Origin: Methylomarinum sp. Ch1-1 | GTDB lineage: Bacteria; Pseudomonadota; Gammaproteobacteria; Methylococcales; Methylomonadaceae | DNA length: 64,000 bases | Direction of reading: 5' to 3' | Assembly (NCBI RefSeq): GCF_030717995.2 | Contig: NZ_CP157743.1 | Span: forward strand, 3,126,501-3,190,500 | In this document: piece by piece, positions 1 to 64,000 of the stretch | How the letters are laid out: each line of letters opens with the position of its first letter | Position numbering within the stretch: the first letter of the stretch is position 1 | The notes under the pieces: model-generated | Database searches by the model: none | Seen by the model: the letters and a program-made list of their open reading frames with translations, nothing else | Told to the model about the DNA's origin: nothing | Made by a program: the position numbers and the translations under genes

Positions 1-658
1 CCGAACGAGCCGCCGACAATTCCCAATTCGACCGATACCAGTCGGTTGAAATCGGCACATCATCGGTATGTCCGGCGACGGCCACTTCACCCACCGAATG
101 ATTGACCGACTCGGTGATTTTATCCATGACCGGCTCAAACCCCGCTTTCAACACGGCGCTGCCGGACGGAAAAGAGCCTTTTTCATTGATCCGAATGATG
201 ATTTTCAAACCCTCCGTCGTTACCGTAACCAACCCCGCGTTAATTTCCTCCTGCAAGGTTTTCCTGATTTGTTCGGCCTGCTCCTCAATTTCCTTGAGTT
301 TCTCTTCCATAATTTGCTTTTTCAGCACCTCCATATCCTTAGCGCTGACATCCAGTTGTGTATCTTTTTGATTAGTCGACTGCTTGACGTCCGGCAATAA
401 AGTCGGCTCGGTCTGGGCCGGTGAAAAATGCTGAGCGATGATGCTGGTGCCCATCGGCACATCATCGGCTGGAATGTCCCTCTGGACACCGAAGGCGTTC
501 ATCATCGATTCCGACATTTTCTTGAACTTGTTAGCGTCCATCGTCGCAAACGATAACAACAACACGAAAAAGCACATCAATAACGACATCAGATCGGCGA
601 AGGTCGCCAGCCAACGCGGCGCTCCCGCCTCCGGACATTTGGGACATTCATCCGCCAT
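1..658 (-). CDS. pomB: Sodium-type flagellar stator protein PomB/MotB (C-terminal part outside the window)
   Basis: Inner-membrane stator subunit that couples ion flow to flagellar rotation and anchors the stator to peptidoglycan. About 219 residues are visible. The N-terminus has a Cys/Pro/Gly-rich lead and then one membrane helix containing the motif ATFADLMSLLMCFFVLLLSF, whose Asp is the ion-binding residue. The text after it (MNAFGVQ, then GTSIIAQ) matches PomB-type stators better than H+ MotB. A Glu/Lys-rich linker follows, then the start of the OmpA-like domain (NEKGSFPSGSA, AVAGHTDD). The ATG lies 2 bases after the pomA stop, so the two are co-transcribed and probably translationally coupled. 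Sodium specificity is inferred from sequence likeness only. Confidence 0.88.
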   Translation of the reverse strand, partial: MADECPKCPEAGAPRWLATFADLMSLLMCFFVLLLSFATMDANKFKKMSESMMNAFGVQRDIPADDVPMGTSIIAQHFSPAQTEPTLLPDVKQSTNQKDTQLDVSAKDMEVLKKQIMEEKLKEIEEQAEQIRKTLQEEINAGLVTVTTEGLKIIIRINEKGSFPSGSAVLKAGFEPVMDKITESVNHSVGEVAVAGHTDDVPISTDWYRSNWELSAARS

Positions 659-660
659 GA

Positions 661-1422
661 TCATTCTTCCTCATTGTTCAGCCGTTTTTTCTCGGACAAG
701 TAGGAATTAAGCAGGGCTTCCAACACCTTAGGATTCATGCCTTCCTGAATACCGCTGATGGTATCCAAAATCAGTTCTCTATTGGTCTTTTCATAACTCA
801 ATACATTGGCCAGCTTATCAACCATCGGCAATGCGAAGCAATTGGCCACGATCGCGCCGTATAGGGTCGTCAGCAAGGCCACCGCCATCGCCGGACCGAT
901 GCTGGCGGGATCGGACATATTGGCCAGCATCTGCACCAAGCCAACCAAGGTGCCGATCATTCCCATCGCCGGCGCCAGGTCACCGACCCCTTTCCACATA
1001 TTTTGGCCGGCTTCATTGCGACTGACCATCAGGTCGATTTCCTGTTGCAGCATTTTTTTGACGAAAGCCGGATCATGGCCGTCGACGCATAAATTGACCC
1101 CTTTTTTCATAAAATCATTGGAAATTTCCTCGCTTTCCAAAGCCAATAAACCATTCTTTCTTGCTACATCGGCCAGCCGCACCGCATCTTCGATCAGCGA
1201 AGCTGGGTCCTCACTTTTATTCATAAATGTTTTACCCAGAATGGCAAAAGAGCGTAAGAAATCAGACAGCGGAATACGCATCAACGAAACCCCAAAGGTG
1301 CCGCCCAATACGATCAACAATGATGGCACATTGACAAACAACATGATGTCGCCGCCGGTAGCAATAGCCGCGACGATAATACCGATACCCAATAAAAAAC
1401 CGACCAAGGATGCAATATCCAC
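661..1422 (-). CDS. pomA: Sodium-type flagellar stator protein PomA/MotA
   Basis: Partner of PomB; with it forms the ion channel of the flagellar motor stator in the inner membrane. The protein is 253 residues, the usual length of the short PomA type rather than E. coli MotA (about 295). Four membrane helices are evident: two at the N-terminus (DIASLVGFLLGIG and MLFVNVPSLLIVLGG) and two flanking GVGDLAPAMGMIGTLVGLV and AVALLTTLYGAIVANCFALP. I chose the GTG start because AAGAGG lies 6 bases upstream (1429-1434); a TTG ten codons further upstream has no such site. The family usually starts with a sequence like MDIASLVG. Confidence 0.9.
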   Translation of the reverse strand: MDIASLVGFLLGIGIIVAAIATGGDIMLFVNVPSLLIVLGGTFGVSLMRIPLSDFLRSFAILGKTFMNKSEDPASLIEDAVRLADVARKNGLLALESEEISNDFMKKGVNLCVDGHDPAFVKKMLQQEIDLMVSRNEAGQNMWKGVGDLAPAMGMIGTLVGLVQMLANMSDPASIGPAMAVALLTTLYGAIVANCFALPMVDKLANVLSYEKTNRELILDTISGIQEGMNPKVLEALLNSYLSEKKRLNNEEE

Positions 1423-1558
1423 TCTTAACCTCTTAAGTAAAAACAAAGCCAAAGCGCTGTAGAATGGCAGCGCCTAAGCGATTATTTTAGTATATTCACA
1501 AAAAATAGTTTATTTAGTTGTGTCCATATAGCCAGCTATACCCCTGAGCGACACTTAT

Positions 1559-1918
1559 TCAAGCGGAAATCACCCGATCAAAGCGTCGCATCAGCGCGTT
1601 AATATCTTTGCGATAGACCTCCTGCACCGGTAATATCAAATTGCCCGGTTTCAGACCTCTATGCTGCAGCGATTCGCTCTCGACAAAGTATTCATGCACA
1701 TCATAGATTTGCAGGGCCTGAAAAATCGCCGCGGTATCTTTTAAGCCCACCTTTTCGGACTGTTGACGTTGATGCAACTGCAAGACGCCATCATCGAGAA
1801 ACAGCAGGCTGACTGACTGATCAAAAGCCGCGGTCGTCAAAATGATATCCAGCGTTTCCTGAACACCGGCGCCGTCATGCGGAGCCTGGCTCATCACAAA
1901 CAAAAAATTTTTTATCAT
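1559..1918 (-). CDS. tusC: TusC/DsrF-family sulfur relay protein
   Basis: Small DsrE/F-like protein of 119 residues. In E. coli TusC is part of the TusBCD complex, which passes persulfide sulfur from TusA to TusE for 2-thiouridine formation in tRNA. The N-terminus (MIKNFLFVMSQAPHDGAGVQ) and the stretch SLLFLDDGVLQL are typical of the family. The start is set at the Met beginning MIKNFLF, four bases after the tusD stop; an upstream in-frame Met would overlap tusD. No tusB (DsrH) gene follows before pomA, which is the expected order in E. coli, so that partner must be elsewhere or missing. Confidence 0.82.
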   Translation of the reverse strand: MIKNFLFVMSQAPHDGAGVQETLDIILTTAAFDQSVSLLFLDDGVLQLHQRQQSEKVGLKDTAAIFQALQIYDVHEYFVESESLQHRGLKPGNLILPVQEVYRKDINALMRRFDRVISA

Positions 1919-1922
1919 AGTC

Positions 1923-2312
1923 TCAGGAAAATTCGACAAAGCGGTCCGCCGTTAGAGTCGCTTCCAGCAACTGCCCTAATCCACCGATACGAAAACCCGC
2001 GGCCACATCGTCATCCAATTTACCTTGTCGCTTAGCCTCATCCTCGCACAACAACCCCCGGCGCTGGGCGGCGGAAATACAGACCACCAAATCCAGGTCA
2101 TGGCGTTCTGCGAGTGCGCTCCATTGTGCGGTGAGTTGTAATTCATCGTCCGGTGGCGTGTTGTATTTGAAGGCATGATAAACACCTTCTTTATAAAAAA
2201 ACACCCGGTTCACCTGATGATTCATTTGCAAGGCGGTTTCAATAAAGCGGAAGGCGGTCAGCCCACCATTGCCGGCGTAAGGGCTACAGGTGATTTGTAT
2301 CGCGAAATTCAT
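1923..2312 (-). CDS. tusD: TusD/DsrE-family sulfurtransferase
   Basis: 129-residue DsrE-fold protein. TusD carries the active cysteine of the TusBCD sulfur relay; the matching Cys here is in DLDLVVCISAAQRRG near residue 78, followed by a second Cys in GLLCEDEA, the usual spacing in TusD. The N-terminal strand MNFAIQITCSPYAGNGGL also fits. It is the first gene of a two-gene unit with tusC. DsrE homologues that act in sulfur oxidation are hard to separate from TusD by sequence alone, so a role in dissimilatory sulfur handling cannot be excluded. Confidence 0.84.
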   Translation of the reverse strand: MNFAIQITCSPYAGNGGLTAFRFIETALQMNHQVNRVFFYKEGVYHAFKYNTPPDDELQLTAQWSALAERHDLDLVVCISAAQRRGLLCEDEAKRQGKLDDDVAAGFRIGGLGQLLEATLTADRFVEFS

Positions 2313-2637
2313 GGATTGAAGGGAAAATAGGGTGAAAATAGCTTATACTTGGAACGATATTTTAATACGGGCGCCGTAATCTTGCTGATTTAATTTGCTG
2401 TAATTAGTCTAACTAACACAACGTCCGCTTACGTTATCATTGCTCGACAAGGCCACGCAATTCGCCACGACTCAAGTCATCACATCTTCTGGACAAACCA
2501 AACCTCATTCTCATGATGACTTAGCATTTGACCGCAAGCCACTTCCATCTTCGAACACAGGATCGAACAGCATTCGAATCAACAGCCAGCCAGATCGTTA
2601 ACATGAACTTAATCTCATTCTCACCGGTCTCAACCGC
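2313..2637. other. Divergent intergenic region between tusD and bepA
   Basis: 325 bases between divergently transcribed genes, so it should hold promoters for both. A 12-codon reading frame starting ATGAACTTAATC at 2602 ends in TGA overlapping the bepA ATG (ATGA at 2638). It may be chance or a coupled leader. I see no repeat element, tRNA or clear terminator here. Confidence 0.4.
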
Positions 2638-4089
2638 ATGAATTTTAAACCCTTAACACTCAGTCTGGCTTTAGGCATGCTGCCGATTCCTGCAATCGCG
2701 TTAGGTATTGAAAAAATCGAACTGCCCGATATGGGCGATTCCTCCGGTTCCTTGATATCCCCCCTCCAGGAACAAGAATTGGGCGAAGCTTTTTTTCGAA
2801 ATCTTCACGCCCAAATCGAAATCAATGAAGATGCCGAAATCCAGCAATATATCGAAACCATCGGCCGGCAGTTGGTCTCCAATAGCGACACGCCCGGCAA
2901 CCCTTTCCATTTTTTTGTCGTGCTCGATGACAGCATTAATGCATTCGCCGGTCCTGGCGGCTATATCGGCGTTAACTCAGGCTTGTTCTTGCTCACAGAG
3001 GCGGAAAGTGAACTGGCTTCGGTCATGGCTCATGAGGTGGCTCACGTTACTCAGCGTCATTTATACCGGGCCTTCGAGGCGGCCAGAAAATTATCGATCC
3101 CCACCGCCGCCGCTACCCTGGCCGCGATACTCTTAGGCACCCAATCCCCGGAACTAGGTCAGGCGGCGCTGATCGCGGTGCAAGCTGGCAGCACCCAATT
3201 CCAGATCGATTTTACCCGTGACAATGAAATGGAAGCCGACCGAGTCGGCATGCAAACCTTGGTTGACGCCAATTACGATCCACGCAGCATGCCGGTATTC
3301 TTTGAACGTCTACAGCAATCCACTCGCTATTACGGCCAAGGCATACCGGAATTCCTGCGCACCCACCCGGTCTCGGCATCGCGAATCGCCGATACCCGCG
3401 GCCGCGCCGACCAGTATCCATACAGACAATATCCGGACTCCAAAGGCTACTTGCTGACAAAAGCCAAACTTAGGGTGCTTACCACCAGCGACAACCAGAG
3501 CACATTAAAATATTTTCAAGCTCACGAAAACCAGGGAACCCCATTTCAACGGGCCGTGGCCCGCTATGGCATCGCCTTGGTTCATCTGAAATCCCAACAG
3601 TTCTCAGACGCGGAAAAAATCTTTCGTCAATTAGTCGCGCAATATCCCAATCAACCGCAATTCGCCGCCGCCTTAGCTAGAACGGCGCTCGACAGCCGAC
3701 AGTTCGATCAAGCCTTGAAGCTCTATAAACAGGCGCTGCATTATTTCCCCAATGATGTCGCCATTAAAATTGAATTCATCGAAACGCTGCTGAAAACAGG
3801 ATATCCGGAGCCGGCCAAACAAACCTTGGCAACGCTAAATACGCGCACCCGGAAACAGCCGATTTACTATGAGCTGATGGCGCAAACGCAGGCCGCCCTA
3901 GAACAGGATGCGGAATCGCATCGTTATCTGGCGGAATATTATTACGCCAAAGGCCAAACGGAAGCCGCGATCATGCAAATCAAGCTGGCCAAACAAGCCA
4001 AAGAGTTGAATTTTTATCAGCAGGCGATCCTTAATGAACGCTTAAACTTCTTCATTCGGGAAGAAAAACAACGCAAACAAAATCATTAA
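2638..4089 (+). CDS. bepA: Beta-barrel assembly-enhancing protease BepA (M48 metalloprotease with TPR repeats)
   Basis: Periplasmic zinc protease and chaperone (formerly YfgC) that helps mature or degrade LptD and other outer-membrane barrels. The protein is 483 residues, the expected length. It has a signal peptide (MNFKPLTLSLALGMLPIPAIA), then the M48 domain with HEVAHVTQRH giving the HExxH zinc motif near residue 136 and the third-ligand region DNEMEADRVGMQ. The second half (about 290-470) is helical TPR-like, with repeats such as FSDAEKIFRQLVAQYPNQP. It stands alone on the plus strand. Confidence 0.93.
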   Translation: MNFKPLTLSLALGMLPIPAIALGIEKIELPDMGDSSGSLISPLQEQELGEAFFRNLHAQIEINEDAEIQQYIETIGRQLVSNSDTPGNPFHFFVVLDDSINAFAGPGGYIGVNSGLFLLTEAESELASVMAHEVAHVTQRHLYRAFEAARKLSIPTAAATLAAILLGTQSPELGQAALIAVQAGSTQFQIDFTRDNEMEADRVGMQTLVDANYDPRSMPVFFERLQQSTRYYGQGIPEFLRTHPVSASRIADTRGRADQYPYRQYPDSKGYLLTKAKLRVLTTSDNQSTLKYFQAHENQGTPFQRAVARYGIALVHLKSQQFSDAEKIFRQLVAQYPNQPQFAAALARTALDSRQFDQALKLYKQALHYFPNDVAIKIEFIETLLKTGYPEPAKQTLATLNTRTRKQPIYYELMAQTQAALEQDAESHRYLAEYYYAKGQTEAAIMQIKLAKQAKELNFYQQAILNERLNFFIREEKQRKQNH

Positions 4090-4240
4090 TATGCAGCGAT
4101 TGCCGCTTATTTTTCTTTATAAGAACCCACTTATATCAATAACTTACTGTATTTAAAAAATATTTTTGCCTCGATACCATTTTTTTTACAAAATCATTTT
4201 TTTTGATAGACACTTGTGTTTTTTTTGATATAAACTCTTC

Positions 4241-4434
4241 TGCAACTTACGGAGTGAGTTCGACCTAACGGTCGTTTATGAGGAGGAGAGCGGCCTGATT
4301 ATAAGGCTATTGATAACAACAATAATAAGGAATAGTAACTGCTTGGTTATTAACTGCCCAAAGGCAAGCATACAGTCCAAAGAAAAATAATAATAACAAA
4401 AAGTTTGGATATGCCCGCGTTAAGCGGGCTTTTT
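4241..4434 (+). ncRNA. Candidate small RNA with intrinsic terminator
   Basis: The 430-base gap after bepA holds a promoter-like pair (TAGACA at 4207-4212, TATAAA at 4229-4234, 16-base spacer), then sequence with small hairpins (CGACC/GGTCG near 4262-4275; TGCC/GGCA near 4358-4369) and a Rho-independent terminator ending at 4434. No coding frame longer than a few codons follows; the only ATG near a purine-rich site encodes MRRRAA and stops. A short untranslated transcript of about 190 nt is the simplest reading, but it could also be an unusually long bepA 3' region. Confidence 0.3.
4413..4434 (+). terminator. Intrinsic terminator
   Basis: Stem GCCCGC, loop GTTAA, stem GCGGGC, directly followed by TTTTT on the plus strand. 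It ends whatever is transcribed through 4241-4412, either a small RNA or a bepA tail. Confidence 0.75.
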
Positions 4435-4461
4435 ATTGCCCGAAAGAAATGTCAAAGCCAT

Positions 4462-4495
4462 AAAAAACCGGAAAACGCTTTCACATCTTCCGGTT
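4462..4495 (-). terminator. Intrinsic terminator of the TonB-dependent receptor gene
   Basis: On the minus strand, AACCGGAA and TTCCGGTT form an 8-bp stem followed by TTTTTT, 27 bases after the receptor stop codon. It faces the plus-strand terminator at 4413-4434. Confidence 0.75.
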
Positions 4496-4521
4496 CGCAC
4501 CCGTCCAACAATTTGCCCTGC

Positions 4522-6837
4522 TTACAATGTAATCCTTACCCCAATCCAGCCCGCTCTCGGCGCGCCAGGTGAAACGAAACGGGGGTTGTCGAAGTCATCT
4601 CCTAGCACTTCATCCGCCTCGCCGTAAACGCCGAAGGTTTTATAATCTCGATCGAAAATATTCTCGATCTTGCCGAAAAACGCCAAATGCTCGTTAACCT
4701 TGAACTCCGTTCTGGCATTGAAAATCCAATAGCCTCCGAGCGGATCGGTAATATTGGCTTCATCGCCGCGAAAATACTGCTCACCACTATATTGCGTGTC
4801 GATCGCCAACGACCATCTTTTCCATAAATCGACGCCTAGACTAGCCTTATAAATATGCTCCGGCAAACCGGGGATTCTGTCTCCCCTTTCCACATTAACT
4901 CCGACATCGCTGCCCAAATCTAAAGGGTTTTGTATCGTGAAGCCATCGAGGAAACGCGCATTCAGATAGGTGTAATTGGTGGAAAAGTGCCAATCGTCGA
5001 TTTCACTGAACAAATGCGGGATGTCGGCATTGAAACCAGACTCAACGCCGTAACGCAGCGTTTGACCGACATTGCTGAAAAAGCCTTCGCTGATGCTGTC
5101 ACCGCCGCGATTGAAAATAATGTCGTTATGATTGGTGGTATGAAAAAAACCGACATTCCAATTCAGTCTGCCATCACCCATCAAGTCGTTCAAGTCGCCT
5201 CTGAAACCGGTTTCCCAGGATTTCGCAACCACTTGAGCCAACGGCGGGTCGGCGACGAAGGCATTGGGCAAGCGACAGGGATCGTTCTCGTCGGCGCAGC
5301 TAAGCTCCATCGGCGTCGGCACCCGGGAAGATTCGCTATAACTACCGTACATCGTGACATTGTCCAGCATGTTCCAGGTATAACCGACCGACGGATTGAA
5401 ACGGTCGTAATTATGGTGACCGCTGAGTTTATCTTCGCCGTTGACATACTGATTATCCAGCGTAATGCTGGTATGGTTGTAACGTCCGCCAAAGGTCAGT
5501 GCAAAAGTATCGGTCACCGAGAAGGTATCGCTGAAATAAAAACTGTAATTCTCTGTGATGGTGTTCAGCCTGACCCGGGCCTCCTCGATTTGAATCCCGC
5601 TGCCTATCGTGCCACGGTTCGCAGTCAATTGGGCTAATTCGGTGTCCGATTCGAAATGCACATCGGCGTAGTCGTAGGCGGCGCCGAATATGAAACTGTT
5701 TTCACGACCAAAAATATCATGACTGAACAACGATTGAATCGTCCCACCGGTGCTGCGCATATGGGTCTGACTGGTGTTATTAGTCCCGCCTTCAACATTA
5801 TCGCCCGCTAACACCTGGTTGCCAAAAATATCTTCTGCGATTTCATCCTCTTCGTCACATAACAAAGAATTATCGAAGTCACATGCTTCGAAATCGCTGT
5901 CATCGCCGTTGAAGGTTTTGATCCGGTTCTGGCGAAAATAGGCGTTACCGCTTAACTGAATGTTATCGGCCATGTCATAACTGCCGGACAACTCGGAAAA
6001 AAACATTCGCGTGATGGTCTGGTCAGGATGCGTGAATATCGCCTTCCGATGCTGGTTATGCAACTGCTCGGGAACTGCGCCGTTACCTTTCATGTCATTA
6101 TCGTTCGCTCCCAGCGTCAAATCCAGGCTGCCGCGATCGCCGCGCCAGCTCAACGTACCGAAAACCTGTTGCGCCGAAGTCGGCGAAAAGTCCCGCCAGC
6201 CTTCTTCATCGAAATGGCGCAAATCGATGAAATAGCCCCAGGTGCCGTTATTCCAACCGCTGGTCAATTCCTCCGAATGACGATCCCAAGAACCGCCATA
6301 GGCTTCCAATTGATGCCCTGGCGCGGAAAAACCGGTCTTGGTCTGCACCGAAATGGCCCCTCCCAACGTATTCAAACCAAATAAGGGGTTCGACCCGGGC
6401 GCCAGCGTCATCGTATCGATCGCGCCGGGCGGCAGCAAATCCCAGTTAACCGAATCGCCGAAAGGTTCGTTAAAGCGCACCCCATTGACATAAACGGACA
6501 AGCCTTGAGGCAAGCCCAGCAACGGAGAAGCGACAAAACCGCGATAATAGACATCGGGCTGCAAGGGATTGTTCTGCGCTTCATTGATATGCACACTCCC
6601 CATATAACGGTTCATATAATCCGACAAGGAAAGACTCTGGGCATCCTGCAGCTGATCCGAAGAAACGGTTTGTACAGGAGCGGGAATTTTATCCGCGGAA
6701 ACGCCACTGCCCTGCAATGGTGTGACTCCGATGACATCGACGGTCTCCAATTTGATCTTGGGTTTATCTTCGGCCAGCGCATCCCCTACCCCGCTAAGAC
6801 AGAACAAAGGCAGCAGACCTTGCACAACTTTTTTCAT
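4522..6837 (-). CDS. TonB-dependent outer-membrane receptor
   Basis: Outer-membrane active transporter, 771 residues. It has a signal peptide (MKKVVQGLLPLFCLSGVGDALA), a possible Ton box (LETVDVIGVTP), a plug domain (about 45-165, with YYRGF, then LAPGSNPLFGLNTLGGAISVQ), and a long beta-barrel rich in paired aromatic strands ending GWIGVRITL. A Cys pair cluster (DFEACDFDNSLLCDEEDEI) and a loop (SCADENDPCRLPN) lie in predicted extracellular loops. No FecI/FecR, periplasmic binding protein or ABC genes are next to it, so the substrate cannot be told. A weak partial Fur-like stretch (GATAATGAAAAG near 6870) is not convincing. Confidence 0.9.
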   Translation of the reverse strand: MKKVVQGLLPLFCLSGVGDALAEDKPKIKLETVDVIGVTPLQGSGVSADKIPAPVQTVSSDQLQDAQSLSLSDYMNRYMGSVHINEAQNNPLQPDVYYRGFVASPLLGLPQGLSVYVNGVRFNEPFGDSVNWDLLPPGAIDTMTLAPGSNPLFGLNTLGGAISVQTKTGFSAPGHQLEAYGGSWDRHSEELTSGWNNGTWGYFIDLRHFDEEGWRDFSPTSAQQVFGTLSWRGDRGSLDLTLGANDNDMKGNGAVPEQLHNQHRKAIFTHPDQTITRMFFSELSGSYDMADNIQLSGNAYFRQNRIKTFNGDDSDFEACDFDNSLLCDEEDEIAEDIFGNQVLAGDNVEGGTNNTSQTHMRSTGGTIQSLFSHDIFGRENSFIFGAAYDYADVHFESDTELAQLTANRGTIGSGIQIEEARVRLNTITENYSFYFSDTFSVTDTFALTFGGRYNHTSITLDNQYVNGEDKLSGHHNYDRFNPSVGYTWNMLDNVTMYGSYSESSRVPTPMELSCADENDPCRLPNAFVADPPLAQVVAKSWETGFRGDLNDLMGDGRLNWNVGFFHTTNHNDIIFNRGGDSISEGFFSNVGQTLRYGVESGFNADIPHLFSEIDDWHFSTNYTYLNARFLDGFTIQNPLDLGSDVGVNVERGDRIPGLPEHIYKASLGVDLWKRWSLAIDTQYSGEQYFRGDEANITDPLGGYWIFNARTEFKVNEHLAFFGKIENIFDRDYKTFGVYGEADEVLGDDFDNPRFVSPGAPRAGWIGVRITL

Positions 6838-7085
6838 CTTTCTCTCGTGTTCATTTCAAATGCACAGATGATAATGAAAAGAGTTCCCGCGTTGTAGCTT
6901 CGAACAGAAAAAAGGAAATATTCCCGACTGTTTGCTTTTGACAAAGACACCCAGCTCAAACCATTCTGACGCCTCGCTAATTCACCAGCCATTTCCAATT
7001 GGATAACAAAATGAAGTGTTGTGTTTGGCGAGGATGTCGGCGGCAGGGAGTCCGCCATCAAGCTCCCAGCGCCTATATTCCATGG

Positions 7086-7138
7086 CTACCTCATTAAATG
7101 AATGAGTGGCAAAACAGAATTCAACAACAAATACGCCA
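7086..7138 (+). repeat. Dispersed repeat, copy 1 (second copy 46108-46159)
   Basis: A ~53-base stretch starting TCATTAAATGAATGAGTGGC and ending ACAACAAATACGCCA recurs almost unchanged at 46108-46159. There it overlaps the stop codon of the TetR gene. It encodes nothing obvious here. Confidence 0.75.
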
Positions 7139-7186
7139 GAGGGATCCGCTGTGCGTGATCCATCTCACGGATGTGGGTGTGCTGAT

Positions 7187-7387
7187 GATAGGAAGCGCAC
7201 CGGTTTTTGATGCGCTTCACGGTGTTCGACACATCCGAAGGCAAGACGGTGCTTTGCGTAGGAGCGCCGCCCTCGGCGCGAAAAGCAATTACACTATGAG
7301 AAATGCAGGTCAACGAGGTCCTGAACGATTCAACCGTGACTAGAATAAGTTAAACGTTCGGGGCGGGTTAAATAACCCGCCCCGCCC
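7187..7387 (+). repeat. Long dispersed repeat unit (inverted copy at 53738-53947)
   Basis: The stretch from GATAGGAAGCGCACC through TAGGAGCGCCGCCCTCGGCG and GAGGTCCTGAACGATTCAAC to the GC-rich palindrome CGTTCGGGGCGGGTT...AACCCGCC is found again, inverted, at 53738-53947, and in part at 46440-46621. The palindromic end unit occurs alone at 10802-10838. Confidence 0.8.
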
Positions 7388-7503
7388 CAGCAATTCCCAG
7401 TTTGGCCAGTTTGGCGTTCAAAAAGGGCATGGGGCGTGTTTGTCCTCGACAGACACTCCTCAAGCTCTAAACGCCGCTGAAACACACAAACTAGGAATTG
7501 CTG
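7388..7503 (+). repeat. Palindromic MITE-like repeat with CAGCAATTCC termini
   Basis: Begins CAGCAATTCCCAGTTTG and ends CAAACTAGGAATTGCTG, giving imperfect terminal inverted repeats over about 116 bases. The inner part also pairs (GGGCATGGGGCGTGTTTG against CAGACACTCC...CTCTAAAC). Related copies lie at 17522-17757, 20111-20219 and, in part, 51190-51428 and 54704-54750. No coding capacity. Confidence 0.75.
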
Positions 7504-7585
7504 ATAATTCACAATAACCCTATTTTTTCCCAGGCCGTTCGCTATAATGGGCCGATAATTTTAATAAGATGTATAAGGTAATGCC

Positions 7586-7712
7586 ATGGCAAATATTCAG
7601 GTTTTTCTAGACACCCAGTATGCACGCTTAAAGTCCAATCCCAATTACCAGAAAATCATGGCGTTACCGCCGGCACAGCGCTACGCGAGCTTAACCGGCC
7701 TATTCTTAGCAT
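7586..7712 (+). pseudogene. ZIP-family metal transporter, 5' part (interrupted by group II intron)
   Basis: The first 42 codons (MANIQVFLDTQYARL... to ...TGLFLA) plus one base of a gene that continues at 9753. Removing the intron at 7713-9752 joins T to CG to make a Ser codon and restores an uninterrupted frame into the ZIP transporter downstream. The start ATG has a purine-rich lead (AAGGTAATGCC). Because the intron lies on the opposite strand it cannot splice from this gene's mRNA, so this part runs about 25 codons into the intron and stops at 7789. It is probably a non-functional peptide. Confidence 0.75.
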
Positions 7713-7750
7713 ATCGGGTCAGAGGGAGCCGCAGCTCCCGTCTGCCCACA

Positions 7751-7780
7751 GAACCGTGCGTACGGGTCCGTACACGGCTC
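7751..7780 (-). ncRNA. Group II intron domain V (catalytic hairpin)
   Basis: On the minus strand the hairpin opens GAGCCGTGTACGG and closes CCGTACGCACGGTTC: the conserved GAGCCGU...ACGGUUC arms of domain V, the catalytic core of group II self-splicing. It is followed by a domain VI stem (GGGCAGACGGGAGC paired with GCTCCCTCTGACCC) and then the 3' end of the intron. Confidence 0.8.
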
Positions 7781-7781
7781 C

Positions 7782-9133
7782 TCACGTAAGACGAATCCAT
7801 TGAGATACCTCAAACCAATGCGCTAACTGTCGGTCGGATCGTATTTCCTGTCCCATCAGGTTGATAAACCAACTGTTCGGATAGGCTCTCGTCACCGCTC
7901 GGGTTGCGGAAAGCGCCCACCGTTTCTTGTTGGAAAAGACCGTCTGGGCGGCTTGCTTTCGCGGTACGCCCCGTTTGACCAGGTTTCGATACAGATGCTG
8001 TTTCCGCTTCTGCTGACTCACCAGCCTCGCTCGTAATCGTCGCCGGATATGGGCTTCGATTTTCCTCAGCTGGGACGGGTATTGGGTCAAGCTGTAGTAG
8101 TTGGCCCAGCCCACGTACCACTGATTAAGGTCGGCCAGGGTGTGATTCAGCGTCTGATGGGTGCCTCGCGGCGTTAAGGCTTTGACTTTACTCATGGCCG
8201 TTTGCAGGGCTTTGTGCGCAATCGCCACCGTCCCGTCGACCACGGTAAAGCCTAAGAACTTTACCGCATCGGATTTAGCCACTTGGCTTTTCTCCCGGTT
8301 CACCTTCAGTTTCAGCTTGTTTTCGATGAATTGGCTGACTTTCTCCATCACTCGCTCCGCCGCCTTTTGCGACCCAACGAAAATGTTGCAGTCATCGGCA
8401 AACCGACAAAATTCCAGTCCGCGCTTTTCCAATTCCTGATCCAGTTCGTCCAGAACAATGTTGCTCAGCAAGGGCTTAACGGTCCGCCCTGCATCGCACC
8501 TTCCTTGTTGGGGTTGACGACGCCGTTGATCATCACGCCACTGCGCAGCATCATGCCGATCAAGCGCAAGATGCGTTTGTCGGCGATCCGTTGCCCCATC
8601 CGGCCAATCAGCCGGTCGTGGTGAATACGATCGAAGAACTTCGATAAGTCGATGTCCACCACATAGGGTTTACCGCTTTCCACGATCCGTTGCGCCGCTT
8701 GCACCGCTTGGTGTTGACTCCGTCCCGGACGAAAGCCATAGCTGTGCCCTGAAAAATGCGGATCAAAGATCGGTTCCAGCAACAATTTCAGGGTCGTCTG
8801 TACCACACGATCCCGCACCGTCGGTATGCCGAGCAGACGTACGCCCTTGCCGCCAGGCTTAGGTATTTCCACTCGGCGAACCGGCGAGGGTTGGTAAGTC
8901 CAATCCTGCAATTCCTGTTGCAGACGACTTAGCTCTTCGTCTAAACGGGCTTCAAAGTCGGCTATCGTGACCCCGTCAATGCCGGGTTTGCCTTTGTTCT
9001 TCTTCACCTGTTCAAATCCCGCACTCAAATACAACGTTGAGCACAGTTGGTCAAAGAGTCTTGGTTCCTCAATCAATCGGTCATGTTCGTTCATTTCACT
9101 TTTTTTCTCTCTCTTGCAATGGCCTTTCTTCAA
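7782..9133 (-). pseudogene. ltrA: Group II intron reverse transcriptase/maturase, frameshifted
   Basis: Two minus-strand frames make up one intron-encoded protein. The upstream part (8465-9133) has the RT fingers and palm (GIDGVTIADFE, IPTVRDRVVQ, YGFRPGRSQHQAV, VVDIDLSKFFDRI) and ends GAMQGGPLSPC then stop. The downstream part (7782-8471) resumes LSNIVLDELDQELEKRGLEF with the active site FADD (usually YADD), thumb, and maturase domain (TRAYPNSWF). Adding one T at about 8471 would restore GGPLSPLLSN, so a single-base deletion breaks the gene. There is no HNH endonuclease domain. A more likely start than the first Met is MNEHDRLIEE at 9094. A sequencing error cannot be excluded. Confidence 0.82.
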
Positions 9134-9739
9134 TCTCGCGCAATCGATTCGTTCACTGTTTACGACGCGAATAGTCGATTGCTCCTGTCAGGCTGATCTC
9201 AGACCCTCAGTTTATAATCAACGGCCATGGCCGCTTACGTGTTCCACCCTTCACCTCCAACTTCCTGTCACTGGTTCGATGTTTTTCCCTCAGCTATGTC
9301 ACCATAACCTCATCGGCATCGAACTTTACGATTACTACGGCTTCATCTGCAGACCCTCGGTTCATCACGTCAGCATTACTGCTGCGCTTAGGGCTTAAGG
9401 TGTCGCAGTTACACCGACCCGAAGCCGACGGCCCTTCACTGGGTAAGATAGTCAACTTTATCTCGGTCCACCTACCTTCAATACAACAGCAAGTTACGGT
9501 GAGAATATCGGACTTCGGTGGACGCGGGCACCTCATCCTCTTGCTGCCGCCTTACGAAGGTTCACTCTCGTTTAGGTGACCGATTCGGCTAGAGCTTCTT
9601 TCAGATTCCGCATTGGCTCTCGGTAACCGTGCTTCCCTGTTGGGTAGCTACCGGGAGTTTCTTTGGACACCCTTGCTTTCGCCTACTTCTTCCCTTCTCA
9701 CAGGGCAAAGGCTGGACTTTCACCAGCTAGCTGACTACC

Positions 9740-10555
9740 ATGCCAGTCACACCGCAAATCGTCATATTCGGCGCCTTATACCTGCTCTTCGGCAAAATTG
9801 TCGTCATCGGCTTCCTGGCCAGCATTCTGGCCGGCCTGGCCACCGGCGTCGGCGCCCTGCCGGCGCTGTTTTTCAAGGAAATCTCGCTATCGCTGTTCAA
9901 TGGCATGCTCGGCATGGCCGCCGGCGTGATGCTGGCCGCAACGGCATTCTCCCTACTGTTGCCCGGCATCGAGTACGGCGACCTGATCTGGCCGGGCAAT
10001 GGCTTATGGGTGGTCGCCGCCGGCATGCTGATCGGCGCTTATTTCCTGCACTATGCCGATGAAAAATTACCGCATCTGCATTTTGACACCGCGCCGGATA
10101 CTAGCCTGAATTCGATGCAGAAAATCTCCCTGTTTATTATCGCGATCACCATCCATAATTTTCCCGAAGGCATGTCGGTCGGGGTCAGTTTCGGAACCGG
10201 CGACATCAAAAACGGCATCGTGCTGGCGATCGCCATCGGCATGCAGAACATCCCCGAAGGCATGGCGGTCGCCTTGCCGCTGGTCGGACTGGGCTACAAC
10301 AAATGGAAAGCGGTCGGCATCGCCACGCTGACCGGACTAGTCGAACCGGTAGGCGGACTGTTGGGAATCACGATGGTCTCGGTGTTCTCGCCGATACTGC
10401 CAATCGCGATGGGGTTTGCCGCCGGCGCGATGTTGTTCGTCATCAGCGAGGAAATCATCCCGGAAACCCATGCCAACGGCCGTTCCCGAATCGCCACCTT
10501 CGCCCTGATGATCGGCTTCATTATCATGATGGCCTTGGAAAGATTACTAGGCTAA
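9740..10555 (+). CDS. ZIP-family metal transporter, main part (start codon from intron sequence)
   Basis: Divalent metal (zinc/iron) permease of the inner membrane. It has the ZIP signature segments HNFPEGMSVGVSF and NIPEGMAVALPL, and GLVEPVGGLLG, which line the metal path, and about eight membrane helices ending ALERLLG. Native sequence starts at 9753; the codons ATG CCA GTC ACA (9740-9751) belong to the intron's 5' end read in reverse. The truncated frame of 271 residues still contains the full set of helices (E. coli ZupT is 257 residues), so it could be functional if translated. No clear ribosome site precedes 9740. The original gene started at 7586. Confidence 0.78.
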   Translation: MPVTPQIVIFGALYLLFGKIVVIGFLASILAGLATGVGALPALFFKEISLSLFNGMLGMAAGVMLAATAFSLLLPGIEYGDLIWPGNGLWVVAAGMLIGAYFLHYADEKLPHLHFDTAPDTSLNSMQKISLFIIAITIHNFPEGMSVGVSFGTGDIKNGIVLAIAIGMQNIPEGMAVALPLVGLGYNKWKAVGIATLTGLVEPVGGLLGITMVSVFSPILPIAMGFAAGAMLFVISEEIIPETHANGRSRIATFALMIGFIIMMALERLLG

Positions 10556-10581
10556 AACCTTATCGCGATATCCAACTCTGC

Positions 10582-10670
10582 CTGTAGGAGCCCGGTGTAA
10601 AAGCGGGAGTCTGAAGCTACCGAACACTTACGCTTGACGCCCTCGTTCACGCCGTAGGCTGCTCCTACAG
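10582..10670. repeat. REP-like element with 10-bp terminal inverted repeats
   Basis: Begins CTGTAGGAGC and ends GCTCCTACAG, 89 bases, GC-rich between. It is the 3' neighbour of the ZIP gene and resembles bacterial REP units. The same GTAGGAGC core appears in the other repeat family (7256, 46514, 53867). Confidence 0.65.
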
Positions 10671-10682
10671 AATTATCGAATT

Positions 10683-10920
10683 CGATATGATGCCATTTCA
10701 CAGCTTTTATTTACCTCCTACTCACAATCATGGGTAGCTGAGCAGGCCGGGGATTGTAACCCCGGCCTGAAGCTTTCAATCCTATGCCAAACTAAAAACC
10801 AAAACGTTCGGGGCGGGTTGATTAACCCGCCCCGCCCAGAGGGATGACGCGCTATTTAACCAATGTGCTGGTTCAGGTATTTTTGAATGAGGGAGCCCTG
10901 CGATATGATGCCATTTCACA
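10683..10920 (+). repeat. Segment flanked by 20-bp direct repeats, with two GC-rich palindromes
   Basis: CGATATGATGCCATTTCACA occurs at 10683-10702 and 10901-10920. Between them lie a 10-bp-stem hairpin CAGGCCGGGG/CCCCGGCCTG (10743-10769) and the palindrome GGGCGGGTT/AACCCGCCC (10802-10838). Neither hairpin has a following T run, so they are not simple terminators. No gene lies between 10556 and 11046. Confidence 0.65.
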
Positions 10921-11046
10921 CCTTATTATTTAGACAAATATCTTATAATCAGCTGTTAACTTACAGTTTAGGATCAATAGTCGTTGTGCTCACTAGTCTA
11001 AGCTAATTGCTTTACAAGCAGATTCATTTTTTACCCGACCCAAATC

Positions 11047-11739
11047 ATGGACATCTTACAAGATATTGTTAATTTTCTGGCCTCACAACATTTTGCCCAA
11101 TTGTCGGCGACAACGCTGGCCAGCTTCACCCTGATAGCGGCCGCCGAAATCGGCGACAAAAGCCAATTGGTTTGTATGACCTTGGCCTCACGACACCGCG
11201 GTATGCCGGTCATCTGGGGCGCTATTGCCGCCTTTGTCTTGCTGAACACCTTGGCAGTCGTATTCGGCGCGGCGATCGCCAAATGGCTGCCGGAATATAT
11301 CGTCGCCGCAACCGTCGCCCTGTTATTTGCCGCCTTTGGCCTTCATGCGCTATTTAATTACGAGGACGAGGATGACGATGAAGAAGTCGTCGAGAAAAGC
11401 GGACATAGCATATTCTTCACGACCTTTTTATTGATCACCGTCGCCGAGTTCGGCGATAAGACGCAGCTCGCCGTCGTCGCCTTCAGCAGTACCGCCAATC
11501 CCTACGCCGTCTGGATTGGCTCGACACTGGCGCTGATCTTTACGTCGGCGTTGGGCGTCTGGGCCGGGCGCACGATCTTGCAAAAACTGCCGCTGTCTCT
11601 GCTGCATAAGATCAGCGGCATTATCTTCCTGATTCTGGCCGGCATCGCCGCAGTTCGCGCCTATGACGGCGTCATCGAAGCGATGAACCAAGGCGCTCTG
11701 CCTGATTTGAGCCGCTTCATCGAAAAGCTTGGACTTTAG
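11047..11739 (+). CDS. GDT1/TMEM165 (UPF0016) family cation transporter
   Basis: Inner-membrane protein of 230 residues with six to seven helices in two homologous halves. Each half has the family's signature: EIGDKSQL near residue 36 and EFGDKTQL near 136, the acidic residues that bind the cation. Characterised members move Ca2+ or Mn2+ (yeast Gdt1, human TMEM165, bacterial Mn2+ exporters). A charged loop DEDDDEEVVE separates the halves. Export of manganese is the likely role by family, not proven here. It is a single gene with flanking spacers. Confidence 0.85.
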   Translation: MDILQDIVNFLASQHFAQLSATTLASFTLIAAAEIGDKSQLVCMTLASRHRGMPVIWGAIAAFVLLNTLAVVFGAAIAKWLPEYIVAATVALLFAAFGLHALFNYEDEDDDEEVVEKSGHSIFFTTFLLITVAEFGDKTQLAVVAFSSTANPYAVWIGSTLALIFTSALGVWAGRTILQKLPLSLLHKISGIIFLILAGIAAVRAYDGVIEAMNQGALPDLSRFIEKLGL

Positions 11740-11850
11740 TAATCAAGGCATCGGACTTATAGACTATAGCGACCGTGACCTTGAATCGTCACGTGACCGC
11801 CGCAAAGAATAAATATCTTTTTGTTTGAATTCGCTTAGGCATCGGACTTA

Positions 11851-11873
11851 GACTATAGCTAAAGGCTATAGTC
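11851..11873. repeat. Perfect 9-bp palindrome upstream of gcvT
   Basis: GACTATAGC, loop TAAAG, GCTATAGTC, 26 bases before the gcvT start. Part of the left arm with preceding sequence (GGCATCGGACTTA...GACTATAGC) is also present at 11748-11770. It could be an operator, an mRNA hairpin or a small repeat. It has no T run. Confidence 0.5.
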
Positions 11874-11898
11874 ATTCATCAAAAACGAGAGGAATCCG

Positions 11899-12978
11899 GT
11901 GGCCGATCTCAAACAAACCGCGCTATACGACCTACACCGGGACCTGGATGCCAAAATGGTCTCGTTTGCCAATTACTCGATGCCGCTGCACTATGCCAAC
12001 GGCATCATCGCCGAGCATCGGCATTGCCGCAGCCATGCCGGATTTTTCGACATTTCCCACATGGGCCAATGTTTAATCACCGTCGATGACGCGGCGACGG
12101 CATTGGAAAAACTGCTTCCATCCATAATCGGCACTCTGCCCAGCGGCAAACAACGCTACACGGTACTGACCAATCACGAAGGCGGCATCATCGACGACAT
12201 CATCGTCAGTCGACTGGATCAAGATTACATGCTGGTGGTCAATGCCGGCTGTAAAGACAAAGACTATGCTCATCTGCAACAGCATCTAGGTCGGCATTTC
12301 CGCAGCCGACCCGATCAGGCTTTGTTCGCGCTGCAAGGTCCGGCCGCACAGCAAGTCATGCAGCAACTGGCGCCGTCCGCCTGTCGCTTGAAATTCATGC
12401 AGCTTTGCCGCACGTCGATCCACGACATCCCCTGCCTGATCAGCCGCAGCGGCTATACCGGTGAAGACGGTTTTGAAATTTCCGTCGCCAATGAATCGGC
12501 ATTGGAGCTGGCCAAATTAATCCTGTCGTTTGAGCCGGTTCAGCCGATTGGCCTAGGCGCCCGGGACAGTTTGCGACTGGAAGCGGGATTGAGCCTTTAC
12601 GGCCACGAACTCGATGAAAGCATCAGCCCGGTCGAGGCCGGCCTGAGTTGGGTGATCGACAAACAAAAACGGCAGTTTCTCGGCGCCGACATCATCCATC
12701 GACAACTACAACAGGGCGCCCCCAGGAAGCGAGTCGGCCTATTGATAGAAGGCAAGATTCCGGTACGGGAACACAGCGAAATCCACAACGATTCCGGGCA
12801 AAAGGTCGGCTACGTCACCAGCGGCGGCTTCTCCCCGACGTTGAAACAACCGATTGCGCTGGCGTTAATCGACCGTCGATTCGACCAGCAAAGCTGCTAT
12901 GCTTTAGTCAGAAACCGTCAGATTTCGATGCGGGTCACAACATTGCCTTTCGTTCCGCATCACTACCACAGGGGGTAA
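11899..12978 (+). CDS. gcvT: Glycine cleavage system aminomethyltransferase (T protein)
   Basis: Takes the aminomethyl group from the H-protein lipoyl arm and yields methylene-tetrahydrofolate and ammonia. 359 residues, the normal length. The N-terminus [20 protein letters not shown] and the folate-site stretch [20 protein letters not shown] identify it; the catalytic Asp of this family is the D of GARD. The start is GTG with GAGAGG 7 bases upstream. It sits 2 bases upstream of gcvP, a translationally coupled pair. gcvH, which usually lies between them, is not here. Confidence 0.95.
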
Positions 12979-12980
12979 TC

Positions 12981-15878
12981 ATGTCCACATCCCGCCCGAG
13001 TTTGCAGCAACTGGAAATGCGCGGCAACTTTATCCAGCGCCACATCGGCTCCAACCCGCAACAAGTCCAGGAAATGCTGGCCGAGCTGGGACTGGGAAAA
13101 CTCGATGACCTGATCGAACAAGCCATCCCCGACAACATACTCAATAGCGAACCGTTAAAACTGACCGGCACGATCAGCGAACGGGCGGTCATCAAATACC
13201 TGCGCAAGATGCGCAATCGCAACAAGGTGTTTACTTCGTTGATCGGCATGGGTTATTACGACACCATCATGCCGGCGGTGATCAAACGCAATGTGTTGGA
13301 AAATCCCGGCTGGTACACGGCCTACACCCCTTATCAGGCCGAGGTCAGCCAAGGCCGGCTGGAAGCCTTGCTGAATTTTCAGCAAATGATCTGCGACCTG
13401 ACCGGCATGGAACTGGCCAACGCCTCATTGCTCGACGAAGCGACGGCCGCCGCCGAAGCGATGACGATGGCCAGACGCCTGTCGAAAAGCCCTTCCAACC
13501 GCGTTTTCATCGACCAAAACTGCCATCCGCAAACCATTGCCGTGATGCAAACGCGGGCCCGCCCCTTCGGCTTCGATGTGGTGGTCGGCGACCCCTACCA
13601 GCAAGACCTTGAACGGCAGAAATTCTTTACCTTCTTGCTGCAATATCCCGGCTGTGACGGCGAAGTTCATGACTTAAGCGACATCGTCCGCATCGCTCAC
13701 CAGCAATCGGCGCTGGTCACGGTCGCCGCCGACTTGCTCAGCTTGGTGATATTGAAGTCACCTGGCTCCTTCGGCGCCGATATCGTGGTCGGCAATTCCC
13801 AGCGCTTCGGCGTTCCGATGGGCTATGGCGGGCCGCATGCGGCCTTCTTCGCCACCAAGGACGAATATAAGCGCAGCACGCCCGGACGCATCATCGGCGT
13901 CTCCAAGGACTGTCACGGTCAATATGCGCTGCGGATGGCGCTGCAAACCCGCGAACAGCATATACGCCGCGACAAGGCCACCAGCAACATCTGCACCTCA
14001 CAGGTATTGCTGGCGGTCATCGCCGGCTTTTACGCCATCTATCACGGCCCCCAAGGCCTGGCCCTGATCGCCGGACGGGTCCACCGCTACAGCCAAATCC
14101 TGGCGACAGGTTTACAAAGCATGGGCTATACGATTCTAAGCAGGCAGTTTTTCGACACCTTCGTCATCCACACCCCAGGAAGAGCCAAACGCATCGCCAA
14201 CAAGGCGCAGGAGGCGGAAATCAACCTGCGCATCATCGATGCCGATCACCTGGGCATTTCCCTCGACGAAACCAGCAATCGCGATCTGATCCGCAGCGTG
14301 TGGCGAATATTTTCCGGCCCCGCCGGCGATCAGCCCGATATCAACGCGCTCGATAAAACCATAGCCGAATGCCTGCCGCAACCATTGTTGCGCCAGGACG
14401 CCATCCTGCAGCATCCGGTGTTTGAACGCTATCATTCGGAAACCGAGATGATGCGCTATATGCGCAAACTGGCGCGCAAGGATATCGCGCTGGACCGCAG
14501 CATGATCCCGCTCGGCTCCTGTACGATGAAGCTGAATGCCGCCACCGAAATGCAGGCGCTGTCCTATCATGAGTTCAACGGCCTGCATCCGTTCGCGCCG
14601 CTGCACCAGACCTTGGGTTATCAGCAACTGATCGAAGAACTGGAGGATATGCTCTGCGACCTGACCGGTTTCGACGCCTTTTCCTTTCAACCGAACGCCG
14701 GTTCCCAGGGCGAATACACCGGCCTGCTGACGATCCGCAAATACCATCAGACAAACGGACAGGAGCAACGCAATATTTGCCTGATTCCGGCTTCGGCGCA
14801 CGGCACCAACCCGGCCAGCGCCGTGATGGCCGGTCTAAAAGTCGTGGTGCTGGACTGCGATGACAACGGCAACGTCAGCGTCGAGGATTTGCGGAACAAG
14901 GTCGCCGAACATCACGACACGCTGGCTGCGTTGATGATTACCTACCCGTCCACCCACGGCGTGTTCGAAGAGGCATTCCGGGAAATCTGCGACATCGTCC
15001 ACCAACACGGTGGGCAAGTCTATCTGGACGGCGCCAACTTCAACGCCCTGTTGGGCCTGAGCCGGCCCGGCAAGATCGGCGCCGATGTCGCCCATCTGAA
15101 TCTGCACAAAACCTTCAGCATTCCCCATGGCGGCGGCGGTCCCGGCGTCGGTCCGATCGGCGTCGGTCAACACCTGGCGCCCTATCTGCCTGAACACCCG
15201 GTCGTCAAAGGCGTCAATCCGCATAAAACCGAACACGGCACCGTTGGAACGGTCTCTGCGGCGCCTTGGGGTTCGGCCAGCATCCTAACCATTTCCTGGG
15301 CCTATATCGCGATGATGGGCGCTCACGGCTTGAAACAGGCCACCCTGAACGCCATCCTGAACGCCAATTATATTGCCCAGCGCCTGGCGCCGCATTATCC
15401 AGTCCTGTACACCGGCAAGAACAATCGGGTCGCTCATGAATGCATCATCGACTGTCGAGCCTTCAAACAAAGCTGCAATATCACCGTCGAAGACATCGCC
15501 AAACGCCTGATCGACTACGGTTTTCATGCGCCTACCGTGTCGTTTCCGGTCGCCGAAACGCTGATGATCGAACCGACCGAAAGCGAGGACAAGGGGGAAA
15601 TCGATCGTTTCTGCGAGGCGCTGATCGCAATCAGACAGGAAATCCGCGACATCGAAAGCGGCAAAGCCGACCCTGACAACAATGTGCTGCATAATGCGCC
15701 ACATAGTCACCGCCTATTATTGGAGGAATGGCAGATGCCCTATCCCAGAGTTCAGGCTTTCTTTCCAGGCAACAATCAGGATGACGACAAATATTGGCCG
15801 CCGGTCGGACGCATCGACAATGTCTACGGCGACCGCCACCTGCAATGCACCTGTCCGCCGCTATCCGACTATCAATGA
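12981..15878 (+). CDS. gcvP: Glycine dehydrogenase (decarboxylating), P protein
   Basis: PLP enzyme that decarboxylates glycine and loads the aminomethyl group on the H protein. 965 residues, a fused full-length P protein. The PLP lysine lies in [18 protein letters not shown] near residue 712; other marks are [10 protein letters not shown] and the N-terminal [20 protein letters not shown]. The start chosen is the ATG directly after the gcvT stop, with AGGGGG just upstream and partly inside gcvT; longer frames reaching into gcvT are not credible. In a methylotroph this pair may also handle one-carbon units for the serine cycle and purine synthesis. Confidence 0.96.
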
Positions 15879-15972
15879 AAACAGACGGTAAGATGCTGCC
15901 GACTCATCAATCGATATGGTGTCATAAGGCGGTTAAAGCGCAGCGGAATTAGACCCGCGCTCGCAGACCCTG

Positions 15973-17121
15973 CTACGCCTGATTGACGATCACCGATTCC
16001 GGCGTCAGTTTCAGCGCACAACGCCCTTCCAACAGACACTGCAGCTCCTCGCCGACCATGCTGTGGCGCCAGCCCTGCAACAAAGGATTGTCTTCATCGG
16101 CATAAATCAGCTTTTCCAAATCCTTACGGGTCGCCAAAACCACCGGGTTCAACGAATTTTGTTCCGCACGGATGCGAACTATCGCGGTTAACACGTCGAG
16201 CACCGCTTCCTGTTGTTGAGTTTTTTTCGGCGGCTTGCCGTTTTCATGTAACGGTTTCGGCGGATGTTGCTTGGCTTCATTAATCAAATCGCAAAGCACA
16301 TTGCCGTAACGCCTGACCAGCCGTTCATTGATATTGCGCACTTTTGCCAGTTCGGAGACCGTCGCCGGCTGCAACTTCGCCAACTCCAGCATCATATCGT
16401 CACGGATCAGCCAATTACGTGGTTTGTTCACCGACTGAGCGGTGCTTTCACGCCATTCGCTCAACGCTTGTATGATCGACAATTGTTTACCGGTCAGTTT
16501 ATTCTTTCCCTTGATTTTCAACCAAGCATTGGACGGGCTGATTTGGTAAAGCTCGGTATCATTAAGCTGTTTAAAGTCATTTTCCAGCCAATGCAGACGC
16601 CCCAGCTTTTCCAGCTGTTCGCACATGATTTGATAAATCTTACACAGATAAATCACGTCATCGGCGGCGTACTGAATCTGCGCCTCGCTTAAGGGACGCA
16701 CACTCCAATCGGTGCGGGTATGGGCCTTGCTGAGATTGATGTTCAGGAAATTCGAAACCAGCATCGCATAGCCTGGATTTTCCTGAAATCCCAGTAACGG
16801 CGCCGCTATCTGAGTATCGAAAACCGGCTCGGGCACCTTGCCGGTGAGTTGATAAAAAATCTCCAGATCCTGCCGACAGGAATGCAGCACCTTGGTGATC
16901 GTAGGCTGATAAATCGCATCGAATAACTTGTCCAGATCGGGTAACGCCAAAGGATCGATGCAGGCCACCCATTCCGGCGTCGCGATTTGCAGCAGGCAAA
17001 ACTGAGGGTAATAAGTCTTTTCCCTTAAAAACTCCGTGTCCAGTGCTATCCACGGCTCCTGTAAAATTTGCTGGCACAATGCATCCAGCTTTTCAGTGGT
17101 ATTAATGTATTGAATTGTCAT
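15973..17121 (-). CDS. rnd: Ribonuclease D
   Basis: 3'-5' exoribonuclease that trims tRNA precursors and structured RNAs. 382 residues. The DEDD exonuclease domain is at the N-terminus: DTEFLREKTYYPQ (motif I), HSCRQDLEIF (motif II) and YAADDVIYL (motif III). An HRDC domain follows (about 210-290). It converges with gcvP with 94 bases between. It is preceded upstream (17122-18059) by a repeat-filled region. Confidence 0.95.
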   Translation of the reverse strand: MTIQYINTTEKLDALCQQILQEPWIALDTEFLREKTYYPQFCLLQIATPEWVACIDPLALPDLDKLFDAIYQPTITKVLHSCRQDLEIFYQLTGKVPEPVFDTQIAAPLLGFQENPGYAMLVSNFLNINLSKAHTRTDWSVRPLSEAQIQYAADDVIYLCKIYQIMCEQLEKLGRLHWLENDFKQLNDTELYQISPSNAWLKIKGKNKLTGKQLSIIQALSEWRESTAQSVNKPRNWLIRDDMMLELAKLQPATVSELAKVRNINERLVRRYGNVLCDLINEAKQHPPKPLHENGKPPKKTQQQEAVLDVLTAIVRIRAEQNSLNPVVLATRKDLEKLIYADEDNPLLQGWRHSMVGEELQCLLEGRCALKLTPESVIVNQA

Positions 17122-17221
17122 AGTGTGCTAACAATAGCAGTTTTTTACCTTTTTGGCAGTAAAACTGTAAATCTCTCCCTTGCCCTAAGCCGCTTCCAGA
17201 CTAAGCTCAACCGCTGACTAG

Positions 17222-17757
17222 CACTCAGTCATGTTATACGACCGGTACTCGGTAGGCGCCAGCAATTCCTAGTTTGAGAATTTTTCTGGGCAGGACGGGG
17301 TTTGTAACTCCGACCTGCACGAAGATGCGGGTAGGGTGTGCTGACGATAGGAAGCGCACCGGTTTTTAATGCGCTTCACGCAGTTCAGCACATCCGCAGG
17401 AAGGCGACGCTGGACGACGATCGGTTTTACATGGGCATCTCAGTCGTAGCGTGGATTCGCCGCCAGGCAATCCGCCTGGATACCAATAACGGCCAATTTT
17501 GCCCCGGCGCGGGGTTTGGCGGCAATTCCCACTTTGGCGTTCAAAAAGGGCATGGGGTGTGTTTGGCGAGGATGTCGGCAGCAAGGATGCTGCCGTCAAG
17601 CCCCCAGGGATGGGTTTACCCAGCACCTAAATTCCATGGCTACTGGACTATATTTTACATTCCAGCATAATTTAGGTGCTGGGTGAACGGCGCTCCTCGA
17701 CAGACACACCCCATGCCCTAAACCCCGCAAAAATACTCAAATATATGGGAATTGCTG
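17222..17757 (+). repeat. Composite dispersed repeats upstream of rnd
   Basis: Contains ACTCAGTCATGTTATACGAC...GGTAGGCGCCAGCAATTCC (like 20069 and 54665), then a GCGCACC/GGTTTTTAATGCGCTTC unit shared with 7187 and 46440, then a CAATTCCCA...TGGGAATTGCTG element (17522-17757) whose arms GGCATGGGGTGTGTTTGGCG and CAGACACACCCCATGCCC pair over long range. A 67-bp element (17618-17684) is nested inside it. I see no gene in 17122-18059. Confidence 0.7.
17618..17684. repeat. 67-bp inverted-repeat element, copy 2 of 3
   Basis: ACCCAGCACCTAAATT at one end and AATTTAGGTGCTGGGT at the other with a ~35-base AT-rich centre. The same arms occur at 25754-25826 and 51263-51335. Non-coding. Confidence 0.8.
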
Positions 17758-17912
17758 GGGTTTGGCGGCTTGCTCCGCGAAGCCGCCCTACGTTGGCGGA
17801 TCCGTTGCGCTTTATCCACCCGATGCGGGTAGGGTGTGCTGACGATAGGAAGCGCACCGGTTTTTGATGCGCTTCACGTTGTTCAGCACATCCTACGCAG
17901 GAAGGCGACGCT
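17758..17912 (+). repeat. Dispersed repeat with GGCGGCTTGCTCCGCGAAGC unit
   Basis: The unit GGGTTTGGCGGCTTGC...GCGAAGCCGCCCTACG, then GGGTAGGGTGTGCTGACG and ATAGGAAGCGCACCGG, is the same family that forms arrays at 46160-46500 and 53930-54660. No reading frame here is convincing. Confidence 0.7.
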
Positions 17913-18059
17913 TGACGATTATATTGGCGGCAGGCGCCTTTATTTCGTGCAGTGGAGCAACGGCTTGCCGCATGAGCTTCTTTACTATCTCCCGACGAAC
18001 GGCTTGCAAAAAATTGCCATCGGGGATTAAATTGTATCCATCAACAGCCAGGAGTCAGC

Positions 18060-19073
18060 ATGAAAGCGGTCGGATATCATCAATCATTACCCATCAGCGC
18101 AACCGATTCTTTAATCGATGTCGACCTTCCCGCACCGGCGCCCGGCCCCCATGATCTGCTGGTCCGGGTCAAGGCGGTCTCGGTTAATCCGGTCGATACC
18201 AAAATCCGCAAACGTTTTACACCGGAACCCGGCGAAACCAAAGTACTGGGGTGGGATGCCGCCGGCATCATCGAGGCGGTCGGCGATCAAGTCACCTTGT
18301 TCGAAGCCGGCGATGAAGTATGGTATGCCGGCGCCATCGACCGTCCCGGCAGCAATGCCGAACTGCACCTAGTCGATGAGCGGATAGCCGCGAAGAAACC
18401 GCAATCACTGAACTTTGCCGAAGCGGCGGCGATGCCGCTGACCACGATCACGGCCTGGGAACTGCTGTTCGACCGCTTAGGCATCGCCAAGGATAATAAT
18501 GCCCCTTCGGAACAATTGTTGATCATCGGCGCTGCAGGCGGCGTCGGCTCGATGATGACCCAGATCGCCCATAGGCTGACCGGCGCGACCGTCATCGGCA
18601 CCGCTTCGCGCCCGCAAACCCGGGACTGGGCATTAGCGCTGGGAGCCAATCATGTCATCGATCACAGCCAGTCATTGCCAGAACAACTTGAACAAAAAGG
18701 CCTTGCCTCGGTCAGCCACGTCGCCAGCCTGACCCATACCGACAGCCATTATCAGGACATCGTTAAATGCCTGGCGCCGCAAGGCAGAATGGGATTGATC
18801 GACGACCCAGAGCAGTTGGATATCGGTCTGATGAAACAAAAAAGCATATCGCTGCACTGGGAATTCATGTACACCCGTTCGCTGTTTGCAACGACCGATA
18901 TGATCAAGCAGCATCAACTGCTCAGCGAAGCCGCCGGGTTGGTCGATACGGGCATCCTAAGAACGACACTCAGCGAACATTTCGGCACAATCAATGCAAC
19001 CAACCTAAAACGCGCGCACGCCTTCATCGAAAGCGGAAAGGCCTGCGGCAAAGTCGTACTGGAAGGCTTTTAA
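18060..19073 (+). CDS. Zinc-type alcohol dehydrogenase-like oxidoreductase (MDR superfamily)
   Basis: NAD(P)H-dependent medium-chain reductase of 337 residues, closest in outline to the quinone-oxidoreductase branch (zeta-crystallin-like). The GroES-like N-terminal domain (GPHDLLVRVKAVSVNPVDTK) is followed by a Rossmann fold with GAAGGVGSMM near residue 160. The structural-zinc cysteines of true alcohol dehydrogenases are absent, so a metal-free quinone or enone reductase is likely. ATG preceded by CAGGAG-like sequence (CCAGGAGTCAGC). Single gene. Confidence 0.85.
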   Translation: MKAVGYHQSLPISATDSLIDVDLPAPAPGPHDLLVRVKAVSVNPVDTKIRKRFTPEPGETKVLGWDAAGIIEAVGDQVTLFEAGDEVWYAGAIDRPGSNAELHLVDERIAAKKPQSLNFAEAAAMPLTTITAWELLFDRLGIAKDNNAPSEQLLIIGAAGGVGSMMTQIAHRLTGATVIGTASRPQTRDWALALGANHVIDHSQSLPEQLEQKGLASVSHVASLTHTDSHYQDIVKCLAPQGRMGLIDDPEQLDIGLMKQKSISLHWEFMYTRSLFATTDMIKQHQLLSEAAGLVDTGILRTTLSEHFGTINATNLKRAHAFIESGKACGKVVLEGF

Positions 19074-19160
19074 GCCAAACGCAGACGGCTATCCTTGCTT
19101 TACACGCTAGATAGAATCGAACGATCTACCTCAATGCCGGCATAGGATATAAAAACGCTG

Positions 19161-19604
19161 TTACTCTTCATGCCCCTTAGTCATATTGAGAAAAAACCCA
19201 AGGGAAATGAGCAAAAAGCTTCCGCCAAACAGTATTCCCACCGGATAATAAAGATTGCCGGCCAATTCCAATTGACTGTACTTTATGATCATGATTAAGG
19301 CTTCCAGCACCAGCGCGATGCAGACCGTGCCGACGAACCGAGTAATCGTTCTTCTCACATTGATAAAAACATTACTTCCCTCGTCTTCCGAATTATATTC
19401 TTTGCTGATGCCGGCGCCCAGCTCAAACATAGCCAAGGAAATCACAAAGATGTTGGTAGACTTTATCACGGCGGACATAAATTCTTCCTCCACACCTAAC
19501 GCAAACTCAATAAAATTATAGCTTGCCAAAAATATCAAGATGATCGACAAGATATGAAATATGGCGGAAAAGACTATCGCCATGATCTTTTTGTATCTCT
19601 TCAT
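19161..19604 (-). CDS. Small membrane protein, function unknown
   Basis: 147 residues with four likely membrane helices: IVFSAIFHILSIILIFLA, KSTNIFVISLAMFELGAGI, GTVCIALVLEALIMII, and YYPVGILFGGSFLLISLGFF. A charged loop (KEYNSEDEGSNVF) separates helices 2 and 3. The composition is clearly that of a real membrane protein, and no other frame competes. I do not recognise the family. It converges with the MDR gene. Confidence 0.7.
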   Translation of the reverse strand: MKRYKKIMAIVFSAIFHILSIILIFLASYNFIEFALGVEEEFMSAVIKSTNIFVISLAMFELGAGISKEYNSEDEGSNVFINVRRTITRFVGTVCIALVLEALIMIIKYSQLELAGNLYYPVGILFGGSFLLISLGFFLNMTKGHEE

Positions 19605-19859
19605 TAAGCGACCTAATTCCCAACGATAAAATTACGCAAGCAAGAACCAGCGCAGACCTACGTAAACTTTGTCCTATCACAACAAGCTATCCCTAAAACG
19701 CCATGCTCCTGCCTGTTATCCGAGCTGAACAGAATTATCCTGAACTTGACATAACTCTGTTATCGCAAACCAATATTTATTAAGCCTTAAGGCTCGGCCA
19801 TGTTTATGGCTAGATAGCCCAACAGTCGATCTAAATTTCTAATAAATATAATTACTCAC

Positions 19860-20036
19860 CTATCGCTCATAAAACTGATCTACCAGGTCCTTAAACCAGC
19901 GCGGACGAAAAATCATCACATACAAAATCAACACCTCCAAAATCGGCAACGGGATGATGTGCAAGGCGATCAACGCCAACAACACCACAATACCTACGAC
20001 CAATCTTGAAAAAAAAGTAACGTTATTATTATTCAT
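19860..20036 (-). CDS. Small membrane protein, function unknown
   Basis: 58 residues: a short polar start (MNNNNVTFFSR), a hydrophobic segment LVVGIVVLLALIALHIIPLP, a second ILEVLILYVMIFRPRWF, and a charged tail DLVDQFYER. The start is the ATG with GGGGGAGG 4 bases upstream, better than the Met six codons earlier. The strong ribosome site supports translation. The family is unknown. Confidence 0.6.
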   Translation of the reverse strand: MNNNNVTFFSRLVVGIVVLLALIALHIIPLPILEVLILYVMIFRPRWFKDLVDQFYER

Positions 20037-20068
20037 ACCTCCCCCTTTAAACAATTAAGCTGTGTGCT

Positions 20069-20219
20069 AGTACTCAGTCATGTTCTATATGACGGGTGCT
20101 CGGTAGGCGCCAGCCATCCCCATCAGTTTGAGCCTTTTTGCGGCGTTTAGGGCAAGGATGTGTCTGTCGAGGAGCACCGTTCACTCATGGCCTTTTTGAA
20201 CGCCAAACTGGGAATTGCT
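20069..20219 (+). repeat. Composite dispersed repeat (TACTCAGTCAT unit plus CAGCCAT...GGAATTGCT unit)
   Basis: Starts with TACTCAGTCATG...ATGACGGGTGCTCGGTAGG, shared with 17222 and 54665, and ends CGCCAAACTGGGAATTGCT. All three copies have the same order, so the two parts form one element. The rest of 20220-20416 shows nothing clear. Confidence 0.7.
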
Positions 20220-20416
20220 ACAGCATCCATTTTCATCTGACGAGTTGACTACTTTAGCAAGCGCATGAATTCTTAGGTATTTTTTAATGCCTTTACCCAC
20301 CATTAGAATAATGGGCTGTACTGGATACCCTGCTAAAAACGGCCGTTCTATTTTGATTGATTTGCGGCCGTTCAGGCTTCGAAAGTAATCGATCCAATCT
20401 TAGCCCGACCGATACA

Positions 20417-21709
20417 TTATGAAAAAGTATTTCGGGTAATGCTGTCATAACACCCCATGGCATAACGCGATTCTAGATACAAGGATTGCCGGTCGGTGTG
20501 CTCGGTGACCCCGCCCGCCCCTGCTAGCGCACTAATCTCGCCGGCCTCATTGAGTTTATAAACCATCGCGACGGAAATGCCATGATCGGCCGTCACCAAA
20601 CTGTAACAGGTGTTGACCCAAACCGGCTCGGATAATTCTCGTTCGTTTAACAAGTCGACCACGGCAAATGCGCAAACCTTAGCTTCCGAAGTCGCGGCAA
20701 AAGCCGATTTAGGAATCGGTTGCTGAATCGCCGCATCGCCGATTACATGTATATCCGGTCGGAGCGTTGATTCACCGCTGACGGGCCGTACCGGACACCA
20801 GCCGCTGTCATCGCACAGCCCGGCCTGCTGCGCAATCAATCCGGCTTTCTGCGCCGGAATGACATTCAGCACATCGGCTTTGATTTGGTCGCCGAAATCG
20901 GTCTGCAACGTTTTGCTTTTCGCCGCCAACGCAATCACCGGATTATCGGCAATCGATTGCCATTCGATCAGGGCGGCGTGGGTGCCGTAACCGTAATGTT
21001 GTTTCCAACCCTCGACGAACAAATCCTGCTTGGAGAATCCACGTTTGTGATCGAGGATCAGAACTTTGGCCTTCGGCTTGTGTTGCCGGCAATAATAGGC
21101 CAGCATGCTAGCTCTCTCGTAAGGCCCGGGCGGACAGCGAAACGGATTGGCCGGGGCGACAATGGCGATGGTCCCATTATCAGGCATGGCCTGAACCAGG
21201 CTAGCCAATGTCTGGGTCTGCTGACCGGCTTTCCAGGCATGGGGAATATATTCGGCCACCGCGGCGTCATAGCCTTCGATGTCGCCCCAACGAAAATCGA
21301 TGCCCGGCGCCATAATCAGACGATCATAGTTAATTGTCTGCCGATTACTCAGTCTAAGCGATTTTTTTTCGGCATCCACCGCTGTCACCCGTTCATGAAT
21401 CACGGTGATACCGTAGTGCAAGGCTAGCTGATCATAACCGAAGCCCAGCGATTCCAGGTCGCGAAGACCGCCTAACACCCAGTTGCTGCCGGGACAGGTA
21501 AGGTAACGGGGGTTAGACTCTATCAGCGTGACTTTAATCGAATCGTCCAGTTTACGGATCGTCTTGGCCGCCGAGGCCCCGGCAAAACCGCCGCCAACGA
21601 TCACGACATGGGCCTTGCTGCGACGCCTGAACGACAACTGCCGACAACCCGCTGCGGCCATGGCCGTGGTCGATAAGCCTAGTTTGATGAAGTCTCTACG
21701 GCTAACCAT
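20417..21709 (-). CDS. fccB: Flavocytochrome c sulfide dehydrogenase-like flavoprotein (FccB/SoxF type)
   Basis: FAD protein of 430 residues, exported by Tat: MVSRRDFIKLGLSTTAMAAAGC has the RR motif. The FAD site VVIVGGGFAGASAAKTIRKL follows. Cys residues in NPRYLTCPGSNW and PFRCPPGPYERAS correspond to the redox disulfide region of FCSD, which oxidises sulfide in the periplasm and passes electrons to cytochrome c. The cytochrome gene directly upstream (2-base gap) fits this. The signal peptide's own Cys might be a lipobox (AAAGC), suggesting membrane attachment. Sulfide as substrate is inferred from the family. Confidence 0.85.
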   Translation of the reverse strand: MVSRRDFIKLGLSTTAMAAAGCRQLSFRRRSKAHVVIVGGGFAGASAAKTIRKLDDSIKVTLIESNPRYLTCPGSNWVLGGLRDLESLGFGYDQLALHYGITVIHERVTAVDAEKKSLRLSNRQTINYDRLIMAPGIDFRWGDIEGYDAAVAEYIPHAWKAGQQTQTLASLVQAMPDNGTIAIVAPANPFRCPPGPYERASMLAYYCRQHKPKAKVLILDHKRGFSKQDLFVEGWKQHYGYGTHAALIEWQSIADNPVIALAAKSKTLQTDFGDQIKADVLNVIPAQKAGLIAQQAGLCDDSGWCPVRPVSGESTLRPDIHVIGDAAIQQPIPKSAFAATSEAKVCAFAVVDLLNERELSEPVWVNTCYSLVTADHGISVAMVYKLNEAGEISALAGAGGVTEHTDRQSLYLESRYAMGCYDSITRNTFS

Positions 21710-21711
21710 GA

Positions 21712-22050
21712 TTATTGCGAATGACCTTGAATAGAGTGCGCTACGGCGCTAATTTCAGCATCACTTAAGCCCTTGACGATGCGCCCCATCACCGTGGACT
21801 TGCGTCGGTCATATTTAAATTGCAGTAATGCCTGCTTGATTTGTTCGGCCGATAAGACGTTGAGACTTGGAATAACCGTCCCCAGTCCGGAATGACAGCT
21901 GCGGCAGTTTGAAACGATCAGTCGCGGAGAAATATCCGCCCGCAAGGATTCGGGAATCAACATGATTAAACTAATCGCTAACAATATTGTGACCCGAAAT
22001 CGCGTATTTCGCTGCGCTGCTAATGGGCTGGATATTGATAAGCTTTTCAT
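21712..22050 (-). CDS. Class I c-type cytochrome, partner of the sulfide dehydrogenase-like flavoprotein
   Basis: 112-residue exported mono-haem cytochrome. The signal segment is VTILLAISLIMLIPESLRA. The haem motif CRSCH lies in IVSNCRSCHSGLG, and the distal Met is in STVMGRIVKGLSDAEI, typical of cytochromes that pair with FccB. The start at MKSLSISS avoids overlap with rlmB; an upstream in-frame extension would cover 60 bases of rlmB. FccA of Allochromatium is di-haem; this one carries a single haem like many FCSD small subunits. Confidence 0.82.
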   Translation of the reverse strand: MKSLSISSPLAAQRNTRFRVTILLAISLIMLIPESLRADISPRLIVSNCRSCHSGLGTVIPSLNVLSAEQIKQALLQFKYDRRKSTVMGRIVKGLSDAEISAVAHSIQGHSQ

Positions 22051-22096
22051 CTTAGCGATCAGGTTTAACTGCTGCCTAAAGACGGCATGATTTTGT

Positions 22097-22837
22097 TTAC
22101 TTCGTCCTCTGCCGGAATGCCTCATAGACAAGCACGCCGGCGGCGACGGACACATTCAGGCTTTCCACCTGTCCCGCCATCGGAATTTTTACCAGGAAAT
22201 CACATTGCTTTTGGGTCAGCTGACGCATGCCGGTTCCTTCGGCGCCCATCACTAACGCCAAGGGCATGTTCAAATCGGCGTCAAAGATCGATTGCTGAGC
22301 ATCACCGCTGCTGCCCATGACCCAAATATTCTGTTCCTTCAACCAGCGCAAGGTTCTAGCTAAATTAGTGACCTGATAAACAGGCACCGTTTCCGCCGCA
22401 CCGCTGGCTACCTTACAGACCGTCGGCGTGATGCCGGCGGCATTGTCCTTAGTCACGATAATGCCCTGCACCGCGGCCGCATCGGCGGTGCGCAGACAAG
22501 CGCCCAGGTTATGCGGGTCCTGCACCTGGTCCAACACCAGAAAAAAAGGCATTTCGGTCAAAGCCGCCACCGCTAGTTTCAATTGTTCTTCCGTGCGCAT
22601 GGTGGGCATGTCGACTTCAATGACAATGCCCTGATGGTTCTTGCCGTCGGCCATCCGATCCAGCTTTTTGCGTTCGGACTTCTCAATCTTGATCCCTAAA
22701 TCGGCCAAATCCTCGATGATCTGCTTTAAACGCTTGTCCTGCCTTTGCGCATCGATCCACGCATGGTGAATTTTTTTGGCCGAATAATCCAACGCGGCCT
22801 GCACCGCGTGAATGCCGAATAACTTCGTTAACTTCAT
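22097..22837 (-). CDS. rlmB: 23S rRNA (guanosine-2'-O-)-methyltransferase RlmB
   Basis: SPOUT methyltransferase that modifies G2251 of 23S rRNA. 246 residues, normal length. N-terminal substrate domain (FGIHAVQAALDY), then the knotted SAM domain with FFLVLDQVQDPHNLGACLRT, LVMGAEGTGMRQLT and KIPMAGQVESLNVSVAAGV. Its ATG overlaps the rnr stop by 4 bases (ATGA), the common rnr-rlmB operon of gammaproteobacteria. Confidence 0.96.
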   Translation of the reverse strand: MKLTKLFGIHAVQAALDYSAKKIHHAWIDAQRQDKRLKQIIEDLADLGIKIEKSERKKLDRMADGKNHQGIVIEVDMPTMRTEEQLKLAVAALTEMPFFLVLDQVQDPHNLGACLRTADAAAVQGIIVTKDNAAGITPTVCKVASGAAETVPVYQVTNLARTLRWLKEQNIWVMGSSGDAQQSIFDADLNMPLALVMGAEGTGMRQLTQKQCDFLVKIPMAGQVESLNVSVAAGVLVYEAFRQRTK

Positions 22838-25125
22838 GACCGTTTTTTTGTTTTGTTCCTGTCCTTGGCTGTTTTTCTGTCCTTAGTTGTTTTTTTAGCT
22901 GTGGTCTTTTTTTTAGCCTTGCTTTTTTTGCCGGTTTGCAACAGATCAAAATCTATTTTTTTCTCGTCCAGATCCACCCTTGCCACTTTGACCTTGACCA
23001 TATCCCCTAGACGATAACGGATGCCGGTGCGTTCACCATAAAGCTGATGACTGGTGGCGTCGAAATGAAAATAATCCTGCGGCAAGGTGGAAATGTGCAC
23101 CAGCCCCTCGACATAAATATCCTGCAATTCGACAAAAAAGCCGAAGCCGGTCACCGCGGATATCAGACCGGTAAATTCTTCGCCGACCTTATCCAACATG
23201 TATTCACATTTCAGCCAGGTGACGACATCGCGGGTGGCCTCATCGGCCCGGCGCTCGTTTGCGGAACAATGTTCGCCCAGCACCACCATGTCTGGAAAAC
23301 CGTAGAAGAAGGATTCCGCTGTTTTACCTTGCAGACAATGGCGGATTGCCCGATGCACCAGCAAATCCGGGTATCGTCTGATCGGCGAGGTAAAATGCGC
23401 ATAGGCTTCCAACGCCAGGCCGAAATGGCCTTTGGTTTCCGGACTGTAAACCGCTTGCGACATCGAACGCAGCATCACCGTTTGAATCAAATGCGCGTTC
23501 GGACGCCCTTGAACGGAATCGAGCAGCTCCATGTAGTCCAACGGCGTCGGGTTCTCGCCGCCGCCCAGATGCAAACCCATTTCGCCGAGGAAGGTTCTCA
23601 GCGTCAGTAATTTCTCGCTGCCCGGCCCTTCATGGATGCGCAATAATCGCGGCATTTTCTTACGATTCAAAAAACGCGCCGCCGCCATATTAGCGGCAAT
23701 CATGAATTCCTCGATTAACTTATGCGCATCGTTGCGTTCAGTCGGCACAATCTTTTCGATCTTGCGTTCGGCGCCAAATACGATCTGCGTTTCCTGGGTA
23801 TCGAAGTCCATTGCGCCGCGCTGTTCGCGCTGTTTTCTCATCGCCTTGAACAAGGCGTAAAGCTCTTGCAGGTGCGGCATCAGATGATGATGTTTTTTCG
23901 CCAGTTTCTTATCGCCATCGACCAACATCCGTGCAACACTGGTATAAGTCAGGCGCGCATGGGAACGCATCACCGCCTCGAAGAAGCGTGAACGAATGAC
24001 CTCACCTTGCTTGTTGATATACATTTCACAGACCATGCACAAACGGTCGACATCAGGATTCAGCGAACACAAGCCATTAGACAAGATTTCCGGCAACATC
24101 GGTATGACCCGTTCCGGAAAGTACACCGATGTACTGCGTTTTTTCGCTTCGGCATCAAGAGCGGTATTCACCTTCACATAATGGGACACATCGGCAATCG
24201 CCACCAGCAACTTCCAGCCTTTTGGAGTTTTCTGGCAATACACCGCATCGTCAAAATCACGTGCATCTTCGCCGTCTATCGTGACCAACGGCAATTCACG
24301 AATATCGGTTCGACCTTCTTTGGCCTCTTCCGGAACCTGATCGGATAAAGGAGCGACTTCCTCCAAAAGCTCTTCCGGCCATTCATTCGGCAATTCATAG
24401 GAACGAATGGCGACTTCGATTTCCATACCCGGCGCCATATGTTCGCCCAGCACCTCGACAATCTTTCCGACCGGTTGACGGCGCTTGGTCGGTTGCTCCA
24501 ATATCTCGGCGACGACAATCTGCCCTTCTTTGGCGCCGTTTGCCTCATCCTGTGGAATCACGACTTCGTGACTGATTTTGTTGTGTTCCGGAACGACGAA
24601 GGACACGCCGCGTTCCTTGCTAAATCGACCGACTACCTGATGCGTATTTCGCTCCAATACATCTACGACGGCGGCCTCGCGCCGCCCTCTTCTATCGATG
24701 CCGGCAATTCTCACGACCGCCCGGTCATTGTGGATCAACGCCTTCATCTCGCGCGGCAGCAGAAACAGATCCCCCGAACCATCGTCCGGATGTAAGAAAC
24801 CGAAGCCATCCGGATGCCCCAATACTCGGCCGGCGATTAAATCCTGGCTATTGACCAGGCAGTATTTTTGTCTGCGATTGAATACTAACTGACCATCTCT
24901 TTCCATCGCACGCAGGCGCCTGCGCAAAGCTTCCAGGCTTTCGTCGGACTGCAGACCGAAGTGGTCGGCAATCTGCTTGCGACGCAGCGGCTTACCGGCT
25001 TCTTTAATCACTTGCAGTATCAACTCCCGACTGGGAATCGGATTCTCATATTTTTCCGCTTCCCGTTGTGCATACGGGTCGTTATAGGCATTGAAATCAG
25101 TTCCCTGATCGTTTTTATCTGTCAT
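22834..25125 (-). CDS. rnr: Ribonuclease R
   Basis: Processive 3'-5' exoribonuclease able to degrade structured RNA; also acts in rRNA quality control. 763 residues. Order: winged-helix (RREQIADHFG-type, about 40-85), two cold-shock domains (90-240), RNB catalytic domain with TIDGEDARDFDDAVY (metal-binding Asps) and FTSPIRRYPDLLVHRAI, S1 domain near 640-720, and a Lys-rich tail (KKSKAKKKTTAKKTTKDRKT). The basic tail is longer than usual. First gene of the rnr-rlmB pair. Confidence 0.96.
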   Translation of the reverse strand: MTDKNDQGTDFNAYNDPYAQREAEKYENPIPSRELILQVIKEAGKPLRRKQIADHFGLQSDESLEALRRRLRAMERDGQLVFNRRQKYCLVNSQDLIAGRVLGHPDGFGFLHPDDGSGDLFLLPREMKALIHNDRAVVRIAGIDRRGRREAAVVDVLERNTHQVVGRFSKERGVSFVVPEHNKISHEVVIPQDEANGAKEGQIVVAEILEQPTKRRQPVGKIVEVLGEHMAPGMEIEVAIRSYELPNEWPEELLEEVAPLSDQVPEEAKEGRTDIRELPLVTIDGEDARDFDDAVYCQKTPKGWKLLVAIADVSHYVKVNTALDAEAKKRSTSVYFPERVIPMLPEILSNGLCSLNPDVDRLCMVCEMYINKQGEVIRSRFFEAVMRSHARLTYTSVARMLVDGDKKLAKKHHHLMPHLQELYALFKAMRKQREQRGAMDFDTQETQIVFGAERKIEKIVPTERNDAHKLIEEFMIAANMAAARFLNRKKMPRLLRIHEGPGSEKLLTLRTFLGEMGLHLGGGENPTPLDYMELLDSVQGRPNAHLIQTVMLRSMSQAVYSPETKGHFGLALEAYAHFTSPIRRYPDLLVHRAIRHCLQGKTAESFFYGFPDMVVLGEHCSANERRADEATRDVVTWLKCEYMLDKVGEEFTGLISAVTGFGFFVELQDIYVEGLVHISTLPQDYFHFDATSHQLYGERTGIRYRLGDMVKVKVARVDLDEKKIDFDLLQTGKKSKAKKKTTAKKTTKDRKTAKDRNKTKKRS

Positions 25126-25455
25126 TTATATTCTGTACTTTTCTATATTTCTTATAAATATTGAGTATACCCTAGAAACACAATATTGGCCCTATTTCGG
25201 ATACGATAACATGGTCATATTTGAGCGAAAAGTCCTCTATAGTCAAAACCTAAGCCCGCATCGACATCATACCTTTCTTATCCGCCTCAGCGACCATTGC
25301 CGACATTTATAGCGCCCTACTCGGCTTATATCGCCATTATCGATGCTAAAGTTGCGCCCATCCCCCCATCATCAAAAACAAAAATCTAGTCCTGGTAAAA
25401 AACCAATCATCGTGGCCAGCACGGACTAAAACAGCCTTGCTTACGTAAATGGGAG

Positions 25456-25884
25456 GTAATTATTCAGCGTAGTTTTATAAGAGGGAGTAGGTTATTGATT
25501 TATCGGGCTGTCTGCAACAGGCAGATTTTTTGCTCTGACCGCCAAGGAAGGCGGAAATGTAGAAAATGCAGGAGCAATTTTCTACCTGCAAAATCTGCAT
25601 TTCCATCGTCCCTGACGGTCAGACGTTGCAGTCAGAGCTTACGCCGCACAGGGAGGTGCAAGTGCCGCGTGAGATAGGACACCGCTAGCGGCCGCCGCAC
25701 AGGGAAGTGCAAGTGCCGCGTGAAACTGGATGCTGTTAGCTGCCATGGAAGTATTCACCCAGCACCTAAATTAACAAAGATTATTAATCATAGCCAATAA
25801 TCTAGGGTATTTAGGTGCTGGGTGAACGCGTCCCGAGAAATCAATGACCTACTGCCTAAAACCCGAAAGATACTGAATAGTTAC
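25456..25884 (+). mobile_element. MITE, 8-bp target duplication, copy 1 (enlarged, 429 bp)
   Basis: Starts GTAATTATTCAGCGTA and ends TACTGAATAGTTAC; flanked on both sides by AATGGGAG (25448-25455 and 25885-25892). Compared with the 157-bp copies at 34475 and 47771 it carries extra internal blocks: a hairpin-rich stretch about 25520-25622 (ATTTTCTACCTGCAAAATC-like arms), a direct duplication of GCCGCACAGGGAGGTGCAAG-type sequence (25642 and 25687), and the nested 73-bp element at 25754-25826. Non-coding. Confidence 0.88.
25754..25826. repeat. 73-bp inverted-repeat element nested in the MITE, copy 1 of 3
   Basis: TTCACCCAGCACCTAAAT and ATTTAGGTGCTGGGTGAA are perfect 18-bp terminal inverted repeats with an AT-rich middle. 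The short MITE copy at 34475 reads AAGTATTCACGCGTCCC at this point, so the insertion site within the host element is visible. Confidence 0.85.
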
Positions 25885-25909
25885 AATGGGAGAAAGTTTA
25901 AAAAAAGAT

Positions 25910-25938
25910 TTGACACTATCATGACCGATCTATAAAAT
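25910..25938 (+). promoter_or_regulatory. Promoter of tRNA-Leu
   Basis: TTGACA at 25910-25915 and TAAAAT at 25933-25938, 17-base spacer, about 32 bases before the tRNA 5' end. The upstream MITE ends only 25 bases before the -35 element. Confidence 0.7.
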
Positions 25939-25976
25939 ACGCAGCTTCACTTAGCTTGCTTCCGCAAGCGGCCTTA

Positions 25977-26063
25977 GCCGAGGTGGTGAAATTGGTAGAC
26001 ACGCTAGCTTCAGGTGCTAGTGGGGGCAACCCCGTGGAGGTTCAAGTCCTCTCCTCGGCACCA
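25977..26063 (+). tRNA. tRNA-Leu (anticodon CAG)
   Basis: 87 nt including an encoded CCA. Acceptor arms GCCGAGG and CCTCGGC pair fully. D-arm GTGGTGAAATTGGTAGAC, anticodon stem-loop CTAGC-TTCAGGT-GCTAG (anticodon CAG), a long variable arm TGGGGGCAACCCCGT as expected for a class II tRNA, and T-arm AGGTTCAAGTCCT. The 3' half is the attachment site of the island that follows and is repeated at 32707. Confidence 0.97.
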
Positions 26064-26068
26064 TTAAA
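26004..26068 (+). repeat. attL (tRNA-proximal attachment repeat)
   Basis: 65 bases beginning CTAGCTTCAGG in the anticodon stem and running 5 bases beyond the tRNA CCA, identical to 32707-32771. Confidence 0.9.
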
Positions 26069-26118
26069 ATCAATAACTTACGATTTAATGGCCACCCTGA
26101 CATATTCCCTTTTTTATT

Positions 26119-26146
26119 CCAGCTACCCAGTTAGCTACCCACTTTG
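26119..26146 (+). promoter_or_regulatory. Candidate integrase arm-type binding site, left end
   Basis: Two direct AGCTACCCA units within a stretch that begins CCAGCTACCCA and ends CCCACTTTG, 51 bases inside attL. An almost identical 28-base block lies at 32558-32585 by the right end. Paired short direct repeats near both att sites are the usual layout of integrase arm sites. Confidence 0.5.
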
Positions 26147-27600
26147 TTCGATTTCGTTTTTTATCTAACGAATCCCGCAATCATTGCCTGTAACGCTCCC
26201 GATTTTTCAGGAACGCAAAAGCATTGCATTTATGGGCATACGGTAAATCACCAACCTTATGCTAAACATAGAGTCTTTATGCTCGAAGCATCAAACCCCT
26301 TGCGGCACCTTAGCGACCTGACGCATCAGGCGACATTTTCCGATATACCTATCGAACCAGGCGCAACAAGGCTTCGACACTGGACATTTTTCTGGACAGG
26401 TTTTGATATGACTGTTTAAGTGATTGCTTTATATAGACTGTTCCATTTTGGAGCTTAGGCGCATCCGATCGGTGACAGCACTTTATCGGCAGGTTAAACA
26501 CCGACAGCGTATCCAATCGGTAAACAATCAAATGCCCAGCTTGATTTCGTGCCAAAACGCTACACACTATGATAATCAAGGTATATAGCCCGGCATGATT
26601 ATTGATATAGGTAAAGTTCCTGATTAGTGAATAATCGACACAACACCGGCAATTAGATATAACCACGCCGCACATGGGCAACGCTAAAAATCTTAGTACA
26701 ATCTTAGGATGCTGTAATTACATAATTACGATAATTACATAATTATTGCCCCCCCCCCTTGATTCACTCTTGACCGCTAACCCTGGCTCGGTCTGTTTGC
26801 GCTTATATCCCTTCAGAGGCATCAATCAAATCCACACCCTTACTATTCGCTTACAAGGCCCGTATTGATACACGCCACATAAAAGGATATTGGTTAGCCT
26901 CAACAACCTACTCAAACGCCTTTCTTGTCCGTCTGTCGCCGTCATAAAGCAACTGTTCGTAAGTGATAAACCACTCATTAAGCAATTCATAGATAACCGC
27001 CAAGACCGTCATGTTCTGCATTACCCCCCCCTCATACGTTACCGGAAACCGGTCTATTGTCTCATAAAATGAAACAATCAAATGCTTAGCTGGATTTCAT
27101 GCCAACATTGTGAAAGCCTTTATATTAGTGACTTACAGGACGGCATGATTATTGATATAGGTAAAGTTTCTTTTTAGTGAATAATTGACTAGACTCCGGC
27201 AATCTCGATGCCTTCAAAACCTACGATTTGTCGGGCTTGGGCGGATACCCAGGCACAAAAAAACCGGCATGGTAGCCGGTCTATGTTCAATATATAGTGA
27301 TAAGCGTTTGATCTATATTGGCTAATCCATTTTGGAGCGGTGTAACTGTTAGTTACATCTGATAAAACTGATTCTTTATCAATATTAGCAATATCTAATA
27401 TTTACTACTTCAGCAATCTCCCGCACTCGCCCACACTATGCGACCATCTATCTTTCTCTATATTAGATATTACTAACATATAAGCCATAAACCATCTATT
27501 GTGTTTAATTTAGTAAAATAGCACAACATATAGTTTATTGATTGAAGTCATTTACAGCACAAAGTACACCGGTTTATGCCAAGCTGCTTATTTCTTTATA

Positions 27601-27990
27601 CTGGACAACAGAATGAAGCTGATAACCGCTAACGCTGAAAATCTTGGAAACGGAGCGCCAGCGAAGTGAAGATTTTTAGTCCCCGATAGGCGTAGGGCCG
27701 ATTGTTTTGTCGGAATCGAAGCGAGAGCGAAGGTGGAGACAAAATAAAAAGTCTCCCGAAACGCCGTCAAGTCATTTGTGGGAGTGCGACGGAGCCAGCA
27801 TCGAGTTTACGATGATATGGCGGAGTGGCACGGACGCAGGACGAATCGGGGCCGCCGGAGGCAATAATCGCCACGTAATTTCTGCCGCTTGCTTGGGCTG
27901 GGATGCCCAAAACAAGCTTTCGCAGAAATAGTGGCGCGCTAGCTCATTGATAAATTTCACCTTTGTTTTTAAAAAAGTGGACAATAGAAT
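27601..27990 (+). other. G-rich, hairpin-dense segment, possible structured RNA
   Basis: Stands out against AT-rich surroundings. Paired arms: AAAATCTT/AAGATTTT (27637/27670), CCGA/TCGG (27701), GGAGAC/GTCTCC (27736/27751), and the long hairpin at 27870-27935. It is edged by CTGGACAACAGAAT (27601) and GTGGACAATAGAAT (27978). Both strands have overlapping short open frames, as is common in GC-rich structured repeats. It might be a non-coding RNA or a mobile non-coding unit. Confidence 0.4.
27870..27935. repeat. 66-base near-perfect hairpin
   Basis: Arms in order GCCAC, ATTTCTGC, CTTG, TTGGGC against GCCCAA, CAAG, GCAGAAAT, GTGGC, with a 6-base apex. About 23 pairs with small internal mismatches. 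Confidence 0.75.
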
Positions 27991-28492
27991 TTCTACTCAG
28001 CAGTGATAAAACTTGATACTGTTCAGCGCCACTTTGGAAGATAAGCCATTGTCCTGAGACACCTACATTAGAGGCTATAACCTAAAATCCCGACTGCAAA
28101 TAAGGTTTTATCAGGCGCTCGGAAGTTGAAAGCCCGACCAGATAAACATCCAGCGGGGATTGTTCGTTAAAAGCTACGAAAATTGACGGAGAGCCGAAAA
28201 AACTCACACTGCTCCCCCCCCCTATGACAAAACGCTTTAACGGCTCACAGGCGCATAAAATCAGCCACAGAGGCAACTAAGACCCAAGCAGAGCAGAAAC
28301 AAGCGGACATGCTGACGAATTATCCCAGCCAGGAATCGAGCGATACATCGATAACTCTGTCGAAAAACTCGTCCATGCTTTCATCGTCACCACAGACATG
28401 AGTAAAAACTTTTTCCCGCATGGTTGGTATGGGTCTATGATATATGGTTTTATCCTGGATGGGAGATGGCTTTATGGGATTGGGATCATGCT

Positions 28493-29080
28493 CTAGACCA
28501 AGTGTTTTCGGGGTCTGTCAAGTGTTTTCGGGGTCTGTAGCGTTTTATCGTTGCCTAACTTTTGCCTACTTTTTGCCTTTTTTTTGCCTACCTGTTGCCT
28601 ACTTTTTGCCTTTTCGTTGCCTTTTGAATCGGCGCTTTTTGGCCGCTTTCTGGGCTTCATTTTTAGCATGCCGGTCGGCGTCCAGTCGTCTGAAATAACC
28701 GGATGTTTTGGCAATATTTTGGTGACTTTCTTGAAGCGTTTTCCGTTTTGACCTTTCGACACTTCATCGGTGATAGAAAACTCAAATCCGTGAAAATGGC
28801 TAAGCAATTGGTTGGCACGGCTAAATCTTTTCGAATGATTCTCTCCAATCGTAAGCCGATACAGTTTGGCAAAGTCGCTGTTGCGGCCTACGGTATAATT
28901 TCCATTTTTTGTTAATTCGACATTGAAAAACTTAATCGACAATTCGCCGGTGCTGACGTCGGCCAGCTCCAAGACAAATACAGACTTGACTCCGCCTTGC
29001 GTATGCGATGCACCAATCTTGCTTGCCACGCATTGTGCGGTTTTGTGGTATAATTTTCGGGTCATTGTTTTCCTTGCCAT
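28493..29080 (-). CDS. Island protein of unknown function with basic, repetitive C-terminus
   Basis: 195 residues from the ATG that begins MARKTMTRKLYHKTAQ. The first ~130 residues look globular (FVLELADVSTGELSIKFFNV, NGNYTVGRNSDFAKLYRL). The tail is strongly basic and repetitive (KAKSRQQVGKKKAKSRQKLG) and its DNA is a low-complexity GCCTACTTTTTGCC repeat. Last gene of the set alpA, the HTH gene, this one. I do not recognise the family; nucleic-acid binding is a guess from charge. Confidence 0.6.
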   Translation of the reverse strand: MARKTMTRKLYHKTAQCVASKIGASHTQGGVKSVFVLELADVSTGELSIKFFNVELTKNGNYTVGRNSDFAKLYRLTIGENHSKRFSRANQLLSHFHGFEFSITDEVSKGQNGKRFKKVTKILPKHPVISDDWTPTGMLKMKPRKRPKSADSKGNEKAKSRQQVGKKKAKSRQKLGNDKTLQTPKTLDRPRKHLV

Positions 29081-29123
29081 TGCGGCAAATGATGGCGGTG
29101 CTGCTAACACCGCCTCGATTTAA

Positions 29124-29792
29124 TTATTTGTCAAGGGTGTCGATTTTGTGTAATGACTCGGCGGTTTTGTTTACTTTCGACACCCGCCTGGCAATCGCAA
29201 ACCTGGCCTTCTCGTGCTCGATTTTTGTTGCGGTCCCAATGTCAGGCAGTATGTCCCCGAGTTGCGGGACGGATAAACAAGGTCCCAGCGGATATAAATC
29301 AACAGTACCGAAAAGCCTGTACGAGCTTTCCTTAGTTCCGATAATTACGCCGCAGGCCCGCAGGTCTGCGATCGGCTTTCGGGTTTCGGCTTGAATAGTT
29401 TTCAGTGCCGCCGACTGATGCCATTCACCATCTGCCAATTGCGCCAATAATTGGAACGACCGCTCCGATACCAGCATCAACACCGATTGACCATCAGGAT
29501 CGGTGTAAATGATGCGCCGTGCGGTTTTTTGCGACATCAAATCACGCTGGAGCCGCCTTGCTTCTAATGGAGACAAAGGGCCGACGTTGATTTTAAATAA
29601 GTCGTTCCCCTCAACATGCGATTGCAATGTATAAGAATTAAGGTTAATTTCGCCCTTTTGGACGCAGACTTCAATAGCTTGCGCCAGCTTTTCACTCAGT
29701 TCTTGCTCTTTCATTTCGATTTCCTTCGTCCTCTCGACGATGGTTGCGCCGTCATTAACCGTGACGGTTTCGGTTATATCTGTTTCAAACAT
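29124..29792 (-). CDS. Island protein with probable winged-helix DNA-binding domain
   Basis: 222 residues from the ATG with AAGGA 8 bases upstream. The N-terminal part is acidic with a coiled-coil-like stretch (IVERTKEIEMKEQELSEKLA). The middle (LLAQLADGEWHQSAALKTI then RKPIADLRACGVIIGT) has the pattern of a winged helix-turn-helix similar in outline to phage and plasmid HTH_39-type domains. The C-terminus is basic. It lies between the AlpA gene and the Lys-rich protein, all in one direction. Specific role unknown, perhaps regulation of the element. Confidence 0.6.
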   Translation of the reverse strand: MFETDITETVTVNDGATIVERTKEIEMKEQELSEKLAQAIEVCVQKGEINLNSYTLQSHVEGNDLFKINVGPLSPLEARRLQRDLMSQKTARRIIYTDPDGQSVLMLVSERSFQLLAQLADGEWHQSAALKTIQAETRKPIADLRACGVIIGTKESSYRLFGTVDLYPLGPCLSVPQLGDILPDIGTATKIEHEKARFAIARRVSKVNKTAESLHKIDTLDK

Positions 29793-29873
29793 TTGCAAAA
29801 TCCTTTGGCCGGACTTTGCCCCTGCTCAGTTAAGAGCCGTTTTTAAGATAAGGGGGGGGCCGGCCATAGCCGG

Positions 29874-30053
29874 TTATTTCAAGAAGATTTCTTCGATTTG
29901 CTCACGAGGCCAGCCCACGAAACGCTCGGAAATTCTTCGAGGTTCAGGGATCGTTCCGTTATTTCGCCAACGATAAATTGACGATCGGGACACGCCAAAT
30001 TCCGCAACAATGTCGGATGTCCGTAAAAAATTTTTATGGTTTGTGTTAGTCAT
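29874..30053 (-). CDS. AlpA-family transcriptional regulator / excisionase-like protein
   Basis: 59 residues. HTH of the MerR-like AlpA type: FLRTSDIVAEFGVSRSSIYR, then WRNNGTIPEPRRIS and WPREQIEEIF. In prophages and P4-like islands such proteins activate integrase and excision. The start is the ATG giving MTNTNHKNFLRT; an upstream extension encodes a hydrophobic stretch unlike the family. First gene of the leftward set in the island. Confidence 0.82.
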   Translation of the reverse strand: MTNTNHKNFLRTSDIVAEFGVSRSSIYRWRNNGTIPEPRRISERFVGWPREQIEEIFLK

Positions 30054-30549
30054 AGATATTAATAATATCAATAAGTTAAATATGACTTGAAAGGCGAAAA
30101 TAAAGCGATTACACGCACTTAACAATTTTTTGTTGAAAAAACCATTAAATGCTGTACCATTTAACGGTGTAAATACAATTTAAAATCTGAACCATCAAAT
30201 TTCACGCACTGCCTCAAGTCGATTTCAGAACTTAAGAGAGCCGCCATCTCACTTTTGGCGTTCTTTAAGTCCGTGTCCCTATCATAACATGCCAACATAG
30301 CCGAATCTGCATCAAAATTTGCCCGTCAAGTCTTTTTTTCGCCGCAAATTCTCTTTTTTCTTATACTTCAAAAACTTAGCGGTATTTTATTTTAGGCTTA
30401 CACAGCATATAGCGAAGGCCGAGCGCCGGCCGTCACTATATATTGTGCCGAGAGACCGGCCAGAACCGTAACCGGAGCCAAGGGTTTGGCGAAGGTGGAC
30501 AGGCTACAAACCTAATTGCTGATAGTTATGGCTTCCATTTCACATGTGA
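30054..30549. other. Intergenic region upstream of alpA, with hairpins
   Basis: AT-rich promoter zone for alpA, then an inverted repeat (ACTTAAGAGAGCCGCCA with TTGGCGTTCTTTAAGT, 30231-30272) and a GC-rich stretch with arms GGCCGAGCGCCGGCC and GAGAGACCGGCC (30418-30465). No gene seen. Confidence 0.4.
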
Positions 30550-31083
30550 TTATTTAAAACATGGAAGCAGATCAAAGAACATAATAGGCTCTTCTCTTTC
30601 CCTATTATCGTCCGTATCTAGAAAAGTGAATCCCTGCCTGCAATAAAAGTTAACTGCGGATTGCTTTGCATCAGTAATAATAAAACGACAACCAATCACT
30701 GGCGCTATTTGCTCAATGACGATGCCCAGCGCATAAGAGACCAATGTTTCGCCTATCTGATTACCACGATACCGACTATCAACCGCTAACCTCGCAATTT
30801 TCACAGCGGGCAACGAATCATAATCATTAGCACGCTTACAGTCGTCAATTTCGTAACCGTTCCTTAGATCGACTTCACTGCAAGTTAATGTGATAAAACC
30901 AAGCACATTATTTTCTTTGCTTACAGCCACATAAGACTGTGCTACATGCGCATTTTGAAAATCTTTGGCTTGTTTTTGAAGGAATGTTTTAAGCGGGGTG
31001 AAAGCTGGATCGCCAGTTTTAAAACTGTTGACTGAATCGGTATTTTCCAGCTTTCTTATATGATAGGAAATGCTAACTGTCAT
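30550..31083 (-). CDS. GNAT-family acetyltransferase, probable toxin
   Basis: 177 residues. GNAT core: YVAVSKENNVLGFITL, then IARLAVDSRYRGNQIGETL (acetyl-CoA loop RxxGxxIG) and SAVNFYCRQGF. Size and gene order (small antitoxin-like gene overlapping just upstream) match TacT/AtaT-type toxins that acetylate aminoacyl-tRNA. Such pairs often stabilise mobile elements. Toxic activity is inferred. It overlaps the preceding gene by 11 bases. Confidence 0.75.
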   Translation of the reverse strand: MTVSISYHIRKLENTDSVNSFKTGDPAFTPLKTFLQKQAKDFQNAHVAQSYVAVSKENNVLGFITLTCSEVDLRNGYEIDDCKRANDYDSLPAVKIARLAVDSRYRGNQIGETLVSYALGIVIEQIAPVIGCRFIITDAKQSAVNFYCRQGFTFLDTDDNREREEPIMFFDLLPCFK

Positions 31084-31261
31084 TGCTTATAGAAAAAGCA
31101 AATTGCTCGCCTTTTCTAACTTTCTGTCTTATCTTTTTTGCACGCTCAATAGCCGCCAACGCACGTTCACTAGGCTTATCCTCGGCCATGTGCCGACGGA
31201 ACCTAGCGGCATCTGATCCACTCAGTTCAACCCGACCAAATGTGGTTGTCTTAATCGCCAT
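31073..31261 (-). CDS. Putative antitoxin of the GNAT pair
   Basis: 62 residues: a short N-terminal strand (TTTFGRVELSGSDAARF) and a basic, helical C-terminus (ERALAAIERAKKIRQKVRKG). Position and overlap with the GNAT gene suggest an antitoxin. It does not look like the ribbon-helix-helix DUF1778 antitoxins usual for TacT, so the pairing would be atypical. It begins 80 bases after the integrase stop. Confidence 0.6.
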   Translation of the reverse strand: MAIKTTTFGRVELSGSDAARFRRHMAEDKPSERALAAIERAKKIRQKVRKGEQFAFSISNDS

Positions 31262-31340
31262 CTGCTTACCAATTTATGAGACTTATCGAAACAATGTCCA
31301 CATTATCAAGCAATAAATTACGCTTTGCAACGGCTTTAAT

Positions 31341-32555
31341 CTAACCAGCCTTGAATTGAACGACATTGTTGTTATAAACAATCGCATATAAGTAATCAGC
31401 CCAACCTTGTAAAGCTTGCTTGCGTTCTTCTAACATTTCCGCTTTGTTGTATACAGCCGCCATCCCACCCAGGGAATGATTGAGCAGTTTTTCAATTACC
31501 ATCAGGTTTGTTTTAATGACTTCACTTTGAGCTGTGGCGAATGAGCGGCGCAAGTCGTGCGGCGTCCAATGTTTATCGACCACCTTGCCTTGTATCGAAT
31601 CTCGCACAACATAACTGAGTGTTTTTTCATAAACAGGCTTGTCACCGCTTTGGTGGGGATAAATAAAGTCGCTGTCGTTCTTGAGTTGCTCAAATAACGC
31701 CTTTGTCTGATCGGCTAAATAAACAACATGCGGCTTAGGATTCTTTTTGCGTGTCTTGATATGTTCAACGGGAATCGTCCAGACATCGCCTTCTATTTCG
31801 CCCCAACGGGCTTTCAACAACTCTCCAGTCCTAACACCGGTCAAAATTAACAATTTAAACGCAATACAGTAACGCTGTGAAATGCCGTGTTCGTCGCTGT
31901 CCAAAAACAACCAAAGCTTTTTAAGTTCATCTACGGATAAAAACACTTCTCTGGCGTGTTCTTCGCCACCAATCAACTTTTTACTAATTGTGGCCGCAGG
32001 ATTTGTAGGCATCACACCTTTACTGATACCGTAATTAAACATCTGCTTCAGCAAGGTCAACACCTTGTTTGCGTGTTTCGGTGAACCACGATCCACAATG
32101 CCTTGCAAAAAAGCATCGACCTTCATAGGCGTTAAGTCATTTAACTTTACAGAACCAAGCCCCGGCAAAATATCAGCATCGATAATTTGCTTCGGTTGAT
32201 CCGGTCGTTCTCTGTGTTTCAAAATGTAATTCGTATAGAAATGATCTACCAACCATTTAACGTCACGGTTTTCGGCTTCCAATTTGATTTTATCGGCCTT
32301 CCGCTGCTCGATAGGATTGATTCCTTGAGCAACTAATTCGGCGGCTTGCTGTTTCATTTTCCTAACAGTAGCCACTCCGACATCGGGATAATTTCCAAGC
32401 CCCATCACATACCGCTTTTTATTTAAACTAAAACGGAACTCCCAACGCTTTGAATCATTCATCAGCTTTAATCGTAGTCCGTCCTCTGACAATATCGCCG
32501 TTTTTTGTCCGTCACCTAGTCTTAACGCTCTAGCGTTTCTGTCTGTAATCTTCAT
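31341..32555 (-). CDS. P4-type tyrosine site-specific integrase
   Basis: 404 residues. N-terminal arm-binding domain (DUF4102-like, KRWEFRFSLNKKRYVMGLGNYP), core-binding domain (about 100-190), catalytic domain with Arg in LTGVRTGELLKARW, HxxR in WTPHDLRRSFAT, the second His-region LLNHSLGG and the Tyr nucleophile in AAVYNKAEM. It integrates the island at tRNA-Leu. It lies 151 bases from attR and reads into the island; an AGCTACCCA direct-repeat block sits immediately before its start. Confidence 0.95.
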   Translation of the reverse strand: MKITDRNARALRLGDGQKTAILSEDGLRLKLMNDSKRWEFRFSLNKKRYVMGLGNYPDVGVATVRKMKQQAAELVAQGINPIEQRKADKIKLEAENRDVKWLVDHFYTNYILKHRERPDQPKQIIDADILPGLGSVKLNDLTPMKVDAFLQGIVDRGSPKHANKVLTLLKQMFNYGISKGVMPTNPAATISKKLIGGEEHAREVFLSVDELKKLWLFLDSDEHGISQRYCIAFKLLILTGVRTGELLKARWGEIEGDVWTIPVEHIKTRKKNPKPHVVYLADQTKALFEQLKNDSDFIYPHQSGDKPVYEKTLSYVVRDSIQGKVVDKHWTPHDLRRSFATAQSEVIKTNLMVIEKLLNHSLGGMAAVYNKAEMLEERKQALQGWADYLYAIVYNNNVVQFKAG

Positions 32556-32557
32556 TT

Positions 32558-32585
32558 CCAGCTACCCACCTAGCTACCCACTTTG
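32558..32585 (+). promoter_or_regulatory. Candidate integrase arm-type binding site, right end
   Basis: AGCTACCCAC occurs twice, 11 bases apart, directly upstream of the integrase start. The same block is at 26119-26146 in the same orientation. It could bind Int for recombination and also control int transcription. Confidence 0.5.
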
Positions 32586-32706
32586 CATGGGATTGAGTGA
32601 TACATAATAAAACTATTTAGGACTAAGTATAAGCCTTAATCATTGATATTACAAAGGAACATGAAGCTTAAATAATTTTAATGGGACTTTATGAAACGAT
32701 CAATAA

Positions 32707-32771
32707 CTAGCTTCAGGTGCTAGTGGGGGCAACCCCGTGGAGGTTCAAGTCCTCTCCTCGGCACCATTAAA
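32707..32771 (+). repeat. attR (distal attachment repeat, 3' tRNA-Leu fragment)
   Basis: Identical over 65 bases to 26004-26068. It lacks the 5' half of the tRNA and so is not a second tRNA gene. The rest of 32772-32936 shows no gene. Confidence 0.9.
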
Positions 32772-32936
32772 TCTAATCGTATCTTGGTTCCATAGGCAGC
32801 TCATTTATAGTTTGAATGATCACCCTATTACCCTCCCAACACATCTAATCTTCCGAATAAAGCACCCATCATTTCTCTCGACTTCTCATCATTAATTGCT
32901 CTATAACGACCGTTTTTCTGGTGTTGGAATAATGAC

Positions 32937-34232
32937 TCAATCAAGAGAACAATCAAACAGCATTTCGGGCTTGCCGGTCAGATATCCTTGGGCATAGTCG
33001 ACTCCGATATCGTTGAGTTTTTGTAATTGCATGGGATGTTCGACATATTCCGCGACAGAAAATTTTTGATGGAGCTTGGCGGCCGCATCGATAAACCGGA
33101 CCACTTGCTCGGAATAAGGCTCAGTTAACAAGGTTTGCACGAAGGAGCCGTCAATCTTCAAATAATCCACGTCATACTTAGGTAAATTTGCTAAATTGCT
33201 GGAGCCAATACCGATATCATCCAAAGATAATTGACAACCTAGCTCATTTTTAAGCCTGTACATCAATAAGGAAGCCTGATGGTAATCCTGATCGGCGACA
33301 TTTTCGGTAATTTCAAAACATATTTGCTCTGAATCGACGCCGTAAAATCGTATACATTGTTTCACCTTGTCGAAAAACGGTGGATAACGAACGGTTGCCC
33401 CCGAGATATTTATCGAATAAGCGGTATCCGAAGGCTGATCCCTTAGAAAACGGCAGCAATGCTCTAAAACGTACAGATCAACTTCCCGGCTAACGTTGAA
33501 TAAAGCCGCTGTATACAAATACTCCCGGGGCGGAAGAATGCGACCGTCAGCAGCTTTATAACGCAGTAGAATTTCCGCCTTTGACATGTTGTTTTCAGCA
33601 TTGATCGGAATGATGGGCTGCGCATAAAAAACAAAAGACTTTTTCAACAATCCTTCCCGCAATACAGGCAATAGCCTCAAACTTTTCGTATAACGATGCA
33701 GCTTGTCGTCATCGGGCAACAATAGCTTAACAATGCTATTACCCATTCTTCTGGCTTGGTACAAAGCTTCATCGGCTGCCGAAAAAGCCAATTCTGCACT
33801 GCGGTACTCTGGCGTCAAAGGGGTAATCCCCGTCATCACTTTCGGATAGTAAGTTTTATCGGCAATACTGACTTCTAGTTGATCCATCGTTTCAGCCAGC
33901 GTTTCGAAGATCCCCAACACTGCTTTAGCATCATGATTTAATACCACCGCAAATCGATTAGGTTCTATTTTTACCGCTATTTCACAATCATAATCCCTTA
34001 AAAAAGTGAAAATATACCGTTCGACAGTAGTGATCAGCTGATCTTCGGCTTCGTTGCCTTGTATCAGCCGCGCAACTTGATAAGCATTATTAAGTTCGAT
34101 AAGCGCTAAAGTTCTGATGCGATTATTTTGCAGGAAAAATCGTTTGAGCTCACCAATGAAGCAGACCCCAGAATCCGTTGTTGCAGCCCCTGGCATGCTG
34201 ACCCTGCCCCGAAAAAAACGCATTAAATTCAT
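32937..34232 (-). CDS. EAL-domain protein with degenerate GGDEF domain (probable c-di-GMP phosphodiesterase)
   Basis: 431 residues. The N-terminal half has a GGDEF-like fold without the GGDEF motif (KIEPNRFAVVLNHD in its place), so no cyclase activity is expected. The EAL half keeps the catalytic set: Glu in KAEILLRY, Asn in SINISG, Glu in FEITEN, the DD pair in SLDDIGIGSSN, Lys in YLKIDGSF, Glu in AEYVEH and Gln in DYAQGYLTG. It probably hydrolyses c-di-GMP in the cytoplasm; no membrane segment or sensor domain is present. It is just outside the island. Confidence 0.85.
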   Translation of the reverse strand: MNLMRFFRGRVSMPGAATTDSGVCFIGELKRFFLQNNRIRTLALIELNNAYQVARLIQGNEAEDQLITTVERYIFTFLRDYDCEIAVKIEPNRFAVVLNHDAKAVLGIFETLAETMDQLEVSIADKTYYPKVMTGITPLTPEYRSAELAFSAADEALYQARRMGNSIVKLLLPDDDKLHRYTKSLRLLPVLREGLLKKSFVFYAQPIIPINAENNMSKAEILLRYKAADGRILPPREYLYTAALFNVSREVDLYVLEHCCRFLRDQPSDTAYSINISGATVRYPPFFDKVKQCIRFYGVDSEQICFEITENVADQDYHQASLLMYRLKNELGCQLSLDDIGIGSSNLANLPKYDVDYLKIDGSFVQTLLTEPYSEQVVRFIDAAAKLHQKFSVAEYVEHPMQLQKLNDIGVDYAQGYLTGKPEMLFDCSLD

Positions 34233-34474
34233 ATTCAAGTGACGAAAATGTCAACAGTCATAAATCAACGTAATAACTCCCGTTTCGCGATCAAACTTTT
34301 TTCTCTGATTCTCACGCGATTCCGGTGTCATTAAAAAAATCGAATATAACCCGCAGATCTGCATCCGTCCTTTCCATAACAATCTATAACAATCTATTAA
34401 ACACTGATATTGACGCCCCGATCAGTACTGAGATCTTCTGAGTTCAATCTAAATTCGCCTTAGCGAACCGAATA

Positions 34475-34631
34475 GTAATTATTCAGCGTAGTTTTATAAG
34501 AGGGAGTAGGTTATTGATTTATCGGGCTGTCTGCAACAGGACGTTGCAGTCAGAGCTTACAGGGAAGTATTCACGCGTCCCGAGAAATCAATGGTCTACT
34601 CCCTAAACCCTGAAAGATACTGAATAGTTAC
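34475..34631 (+). mobile_element. MITE, 8-bp target duplication, copy 2 (157 bp)
   Basis: GTAATTATTCAGCGTA...TACTGAATAGTTAC with arms that pair over roughly 50 bases (GGGAGTAGGTTATTGATTTA against ATCAATGGTCTACTCCC). Perfect flanking duplication ACCGAATA at 34467-34474 and 34632-34639. Nearly identical to the inverted copy at 47771. No coding capacity; the rest of 34239-34694 shows no gene. Confidence 0.92.
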
Positions 34632-34694
34632 ACCGAATAAAGCCACAGCCGGAAGGCTCATAAAAACGGCCCGCCGAATCAATCGAATCGGCAC

Positions 34695-35111
34695 TTATTT
34701 TATTTCACGATCCGCTTCGTTAATGAGCTTGTCGTTAATGCTGGCAATCCGGCGCTGCATAAGGCCATTATCGGCGAATTCCCACAACTCGTTACCGTAA
34801 GATCTAAACCATTGCCCTGAATCGTCGTGCCATTCATAACGAAAAGTCACTGCAATACGGTTTCCGGCAAAACACCACAATTCTTTTTTTAAGCGATAAT
34901 CAAGTTCCCTGTCCCATTTTCGAGTCAAAAATTCGATAATTTTTTCGCGACCTGAAAAAATTTCGGCCCGATTACGCCATTGACTGTCAACGGTATAAGC
35001 GCCAGCTACTTTTACCGGGTCTTTAGTGTTCCAGGCATTTTCCGCCAACTGCACTTTTTCTCTGGCCGTTTCCTGCGTGAACGGCGGTAAAGGGGGTCTT
35101 GTTTCCGTCAT
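34695..35111 (-). CDS. NTF2-like protein, DUF1348 family
   Basis: 138 residues with the cone-shaped SnoaL/NTF2-like outline: [19 protein letters not shown], then [36 protein letters not shown], and [18 protein letters not shown]. These match the DUF1348 family of small, uncharacterised proteins. No biochemical role is established for it. Single gene. Confidence 0.8.
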
Positions 35112-35281
35112 AATAGCCTCTCTCGGTTAGAACTATCGTTGTTTATAGATAATTGCAGACTGCATTCTTTCGTCCAATTGACACCAAGCAGCAAAGCGAA
35201 ATTAGAATTCTCGCCCCACAAGATAAACTATCACATACTGATTTCATATGTGCCGTTGAATTTCTAAAGATAACAACCGAT

Positions 35282-35416
35282 TTATTCAGTCAAAATCTTC
35301 GGAAGAGTTAGTGATAGCCCTATTTTATGCGCCCAAAGCCCCAATCGCTCACGCCAAGTTAACTTAGCGTCCATCGACTTCGAGGCCAGCCGACTCGCTT
35401 CTTTACAAGTTAACAT
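35282..35416 (-). pseudogene. Anti-sigma (zf-HC2-type) remnant in frame with the sigma gene
   Basis: An ATG with TGGAGGGC upstream starts MLTCKEASRLASKSMDAKLT then WRERLGLWAHKIG, the typical N-terminus of small zinc-finger anti-sigma proteins paired with ECF factors. The expected second half with the CxxC zinc ligands is absent: the sequence turns into LSLTLPKILTE and stops at 44 residues. No stop codon parts it from the sigma frame, so a readthrough product would be a sigma-anti-sigma fusion. It is probably decayed. Confidence 0.65.
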
Positions 35417-35992
35417 GACTATCGCCCTCCAATGACTGAACCAATTTAAATCCAGACAATGGCGCAGCCGCACTCGCGTTCTCGACATCACTATCCAAAA
35501 ATTATTCTGTATTGATATAGACAAGAGCCGGCAGATTTCTTCGCTTTCCATGCCGTCCACTTCACGCAAGATGAACAATTGCGCCATCCGCGGCGGCAGC
35601 CGCTCTATACAATCATGCAACACTTGGAGAAATTGTTCCTGCTCCAGCGACTTGTCAGGATTGGCCCATGATGCCAAATCGATCCGCCAACCACCTTGAC
35701 GATCGAAAAAGTCTTCTTCGCCATTTGCCAAGCCTTCATTGTACTCCTAAGCGCTTGCCCGACTGGCCTTGCGAAAATAATCGATGATTTTATATTTCAA
35801 AATACCTATCGACCAAGTCTGTTCGGAGGATTTACCGGCGTAATCGACTTTGGTCTTCAAGGCGGCCAATAGCGTTTCCTGCACCAGGTCTTCGGCAATA
35901 TCAGGATCACTGACCCTGGCAAGACTGAAACGGTATAGAATATCACCATATAAATCCAACCACTGCTCAGGCGTCGAACCTTTGTGCTTCAT
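35282..35992 (-). pseudogene. ECF sigma factor interrupted by an in-frame amber codon
   Basis: Region 2 is in the first part (MKHKGSTPEQWLDLYGDILY, then DPDIAEDLVQETLLAAL), ending RKASRASA at a TAG (35747-35749). The same frame goes on without shift: EYNEGLANGEEDFFDRQGGW, then region 4 (LPPRMAQLFILREVDGM, EEICRLLSISIQNNFWI). So one base change separates this from an intact sigma gene. The ATG start at 35992 has AAGG upstream. The frame also runs on into the anti-sigma remnant. It lies divergent from the Fur-box TonB receptor gene. Confidence 0.82.
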
Positions 35993-36173
35993 TTGTTTAG
36001 CCTTTTTATTGTTTGATTTATTCAGGCCGACAATTGTAACCGAATCGCTACGCCGTTTATGATTCAAGGTGATAGCGATTTACTAATTAAACTATGTTAT
36101 TTACTACCTATAAAATAGGTCATATAACGCATTTTTTGCGGAACAACGCCCCACTGCCCGCCAAGTTATTGTT

Positions 36174-36192
36174 AATAATAATGATTATTATT
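36174..36192. promoter_or_regulatory. Fur box
   Basis: AATAATAATGATTATTATT, a perfect 9-1-9 inverted repeat matching the Fur consensus (GATAATGATAATCATTATC) closely, 55 bases before the TonB receptor start. It lies between divergent genes and could act on both. Confidence 0.8.
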
Positions 36193-36246
36193 GGCGTAAA
36201 TATTGCTTAAATCAAGATATCTAAACTTGATTTAGGAATTCGCACC

Positions 36247-38364
36247 TTGAAACCCCAAAGCCCCCCATTTAGTTATATTGCCAAAAAATGCCTATTCGCC
36301 ACGGCATGCCAACCTTTACTGATTTGGCCCCTGTCCGCGGCAGAAAACAATCTCAACCATCTTCCCGTCATGGAAATTGTTGAGGACGTATCGGGAAACT
36401 CGTTGACTACGCCGTCGCTCGAGAACGCTCGGCAGGAAATAAAGCGTGTTCCAGGTGGAGCGATGGTGATCGATAGCGATGACTATAAGGAACGATATGT
36501 AGGAAGCTTGAGCGATACGCTGCAGTTGTCTCCCGGTGTTTTCACGCAAAGCCGGTTTGGCGCCAGTGAATCGAGATTATCGATACGGGGATCCGGTATC
36601 ACCCAGACGTTTGGCATTCGCGGCGTGCGTTTTTTGCGTGACGGCCTACCGGTCAGTACGCCCGGCGGTTTTACCAATCCCGAATTGATCGAACCTCTGA
36701 ATGCGCGTTATGTCGAGGTGTTCAGAGGCGCCAACGCCTTGAAATATGGCTCTGCCATGTTGGGAGGGGCGGTCAATTTCGTGTCGCGCACCGGGCGTAA
36801 CAGTCCAGGCTTTACTTTCCAAAGCATGTTCGGCGAACATGATTATGTTCGCCCCCAGATGACTCTGGGCGGCGTCATCAATGAAGATTTCGATTACTTC
36901 TTATCGGCGAGTTCGTTGTATCAGGATGGCTTTCGTGATCAATCGAGAGAATTGGACGGGCGAGGCTATGCGAATTTCGGTTATCGTTGGAGCGATTCCG
37001 CAGAAACCCGTATTCATTTCAATGCCCACAGCACGGAAATGGAATTGCCGGGTTCTTTGACTCGTGCTCAATTCGATCAGGATCCATCGAAGGCCAATGG
37101 ATTCTGGGAATCCAGAAATGCCCAGCGTGATCTGGATATATTGCGTACCGATATTCAACATACCATCACCTTCAACGAGACCGACCGTCTCGATATCGGT
37201 GCATATTACGAACATAGAGAGTTGGACCACCCCTTGCCGTTTGTTTTCATCGGTCAGGAAAACAACGAAACCGGGCTGAGTTTTCGTTATTCACAAAACA
37301 ACGATCTCTTCGGACATGAAAACTCATTTGTTATCGGCGGGCTGGTTTACTGGGGCGAAATGGATGGAACCAATCATGTCACTTTAACCGATGCTCGACA
37401 AGGTAACTTGCTTCGGATCAATCACGGCGAATCCTCCACATCCGAGTTGTATGCCGAAAATCAATTCAGCCTAACCGACAATGTTAAGTTGGTTACCGGG
37501 GCGCAGTTTGTACACGCCAGGCGCCGAGTAGTGGTCAATAATGTCAATGCCCCCGATTCAAAAAACACCAAGGACTATACCGGCTTCAACCCGAAGCTGG
37601 GCGTAATTTGGGATGTGGACGAGAATGTCCAGTTGTTCGCCAATGCCAGCCGCAGTTACGAGCCGCCTACCGATAATGAATTCAACAACGGGTTTATCGT
37701 CAATGACACAACCCGGGAACTGGACGCTCAGGACGGCACAACCTTGGAAGTCGGCACCCGCGGCAACATGGGGCTCATTAATTGGGATTTGGCGGCTTAT
37801 CATTCCTGGTTACAGGATGAGATTCTGACCCAGGGAGAATTCATCAACGGTCAGCCAACCGGTCGCTCCGCCGTTGAAAATGCCAACCATACCGACCACA
37901 GCGGCGTCGAACTGGGACTGTCCAGCGACATTCCTCTAGGGGTATTTGGCGATGACAAGCTGGCCATCAAAGGGGTTTACACCTATAACCGCTTCCGGTT
38001 TGATGGAGATAAATCATTCGGCGACAACGAATTACCGGGCATACCGACCCATGTCGCCAATCTGGAACTTATCTACAAACATCCTTTGGGGTTCTATGCC
38101 GGACCGAATATTCAATACGCCAGCGATTATTACGTCGATTACGCCAATACCCTGAAAGCGCCCTCCTATGTCATCATGGGCGCGCGTGGCGGTTATGATA
38201 CCGGCAAAGGCGTAAAATTATTTGTCGATGCGCGCAACCTGCTGGATAAAGATTGGGTTTCCAATACCGGCTTGACAACCAATGCCAACGGCGGCGATGC
38301 CGGCGTCTTTAACCCAGGATACGACTTGTCCTTTTTCGGCGGATTCTCGGTTGAGTTCAACTAA
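36247..38364 (+). CDS. TonB-dependent receptor, probably iron-regulated
   Basis: 705 residues with a TTG start. Signal segment CLFATACQPLLIWPLSAAEN; Ton-box-like PVMEIVEDVSG; plug (about 60-180) with SDTLQLSPGVFTQSR, LSIRGSGITQTFGIRG and YVEVFRGANALKYGSAMLGG; then the barrel, ending FFGGFSVEFN with the terminal Asn preceded by Phe. The plug motif and the Fur box point to uptake of a siderophore or another iron/metal complex. The next genes encode a Cys-rich lipoprotein and a thioredoxin-like protein, and may be in the same unit. Confidence 0.88.
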   Translation: MKPQSPPFSYIAKKCLFATACQPLLIWPLSAAENNLNHLPVMEIVEDVSGNSLTTPSLENARQEIKRVPGGAMVIDSDDYKERYVGSLSDTLQLSPGVFTQSRFGASESRLSIRGSGITQTFGIRGVRFLRDGLPVSTPGGFTNPELIEPLNARYVEVFRGANALKYGSAMLGGAVNFVSRTGRNSPGFTFQSMFGEHDYVRPQMTLGGVINEDFDYFLSASSLYQDGFRDQSRELDGRGYANFGYRWSDSAETRIHFNAHSTEMELPGSLTRAQFDQDPSKANGFWESRNAQRDLDILRTDIQHTITFNETDRLDIGAYYEHRELDHPLPFVFIGQENNETGLSFRYSQNNDLFGHENSFVIGGLVYWGEMDGTNHVTLTDARQGNLLRINHGESSTSELYAENQFSLTDNVKLVTGAQFVHARRRVVVNNVNAPDSKNTKDYTGFNPKLGVIWDVDENVQLFANASRSYEPPTDNEFNNGFIVNDTTRELDAQDGTTLEVGTRGNMGLINWDLAAYHSWLQDEILTQGEFINGQPTGRSAVENANHTDHSGVELGLSSDIPLGVFGDDKLAIKGVYTYNRFRFDGDKSFGDNELPGIPTHVANLELIYKHPLGFYAGPNIQYASDYYVDYANTLKAPSYVIMGARGGYDTGKGVKLFVDARNLLDKDWVSNTGLTTNANGGDAGVFNPGYDLSFFGGFSVEFN

Positions 38365-38561
38365 AACAACCTAGGCGACTGAACCCTTGATAGAAGTGAT
38401 ATGTCGCCGGTTAAGCCATTCGGAATAGTATGATAGGCTTTGTTATCGAAAGACGATATCGGCCTGGAACAGCTATTGACGGTGTGTGCTTTTACGATCA
38501 AGCCCCCTGTTACGGCAAGGGACTTGAGTACTTTAATCTCATTTGAAATTAGTTTATCGCA

Positions 38562-39809
38562 ATGAATAAACATCTGGTGTATCTATCGATTGTGTTCGCG
38601 GGTCTGAATATTTCCTGCTCAAACCAACATAATATCGAGGCTCAGGCCGATCAGCACGCTGTTGCAGTCGAATCGGTTCAGCATAAACCCGCCATGCGGC
38701 ATCATCCCATCCCCGAAGGGGTGATCAGTGTCGACATCGTCAATCAGGGCAATCGCCTCCATCTACTGACCGGCAAGCATCGGCAGGGAAAAAAATCACT
38801 CTGGCACCAAGTCTCGACCGATGAGGGGACAAGTTGGTCAACGCCGGTCAAGATTCACGATGAAGACACGGTTGCGGCCAATATCGTGCGCGGAAACGAT
38901 GCCCAGATTACGGTCCAGGGCGACAACATCGTCGTCACCTGGATGAGCTATGTCAAAGGCGCCCCTTTCAATGCCGGCCCGATGTTGGCGGCGCGTTCCG
39001 GCGACGGCGGCCAAACTTGGCAAAAGGCGACTACGCCGCCGGATTGGAAACAAGGCCCGCACGGTTATATCGATATGACTAGTGACGCCAACGCCATGCA
39101 TGCGGTATGGCTGGACAGCCGCGGGGGACGATCAGGCGTGAGCGCAGCCCAGGCCTTGCATTATGCGAGATCCGTCGATGGCGGCCAGAGCTGGCAAAGC
39201 AATGAGACACTGGATGAGCTGACCTGCTCCTGTTGTTGGAATACCATCAAAAGCAATGGTGAAGGTAAGCTGTATGTACTTTATCGCGACAAACAACCTT
39301 CCGATATGGCGATCGGCGTCATCGACGAACAACAACACTGGCAAAGCCTGAATCAGGTCGGCGCATTTAACTGGCAGTTCGAGGGTTGCCCCCATATCGG
39401 CGGCGGCCTGGATTTTCAACAGCACCATGGAAAGAAACGGATCCATGCCGTCGTCGGCAGTGGCCATCAGGATCATTTAGGGGTTCATTATCTATTTTCA
39501 AGCGATGCTGGAAAAAACTGGTCAGCGGCCTTGCCGCTAGGCGATGAATCGGCGGTACACGCGGACATTGCCGCACATGACAATGGCCGTGTCGTGGCGG
39601 TCTGGGACATGATGGCGGAAGACGGATTGGCGGTATTTTCCGCAGAATCATCGGATTCTGAGCATAAAGAGTGGTCCCGCCCCTTACAGCTATCCACCGT
39701 CGGCGCGCGAGCCTCTCATCCGCGCATCGTCAAGACCGTTCAAGGTTTTCTGGCCTTGTGGACGGAACACGACGGTCAACAACAACGCGTGGCAATGCGG
39801 GGACTTTAA
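38562..39809 (+). CDS. Beta-propeller (sialidase/BNR-like) lipoprotein with CSCC motif
   Basis: 415 residues. Lipoprotein signal with Cys at LNISCSN. Several Asp-box-like blades (STDEGTSWSTPV, SGDGGQTWQKAT, SVDGGQSWQSNE, SSDAGKNWSAAL) as in the sialidase fold. A Cys cluster (DELTCSCCWNTI) and FEGCPHIGGGL are unusual for glycosidases and could bind a metal or form redox disulfides. The sialidase catalytic Arg triad is not evident, so a sugar-cleaving role is doubtful. It lies between a TonB receptor and a thioredoxin-like gene (3-base gap), suggesting a joint periplasmic or outer-membrane function. Confidence 0.78.
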   Translation: MNKHLVYLSIVFAGLNISCSNQHNIEAQADQHAVAVESVQHKPAMRHHPIPEGVISVDIVNQGNRLHLLTGKHRQGKKSLWHQVSTDEGTSWSTPVKIHDEDTVAANIVRGNDAQITVQGDNIVVTWMSYVKGAPFNAGPMLAARSGDGGQTWQKATTPPDWKQGPHGYIDMTSDANAMHAVWLDSRGGRSGVSAAQALHYARSVDGGQSWQSNETLDELTCSCCWNTIKSNGEGKLYVLYRDKQPSDMAIGVIDEQQHWQSLNQVGAFNWQFEGCPHIGGGLDFQQHHGKKRIHAVVGSGHQDHLGVHYLFSSDAGKNWSAALPLGDESAVHADIAAHDNGRVVAVWDMMAEDGLAVFSAESSDSEHKEWSRPLQLSTVGARASHPRIVKTVQGFLALWTEHDGQQQRVAMRGL

Positions 39810-39812
39810 GAA

Positions 39813-40301
39813 ATGATGAAATTACGCTTATTTTTATTTGGTTTGATCCTACTGATATGCAATCCGGTCAATGCCGGAAATCTTTCCATCAAACCATTCA
39901 TCAAAGGCAGCTTTACCGAAATTAAGAATCAACATACGAACCAGCCTTTTATTGTGGTTTTTTGGTCGGAATCTTGCAGCTATTGCATGAAAGAACTGGC
40001 CATGTTCGGAAAACTATATAAACAATTCCCGAATGTCGAATTGATAACGGTCGCAACCGACTCTTTTCTCGACGAGAAAACCGTTAAAGATGTGTTGCGA
40101 CGAAGCCAACTCGACGTGGAAAAAACGTGGGTTTTCGCCGAGCAATTTCCGGAACGAATTTATGCCGATGTCAACAAGCGCTGGCGCGGTGAATTACCGG
40201 TGACTCATTTCTTCAGCCGGGATCATCAAGAAATCCGTCATATGGGAATCATTAACGAACAGGAATTGCTTGAATGGCTGTCAGAGCAGTCGTCTCAGTA
40301 G
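39813..40301 (+). CDS. Exported TlpA/thioredoxin-like thiol-disulfide protein
   Basis: 162 residues. Signal peptide KLRLFLFGLILLICNPVNAG, thioredoxin fold with the active motif WSESCSYCMKELAMFGKL (CSYC), then NVELITVATDSFLDEKTVKD and the cis-Pro region GELPVTHFFSRD. A periplasmic reductant or oxidant, probably acting on the Cys cluster of the adjacent lipoprotein. Starts 3 bases after that gene. Confidence 0.85.
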   Translation: MMKLRLFLFGLILLICNPVNAGNLSIKPFIKGSFTEIKNQHTNQPFIVVFWSESCSYCMKELAMFGKLYKQFPNVELITVATDSFLDEKTVKDVLRRSQLDVEKTWVFAEQFPERIYADVNKRWRGELPVTHFFSRDHQEIRHMGIINEQELLEWLSEQSSQ

Positions 40302-40497
40302 CGCTGCACCGAGCCCTCACTTGCTCCGCGCAACGCTGAATATCCTGTCGATTAAATGGAAGACGGCAAGTCGTTGATATTGTAAAACCGGATATGGGAA
40401 TTGCTGCGTCGGTGGGTATTTTTTTCCGCCATTTCTTACTCCTTTTGACTATTGATATTCTCGGCGTTTACCTGCCTTTTCCGGTCAGTACTTTTTT

Positions 40498-41621
40498 AGA
40501 AGTTACGCATTGACAGCCAATGTTAAGCTATGATTCCTAAATTAACTACCGCCATCGGAAGGCCAAGCCTTGATAAGAGCAATAACCCGCCCCTCAACAG
40601 CCCGTTGTACGCTGCCGATGTATATTGGTTTTTTGTTAAGCGAACCCAAGCAGGCCAGTTGTCGGCGATTAGGAGAGGTCATGTCAATTTCACACGATAG
40701 TGTCAACCGCTTTCTGCACCGAGAATCGTATAGCGGCCAGGACTTGTACAATGAAGCCAGCCCGACACTGAATTTAACAGGCGGCACGTTAAGTGTCGAC
40801 GACAGCGTACTCGACAAGCCTTATAGTCAGTATATGGCGTTGGTCGGACACTTTTGGTCAGGCAAGCATCATCGTGCGGTTAAAGGCATCAATCTGGTGA
40901 CGTTATATTACACTGATCCTCAAGGACAACACCAACCGGTCAACTTTCGGGGCGTGGACAAGGCCGAAGGCAAAACTAAAAATGACTATTTTCAGGACAT
41001 GCTGGCTGAAGTATTAGCCTGGGGGCTGAAGCCGGCGTTTGTCACCGGCGACAGCTGGTACAGCTGCGTGAGCAATCTTAAACGGATAAAGAATCATCAG
41101 ATAGGATTACTCTTTGCTCTGGAAAGCAACCGGTTGGTGTCCGTGGAAAAAGGGTCCTGGGTTCAAGTTCAACAATTGAACATCCCAGAAGATGGCTTAA
41201 GAGTCTGGCTCAAGAATTTCGGTTATGGCAAAGTCTTTCGGACGCAGTTAAAAGACCAACTGCGCCATTATTTCTGCGCATTACCTGATGATGAGCAAAC
41301 CGTTACCTTTGATCACAAAGCCTTTAACGAACAACACGACCGACACTGGCAAATTGAGCAATATCACCGTGCAATTAAGCAGGTATGCAACATTGAGCGA
41401 TTTCAAGTTCGCAGTAAAGGGGCTATTACAAATCATCTTTTCGCGGCGATTTGTGGTTTCGTTCAACTACAGAAACTCAGCTTCGCAGCAGTCATTAACA
41501 ACTGCTACGGCGTACAACGAAATTTATTCAAAGAAGTGATCGCCTCTTTCATCGAGAATATTGTGCCAACCATGAAACATTTAAATCCTGAATTTCATCC
41601 GGTCGTCAATGCGTAACTTCT
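40498..41621 (+). mobile_element. Insertion sequence (about 1.12 kb, DDE transposase)
   Basis: Terminal inverted repeats AGAAGTTACGCATTGAC (40498-40514) and GTCAATGCGTAACTTCT (41605-41621), perfect over 17 bases. If the ends are taken one base inside, TA flanks both sides. The only frame is the transposase, whose stop lies inside the right repeat. The right end sits on the stop codon of the DUF3592 gene. One copy only in the window. Confidence 0.88.
40570..41616 (+). CDS. DDE transposase (IS4/IS701-like)
   Basis: 348 residues, TTG start. N-terminal DNA-binding segment (RRLGEVMSISHDSVNRFL), then the catalytic residues: DD in LSVDDSVLDKPYS, Asp in AFVTGDSWYSC, Glu in HWQIEQYHRAIKQ. The spacing and YREK-like EQYHRAIKQ motif are of the IS4/IS701 group. 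It looks complete. Exact IS family cannot be fixed by eye. Confidence 0.85.
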   Translation: MIRAITRPSTARCTLPMYIGFLLSEPKQASCRRLGEVMSISHDSVNRFLHRESYSGQDLYNEASPTLNLTGGTLSVDDSVLDKPYSQYMALVGHFWSGKHHRAVKGINLVTLYYTDPQGQHQPVNFRGVDKAEGKTKNDYFQDMLAEVLAWGLKPAFVTGDSWYSCVSNLKRIKNHQIGLLFALESNRLVSVEKGSWVQVQQLNIPEDGLRVWLKNFGYGKVFRTQLKDQLRHYFCALPDDEQTVTFDHKAFNEQHDRHWQIEQYHRAIKQVCNIERFQVRSKGAITNHLFAAICGFVQLQKLSFAAVINNCYGVQRNLFKEVIASFIENIVPTMKHLNPEFHPVVNA

Positions 41622-42039
41622 ATTTTTTATACTCCTCGACCGCCATCCAACTAAAAAAAACAGCCATGAGAAGACTCAACAAGGGGCCAAAAAATGATTC
41701 CCAAACGGTTGCCAGCGTCGCGATACGGGTATCGTTACGCCAATATCGCACATTCACCCTATCGTCGGCTTCGGGGGCAAACAAATAACTATAAGGATGC
41801 CGGTTTTTGAATCGATGGGTTCTTCCCCGGTGATCGGTAAATTGAATCACCAGATAAAAATTGTCTGGCTGGTTAATTTTGCTTACACGATCAACCTTAA
41901 CGACCCGGCCTTCGGTCGTGAGGCCGTCCATGGCAATGCGCAGGCTTTTAAATAAATCGCTTCCGCTGGTGTAGAAAAGAAATCCGCTCAAGGCGGTAAA
42001 AGCGCAGGCATAGGCAAACGCTTTGATCCGAATCATCAT
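41620..42039 (-). CDS. DUF3592-like membrane protein
   Basis: 139 residues; one helix at each end (AYACAFTALSGFLFYTSG and FGPLLSLLMAVFFSWMAV) around a small beta domain (TEGRVVKVDRVS, VIQFTDHRGRTHRF, DDRVNVRYWRND), the DUF3592 pattern. The TAG stop is formed by two flanking bases and the first base of the IS terminal repeat, so the original C-terminus may have been a little different. The function of the family is unknown. Confidence 0.75.
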   Translation of the reverse strand: MMIRIKAFAYACAFTALSGFLFYTSGSDLFKSLRIAMDGLTTEGRVVKVDRVSKINQPDNFYLVIQFTDHRGRTHRFKNRHPYSYLFAPEADDRVNVRYWRNDTRIATLATVWESFFGPLLSLLMAVFFSWMAVEEYKK

Positions 42040-42080
42040 CGTTTCTTTCTTACTCCGAGTAAATCACTACCCGCCCCGCT

Positions 42081-44229
42081 TTATCCTCTTCGCCAGCCGT
42101 GATAACGCTCAACCCAGCGCAACAAACCTTCCGGCGCATGCGCTTTCTTCCAAACGCCGGCCGCGTATTTGTTGGCCTCGGCCAGGGTCGGATAGATATG
42201 TATCGTCCCCAACACCTTGTTCAGGCCAATACCGTGTTTCATTGCCAGCACGAATTCGGCGATCAAATCGCCGGCGTGTTCTCCGACGATGGTGACCCCT
42301 AGAATCTTGTCCTTGCCAGGCTTGGTCAATATCTTCACGAAACCGTGCGCCTCGCCGTCGGCGATCGCCCGGTCCAGATCGTCGATGCCGTAGGACACGA
42401 CTTCATAGGCAATGCCTTGCTGCTTGGCGTCCTGTTCGTTAAGCCCGACACGCGCGACTTCCGGATCGGTGAAAGTCGACCACGGAATCACCGAATAATC
42501 GGTGCGGAATTTCTTGAAGCGGCCGAACAGGGCGTTGACCGCGGCATACCAGGCCTGATGGGCGGCGGTATGGGTGAATTGATATGGCCCTGCAACATCG
42601 CCGACCGCATAGATATTGGGATAATTGGTGCGTTGGAACGGGTCGGTGGCGATGGTCTTACGTGGCGACAACGCTATTCCCAGTTCCTCGATGCCATAGC
42701 CGGTCACATTGGGTGCGCGCCCCTATCGCGACCAAGACCTGGTCGAACGGGATCTTGACCGTTTGTTCTTCGTGTTCAGCCAGCAGGATTTTTTCACCGT
42801 TTTCTATGATGAACGCCTTGGCCGTGTGTTCCACCCGCACATCGACGCCTTCCTTGCTGAATCGCTTCATGACCGCCTCGGATACTTCGGGGTCTTCGCG
42901 GCCCATGATGCGCGGCGCCATTTCCACTTGAGTGACGCGACTGCCCAAACGGGCGAAACTTTGCGTCAACTCGCTGCCGATCGGTCCGCCGCCCAGGACC
43001 AACAGGCGCTTTGGGAGCTCGCGCAGATTCCAGACATTATCCGAAGTCAGGTAGTCAATTTTATCGAGCCCCGGAATTGGCGGCACGAACGGGCGTGCCC
43101 CGGCGGCGATGACGATGGCCCGGGTGGTCAGGGTCTTCACGCCCTGCGCCGTGGTGACCTTCACTTCCCAGGGAGACAGAATTTTAGCCTCGCCGGTCAC
43201 GACCTCGACGCCGAGTTCGCTATAACGCTCGATCGAATCATGCGGTTCGACGGTTTTAATAACAGTCTGCACCCGCTCCATCACAGCGGCGAAATCGACA
43301 TCGGCCTGGGCCTGCTTGATGCCGAATTCCTCATGGCGTTTGAGATGCGACAGCCACTTGGCCGAACGGATCAGCGCTTTGGACGGCACGCAGCCGGTGT
43401 TCAGGCAATCGCCCCCCATCTTGTGTTTTTCGATCAGCGTCACCTTGGCCTTGACCGCCGCGGCGATATAGGCGGTCACCAAACCGCCGGAACCGGCGCC
43501 GATGACGATCAGGTTGTTGTCGTAAGCTTTGGGTTTGCGCCATCCCCGATAGACTTTCAGACGGCGCGCCGCCTCGACGATTTTTTTCGCCAATAACGGA
43601 AACAACCCCAACAGCACGAAAGAGCCCAACAAGGCCGGCGACAGAATGTCGGACAGCGAATCGATCTGCGCCAGTTGCGTGCCGGCATTGACGTAAACGA
43701 CAGTGCCGGCCAGCATACCGACCTGGCTGACCCAATAAAAGGTCCAGGTGCGAATCGCCGTCAATCCCATCGCCAGATTGATCACGAAAAACGGAAACAG
43801 CGGCACTAATCGCAAGGTGAATAGATAAAAGGCGCCGTCACGGGCGACGCCTTCGTCGATCGCTTGCAATCGTTTTTCGAAGCGCGCCCTGACGGCGTCC
43901 CGAAACACGAAGCGCGCGGCCAGGAACGCCAGTGTCGCGCCGATAGTCGAGGCAAAGGAGACGATCAAGGTTCCCCACAGCAGACCGAATACGGCGCCGC
44001 CGGCCAGCGTCAATACCGTCGCGCCAGGCAGCGACAAACCGGTGACGGCGATATAGAGTAGAGCGTAGATTGCAATAGCTAAGACCGGATTTGCGCTACG
44101 AAAGGATTCGATATCGGCCTGTCGGGCTTTTAAAGCTTCCAAAGTTAGATACTGTTGCAGGTCGAACACGAAAAAAGCCGAGATCGAGGCTACGATTAAA
44201 ACCAACAACAGCATTTTCGAGAGCTTCAT
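42081..44229 (-). pseudogene. VTT-domain / pyridine nucleotide-disulfide oxidoreductase fusion, frameshifted
   Basis: The N-terminal ~230 residues form a SNARE-associated/VTT (DedA-TVP38-like) membrane domain (GLSLPGATVLTLAGGAVFGL). A mercuric-reductase-like flavoprotein follows: NNLIVIGAGSGGLVTAYIAA, redox motif GGDCLNTGCVPSK, NAD site LLVLGGGPIGSELTQ. At about 42712 one extra base in GGGGCGCGC(A)CCCAATGTG shifts the frame: VLVAIGARTQ then runs to a false end, while the correct end resumes VTGYGIEELG with AVGDVAGPYQF and the dimerisation domain to 42081. Intact it would be about 715 residues. Substrate unknown; the C-terminal HxxxxE-type active region is replaced by HIYPTLAEA. Confidence 0.82.
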
Positions 44230-44528
44230 TGCGCGCGCTCCTTCGGCAAAACCGGCTCGATCATGCTTGTCGCTGCTCGGGGAGAAAGCTTCTGCCCCTG
44301 ATAATATCCGAACATATTTTCACTCCATTTAGAATTAATCTTCGATGCCTGTTGGTCGGATAAATCGGCGATTACTTACAAGAGATGATCAATCGGCCGT
44401 TGCCGATAATCTATCTTTGCCGGCACAGGCTTTCGCGATTAGCTGTAATGCCTCCATACCGGCACAATACGCCAAAGAGCTTTACATCTTTGTCGAGACG
44501 TGCATGACGAGTCCTTTGCTTTGTAAGC

Positions 44529-44933
44529 TTAACGTTTCACTGTCATAAAATTATCTTCATCGCGCAACAAATAAAGCATCAAGCAACCGGCCAACATCGG
44601 CCAGGCGGCAAAAAACAATAAATTCGGGCCTTCGAACGGCGCCAGATACTGCTGGAACGACGATACGGTGGATATGGCATGAAAAACCAGCACGGCACCG
44701 TAGCTAAAACGTTTATATAATCCGAGCAGAAAACCGACCAAGATGATCAGTTCTACGGTCCCGATCACGGCCATGAGTGGGACGTTTAGGTCGGTCAGCC
44801 AATAAAATTTCTCGTATACCTTGGCCGCATGCCCTGGATTGATGAATTTATCCAGCGTCCACATCAGCATCACGACAAAAATACTGGCGCGCATGAACAA
44901 CAATGACCATTGCAAGTGACTCGGACGTTTCAT
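44529..44933 (-). CDS. DoxX-family membrane protein
   Basis: 134 residues with four helices (LLFMRASIFVVMLMWTLDKF, VPLMAVIGTVELIILVGFLL, YGAVLVFHAISTVSSF, NLLFFAAWPMLAGCLMLYLL), the DoxX-like pattern. Family members are often tied to thiosulfate or quinone oxidation or stress; the role here is not known. The ATG overlaps the stop of the upstream SRPBCC gene (ATGA), so the two are coupled. Confidence 0.75.
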   Translation of the reverse strand: MKRPSHLQWSLLFMRASIFVVMLMWTLDKFINPGHAAKVYEKFYWLTDLNVPLMAVIGTVELIILVGFLLGLYKRFSYGAVLVFHAISTVSSFQQYLAPFEGPNLLFFAAWPMLAGCLMLYLLRDEDNFMTVKR

Positions 44934-45361
44934 CGCTTTGCCGCCTCTTCGGCCAGAGCCTTCAACAAGGCGATATAAATCTGATGGCAAAAATCGCGCG
45001 CTTCTTCAGAAGCCGATTCCCAACTAGAGCGCCATTCGACAAAAGTCGTTCCGCCCAACGTCACCGGTTTTAGTTGAATCTGCCCGACATAATTTGATAT
45101 TTCGGTGGGCGACACCGGCGACGGACCATCATCGATCGAATAGCGTATACGGAAATCGTCATGACTGCACTCGAGCAGAGTTTCATGAAAGACATTATTC
45201 AACACGCGCTTGGCGCCGACGGCAGTTCCTGGCTGGTCACCGACAGCTTCGCAGGATTGAATGACGCTTTCCGCCCAGGACATATCGTGGAAATCCTCGA
45301 TGGTATCCCAGACTTTTTCGATCGGTGCATCGACTACGATAGATTGGTAACATTGCGGCAT
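44930..45361 (-). CDS. SRPBCC (START-like) family protein
   Basis: 143 residues, polyketide cyclase/Bet v1-like fold: QSIVVDAPIEKVWDTIEDFH at the start, AKRVLNNVFHETLLE in the middle, and a long C-terminal helix DFCHQIYIALLKALAEEAAK. ATG chosen with GGAG 6 bases upstream; a TTG two codons earlier is less likely. First gene of a pair with DoxX, divergent from a TetR gene and under the paired operators at 45396-45450. Confidence 0.8.
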   Translation of the reverse strand: MPQCYQSIVVDAPIEKVWDTIEDFHDMSWAESVIQSCEAVGDQPGTAVGAKRVLNNVFHETLLECSHDDFRIRYSIDDGPSPVSPTEISNYVGQIQLKPVTLGGTTFVEWRSSWESASEEARDFCHQIYIALLKALAEEAAKR

Positions 45362-45395
45362 GCTCAACTCCTTAAGTTTGAATGGCTAGTGATTT

Positions 45396-45413
45396 ATTGA
45401 ATGAATATTCAAT
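45396..45413. promoter_or_regulatory. TetR-type operator 1
   Basis: ATTGAATGAATATTCAAT, a 7-bp inverted repeat with 4-base centre, between the divergent SRPBCC and TetR genes. Confidence 0.65.
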
Positions 45414-45434
45414 AATGAACTAAGATAGCTATTT

Positions 45435-45450
45435 TTGAACGAATGTTCAA
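45435..45450. promoter_or_regulatory. TetR-type operator 2
   Basis: TTGAACGAATGTTCAA, a perfect 6-bp inverted repeat, half sites like those of operator 1. Centres lie about 38 bases apart. It is 30 bases before the TetR start, so autoregulation is likely. Confidence 0.65.
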
Positions 45451-45480
45451 TAATAATGTTTTGACAAATCCGAGGACAAC

Positions 45481-46116
45481 ATGGCCCGACCGATCACATT
45501 CGACCGCAACCACGTCTTGCAACAGGCGATCAATGTTTTTTGGTTGCAAGGATACACCGCCACCTCGATTAAAAACCTGGTGGATGCCACCGGACTTCAG
45601 CCCGGCAGCCTGTATGCCGCTTTCGGCGACAAGCGAGGCCTCTTCTTGGCGGCGCTGGATGCCTATTTTGACGACATGAAGAAAAAGCTATTCGACGTGC
45701 TACACAGTGATAAAGCGCCATTGGAGCGTCTGCGCGCTTTTTTTACTCAGCTCATTGAAGAATCCACAGAAGATCAGGATCGTAAAGGCTGTCTATTGAT
45801 CAACACGCTATCGGAAATTCCGGTACAGCATGAAGACATCAATTCCCGGCTGCAGCAGATGTTTGCCGAAGTGGAACAGGAATTGAAACAATTATTGACC
45901 GAAGCCCAGAACGCGGATGAGCTGAGTGCCGATCAAGACCCGACCGTACTGACGAAATTCCTGGTCTCCGGCATTTTCGGACTCAGACTTTATAACAAAA
46001 CCGGAGCTGATTCCGCGAGCCTACAAGCGATCGTCGATCAATTGTTGTCGCCTTTTTCGTCACTTGCTACTCATGGAAAAGCTGACAACCATCGGAAACC
46101 AGGGCTAGCTCATTAA
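45481..46116 (+). CDS. TetR/AcrR-family transcriptional regulator
   Basis: 211 residues. N-terminal HTH: NVFWLQGYTATSIKNLVDAT, GLQPGSLYAAFGDKRGLFLA. The ligand domain includes KGCLLINTLSEIP, typical of the subfamily with TetR_C like YxaF/AcrR relatives. It probably represses itself and the SRPBCC-DoxX pair through the paired palindromes upstream. The last codons (CTA GCT CAT TAA) fall at the edge of a dispersed repeat (46108 on) also present at 7086, so the native C-terminus may differ. Confidence 0.88.
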   Translation: MARPITFDRNHVLQQAINVFWLQGYTATSIKNLVDATGLQPGSLYAAFGDKRGLFLAALDAYFDDMKKKLFDVLHSDKAPLERLRAFFTQLIEESTEDQDRKGCLLINTLSEIPVQHEDINSRLQQMFAEVEQELKQLLTEAQNADELSADQDPTVLTKFLVSGIFGLRLYNKTGADSASLQAIVDQLLSPFSSLATHGKADNHRKPGLAH

Positions 46117-46660
46117 ATGAATGAGTGGCAAAACAGAAAATTAACAACAAATACGCCAAGCAATCCGCCTGGATACGCACAACGGCCAATTTTTCCCTCG
46201 GTGCGGGGTTTGGCGGCTTGCTTCGCGAAGCCACCCTACGTGCGGTAGGGTGTGCTGACGATAGGAAGCGCACCATGTCTCGATGCGCTTCAAAACGATC
46301 GGCTTTACATTGGTATCGCAACCGTCGGGCGGATGCGCCGCCAAGCAATCCGCCTGGATATACACAATGGCCAATTTTTCCCTCGGTGCGGGGTTTGGCG
46401 GCTTGCTTCGCGAAGCCGCCCTACGTGCGGTAGGGTGTGCTGACGAGAGGAAGCGCACCGGTTTTTGAGGCGCTTCACGCAGTTCAGCACATCCGAAGGC
46501 AAGACGGTGCTTTGCGTAGGAGCGCCGCCCTCGGCGCGAAAAGAACCATTCGGCCCGAGGGCGGGCCTCCTACGGGCAGACTTTGAACGTTTGAGGAGGG
46601 TTAAATAACCCGCCCCGCCCAGATACTGAAAGACACTGAATGGCTACCCATTGCATTCGC
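46108..46660 (+). repeat. Array of dispersed repeats downstream of the TetR gene
   Basis: Order: the TCATTAAATGAATGAGTGGC unit (as at 7086); two copies of a ~180-base unit starting CAATCCGCCTGGATA with GGCCAATTTTTCCCTCGGTG and the hairpin GGCGGCTTGCTTCGCGAAGC (46160 and 46345); then the GCGCACCGG...GTAGGAGCGCCGCCCTCGGC unit (as at 7187); then the GGGTTAAATAACCCGCCCC palindrome (46596-46621). Overlapping frames on both strands arise from the repeats and are not genes. Confidence 0.8.
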
Positions 46661-46711
46661 TAATTTAATTGCCTTAGAATCGACAGTCCTATCGATTCAA
46701 GGAACCTTGTT

Positions 46712-47572
46712 ATGACAGTTAGCAAACCATTGGAATACGGCGGTCACGCACTCGTCTGGTCCGGAGACTGGAGTCCGGAGGGCGCACGCAAAGCCATCGG
46801 CGGGGCCGCTCAGGCTGGATATGATTTTATCGAAATCGCCCTATTAGACCCCTGGAAGGTAGATGTCGCTCTCACAAAAGATCTGCTTCAGGAGTTTAAT
46901 CTTCGCGCCCATGCATCGTTAGGCTTATCGGCCAGTACCGACGTAACCAGCATAGCCCCATCCATCGTCGCCAAGGGTGATGAGCTGCTCCGTAAGGCGA
47001 CCGATGTACTTTACCAGATTGGCGGCACAGAACTGTGCGGCGTTATTTATTGCGCCCTAGGCAAATATCCGGGGCCGGCGTCGAAACAAAACCGAGCCAA
47101 TTCGGTCGCCGCGATGCAACGGTTGGCGGATTATGCGGCGGATAAAGGCATCAATATCAACCTTGAAGTCGTGAACCGATATGAAACCAATATCATCAAT
47201 ACAGGCATCGAAGGTTTAGCATTCTTGGACGAAATTGATCGCCCCAATGCTTATTTGCATCTGGATACCTATCATATGAACATCGAAGAAGATGGCATGG
47301 AAACATCCGTCTTGGCGGCAAAAGAACGCTTGGGCTATGTTCATATCGGCGAAAGCCATCGAGGCTATCTGGGCACCGGAAATGTTGACTTCGACCGGTT
47401 CTTTGCCGCGTTAACGAAAATCAATTACAGCGGCCCGATCACTTTTGAATCCTTCTCGTCGGAAGTCGTTGATCCCAACCTTTCCAATACTCTTTGCGTG
47501 TGGCGCAATCTCTGGGATGATTCCGATGATTTAGCCAAGAAAGCGCTGATGTATATGAAAGAACGTTATTAA
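46712..47572 (+). CDS. Sugar phosphate isomerase/epimerase family protein (ketose 3-epimerase-like)
   Basis: 286 residues, TIM-barrel AP-endonuclease-2-like fold. Metal-site candidates: Glu in NINLEVVNRYETN, Asp in LHLDTYHMNIEED, His in VHIGESHRGYLG, Glu in ITFESFSSEVVD, the same layout as D-tagatose/D-psicose 3-epimerases. AAGGAA precedes the ATG. It likely acts on a ketose or ketose phosphate; in a one-carbon organism the true substrate is not clear. Confidence 0.82.
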   Translation: MTVSKPLEYGGHALVWSGDWSPEGARKAIGGAAQAGYDFIEIALLDPWKVDVALTKDLLQEFNLRAHASLGLSASTDVTSIAPSIVAKGDELLRKATDVLYQIGGTELCGVIYCALGKYPGPASKQNRANSVAAMQRLADYAADKGININLEVVNRYETNIINTGIEGLAFLDEIDRPNAYLHLDTYHMNIEEDGMETSVLAAKERLGYVHIGESHRGYLGTGNVDFDRFFAALTKINYSGPITFESFSSEVVDPNLSNTLCVWRNLWDDSDDLAKKALMYMKERY

Positions 47573-47770
47573 TTCACGACGGTCAAATTTCACTCTGCTA
47601 TTCCAGGAAAAGCGTATAGCTCACGTTTTTCCTGCTTCGCCTCGATGACCTGGACTATCAGACCATTTGAACGGCCAAACCTTTCTTTTCTCGTAGCCCG
47701 ATCGCACTTTCTCCCCACCATCCCCGACATCGAATAGTTATGCCCTTCCTTGTGCATATGTAGATTTAAG

Positions 47771-47927
47771 GTAACTATTCAGTATCTTTCAGGGTTTAGG
47801 GAGTAGACCATTGATTTCTCGGGACGCGTGAATACTTCCATGTAAGCTCTGACTGCAACGTCCTGTTGCAGACAGCCCGATAAATCAATAGCCTACCCCC
47901 TCTGATAAAAATACGCTGAATAATTAC
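47771..47927 (-). mobile_element. MITE, 8-bp target duplication, copy 3 (157 bp, inverted)
   Basis: Reverse orientation copy of 34475-34631: starts GTAACTATTCAGTATC, ends ATACGCTGAATAATTAC. Perfect flanking duplication GATTTAAG at 47763-47770 and 47928-47935. No gene is seen in the rest of 47573-48200. Confidence 0.92.
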
Positions 47928-48200
47928 GATTTAAGCACGTCCTTGCATAATCACCGCTCTCAGCCGCCTATCATCTTTTCTGGCCGACAACCAGCACCAT
48001 AGACATCAGCCATTATTTTATAAATCTTTTTATAAATTACGCTGACCTCTCTCTTTAAAACCGAAAAAAATATTCGCATCCTGAAAGGTTTCTGTAAGGT
48101 AGTATCGATACAATACTATCCAAGCAATACACACTAACGACTGCTTTGAATGATGGAATGGACAATAGCGAATTTTTAATGTTTTGCATCCGAGGCTGAT

Positions 48201-48623
48201 ATGAACTCTTCTAGCAAAATCAAATGGCTTTTGTTGCTAACAACCTTGGGGATTTTAATTATCGTCCCCGATTTTGCCGTCTGGTTGATCCACACCTTAT
48301 TTGAGCTTCTACACGCCCTGTTTGAGGTTATAGAGGGAGCACTCGATGAAATCATTGAACATCTATTTCACACAGACCGGCATACCACACAGATCATCGT
48401 TTTTTATCTGATGTGGGCAATGATTCTCTATCCCGTTTATCGAATTTATCGTTTTTTCAAAAAACGAATCAACGAGCTAAGAGAAACGCTACCGTGTCGC
48501 TGTAAGGACATAAAGGAACAGACCAAAAACAATTGGCAACAACAAACGTTTATAAAAAAGTTCAAGTTTGTTTCCGGTTGTTTTTTAGGCGCGCTCGGTA
48601 TCAGTTATTTGGTTTTTTTATAA
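48201..48623 (+). CDS. Small membrane protein, function unknown
   Basis: 140 residues: helices IKWLLLLTTLGILIIVPDF, TQIIVFYLMWAMILYPVY and a C-terminal FVSGCFLGALGISYLVFL. An amphipathic stretch LLHALFEVIEGALDEIIEHL lies between the first two. A basic region with CRCKDIKEQ follows. GAGG upstream of the ATG. Family not recognised. It sits 66 bases before carbonic anhydrase; a functional link is possible but unproven. Confidence 0.65.
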   Translation: MNSSSKIKWLLLLTTLGILIIVPDFAVWLIHTLFELLHALFEVIEGALDEIIEHLFHTDRHTTQIIVFYLMWAMILYPVYRIYRFFKKRINELRETLPCRCKDIKEQTKNNWQQQTFIKKFKFVSGCFLGALGISYLVFL

Positions 48624-48689
48624 CATAAATGAGCCCCCGCCGCCGCTATTTATCAAAATATGCTCAATACAAGGCATTGACTATTGACT

Positions 48690-49409
48690 ATGGAATCGTT
48701 TGAAAAATTATTACAACAAAATAAGCAATGGTCCTCGGCGAAGAAAGAGGAAGATCCGCATTTTTTCAGCAAACTATCGAACACGCAAAAGCCCGAATTT
48801 TTATGGATTGGTTGTTCGGATAGCCGAGTGCCGGCGGAAATTATCGTGAATGCCGAACCTGGCGAAATCTTCATCCATCGCAACATCGCCAATCAAGTCA
48901 TTCACACCGATTTCAATTGCCTGAGCGTCTTGCAATACGCAGTCAATGTATTGAAAGTTAAGCACATTATCGTCTGTGGCCACTACAACTGCGGCGGCGT
49001 CCACGCCGCGCTGCAAAAACAGTCGTCCAATTCGATCATTACCAATAAATGGTTGATGCATCTAAAAAACACTTACCGCCTGCACCAACATGAGCTGGAT
49101 ATCATCGAGAATAAAGGCCGCCAGGTGAATCGACTGGTCGAGCTCAATATCATCGAACAGGTCAATTCATTGGCGCATACCTCCATAGTCCAGAGAGCCT
49201 GGCGCGGCGAAAACGGCCCGATCATTCATGGCTGGGTTTATGGTTTACAGGACGGTCTGCTGAACCCGCTGATCACCTTATCCCCGAACGAGGATTTAAT
49301 CCATCCGATTTTTCAATACGAAGCCCCTGATTTCGAACACCTGGAACATTCAAAAATTGAACGCGTGATGAACCGTGACATCACAGGCGACCATTTAGAA
49401 GCGTGCTGA
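48690..49409 (+). CDS. can: Beta-class carbonic anhydrase
   Basis: Zinc enzyme interconverting CO2 and bicarbonate. 239 residues. Zinc ligands in WIGCSDSRVPAE (Cys, with the Asp-Arg dyad) and HYNCGGVHAAL (His, Cys). Other marks: GEIFIHRNIANQV and GENGPIIHGWVYGLQDG. The ATG two codons after an in-frame TTG is preferred. Thirteen bases upstream of the SulP transporter gene, a known pairing that feeds or uses transported bicarbonate. Confidence 0.95.
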   Translation: MESFEKLLQQNKQWSSAKKEEDPHFFSKLSNTQKPEFLWIGCSDSRVPAEIIVNAEPGEIFIHRNIANQVIHTDFNCLSVLQYAVNVLKVKHIIVCGHYNCGGVHAALQKQSSNSIITNKWLMHLKNTYRLHQHELDIIENKGRQVNRLVELNIIEQVNSLAHTSIVQRAWRGENGPIIHGWVYGLQDGLLNPLITLSPNEDLIHPIFQYEAPDFEHLEHSKIERVMNRDITGDHLEAC

Positions 49410-49422
49410 TGAGGATAAAACC

Positions 49423-51123
49423 ATGATACATAAACATATTGCATATTATCTAGGCCACTTGAAACACGACATTCCCGCCGGACTGGTGGTATTTCTGGTT
49501 GCTTTGCCGCTATGCCTGGGGATAGCCCTCGCTTCCGGCGCGCCATTATTTTCCGGTTTGATTGCCGGTTTAATCGGCGGCCTCGTCGTTTCCTGGGTCA
49601 GCGGCTCTCAATTGAGCGTTTCCGGTCCGGCGGCCGGCTTGACCGTGATCGTTTTCACCGCGATCGAACAATTGGGGAGTTTTGCCGGCTTCCTGGTCAG
49701 CGTCGTATTGGCTGGCGCCATTCAGTTGCTCCTTGGGTACTTACGCGCCGGTATCATCGGCGCTTTTTTTCCTTCGGCCGTGATCAAGGGCATGTTGGTG
49801 GCGATAGGCCTGATTCTGATCATCAAGCAATTGCCGCATGCGGTGGGATACCACAAGGGTTATGAAGGCGACGAAAGCTACATGAACGAAACCGCCGCCA
49901 TGAGTTTCCAAGAATTATTCGACTCCCTAAGTGCATTCACCTACGGCAGCGTCATCATCACCGTCGTCGGCTTGCTGGTACTGCTGTTATGGGAAACGCG
50001 CTGGCTTAAACAGTTTTCGCTGGTCAAATTGATTCCAGGACCCTTACTCGTGGTCGCTTGGGGGATTGCCTATAACGTCATGTCACGGCAATGGATCCCG
50101 GAACTGGTCGTCCACGATGAGGACGTGGTGAATCTTCCCGCCACCGAAACCGTGAACGATTTTCTCAACTTGTTTATCTGGCCGGATTTCAGTTTTCTGG
50201 CCAATCCTCAGATATATACTATCGCCTTCACGCTGGCGATCATCGCCAGCCTCGAAACGCTGCTCAGCCTGGAGGCGGTCGACAAACTGGACCCATTGAA
50301 ACGCACCGCACCGACCAACCGGGAATTGAAAGCTCAAGGTTTGGGCAACATGATCAGCGGTTTGATCGGCGGCCTCCCGATCACTGCGGTGATCGTGCGC
50401 AGCTCGGCCAACATCAACGCGGGAGGACACACCAAAGTCTCCAGTTTCGTACATGGTCTTTTTCTGCTGCTGAGCATTTTGTTTTTCACGCAAGTGATGA
50501 ACCTGATCCCGCTTGCCTGCTTGGCGGCGATACTATTGCAAACCGGTTATAAATTGGCGAAACCACAGCAATTTTTCGCCCTCTACCGCCAAGGCTGGAA
50601 TCAGTTTCTGCCGTTTATCGCGACGGTCGTGTTTATTCTGGTCACCGACTTACTGCAAGGCATCATTATCGGCATCGCCTTCGGTTTGGTTTTCGTGATG
50701 ATTTCAAACTATCACGAATCGATCTTGCTGCATCGCGAAGAAGATCACTTCAAACTGATACTGAACAAGGATGTCTCCTTCCTTAACCAGGCCCTGCTCA
50801 GACGCTTGCTGAACAGTGTTGAGGAAAACAGCACCTTGCTCATCGACGGATCGAGAGCTAAATTCATCGATCACGATATTAAAGAGACACTGCAGAACTT
50901 CCTGAAAACGGCGCCGGACGACAACATCAAGGTCGAACTGGATGATATTCTGACGGAAAAACTGCAAAATTCGTCTCATAACTTAGCCGTTGGCAATGCC
51001 GACGCTGATGTCATCGCTACGACATCGTGGGCAAGAAAAGCCATACCGGCAACCATCGTGACATTGGCGGCGACCACCTTTGCATTCTGGCTGTTTGCCG
51101 AATTTTATGCTGCACAGATCTAG
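49423..51123 (+). CDS. SulP-family anion (probably bicarbonate) transporter
   Basis: 566 residues, about ten to twelve helices. N-terminal HDIPAGLVVFLVALPLCLGI, the SulP signature region SGPAAGLTVIVFTAI, then VIVRSSANINAGGHTKVSSF and GIIIGIAFGLVFVM. A STAS domain follows (STLLIDGSRAKFIDHDIKET), and an extra C-terminal helix (IPATIVTLAATTFAFWLFAE) not found in most relatives. Location behind carbonic anhydrase favours bicarbonate over sulfate as the substrate; this is inferred. Confidence 0.9.
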   Translation: MIHKHIAYYLGHLKHDIPAGLVVFLVALPLCLGIALASGAPLFSGLIAGLIGGLVVSWVSGSQLSVSGPAAGLTVIVFTAIEQLGSFAGFLVSVVLAGAIQLLLGYLRAGIIGAFFPSAVIKGMLVAIGLILIIKQLPHAVGYHKGYEGDESYMNETAAMSFQELFDSLSAFTYGSVIITVVGLLVLLLWETRWLKQFSLVKLIPGPLLVVAWGIAYNVMSRQWIPELVVHDEDVVNLPATETVNDFLNLFIWPDFSFLANPQIYTIAFTLAIIASLETLLSLEAVDKLDPLKRTAPTNRELKAQGLGNMISGLIGGLPITAVIVRSSANINAGGHTKVSSFVHGLFLLLSILFFTQVMNLIPLACLAAILLQTGYKLAKPQQFFALYRQGWNQFLPFIATVVFILVTDLLQGIIIGIAFGLVFVMISNYHESILLHREEDHFKLILNKDVSFLNQALLRRLLNSVEENSTLLIDGSRAKFIDHDIKETLQNFLKTAPDDNIKVELDDILTEKLQNSSHNLAVGNADADVIATTSWARKAIPATIVTLAATTFAFWLFAEFYAAQI

Positions 51124-51189
51124 CCCGGATATTTCACAAAGGCGGCCTTGATCTTGAAAATAAGAATTTAGAGCCAATGCATTATGATT

Positions 51190-51428
51190 AATAGAGGGCA
51201 TGAGGTGTGTTTGGCTAGGATGTCGGCAGCAAGGATGCTGCCGTCAAGCCTACATGGACGTATTCACCCAGCACCTAAATTCCATAGGCTAATGGCTGCG
51301 ATAAATCATCTTCGTTTATTTAGGTGCTGGGTGAACGGCGTCTTCTGCAACTGCCACCTGATACAGGCTGGTTTCTCACCCCGAACTCAGGTTAAACACA
51401 GCAAAAATGCTTAACCTAGGAATGGCTG
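51190..51428 (+). repeat. Dispersed repeat element, partly degenerate
   Basis: GGGCATGAGGTGTGTTTGGC, then CGGCAGCAAGGATGCTGCCG, the nested TTCACCCAGC element (51263-51335), then AACACAGCAAAAATGCTTAA and CTAGGAATGGCTG. The layout matches 17540-17757. The rest of 51124-51571 shows no gene. Confidence 0.7.
51263..51335. repeat. 73-bp inverted-repeat element, copy 3 of 3
   Basis: TTCACCCAGCACCTAAAT and, at the other end, ATTTAGGTGCTGGGTGAA. The centre (about 37 bases) differs from the other copies except for a CCAT...GGCTA stretch next to the left arm. Confidence 0.8.
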
Positions 51429-51571
51429 ACACCTCCGGAGTCCCCGTCATATAACATTACTGAGTAATAGAACTGCGCCTATGTCGCCCAAAAAACGGCT
51501 AAATTTATTGATTGTACTTGAGAAATAAAGGGGTTATAGTCAAAGGGCGAAACAAAAAAAGTGAGGACACT

Positions 51572-52003
51572 ATGTACAAAACTTGGGTTATCACTGCGGA
51601 AAGCAGTCAAGCAAGATTTTTCACCGTTCCTTCCAAAAAAGAACCCCTAGTCCAAATTCAAGAACTACTTAATCCGGCTTCGAAAATACACGAATCCGAG
51701 CTAACCAGCGACCTGCCGGGGCGAACAAGCACCAGCGGCCCTAACGGCAATAAACATGCGAAGGAGCCTCAGGTCAGCCCTAAAGAACAAGCAACCATCA
51801 CCTTCGCCAAAAAAATCGCGGAAAAAGTCGAAAAAGCCCGCGGCCAAGGTGAACTGGAACAATTAATTCTGGTCTCTCCACCGAAGTTTCTGGGCTTGTT
51901 GCGTGACAACCTATCGGATCAAGCTAAAAAAATGGTGATCCAGAGCCTCGATAAAAACCTAGTCGGCCAGAATGAAGCCAACATCCGCAAGCACCTGTTT
52001 TAA
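51572..52003 (+). CDS. Host attachment-like protein (PF10116-type)
   Basis: 143 residues. TWVITAESSQARFFTV at the start, a low-complexity mid region (SGPNGNKHAKEPQVSPKEQA), and LEQLILVSPPKFLGLLRDNL followed by a K(N/D)L pattern, all typical of the family named for an Agrobacterium attachment protein. It shares the fold of eRF1 domain 2-like proteins; the molecular function is unclear. ATG with GAGGAC upstream; the in-frame stretch before it is not family-like. Confidence 0.8.
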   Translation: MYKTWVITAESSQARFFTVPSKKEPLVQIQELLNPASKIHESELTSDLPGRTSTSGPNGNKHAKEPQVSPKEQATITFAKKIAEKVEKARGQGELEQLILVSPPKFLGLLRDNLSDQAKKMVIQSLDKNLVGQNEANIRKHLF

Positions 52004-52077
52004 CGATAAACTCGATTAGGCGCTAAAATGGTCGCTATTTTGATCGACTATCGAATAGCGGCCATCTGCCGGCTGCC

Positions 52078-52938
52078 TTAGTCGGCACGAAACTGTTTAG
52101 GCCAGTCCTGATAATTAAAAACCTGGCCATCCATCCTGACCCGTTCCATTTTTCGTAAATCCAATTCTGCAAAAACCCAACGGACCTTATTGAATTCACC
52201 GATCACTAAAACCCCATCATCGGGGAAACCCCGATCGACCGGGGTATAGACGGCGGCAGCCCCGCAATTGACATCGACCGCCTCGGACCATGGCGCCTCG
52301 CCGACTAATGATGACTGCACCACATAACATTGGTTTTCCAATGCCCTGGCCTGGCAACCGATACGAACCCGATAATAGCCGGCCTTGGTATCGGTGCAAC
52401 TGGGCACCAGAATCAGTGCTGCGCCGCGCTCGACCATTTGCCGGGCATAATGCGGAAATTCACTATCGTAGCAGACATTGATGCCCAACTTACCGAATCG
52501 GGTTTCGAAAATCCGGATATCCTGGCTGGGTTCGATCAGCCATTGTTCGTTTTCGAAACGGGTCATCATCAATTTTTCTTGATACTCAACCTCACCCGCC
52601 GGGGTGAATAAATAGGCGCGGTTGCGATAGCCGCCATTTTCAATTTTGACCGGAAAGGTGCCGGCCTGAATATAAATGTTATGGCTAAGCGCTAGTTCCG
52701 AATACAGTTTCAGAAAATCAGGCAGCAAACTCTGCAGCGCCTTCAATTGTTGCTCTAACGAGGAATACACCTGTTCCGGAAACAACGACGCCAATTCCAT
52801 GCTCGCGTATTCCGGAAACAATAGTAGTTCAGCCTGTTGCTCGACCGCCTCGCCCACCCAGGCGCTAACTTTTTGTTCATATTGACGCCAATCTTGTAAA
52901 AAACTGACATCATACTGGGCGCTGGCGATCTTAACCAT
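52078..52938 (-). CDS. Carbon-nitrogen hydrolase (nitrilase superfamily)
   Basis: 286 residues. Catalytic triad: Glu in LLLFPEYASMELAS, Lys in YQEKLMMTRFE, Cys in GINVCYDSEFPHYARQM. An amidase or omega-amidase-like enzyme is most likely. Its start overlaps the GNAT gene end by 8 bases. Fusions of a GNAT domain with this type of hydrolase are known in other bacteria, so the two proteins probably work together. Confidence 0.88.
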   Translation of the reverse strand: MVKIASAQYDVSFLQDWRQYEQKVSAWVGEAVEQQAELLLFPEYASMELASLFPEQVYSSLEQQLKALQSLLPDFLKLYSELALSHNIYIQAGTFPVKIENGGYRNRAYLFTPAGEVEYQEKLMMTRFENEQWLIEPSQDIRIFETRFGKLGINVCYDSEFPHYARQMVERGAALILVPSCTDTKAGYYRVRIGCQARALENQCYVVQSSLVGEAPWSEAVDVNCGAAAVYTPVDRGFPDDGVLVIGEFNKVRWVFAELDLRKMERVRMDGQVFNYQDWPKQFRAD

Positions 52939-53533
52939 GATCTTCCTTCAACCAGAAGGTCATCGGTTTTGGGGTTTCTTCGCTGTCATCCAGATCCTTC
53001 CAGGAATAGCGGGTCTTGAGTTCCGGATGTTTGAAATAACCGCGTTTATTCCAAAATTTATCCAACGGCACATAATCGGCCGGTCTGCGCGGATGATCGG
53101 CCGGCCGCTCGACGCAACAAAAGCAGATGTGCTTAAAACCGCCGAGTTCTTCGGCATGGGCTTCGCGTTCCTGAAAAAAACGCACGCCGATTCCTAGGCC
53201 TCGATAAGCCTTGTTCAGCACTGATTCACCGCAATAGAACACCTCGTCGGGATGATAACCGTTTTCGATAAAAGGCTTTTTGACTTCATCGGTTTCGTAT
53301 TTCAGCGGTATCGCCGTCGATGCTCCGATAATTTTATCGCCGTCGAAAGCCAACACGATAACGCTTTCCGGACAGTCGATATAGGTTTGCAGATATTTTT
53401 CCTCATAGCCATAGTCGCCATCGTACAGATAAGGAAAATCCCGAAAGACTTCTATCCGCAATCTGGCCAATTCGGGAATATATTTGACCAGCTTATCACC
53501 GCTTAAACGCTCTATACGAATATTTTTTGCCAT
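52931..53533 (-). CDS. GNAT-family N-acetyltransferase
   Basis: 200 residues. GNAT core: VIVLAFDGDKIIGASTAIPL, then CGESVLNKAYRGLGIGVRFF (acetyl-CoA loop), REAHAEELGGFKHICF. The C-terminal region (RRPADYVPLDKFWNKRGYFK) is typical of GNAT domains joined to nitrilase-like enzymes. Overlaps the hydrolase gene by 8 bases. Substrate unknown. Confidence 0.85.
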   Translation of the reverse strand: MAKNIRIERLSGDKLVKYIPELARLRIEVFRDFPYLYDGDYGYEEKYLQTYIDCPESVIVLAFDGDKIIGASTAIPLKYETDEVKKPFIENGYHPDEVFYCGESVLNKAYRGLGIGVRFFQEREAHAEELGGFKHICFCCVERPADHPRRPADYVPLDKFWNKRGYFKHPELKTRYSWKDLDDSEETPKPMTFWLKEDHG

Positions 53534-53737
53534 GTTTCACTCTGCATCAAAGCATATTCGACGCCCACCTAGGCATCTGATTTAACGAATACGAACGCCC
53601 GTATAGGGTTGCCGATAGCGAGATGACTAAAAGCGCGGACGCCCAAAAAGGGAAAGCATGATGCCACAACTTTCCAACCAAATAAAGCCGCAATAGCGAT
53701 AGACGCCGAGAATATATCAAGGCTTGTTCAGTAACAC

Positions 53738-53947
53738 TGGGCGGGGCGGGTTATTTAACCCGTCCCGAACGTTTAACTTGCTTTGGGCGCGGTTGAATCG
53801 TTCAGGACCTCGTTGACCTGCATTTCGCATAGCGACATGCTGGCTACTTGCTTTTCGCGCCGAGGGCGGCGCTCCTACGCAAAGCACCGTCTTGCCTTCG
53901 GATGTGCCGAACTGCGTGAAGCGCATCGAAACATGGTGCGCTTCCTA
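53738..53947 (-). repeat. Inverted copy of the 7187-7387 dispersed repeat
   Basis: GGGCGGGTTATTTAACCCG, then GAATCGTTCAGGACCTCG, GCCGAGGGCGGCGCTCCTAC and CTTGCCTTCGGATGTG follow in the reverse order of the copy at 7 kb. Confidence 0.8.
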
Positions 53948-54660
53948 TCGTCAGCGCACCCTACCCGTACCGGTAGGGTGGATCAAGCGGAGCGGATCCG
54001 CCAACGTAGGGCGGCTTCGCGAAGCAAGCCGCCAAAAACCGCACCGAGGGAAAAATTGGCCATTGTGCATATCCAGGCGGATTGCCTGGCGGCGAATCCT
54101 CCCGGTTGCGATGCCAATGTAAAGCCGATCGTCTTGAAGCGCATCGAAACATGGTGCGCTTCCTATCGTCAGCACACCCTACCCGTACCGGTAAGGGCGG
54201 ATCAAGCGCAGCGGATCCGCCAACAACGTAGGGCGGCTTCGCGAAGCAAGCCGCCAAAAACCGCACCGAGGGAAAAATTGGCCATTGTGCATATCCAGGC
54301 GGATTGCCTGGCGGCGAATCCTCCCGGTTGCGATGCCAATGTAAAGCCGATCGTCTTGAAGCGCAGCGAAACATGGTGCGCTTCCTTTCGTCAGCACACC
54401 CTACCCGTACCGGTAGGGCGGATCAAGCGCAGCGGATCCGCCAACGTAGGGCGGCTTCGCGAAGCAAGCCGCCAAAAACCGCCACCGGAGGCGAAATTAG
54501 CTGTTGTGCATATCCAGGCGGATTGCCTGTCGGCGAATCCGCCCGGTTGCGATGCCAATGTAGCCTTGCCTTCGGATGTGCTGAACTGCGTGAAGCGCAT
54601 CAAAAACCGGTGTGCGTCCTATCGTCAGCACACCCTACCGCATCGTAGGGCGGCTTCGCG
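53919..54660. repeat. Tandem array of ~220-base repeat units
   Basis: ACATGGTGCG recurs at 53931, 54149 and 54371 (periods 218 and 222), with a partial fourth unit near 54594. Each unit has TCCTATCGTCAGCACACCC, the palindrome GTACCGGTA, GCGGATCCGCC, GGCGGCTTCGCGAAGCAAGC and CCAGGCGGATTGCCTGGCGG. A 300-residue open frame across the array on the plus strand, and others on the minus strand, arise from the repeat and show a matching internal period; I do not regard them as genes. Confidence 0.85.
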
Positions 54661-54664
54661 AAGT

Positions 54665-54750
54665 ACTCAGTCATTTTATATATGACGGGTACTCGACAGG
54701 TATCAGCCATTCCCGGTTTGAGTATTTTTGCTGTGTTTAGGGCGTCACCG
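54665..54750 (+). repeat. Composite dispersed repeat reaching into the SoxYZ-like gene
   Basis: TACTCAGTCATTTTATATAT, GACGGGTACTCG, CAGCCATTCCCGGTTTGAG and TTTTTGCTGTGTTTAGGGCG match the composite at 20069. The gene's TAA stop lies in GTTTAGGGCG. Confidence 0.65.
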
Positions 54751-55561
54751 TCTCGGTTTTGACATATCGCTGCCCCTCGGTGCAGCGGTCGCGGGTGGTA
54801 GGCTGCTCACAGGAGGTGTCGGTAAACTCGGCTTTCAACACCCCTTCGCCTTGCGGGACGAAATAGAATCTGAAATTTGGGTCGGCGCTGATGGCGATAT
54901 CGGTGTTGGCGGTCAACACCGGCTTACCGTTGAAAGTCACCTTGAGCCGATCGACAAAATGTGATTTTTTCACGAAACGCGTGACCTGGTCCATTTGCAT
55001 CCCGGTAATATTGGGATGGCTAATCAACAACTGCGCCATCGTCGGTTCGCCCACCTTGACGCCGTTGTCCAGTCTAAACTTCATCTTGCCCAAGCGTTTC
55101 ATCGCCGCATCGAGATCGGCGCCGATCGGCGCCGAACAGCCGCCGCTGGCCTTGACGAATTTCTTACTCATGTGCAGACTGCCGTCATTCAATTGCGCAA
55201 TCGCCCTGATATAACTATAGGTATTGACCCTAACGCGCATCGCCAAATCGGCCTTGCCGCTGTCCGGCGTGAATTCAAACTCGCCGACATAGGGAAAAGG
55301 GTTCTTGTCGACCAGGACCAGTATTTTCTTGATGTATTTGTCCTCGGTCTGGGGAATCTTACTGATGATTTTCAATGGCACCAAAGCAGGATCTTCGGCC
55401 CGATAAGGCGCATCGATTTCGATAATGTCATCGGATTCCCGTACCGATTGACCGTTGAAAAACTGTGCTTTCAGTTCATTATTCCATTTGCTTTCATCCT
55501 GAGCCGCAGTGGCCAACATCGGCAGCATCAGTAAGGGGATAAAAAATCGTTTTAATTTCAT
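54737..55561 (-). CDS. Quinoprotein dehydrogenase-associated SoxYZ-like carrier
   Basis: 274 residues with signal peptide KRFFIPLLMLPMLATAAQ. A SoxY-like domain comes first (PALVPLKIISKIPQ, VRVNTYSYIRAIAQLNDG), with the carrier Cys in KASGGCSAPIGADLD, then a SoxZ-like domain (SHPNITGMQMDQVTR, AEFTDTSCEQPTTRDRC). The family is found beside PQQ alcohol dehydrogenases and the quinoprotein relay hydrolases. It follows that hydrolase gene by 71 bases. Exact chemistry is not established. Its last codons fall within a dispersed repeat. Confidence 0.85.
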   Translation of the reverse strand: MKLKRFFIPLLMLPMLATAAQDESKWNNELKAQFFNGQSVRESDDIIEIDAPYRAEDPALVPLKIISKIPQTEDKYIKKILVLVDKNPFPYVGEFEFTPDSGKADLAMRVRVNTYSYIRAIAQLNDGSLHMSKKFVKASGGCSAPIGADLDAAMKRLGKMKFRLDNGVKVGEPTMAQLLISHPNITGMQMDQVTRFVKKSHFVDRLKVTFNGKPVLTANTDIAISADPNFRFYFVPQGEGVLKAEFTDTSCEQPTTRDRCTEGQRYVKTETVTP

Positions 55562-55632
55562 ATTGATACTCTCAGTTGGGTTATAACCATCGATTGTAGC
55601 TTGGGTGAGCGCCTAAATCGCTCCGAGGCCGG

Positions 55633-56556
55633 CTAATCCTCCCATTCCAGCTCGGCGAATGCCGTCGTCACATTCTTGGCGTGGAACTGGTCGAACAACT
55701 TCCAGTTCTGCCGTTCCGACCTGCCGACCGTCTTGACCGCCTCCTCGATGAATTTACCTTGGGCGATCATCGCTCGAATTTCATGCAGCAAAAGGGTCAG
55801 ATACTTTTTCTGCGGCTGCATCGCTGCCGGCCAATCGGTCACCAGCGGGCCATGCCCCGGAATGACATAGTGATAATCCTGTTTCTCCAATCTTTCCAAC
55901 TCCGCCAGCCAGCCTTTTAGACTCCCGTCTATCACCGGCAAATGATCGATAAACAGCAAGTCAGCCAACCACAAGGTATCGGTTTTTTTATCGTAGACCG
56001 TTAAATCGTTATCGGTATGAGCGGTGCGGTGTGCCGTCAAGACCAATTCCCGGTTGCCCAAATTGATCGTCATATGTTTTTTGACCGGCATATCGGGCGC
56101 TATCAAGTTATCGGCCGTCAGTTCGATATCCAATTGCTCGGCCGCCTTATCGATGTAATATTGGCCGCGCGTAACCATCGCCCTGGCCAGTTTGTAATGA
56201 CCGATGAAATGAACATTTTCCGCTTTAAATGCGGCATTGCCGTAGATATGGTCGGGATGAACGTGGGTATTGATCACATAGCAAACCGGCGTGTCGGTAG
56301 TCGCTTCGATCGCCTTCTTCAAGGCAGCGCCCTGTTGGGGGTTGCCGCCGCTGTCGATCACGGCGACGCATTGATCGCCAATGATGAAGCCGATATTGGC
56401 GATGGCGCCGTGATTGTTGCGGTCGGGCAATTGATGTTCGCCAAAATGCAGATATATGCCGGGCGCCACCTGTTCAACCGTCAATGCCGCTTGGGCCTGC
56501 GACAAAGGACTGATCATTAACAAGACTAGGGATAGCAGGATACGCATAATTTTCAT
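55633..56556 (-). CDS. Quinoprotein relay system metallo-beta-lactamase-fold hydrolase
   Basis: 307 residues; signal peptide ILLSLVLLMISPLSQAQA. Zinc motif HVHPDH in YVINTHVHPDHIYGN; further ligands in RTAHTDNDLTVYD and VIPGHGPLVTDW. This matches the exported zinc hydrolases found with quinoprotein dehydrogenases and SoxYZ-like carriers. Start at MKIMRIL, the first Met after the LysR stop (1-base gap); longer frames would overlap that gene. Confidence 0.86.
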   Translation of the reverse strand: MKIMRILLSLVLLMISPLSQAQAALTVEQVAPGIYLHFGEHQLPDRNNHGAIANIGFIIGDQCVAVIDSGGNPQQGAALKKAIEATTDTPVCYVINTHVHPDHIYGNAAFKAENVHFIGHYKLARAMVTRGQYYIDKAAEQLDIELTADNLIAPDMPVKKHMTINLGNRELVLTAHRTAHTDNDLTVYDKKTDTLWLADLLFIDHLPVIDGSLKGWLAELERLEKQDYHYVIPGHGPLVTDWPAAMQPQKKYLTLLLHEIRAMIAQGKFIEEAVKTVGRSERQNWKLFDQFHAKNVTTAFAELEWED

Positions 56557-56557
56557 T

Positions 56558-57445
56558 TTATTCGGAAAGGCATAACGCCAAAAAAGCCTTCGCGACTCTA
56601 GATCGCATCGCTGGGTTAGGCGCAATCAAGTTCAAATGCCAAGGCAAGCCCTGCGGCGGATTGATACGACGAGCAACCAGGCCCTCGCTTTCATGTCGGA
56701 GAGCCTGCGATGAAGAAAACCCGATGCCCATGCCGGCCCTGACCGCTTCCTTGACGCCGGTGACACCGGTGACTTCGATATTAATCGGCGCACTGATTCC
56801 GGCCTCGGCCAAGGCTTTTTGCACCACCTGACGGGCTCCTGAACCCGGTTCGCGCCAAATCACCTGATACTCCGCAAAAACCGTCAACGGCGCCGCCTGC
56901 GGATATTGCACAGCCAACGGATGATCTTCCGCCAAAATCAACACGATTTCATCGGTCTGCCAAGGAATGACTTGATAATTGATCGGCAGTTCTTCACGTT
57001 CAACGGTGCCTTCGACGAAGCCCAAATCATAATCATGCATTTTAGCAACAATTTCCCGGGTATCTTCGGTCTCCATATAAACCTGAACACCGGAATGCTC
57101 TGCTTGCAACTGCACGACAAAACGAGGCAGATAAAAACTGGCCAGCGTGCTGGTCGCGCCGATCCGCAAACTTCCGGCATTGACGTCTTTCAAGCAGCGT
57201 ACATAATCGATCGCCTGATTGAAGTCGCAATACATTTTCTCGGCGTATTCCAGCAAACCGCTGCCGGCCGGCGTCAATGCAATCTGATGACCCTTGCGCT
57301 CATAAAGAGGCTCTCCAACGGCGCCTTGCAATAATTTCAGCTGCCCAGACACGGCCGGCTGGCCTATCTGCAAATATTGCGCCGCTTGGGTAATGCTTTT
57401 ACATCTGGCGACGACGGCGAAGGTTAATAAATGATTTGGGTTCAA
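56558..57445 (-). CDS. LysR-family transcriptional regulator
   Basis: 295 residues. N-terminal HTH (LLTFAVVARCKSITQAAQYL, GQPAVSGQLKLL), then a substrate-binding domain with the DLGFVEGTVEREELP and VTGVTGVKEAVRAGMGIGF marks. CbbR/CysB-like outline. As first gene of the unit, it probably controls the relay hydrolase and SoxYZ-like genes that follow. A direct effector cannot be told. Confidence 0.9.
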   Translation of the reverse strand: MNPNHLLTFAVVARCKSITQAAQYLQIGQPAVSGQLKLLQGAVGEPLYERKGHQIALTPAGSGLLEYAEKMYCDFNQAIDYVRCLKDVNAGSLRIGATSTLASFYLPRFVVQLQAEHSGVQVYMETEDTREIVAKMHDYDLGFVEGTVEREELPINYQVIPWQTDEIVLILAEDHPLAVQYPQAAPLTVFAEYQVIWREPGSGARQVVQKALAEAGISAPINIEVTGVTGVKEAVRAGMGIGFSSSQALRHESEGLVARRINPPQGLPWHLNLIAPNPAMRSRVAKAFLALCLSE

Positions 57446-57571
57446 ATCAATTCCTGACGTCTTTATTCAGAAACAATGGCTTAAGACCAGGGACCACAAA
57501 CATATTAGAAAAATACAATATACCTTATCTTGATCGTTCTGCCAATCTGAAAACCGGCCAATTTACGACTC

Positions 57572-58480
57572 TTACAAGCCGGCAAACTTCATCAATAACA
57601 CCAGTTCCTTATCATCCAGCTCATAATAAGAATGCGATTTAATTCTTTCCGGCAACATCGCCGGCCCGTAACGCACTCTTTTCAAACGACTGACTTTAAC
57701 GCCTTGCGATTCCCATAATCTTCTGACCAGACGGTTACGCCCTTCCCGGACCACGACGTGATACCATTTGTTAGCGCCCTCGCCGGCATAAAACTGAATA
57801 TCGTCGAAATGAGCGACCCCGTCCTCTAATTCGACTCCGGTTTTCAAGCGTTCCAGCATTTCGTCGTCGACTTCACCGAGAATGCGCACGGCATATTCTC
57901 GTTCCACTTCGGTGGAGGGATGCATCAAACGATTGGCTAATTCTCCATTGTTAGTCACCAATAACAACCCCGAGGTATTGATATCGAGTCTGCCGACGGC
58001 GATCCAACGTCCCACCGATAGACGCGGCAATTGGGTGAACACGACCGGGCGTCCCTCCGGATCTCGTCGCGAGACCACCTCGCCGGTCGGTTTATGGTAG
58101 ACAAGCACGCGAGTAGGCTGCATGACATATTTTTCCCATTTAACCACCCGGCCATTCAATTGGAGATGGTCGCCCTCCTTGAGATGATAACCCGGCGTTA
58201 CTTTTTTACCGTTGACGACAAGACGCCCCTCCTCGATCCAACGTTCGACTTCGCGTCTGGAACCGAGACCTCCTCGCGCCAGAACTTTTTGAATGCGTTC
58301 GCCGCCTTCTTTGTTGACCGCCTTGTCAGTGGATGGTGCTGTTTTCGAGCGCGGCGCCTGTTGTTTCGCCTGCTGTCGACGATTCGACGGCTTCCGATTC
58401 GGGTTCTGAGCTTTCGGCCTGGACGGATGTTTCTTGTTTTTCACGGTGATTTTGTTCTGTTGGTGCAATAGTTTCGGCAT
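57572..58480 (-). CDS. rluB: 23S rRNA pseudouridine synthase RluB
   Basis: Makes pseudouridine 2605 in 23S rRNA. 302 residues: a basic, low-complexity N-terminal tail (about 1-58), S4 domain (GERIQKVLARGGLGSRREVE), then the catalytic domain with Asp in VGRLDINTSGLLLVTNNG and a C-terminal region REGRNRLVRRLWESQG. The ATG at 58480 gives a 155-base overlap with scpB; a GTG at 58444 is an alternative. The family order scpA-scpB-rluB is usual. Confidence 0.93.
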   Translation of the reverse strand: MPKLLHQQNKITVKNKKHPSRPKAQNPNRKPSNRRQQAKQQAPRSKTAPSTDKAVNKEGGERIQKVLARGGLGSRREVERWIEEGRLVVNGKKVTPGYHLKEGDHLQLNGRVVKWEKYVMQPTRVLVYHKPTGEVVSRRDPEGRPVVFTQLPRLSVGRWIAVGRLDINTSGLLLVTNNGELANRLMHPSTEVEREYAVRILGEVDDEMLERLKTGVELEDGVAHFDDIQFYAGEGANKWYHVVVREGRNRLVRRLWESQGVKVSRLKRVRYGPAMLPERIKSHSYYELDDKELVLLMKFAGL

Positions 58481-59114
58481 TTAAGTCGAGATCTTTAATC
58501 TCTTCCATGGTCGGCAATTCATCGAATGATGATAAGTTAAAATAATCCAGAAATTGTTTCGTAGCCCCGTACAGCGCAGGACGGCCGGGAACTTCCTTAT
58601 GGGCGATCACCCGTATCCACTCCCTGTCCAGCAAGGTTCTGATGATTTGAGTGCTGACACTGACACCGCGTATCTCTTCGATTTCACCGCGCGTCACCGG
58701 CTGCCGATAAGCAATAATGGCCAGCGTTTCCAGCAAGGCGCGCGAATATTTAGGCGGTTTTTCCTCGAACAAGCGAGTGATCCACGGCGACATGCCTTCC
58801 TTGACCTGGAACCGATAGCCGCTGGCCAACTTTTGCAGACCGATGGGACGAAGCCTGTAATCCTCGATAATAGCGTCGATCGCGGCCTGAATTTCTTTGA
58901 TCTCGGGCTGTTCCAACTCCGGAAAAACCTGTTGGATCTGTTTAGCGGACATGGCGCGATTCGCCGCAAATAAAATCGCCTCTACAATGCGCTTGGTGTT
59001 CACATCAAACTCGTTAGGTTTAAATTCTGCTGGTAGTTTCTTCGGTTCCGGAGGACTCTCCTCGGTGACTGCTTGCTTGGCCGGCTGGCGCTCTTGCGGT
59101 TGTGCTACGGACAC
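58326..59114 (-). CDS. scpB: Segregation and condensation protein B
   Basis: Winged-helix subunit of the SMC-ScpA-ScpB condensin complex. 262 residues from the GTG at 59114, preceded by AAAAGGAAG. Core: DVNTKRIVEAILFAANRAM, IIAYRQPVTRGEIEEIRGV, and PGRPALYGATKQFLDYF. A longer frame up to 59357 would overlap scpA by about 200 bases and encodes Ser/Lys-rich text of no family likeness. The acidic, Ser/Thr-rich C-terminal tail (QAESSEPESEAVESSTAGE) overlaps the rluB start region. Confidence 0.88.
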   Translation of the reverse strand: MSVAQPQERQPAKQAVTEESPPEPKKLPAEFKPNEFDVNTKRIVEAILFAANRAMSAKQIQQVFPELEQPEIKEIQAAIDAIIEDYRLRPIGLQKLASGYRFQVKEGMSPWITRLFEEKPPKYSRALLETLAIIAYRQPVTRGEIEEIRGVSVSTQIIRTLLDREWIRVIAHKEVPGRPALYGATKQFLDYFNLSSFDELPTMEEIKDLDLNAETIAPTEQNHREKQETSVQAESSEPESEAVESSTAGETTGAALENSTIH

Positions 59115-59154
59115 GGGCTTCCTTTTGCGCTGCTTGGGCGGCGCAACGACGGTT

Positions 59155-59985
59155 TCAGGTTTGAGATCTACCTTGGATTCGGATCTCGTCGAAGGGATCG
59201 GGTTGGAGGATTTCGATGAGTCCTTCCTTGCTGAGTTCGAGGATGGCAAGAAACGAGACAACCACCCCGCCTTTTCCTTCGTGTCGGCTAAATAGCGCTG
59301 CGAAAGGGAGGCTATCTGGCCGGTTAAGTTTTTCCAAAATGGCTGCCATTCGTTCACGGACTGATAAGGGCTCCTTGGTTATTTGATGATGGCTGAGCTG
59401 CTCGGCGCGTTTGAGTACATCTTGAAATGCCAATAACATATCCTGTAACCGAACATCCGGTAATTGATGCTGCACGTTGATGGTCGATACGTCGACCGTC
59501 GCATCGAAGACATCCCGTTCATTCCTTGGCAGCTGATCGATTTGTTCAGCCACCTTCTTAATCGCCTCATATTCCTGCAGTTTACGGATTAAATAGGCGC
59601 GGGGATCATCTTCTTCCTCCTCCACTTCCGGCTGTCGGGGCAATAGCATTCTCGATTTGATCTCCGCCAACAATGCGGCCATGACCAAGTATTCCGCCGC
59701 CAACTCCAAGCGCAAGGCATCCATCATCTCGATATAGCCGATATATTGTTGAGTGATTTGCGCGATCGGAATATTGAGAATATCCATATTTTGCTTGCGA
59801 ATCAAATATAACAGCAAATCCAGTGGTCCTTCAAATGCCTCTAAAAAAACCTCCAAGGCATCGGGCGGAATATAAAGATCCTCCGGCATGTCCTGATAAG
59901 GCGCGCCCAATACCTTGGCTATAGGCTGAGATTGTTGCTGAAATTCCGGGCTCTGTTCAATCAAAACAAGTTCTTCGTTAGGCAA
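59155..59985 (-). CDS. scpA: Segregation and condensation protein A
   Basis: Kleisin subunit bridging the SMC heads. 276 residues. FEGPLDLLLYLIRKQNMDIL and YLVMAALLAEIKSRMLLP are the N-terminal SMC-neck-binding part. The C-terminal winged helix is FLAILELSKEGLIEI. Directly after the M50 protease gene (2-base gap), and 40 bases before the chosen scpB start. Confidence 0.95.
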   Translation of the reverse strand: MPNEELVLIEQSPEFQQQSQPIAKVLGAPYQDMPEDLYIPPDALEVFLEAFEGPLDLLLYLIRKQNMDILNIPIAQITQQYIGYIEMMDALRLELAAEYLVMAALLAEIKSRMLLPRQPEVEEEEDDPRAYLIRKLQEYEAIKKVAEQIDQLPRNERDVFDATVDVSTINVQHQLPDVRLQDMLLAFQDVLKRAEQLSHHQITKEPLSVRERMAAILEKLNRPDSLPFAALFSRHEGKGGVVVSFLAILELSKEGLIEILQPDPFDEIRIQGRSQT

Positions 59986-59987
59986 GA

Positions 59988-60641
59988 TTATAAGCCGGCC
60001 AAGGTGAAAAACAATTTCTGGGTGTAATACATCGGATAGGCGAGTAGATAGCCCAGACCTCCACTCATCAGCAAAGCCAGCAAAATCAGGAAGCCGAAGC
60101 GTTCCAGCCGGTTGTACTGCCAGGCGAGTCTATGCGGCAAGAGACCGGTGACGATGCGGCTGCCGTCCAGCGGCGGAATTGGCAGCAGATTGATCAAAGC
60201 CAAAATCAAATTGATCGAAATCCCAGCGATGCCCATATAAATCAACGGCAGCGAGATGAATTCGCTATGCACGATCACGCCGATTCTGGCGATTAGCGCC
60301 CAGGCAATCGCCATCAGTAAGTTGGACATGGGACCGGCTAATGCGACGACGGCCATCGCCTTCCTGGGATTCTTGAAGTACCGGGCATCGACCGGAACCG
60401 GTTTCGCCCAGCCGAAGATGAAGGCGGACCCCGACAACAGCAACACTCCCGGTATTACGATGGTGCCCAGCCAATCGATATGCTTGACCGGATTCAGCGT
60501 CAGCCGGCCCTGCTGAAAGGCGGTATTATCGCCAAATTTTTTAGCGACCCAGCCATGCGCGACTTCATGTACGGTAATCGCAAAGACCACCGGCAACACC
60601 CAGACGACGATGCGCTGGACCATCGATAATTCATTCATCAT
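59988..60641 (-). CDS. Site-2-type membrane metalloprotease (M50)
   Basis: 217 residues, about six helices. Zinc motif ITVHEVAHGWVAKKFGD (HExxH) and NLLPIPPLDGSRI with the third ligand Asp. It is of the minimal YwhC/SpoIVFB-like type found next to scpA-scpB and yciO in many proteobacteria. The substrate is unknown. Confidence 0.9.
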   Translation of the reverse strand: MMNELSMVQRIVVWVLPVVFAITVHEVAHGWVAKKFGDNTAFQQGRLTLNPVKHIDWLGTIVIPGVLLLSGSAFIFGWAKPVPVDARYFKNPRKAMAVVALAGPMSNLLMAIAWALIARIGVIVHSEFISLPLIYMGIAGISINLILALINLLPIPPLDGSRIVTGLLPHRLAWQYNRLERFGFLILLALLMSGGLGYLLAYPMYYTQKLFFTLAGL

Positions 60642-60659
60642 AAACTTATGTCCCGAGGA

Positions 60660-61280
60660 TTAACCCAACATCGGCGCCTGGCCGGCGCCTTGCCTGAGAA
60701 TTTCAATCTGACTGCTGTTGCAGGCGATAATGGTCGTGGGCTGATATTCGATAATACCGGCATCGATGACCAAGTCGACATCATGCTCCAGACGCTCACG
60801 GATTTGATAAGGGTCGGTCATCGCCTGCTCCTTATCGGGTAGGATCATCGTCGAGGTAAACAGCGGCTCCCCTAACTCTTCGACCAACGACAGGGCGATT
60901 TTACAATCGGGCACACGGATGCCGATGGTTTTCTTTTTCGGATGCTGTAAACGCCGCGGGACCTCCTTGGTCGCATCCAGCACGAAAGTGAACGGTCCCG
61001 GCGTCAGGTTTTTAATCAGTCTAAAGGCATCATTGCTGATTTTAGTGAAATTGGAAACCTGCACCAGATCTTTGCAGACCAGGGTAAAATTATGCTTGCT
61101 ATCCAGCCTACGAATGCGCCTTATTTTGTCCAACGCCTGTTTATCGCCGATTTGGCAGGCAATGGCGTAGGAAGAATCGGTCGGATAAACGATTACGCCG
61201 CCCTTAGCGATGATTTCAACAGCCTGGTGAATCAGACGCAACTGCGGATTTTCAGGATGTATTTCAAAAAACTGCGCCAT
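60660..61280 (-). CDS. yciO: YciO-type Sua5/TsaC family protein
   Basis: 206 residues, the length of E. coli YciO, with the same opening (MAQFFEIHPENPQLRLIHQA) and YPTDSSYAIACQIGDK, NFTLVCKDL, KKKTIGIRVPDC, PTTIIAC. YciO is a paralogue of TsaC, with weak or no threonylcarbamoyl-AMP synthase activity in E. coli. The start MAQFF is preferred over a Met ten codons earlier. Downstream of tsaB. Confidence 0.9.
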   Translation of the reverse strand: MAQFFEIHPENPQLRLIHQAVEIIAKGGVIVYPTDSSYAIACQIGDKQALDKIRRIRRLDSKHNFTLVCKDLVQVSNFTKISNDAFRLIKNLTPGPFTFVLDATKEVPRRLQHPKKKTIGIRVPDCKIALSLVEELGEPLFTSTMILPDKEQAMTDPYQIRERLEHDVDLVIDAGIIEYQPTTIIACNSSQIEILRQGAGQAPMLG

Positions 61281-61316
61281 AGTTATTGTATTAATTATTA
61301 AAGACGCCATTGTACC

Positions 61317-62000
61317 CTATCTTTCAGATTCTTTTTTCGCGACTTTATCACGCAAGTAAACCGGCATCGCCTCCTCCACCGCAACCGCCTGTTCATTGCT
61401 AAAGCCATCGGCGCCTAATTGCACTATCGCGGCCGCCCTAGGGAGTTTCTTTGCATCGGTCGCCAACAGCAATGAACCTAATCGAGTTGCCAGTTCCTGC
61501 CGATAAACACCCCAGCCGGAACCGACGCCGGCGCCGGCAATATCGGGAAATACGACATCCAGCGCCGGCGTCACGGCTTCCTTACCCAACAATCTAGCAT
61601 AGCCCTGACGATCTTGCTGATATACGCCCCAGAAAATTTCCCCCATCCTCGCATCCATCGCGGTAAAGGCGACGTTGATCCGATTCTGATTGAAATAATC
61701 CTGAGCGATAGCCGCCAACGTCGACACCGGAACGACCGGCAGATCTGCACCGAATGCAATGCCTTGAATGATGCCGGTGGCGATTCTGACTCCGGTGAAC
61801 GAGCCCGGCCCGCGACTGAACGCCACGGCATCCAGTTGTTGAGGCGACAATTGCGCACCGGCCATTAACTCATCGATCATCGGCAGTATTAATTTCGTGT
61901 GTTCGCGCGGCGCTAGCGCGAATTTTTCCTGTATCTCACCATCGACATACAAAGCCGCCGAACAGGCTTCGGTCGAGGTTTCCACGGCTAATAGCTTCAA
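61317..62000 (-). CDS. tsaB: tRNA threonylcarbamoyladenosine biosynthesis protein TsaB
   Basis: Regulatory/scaffold partner of TsaD in t6A formation on tRNA. 227 residues, ASKHA fold. MKLLAVETSTEACSAALYVD and FSRGPGSFTGVRIATG are the hallmark segments. Its start overlaps the end of the helicase gene by 4 bases (ATGA), the same arrangement as yoaA-tsaB in E. coli. Confidence 0.95.
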   Translation of the reverse strand: MKLLAVETSTEACSAALYVDGEIQEKFALAPREHTKLILPMIDELMAGAQLSPQQLDAVAFSRGPGSFTGVRIATGIIQGIAFGADLPVVPVSTLAAIAQDYFNQNRINVAFTAMDARMGEIFWGVYQQDRQGYARLLGKEAVTPALDVVFPDIAGAGVGSGWGVYRQELATRLGSLLLATDAKKLPRAAAIVQLGADGFSNEQAVAVEEAMPVYLRDKVAKKESER

Positions 62001-63919
62001 TCTTGTTCCTCTCGTTGAAAAAATTGTCGCACATCGGCGATATCTCGAGTTCTTTTCATGGCTGGCACGCTGTCCAAAAACATTTGTCCGTAGGCGCGCT
62101 TCAATAGACGCGGATCACAGACCATCAGTACGCCTTTGTCGTTGACATCGCGGATCAATCGCCCGACCCCCTGCCTCAGGGCGATTACCGCCGCCGGCAA
62201 CTGGTGTTCGAAAAAAGGATTGCGCCCTTGTTTTTCCATCGCGTTCAGACGCGCTTTCAGCACCGGGTCGCCTGGCGAGGCGAACGGCAGTTTATCGATG
62301 ATGACGCAGGACAAGGCGTCGCCGCGCACATCCACCCCCTCCCAGAAACTGGCGGTCGCCAGCAGGATAGCATTGCCCTGCTGCTTGAATTCCTCCAGCA
62401 GCGCCGATTTGGATCGCCTGCCTTGCACTAGCAGCGGATATTCCAATCGGTCTTCCAGCAATTGCGCCGCTCGCTGCAGGGCCCGATGACTGGTGAACAA
62501 AAAGAACGCCCGCCCCCGGCTCGCTTCCAGCACTGGCACGACGAATTCGATGATCTTGTCGGTATAATCCGGTTGAGTCGGTTTCGGCAAGCCCCTAGGA
62601 TGATAAAACAACGATTGATTGGGGTAATCGAATGGGCTTTCCCAGCTATGGGTTGCGGCATCGAACAAACCGAGGTTTTTGCTGAAATGGACAAAATTGT
62701 TGGCGACGCTGAGAGTCGCAGAGGTGAAGATCCATGTCGCCTGATGATGCTGCATAAACGACTTGAATTCCTTGGCGATATCCAGCGGCGTCCGGCTCAG
62801 CGTGAAACTCTTGCTATGGGTCTCATACCACTTGATCCATTCGCCATGGGTGTCGTTGATAATGCTGTCCAGTTGCGCCTCATAGGTCTCCGCGCGTTCA
62901 AAACAGGATTCCAGACCCTTGCTGCGCACCGAGGCGATTTCCAACTGGTCGGTCAGCCTTTGCAGTTGTTCATGCACGGCGTTCAACGCGCCGGAAATTT
63001 TCGGATTATTCTCGATTTCCTTCCATTCTCCGCGCCGCAATTCCAAGCCGAATGCCAAGCGCAAATCCTTGACATCCAGTTGCAAGTCTTCGCATGCCTG
63101 GCGTAAATCCGGCATATCCTTGGCGTCACTGAGGTATTCGCTGAGCGTATCGGTCGCCAGGTCGTTGAGCTGCTTCCCCCCCAGGGACGTACCGAGGAAA
63201 TTGGAGGCGGTATCGGCCAGTTGGTGCGCCTCGTCGATGATAACAACCTCTACATTGGGCAATAATTCGCCAAAACCGGTTTCTCGAATCGACCAATCGG
63301 CGCATAACAGATGGTGATTGACGACGATAATATCGGATTCCTGGGCCCGCTTACGCGCCTTGACCAGAAAGCAATCGGCATAATCCGGGCAATCCTGTCC
63401 CAGGCAATTATCGACGGTCGAGGTGGCATTGAACCAGACCGGATCGCCTTCTTTAACGTCGCTGATTTCGGAAATATCGCCGACTTTGGTCCGTTTCGAC
63501 CAGGACTTGATCTGCGCCAGCGCCGCCGCATCCTCTTTGTGATGACCAAATGAGGAATTCAGTGCATTATCAAGACGATAAATGCATAGATAATTGGCTC
63601 TGCCTTTTAACAAGGCGGCCTTGAACGGCGTTTTTTTCAGCGCCTTCCGTATCAGCGGCAAATCCTTGTTGAATAACTGATCCTGCAGATTTTTGGTGCC
63701 GGTAGAAACAATGACTTTTTTACCCGATAAAATAGCGGGAAGTAAATAGGCAAAAGTTTTACCGGTGCCAGTGCCGGCTTCGGCTATTAAATTCTGTTCC
63801 TCGGCTATGGCCGAGGCAATCGCCTCTGCCATTTCAAGCTGTGCCGAACGGGGCCTATAACCTGAAATCACCGAAGCCAAGGCCCCATCACTGGCGAAAA
63901 TTTGCTCGAACTCTGTCAC
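61997..63919 (-). CDS. yoaA: ATP-dependent DNA helicase YoaA (DinG/XPD family)
   Basis: 640 residues. Walker A in AEAGTGTGKTFAYLLPA; Fe-S cysteines in CLGQDCPDYADCFLVKARKR and one before; DEAH box in VVIIDEAHQLADTA; QGVGRLIRDVNDKGV as motif VI. A 5'-3' helicase with Fe-S cluster acting in replication repair in E. coli together with the polymerase III chi subunit. First gene of the yoaA-tsaB-yciO run. Its promoter should lie in 63920-64000. Confidence 0.95.
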   Translation of the reverse strand: MTEFEQIFASDGALASVISGYRPRSAQLEMAEAIASAIAEEQNLIAEAGTGTGKTFAYLLPAILSGKKVIVSTGTKNLQDQLFNKDLPLIRKALKKTPFKAALLKGRANYLCIYRLDNALNSSFGHHKEDAAALAQIKSWSKRTKVGDISEISDVKEGDPVWFNATSTVDNCLGQDCPDYADCFLVKARKRAQESDIIVVNHHLLCADWSIRETGFGELLPNVEVVIIDEAHQLADTASNFLGTSLGGKQLNDLATDTLSEYLSDAKDMPDLRQACEDLQLDVKDLRLAFGLELRRGEWKEIENNPKISGALNAVHEQLQRLTDQLEIASVRSKGLESCFERAETYEAQLDSIINDTHGEWIKWYETHSKSFTLSRTPLDIAKEFKSFMQHHQATWIFTSATLSVANNFVHFSKNLGLFDAATHSWESPFDYPNQSLFYHPRGLPKPTQPDYTDKIIEFVVPVLEASRGRAFFLFTSHRALQRAAQLLEDRLEYPLLVQGRRSKSALLEEFKQQGNAILLATASFWEGVDVRGDALSCVIIDKLPFASPGDPVLKARLNAMEKQGRNPFFEHQLPAAVIALRQGVGRLIRDVNDKGVLMVCDPRLLKRAYGQMFLDSVPAMKRTRDIADVRQFFQREEQD

Positions 63920-64000
63920 TGCAACATCAAAACCTAAAAAAGCCGCTTAGCCTAACATGGCAAATATTTACGTCAAGGGCTAACGAAACTTTCTGCCTTT

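Follow-up and report, generated by a model that had tools for sequence, protein, structure and literature searches.

What becomes of a ZIP metal transporter gene when a group II intron enters it in antisense and happens to bring an ATG in frame with the coding sequence that remains? Such a locus is found in Methylomarinum sp. Ch1-1, in a stretch of 64,000 nucleotides (the window) on contig C2 of its 4.77-Mb genome. A first-pass annotation proposed that the intron donates a new start codon to a truncated protein that is still active, and that antisense insertions of such introns may do so more generally. The analysis detailed below points instead to a plainer reading, which is highly probable: a recent and ordinary antisense gene disruption, with a start codon brought in by accident. 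The features of the locus are listed in Table 1.

Table 1. Features of the interrupted ZIP gene and of the intron, in window coordinates
Feature	Position	Strand	Basis or remark
ZIP gene, 5' exon	7586..7712	+	42 codons and one further base
Group II intron, class IIC-like, 2040 nt	7713..9752	-	Antisense to the ZIP gene; Rfam and genome copies
Intron 3' end, RF00029 Intron_gpII	7713..7782	-	Rfam, 48.5 bits (cut-off 40)
Reverse transcriptase C-terminal part, maturase domain GIIM	7782..8471	-	Domain match
Reverse transcriptase N-terminal part, RVT_1	8465..9133	-	Listed from TTG
Intron RNA domains, RF02001 group-II-D1D4-3	9450..9623	-	Rfam, 76.1 bits (cut-off 32)
ATG provided by the intron 5' end (GTGTGACTGGCATGG) read in antisense	9740..9742	+	No Shine-Dalgarno match in the preceding 20 bases
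271-aa open frame, MPVTP plus native residues 44-309	9740..10555	+	ORF list
ZIP gene, 3' exon	9753..10555	+	TM0 (half) and TM1-TM8; contains both PEG motifs and the stop codon

The intron and its copies

The genome contains eight full-length copies of the intron, the one in the window and seven others, with identical first and last bases: all begin GTGTGACTGGCATGG and end GACCCGAT. Group II introns have the consensus ends GUGYG (5') and AY (3'), with which the termini GTGTG...CGAT of the eight copies agree. The intron ends, previously deduced from the restoration of the ZIP reading frame, are thus fixed independently by the seven other copies; the two lines of evidence agree to the base, and the Rfam Intron_gpII match also ends at 7713. 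Since both Rfam matches lie on the minus strand, the antisense orientation is also borne out, which means that splicing cannot remove the intron from the ZIP mRNA. Identity between the window copy and each of the seven others is 99.66-99.90%, which indicates that the insertion is recent.

A single base in a run of C, near 8465-8471, interrupts the reverse transcriptase (RT) frame of the window copy, whose two domains are present in two different frames. An unbroken RT frame is found in one of the eight copies only (L003), the others being interrupted by single-base differences, several of them in runs. One C is missing from a C run in six of the eight copies, that of the window included. Either most copies may rely on a single RT source, or run-length errors may have been introduced during assembly. 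The intact RT of L003 comprises RVT_1 and GIIM, no endonuclease domain being found in it with Pfam, and its best PDB sequence match is the GsI-IIC RT (E 1.5e-101). Judged by this best match and by the domain content, the intron is probably a member of class IIC; the family resembles GsI-IIC and B.h.I1 (group IIC, bacterial class C) in having an RT/maturase with RVT_1 and GIIM only.

Eight near-identical 2-kb copies with single-base run differences, such as long-read assemblies can yield, could also suggest that the copy at the ZIP locus is not fixed, the assembly having joined a variant from a subpopulation or misplaced a copy, with intact ZIP alleles in the culture. However, both junctions are clean, ZIP sequence is present on both flanks, and the whole genome is assembled in three contigs, which makes this the least probable of the explanations considered here.

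Of 151 family genomes, 45 gave matches to the intron DNA. When 369 genomes from across the class were sampled for a 23-base version of the 5' motif, it was present in the window's own genome and in none of the 368 others. Short remnants consisting only of the first or last ~100 bases were also observed (L148 1045-1145, L151 952-1056, L149 952-1052); they are 93-100% identical to the full element and adjoin unrelated sequence. Remnants that retain only the 5' end are not expected from incomplete reverse transcription alone.

The interrupted gene and its probably accidental start codon

When 7586-7712 is joined by script to 9753-10555, a native frame of 309 aa is obtained. A tblastn search with this frame retrieved 111 loci, two of which (L001 and L009) correspond to the window itself. 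At the 109 others, which include some genomes retrieved twice with different tools, the ZIP frame is uninterrupted, with at least 311 codons between stops and 70-79% identity over nearly the full length. The loci of the same-genus genomes G001 and G004 are among these 109. Named relatives of the ZIP gene among the 80 loci retained out of 170 include Methylomonas, Methylobacter, Methylovulum and Methylomicrobium, in keeping with a host among the gammaproteobacterial methanotrophs of the Methylococcaceae. The orthologues carry an N-terminal region with a hydrophobic segment around residues 35-55, which implies that the native start is not located beyond 9753, as it would have to be in sister strains for the first-pass reading to be refuted by its own test. 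Four other ZIP-family matches are found elsewhere in the genome, at 24-40% identity (weakest E 2.4e-4). Downstream in the window, on the same strand, a GDT1-type divalent cation antiporter gene (PF01169, 11047-11739) is a second metal transporter gene beside that of the ZIP.

The ATG reported at 9740 does open a truncated frame of 271 aa, and it is the only in-frame ATG, GTG or TTG before 9905. The number of native residues has to be corrected from 268 to 266 intact ones (Q44-G309), since codon 5 is a hybrid in which the native Ser is replaced by Pro. As for the origin of this ATG, it is found at the same place, four codons plus one base from the junction, in all 24 intron 5' ends that, among the loci retrieved with the intron, align from base 1 or 2, and is kept even where the adjoining bases vary. 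Being fixed in the intron, it will fall in frame, by chance, for one of three insertion phases. Whereas the insertion itself is more than chance, the in-frame ATG at 9740 is not: it is shown to be an accident that comes with the intron's conserved 5' end.

Could this accident nevertheless have yielded a useful protein? The intron-borne ATG might start a truncated, at least partly active ZIP replacing the native protein, its mRNA being provided by read-through from the native promoter or by a cryptic promoter in the antisense intron. Pfam Zip (PF02535) matches residues 131-266 of the 271-aa frame with 87.3 bits (cut-off 35.1). HNxPEG and QNxPEG are the metal-site motifs of ZIP proteins and, as the first-pass annotation stated, both are kept, in the form of HNFPEG and QNIPEG. 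The solved relatives comprise five distinct sequences aligned over query residues 22-271 (E ~6e-54); PDB entries 5tsa, 5tsb, 7z6m and 8ght, which we take to be all of BbZIP from Bordetella bronchiseptica, allow residues 22-271 to be aligned across TM1-TM8. BbZIP is described as having nine helices: besides eight that are conserved there is TM0 (called TMa by Wiuf et al.) at the N-terminus, whose association with the others is only weak. The human ZIPs are predicted to have eight.

The native protein looks like BbZIP, with the same length class (309 aa) and, in orthologues, the additional N-terminal helix; the difference is that this helix is cut by the intron in the window genome. In the model of an orthologue (L042), used to place TM0 only (mean pLDDT 67.3, block means 68-86 at TM0), the N-terminal helix spans residues 29-55. 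TM0/TMa, complete in the orthologues, is therefore split in mid-helix in the window gene, the junction being at residue 43. The AlphaFold model of the 271-aa frame, a weak one (mean pLDDT 55.7, 25 sequences in the alignment) used for helix order only, has a helix stub at 3-17, followed by helices matching TM1-TM8. Instead of all expected helices, as first proposed, the frame thus retains the eight core helices and loses half of the ninth, a loss that may disturb the topology.

Experiments on BbZIP bear on this point. In the truncation data of Wiuf et al. 2022 (PMC9278863), a variant lacking everything before TM1 (T2, deletion 3-52) had decreased function, whereas a shorter truncation (T1, deletion 3-20) appeared hyperactive. 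T2 is the nearer laboratory analogue of the 271-aa frame, although in the latter, unlike in T2, ~13 TM0 residues are still present after MPVTP.

Expression may also meet obstacles. Read from the native start, the 5' exon runs on into the antisense intron, giving 67 codons before a stop codon that starts at 7787, which leaves ~1.95 kb of untranslated antisense intron before the ATG. Polarity would be expected over so long an untranslated stretch. Pairing of the 20 upstream bases with the anti-Shine-Dalgarno sequence amounts to 0.0 kcal/mol at 9740, compared with -4.0 at the native start 7586 and with -5.8, -3.0, -2.9 and 0.4 kcal/mol at four other gene starts in the window. Since the last of these values belongs to the gene start at 11047, which also lacks a Shine-Dalgarno sequence, the missing one at 9740 is weak evidence and translation may still occur. 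A promoter scan of 7300-10800 gave two sites, both on the minus strand (mean of 2.7 in shuffles); no plus-strand site was detected before 9740, and none before the native start either. The scan, which misses the native promoter too, consequently says nothing about 9740. The reduced function of T2 and, more weakly, the missing Shine-Dalgarno sequence thus speak against the activity first attributed to the truncated protein, and its replacing the native one is unlikely.

Insertion sites of the intron family

An exact-pattern search of the intron 5' end, with a pattern that itself includes the ATG, gave 44 sites in 21 of 237 family genomes. GYG forms the three bases before the site in 42 of them. 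The 40 nt preceding the sites are, with RNA parameters, more structured than random upstream flank (mean -7.7 vs -5.5 kcal/mol, p 0.0035). According to a review (PMC4424553), IIC introns insert at terminators and less often at attC. The ZIP site is weakly structured (-2.7 kcal/mol, rank 39 of 44).

The other copies in the genome give some clues about the targets. Three of them (L002, L003 and L004) are located within copies of a dispersed repeat of 85 bases, for which there are 18 unsplit matches and six half matches that flank these introns; L008 adjoins one such repeat at 16 bases. L007 is inserted in the palindromic repeat GGTGGATAAGCGNAGCGCATCCACC, of which 35 exact unsplit copies are present in the genome. 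This suggests that REP-like elements are IIC targets in this genome. In contrast to these four copies in dispersed extragenic repeats (L002, L003, L004 and L007), that of the window is in a coding gene and looks like an ectopic insertion. A group II intron of Pseudomonas putida KT2440 is similarly tied to repetitive extragenic palindromes, two of nine copies being in REP elements in a table of PMC1525189; the host and the repeat differ, and the likeness concerns location.

All 44 sites were screened, on both strands, for open runs that end or begin at the junction. No run of at least 100 codons is present at 37 sites, and seven have one; because long open runs were used as a screen, short host genes were perhaps missed. 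Three antisense insertions into genes are supported, two of them with the ATG in frame. The first is the ZIP gene. The second (L190, G145:C1:2488500-2497500, 3706-6401) concerns a conserved gene of another methanotroph. Matches to its protein occur in 100 of the 237 genomes, and most relatives have frames of 210-282 codons. The ATG opens a 166-aa frame there, MPVTP plus 161 residues, and the 5' part of the gene, in matching phase beyond the intron, looks by eye like a signal peptide. Since this N-terminus is left behind, the product should not be exported. The matches to this gene in relatives G162 and G239 contain stop codons. The third is a TonB receptor gene in G084, cut within the plug domain, with the ATG out of frame as judged from the 3' part.

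Two further candidates were not counted: at L005 the gene next to the intron has its own start on the far side of the junction, and at L170 both strands are open. L134 and L135, where the ATG frame is open for 82 and 79 codons, were left out of the count, and L160, with a sense run of 112 codons, falls outside it. One sense insertion was found, in a DUF3375 gene.

The constant antisense ATG of these Methylococcaceae introns, which adds MPVT to the host frame, could be regarded as a start codon that travels with the family and would here have freed an eight-helix ZIP of its N-terminal regulatory tail. If so, the 3' part of a gene would stay translatable after any antisense insertion in the right phase. 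Two in-frame cases out of three do not exceed chance, the probability of at least two at 1/3 each being ~0.26 (arithmetic). Among the matches listed, none of the literature titles and abstract openings deals with a group II intron supplying an antisense start codon. The proposal of a start codon that travels with the family is very unlikely. With one product deprived of its signal-peptide-like N-terminus and one insertion out of frame, the generalization that antisense introns create active truncated proteins has no support from the other cases of the family.

Age of the insertion and its meaning

The 3' frame of the ZIP gene has neither stops nor frameshifts. Its pN/pS is 0.19 to G001 and 0.13 to G004, with values of 0.07-0.20 for six other pairs. 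The selection tests kept 107 sequences, 95 of them distinct, rows with gaps in the window sequence having been dropped. Over the 95 distinct core sequences, that of the window differs at one column which is invariant in all the others (mean of such changes 0.21, maximum 3). Where conservation is 93% or higher, it departs at three columns (median 1, maximum 12; at least three in 23 of 95). Compared in this way, its departure count appears slightly over the median and unremarkable. The clean frame and the ordinary pN/pS would also fit a working truncated product, but the insertion is too recent for them to count: with little time for decay, an intact 3' frame is uninformative on function, and the tests have no power, neither for nor against it.

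The disruption could be envisioned as follows. A group IIC intron, whose eight near-identical full copies suggest recent activity in this methanotroph, entered the coding ZIP gene on the strand opposite to transcription. It thereby split a nine-helix BbZIP-like transporter inside its first helix, the ATG beside the junction being a by-product of the conserved intron 5' end. The ZIP gene would most likely be knocked out or nearly so, and the other ZIP-family genes of the genome may cushion the loss. A small amount of reinitiated 271-aa product could be made.

This locus offers a clean, recent example of an antisense IIC intron breaking a chromosomal gene. Should the 271-aa product be both made and active, nature would have provided a nine-helix ZIP truncated at its N-terminus, useful for studying the role of TM0 and of the N-terminal tail. 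Mainly, the locus illustrates that a gene caller may take a broken gene for an intact one when an ATG happens to fall in frame.
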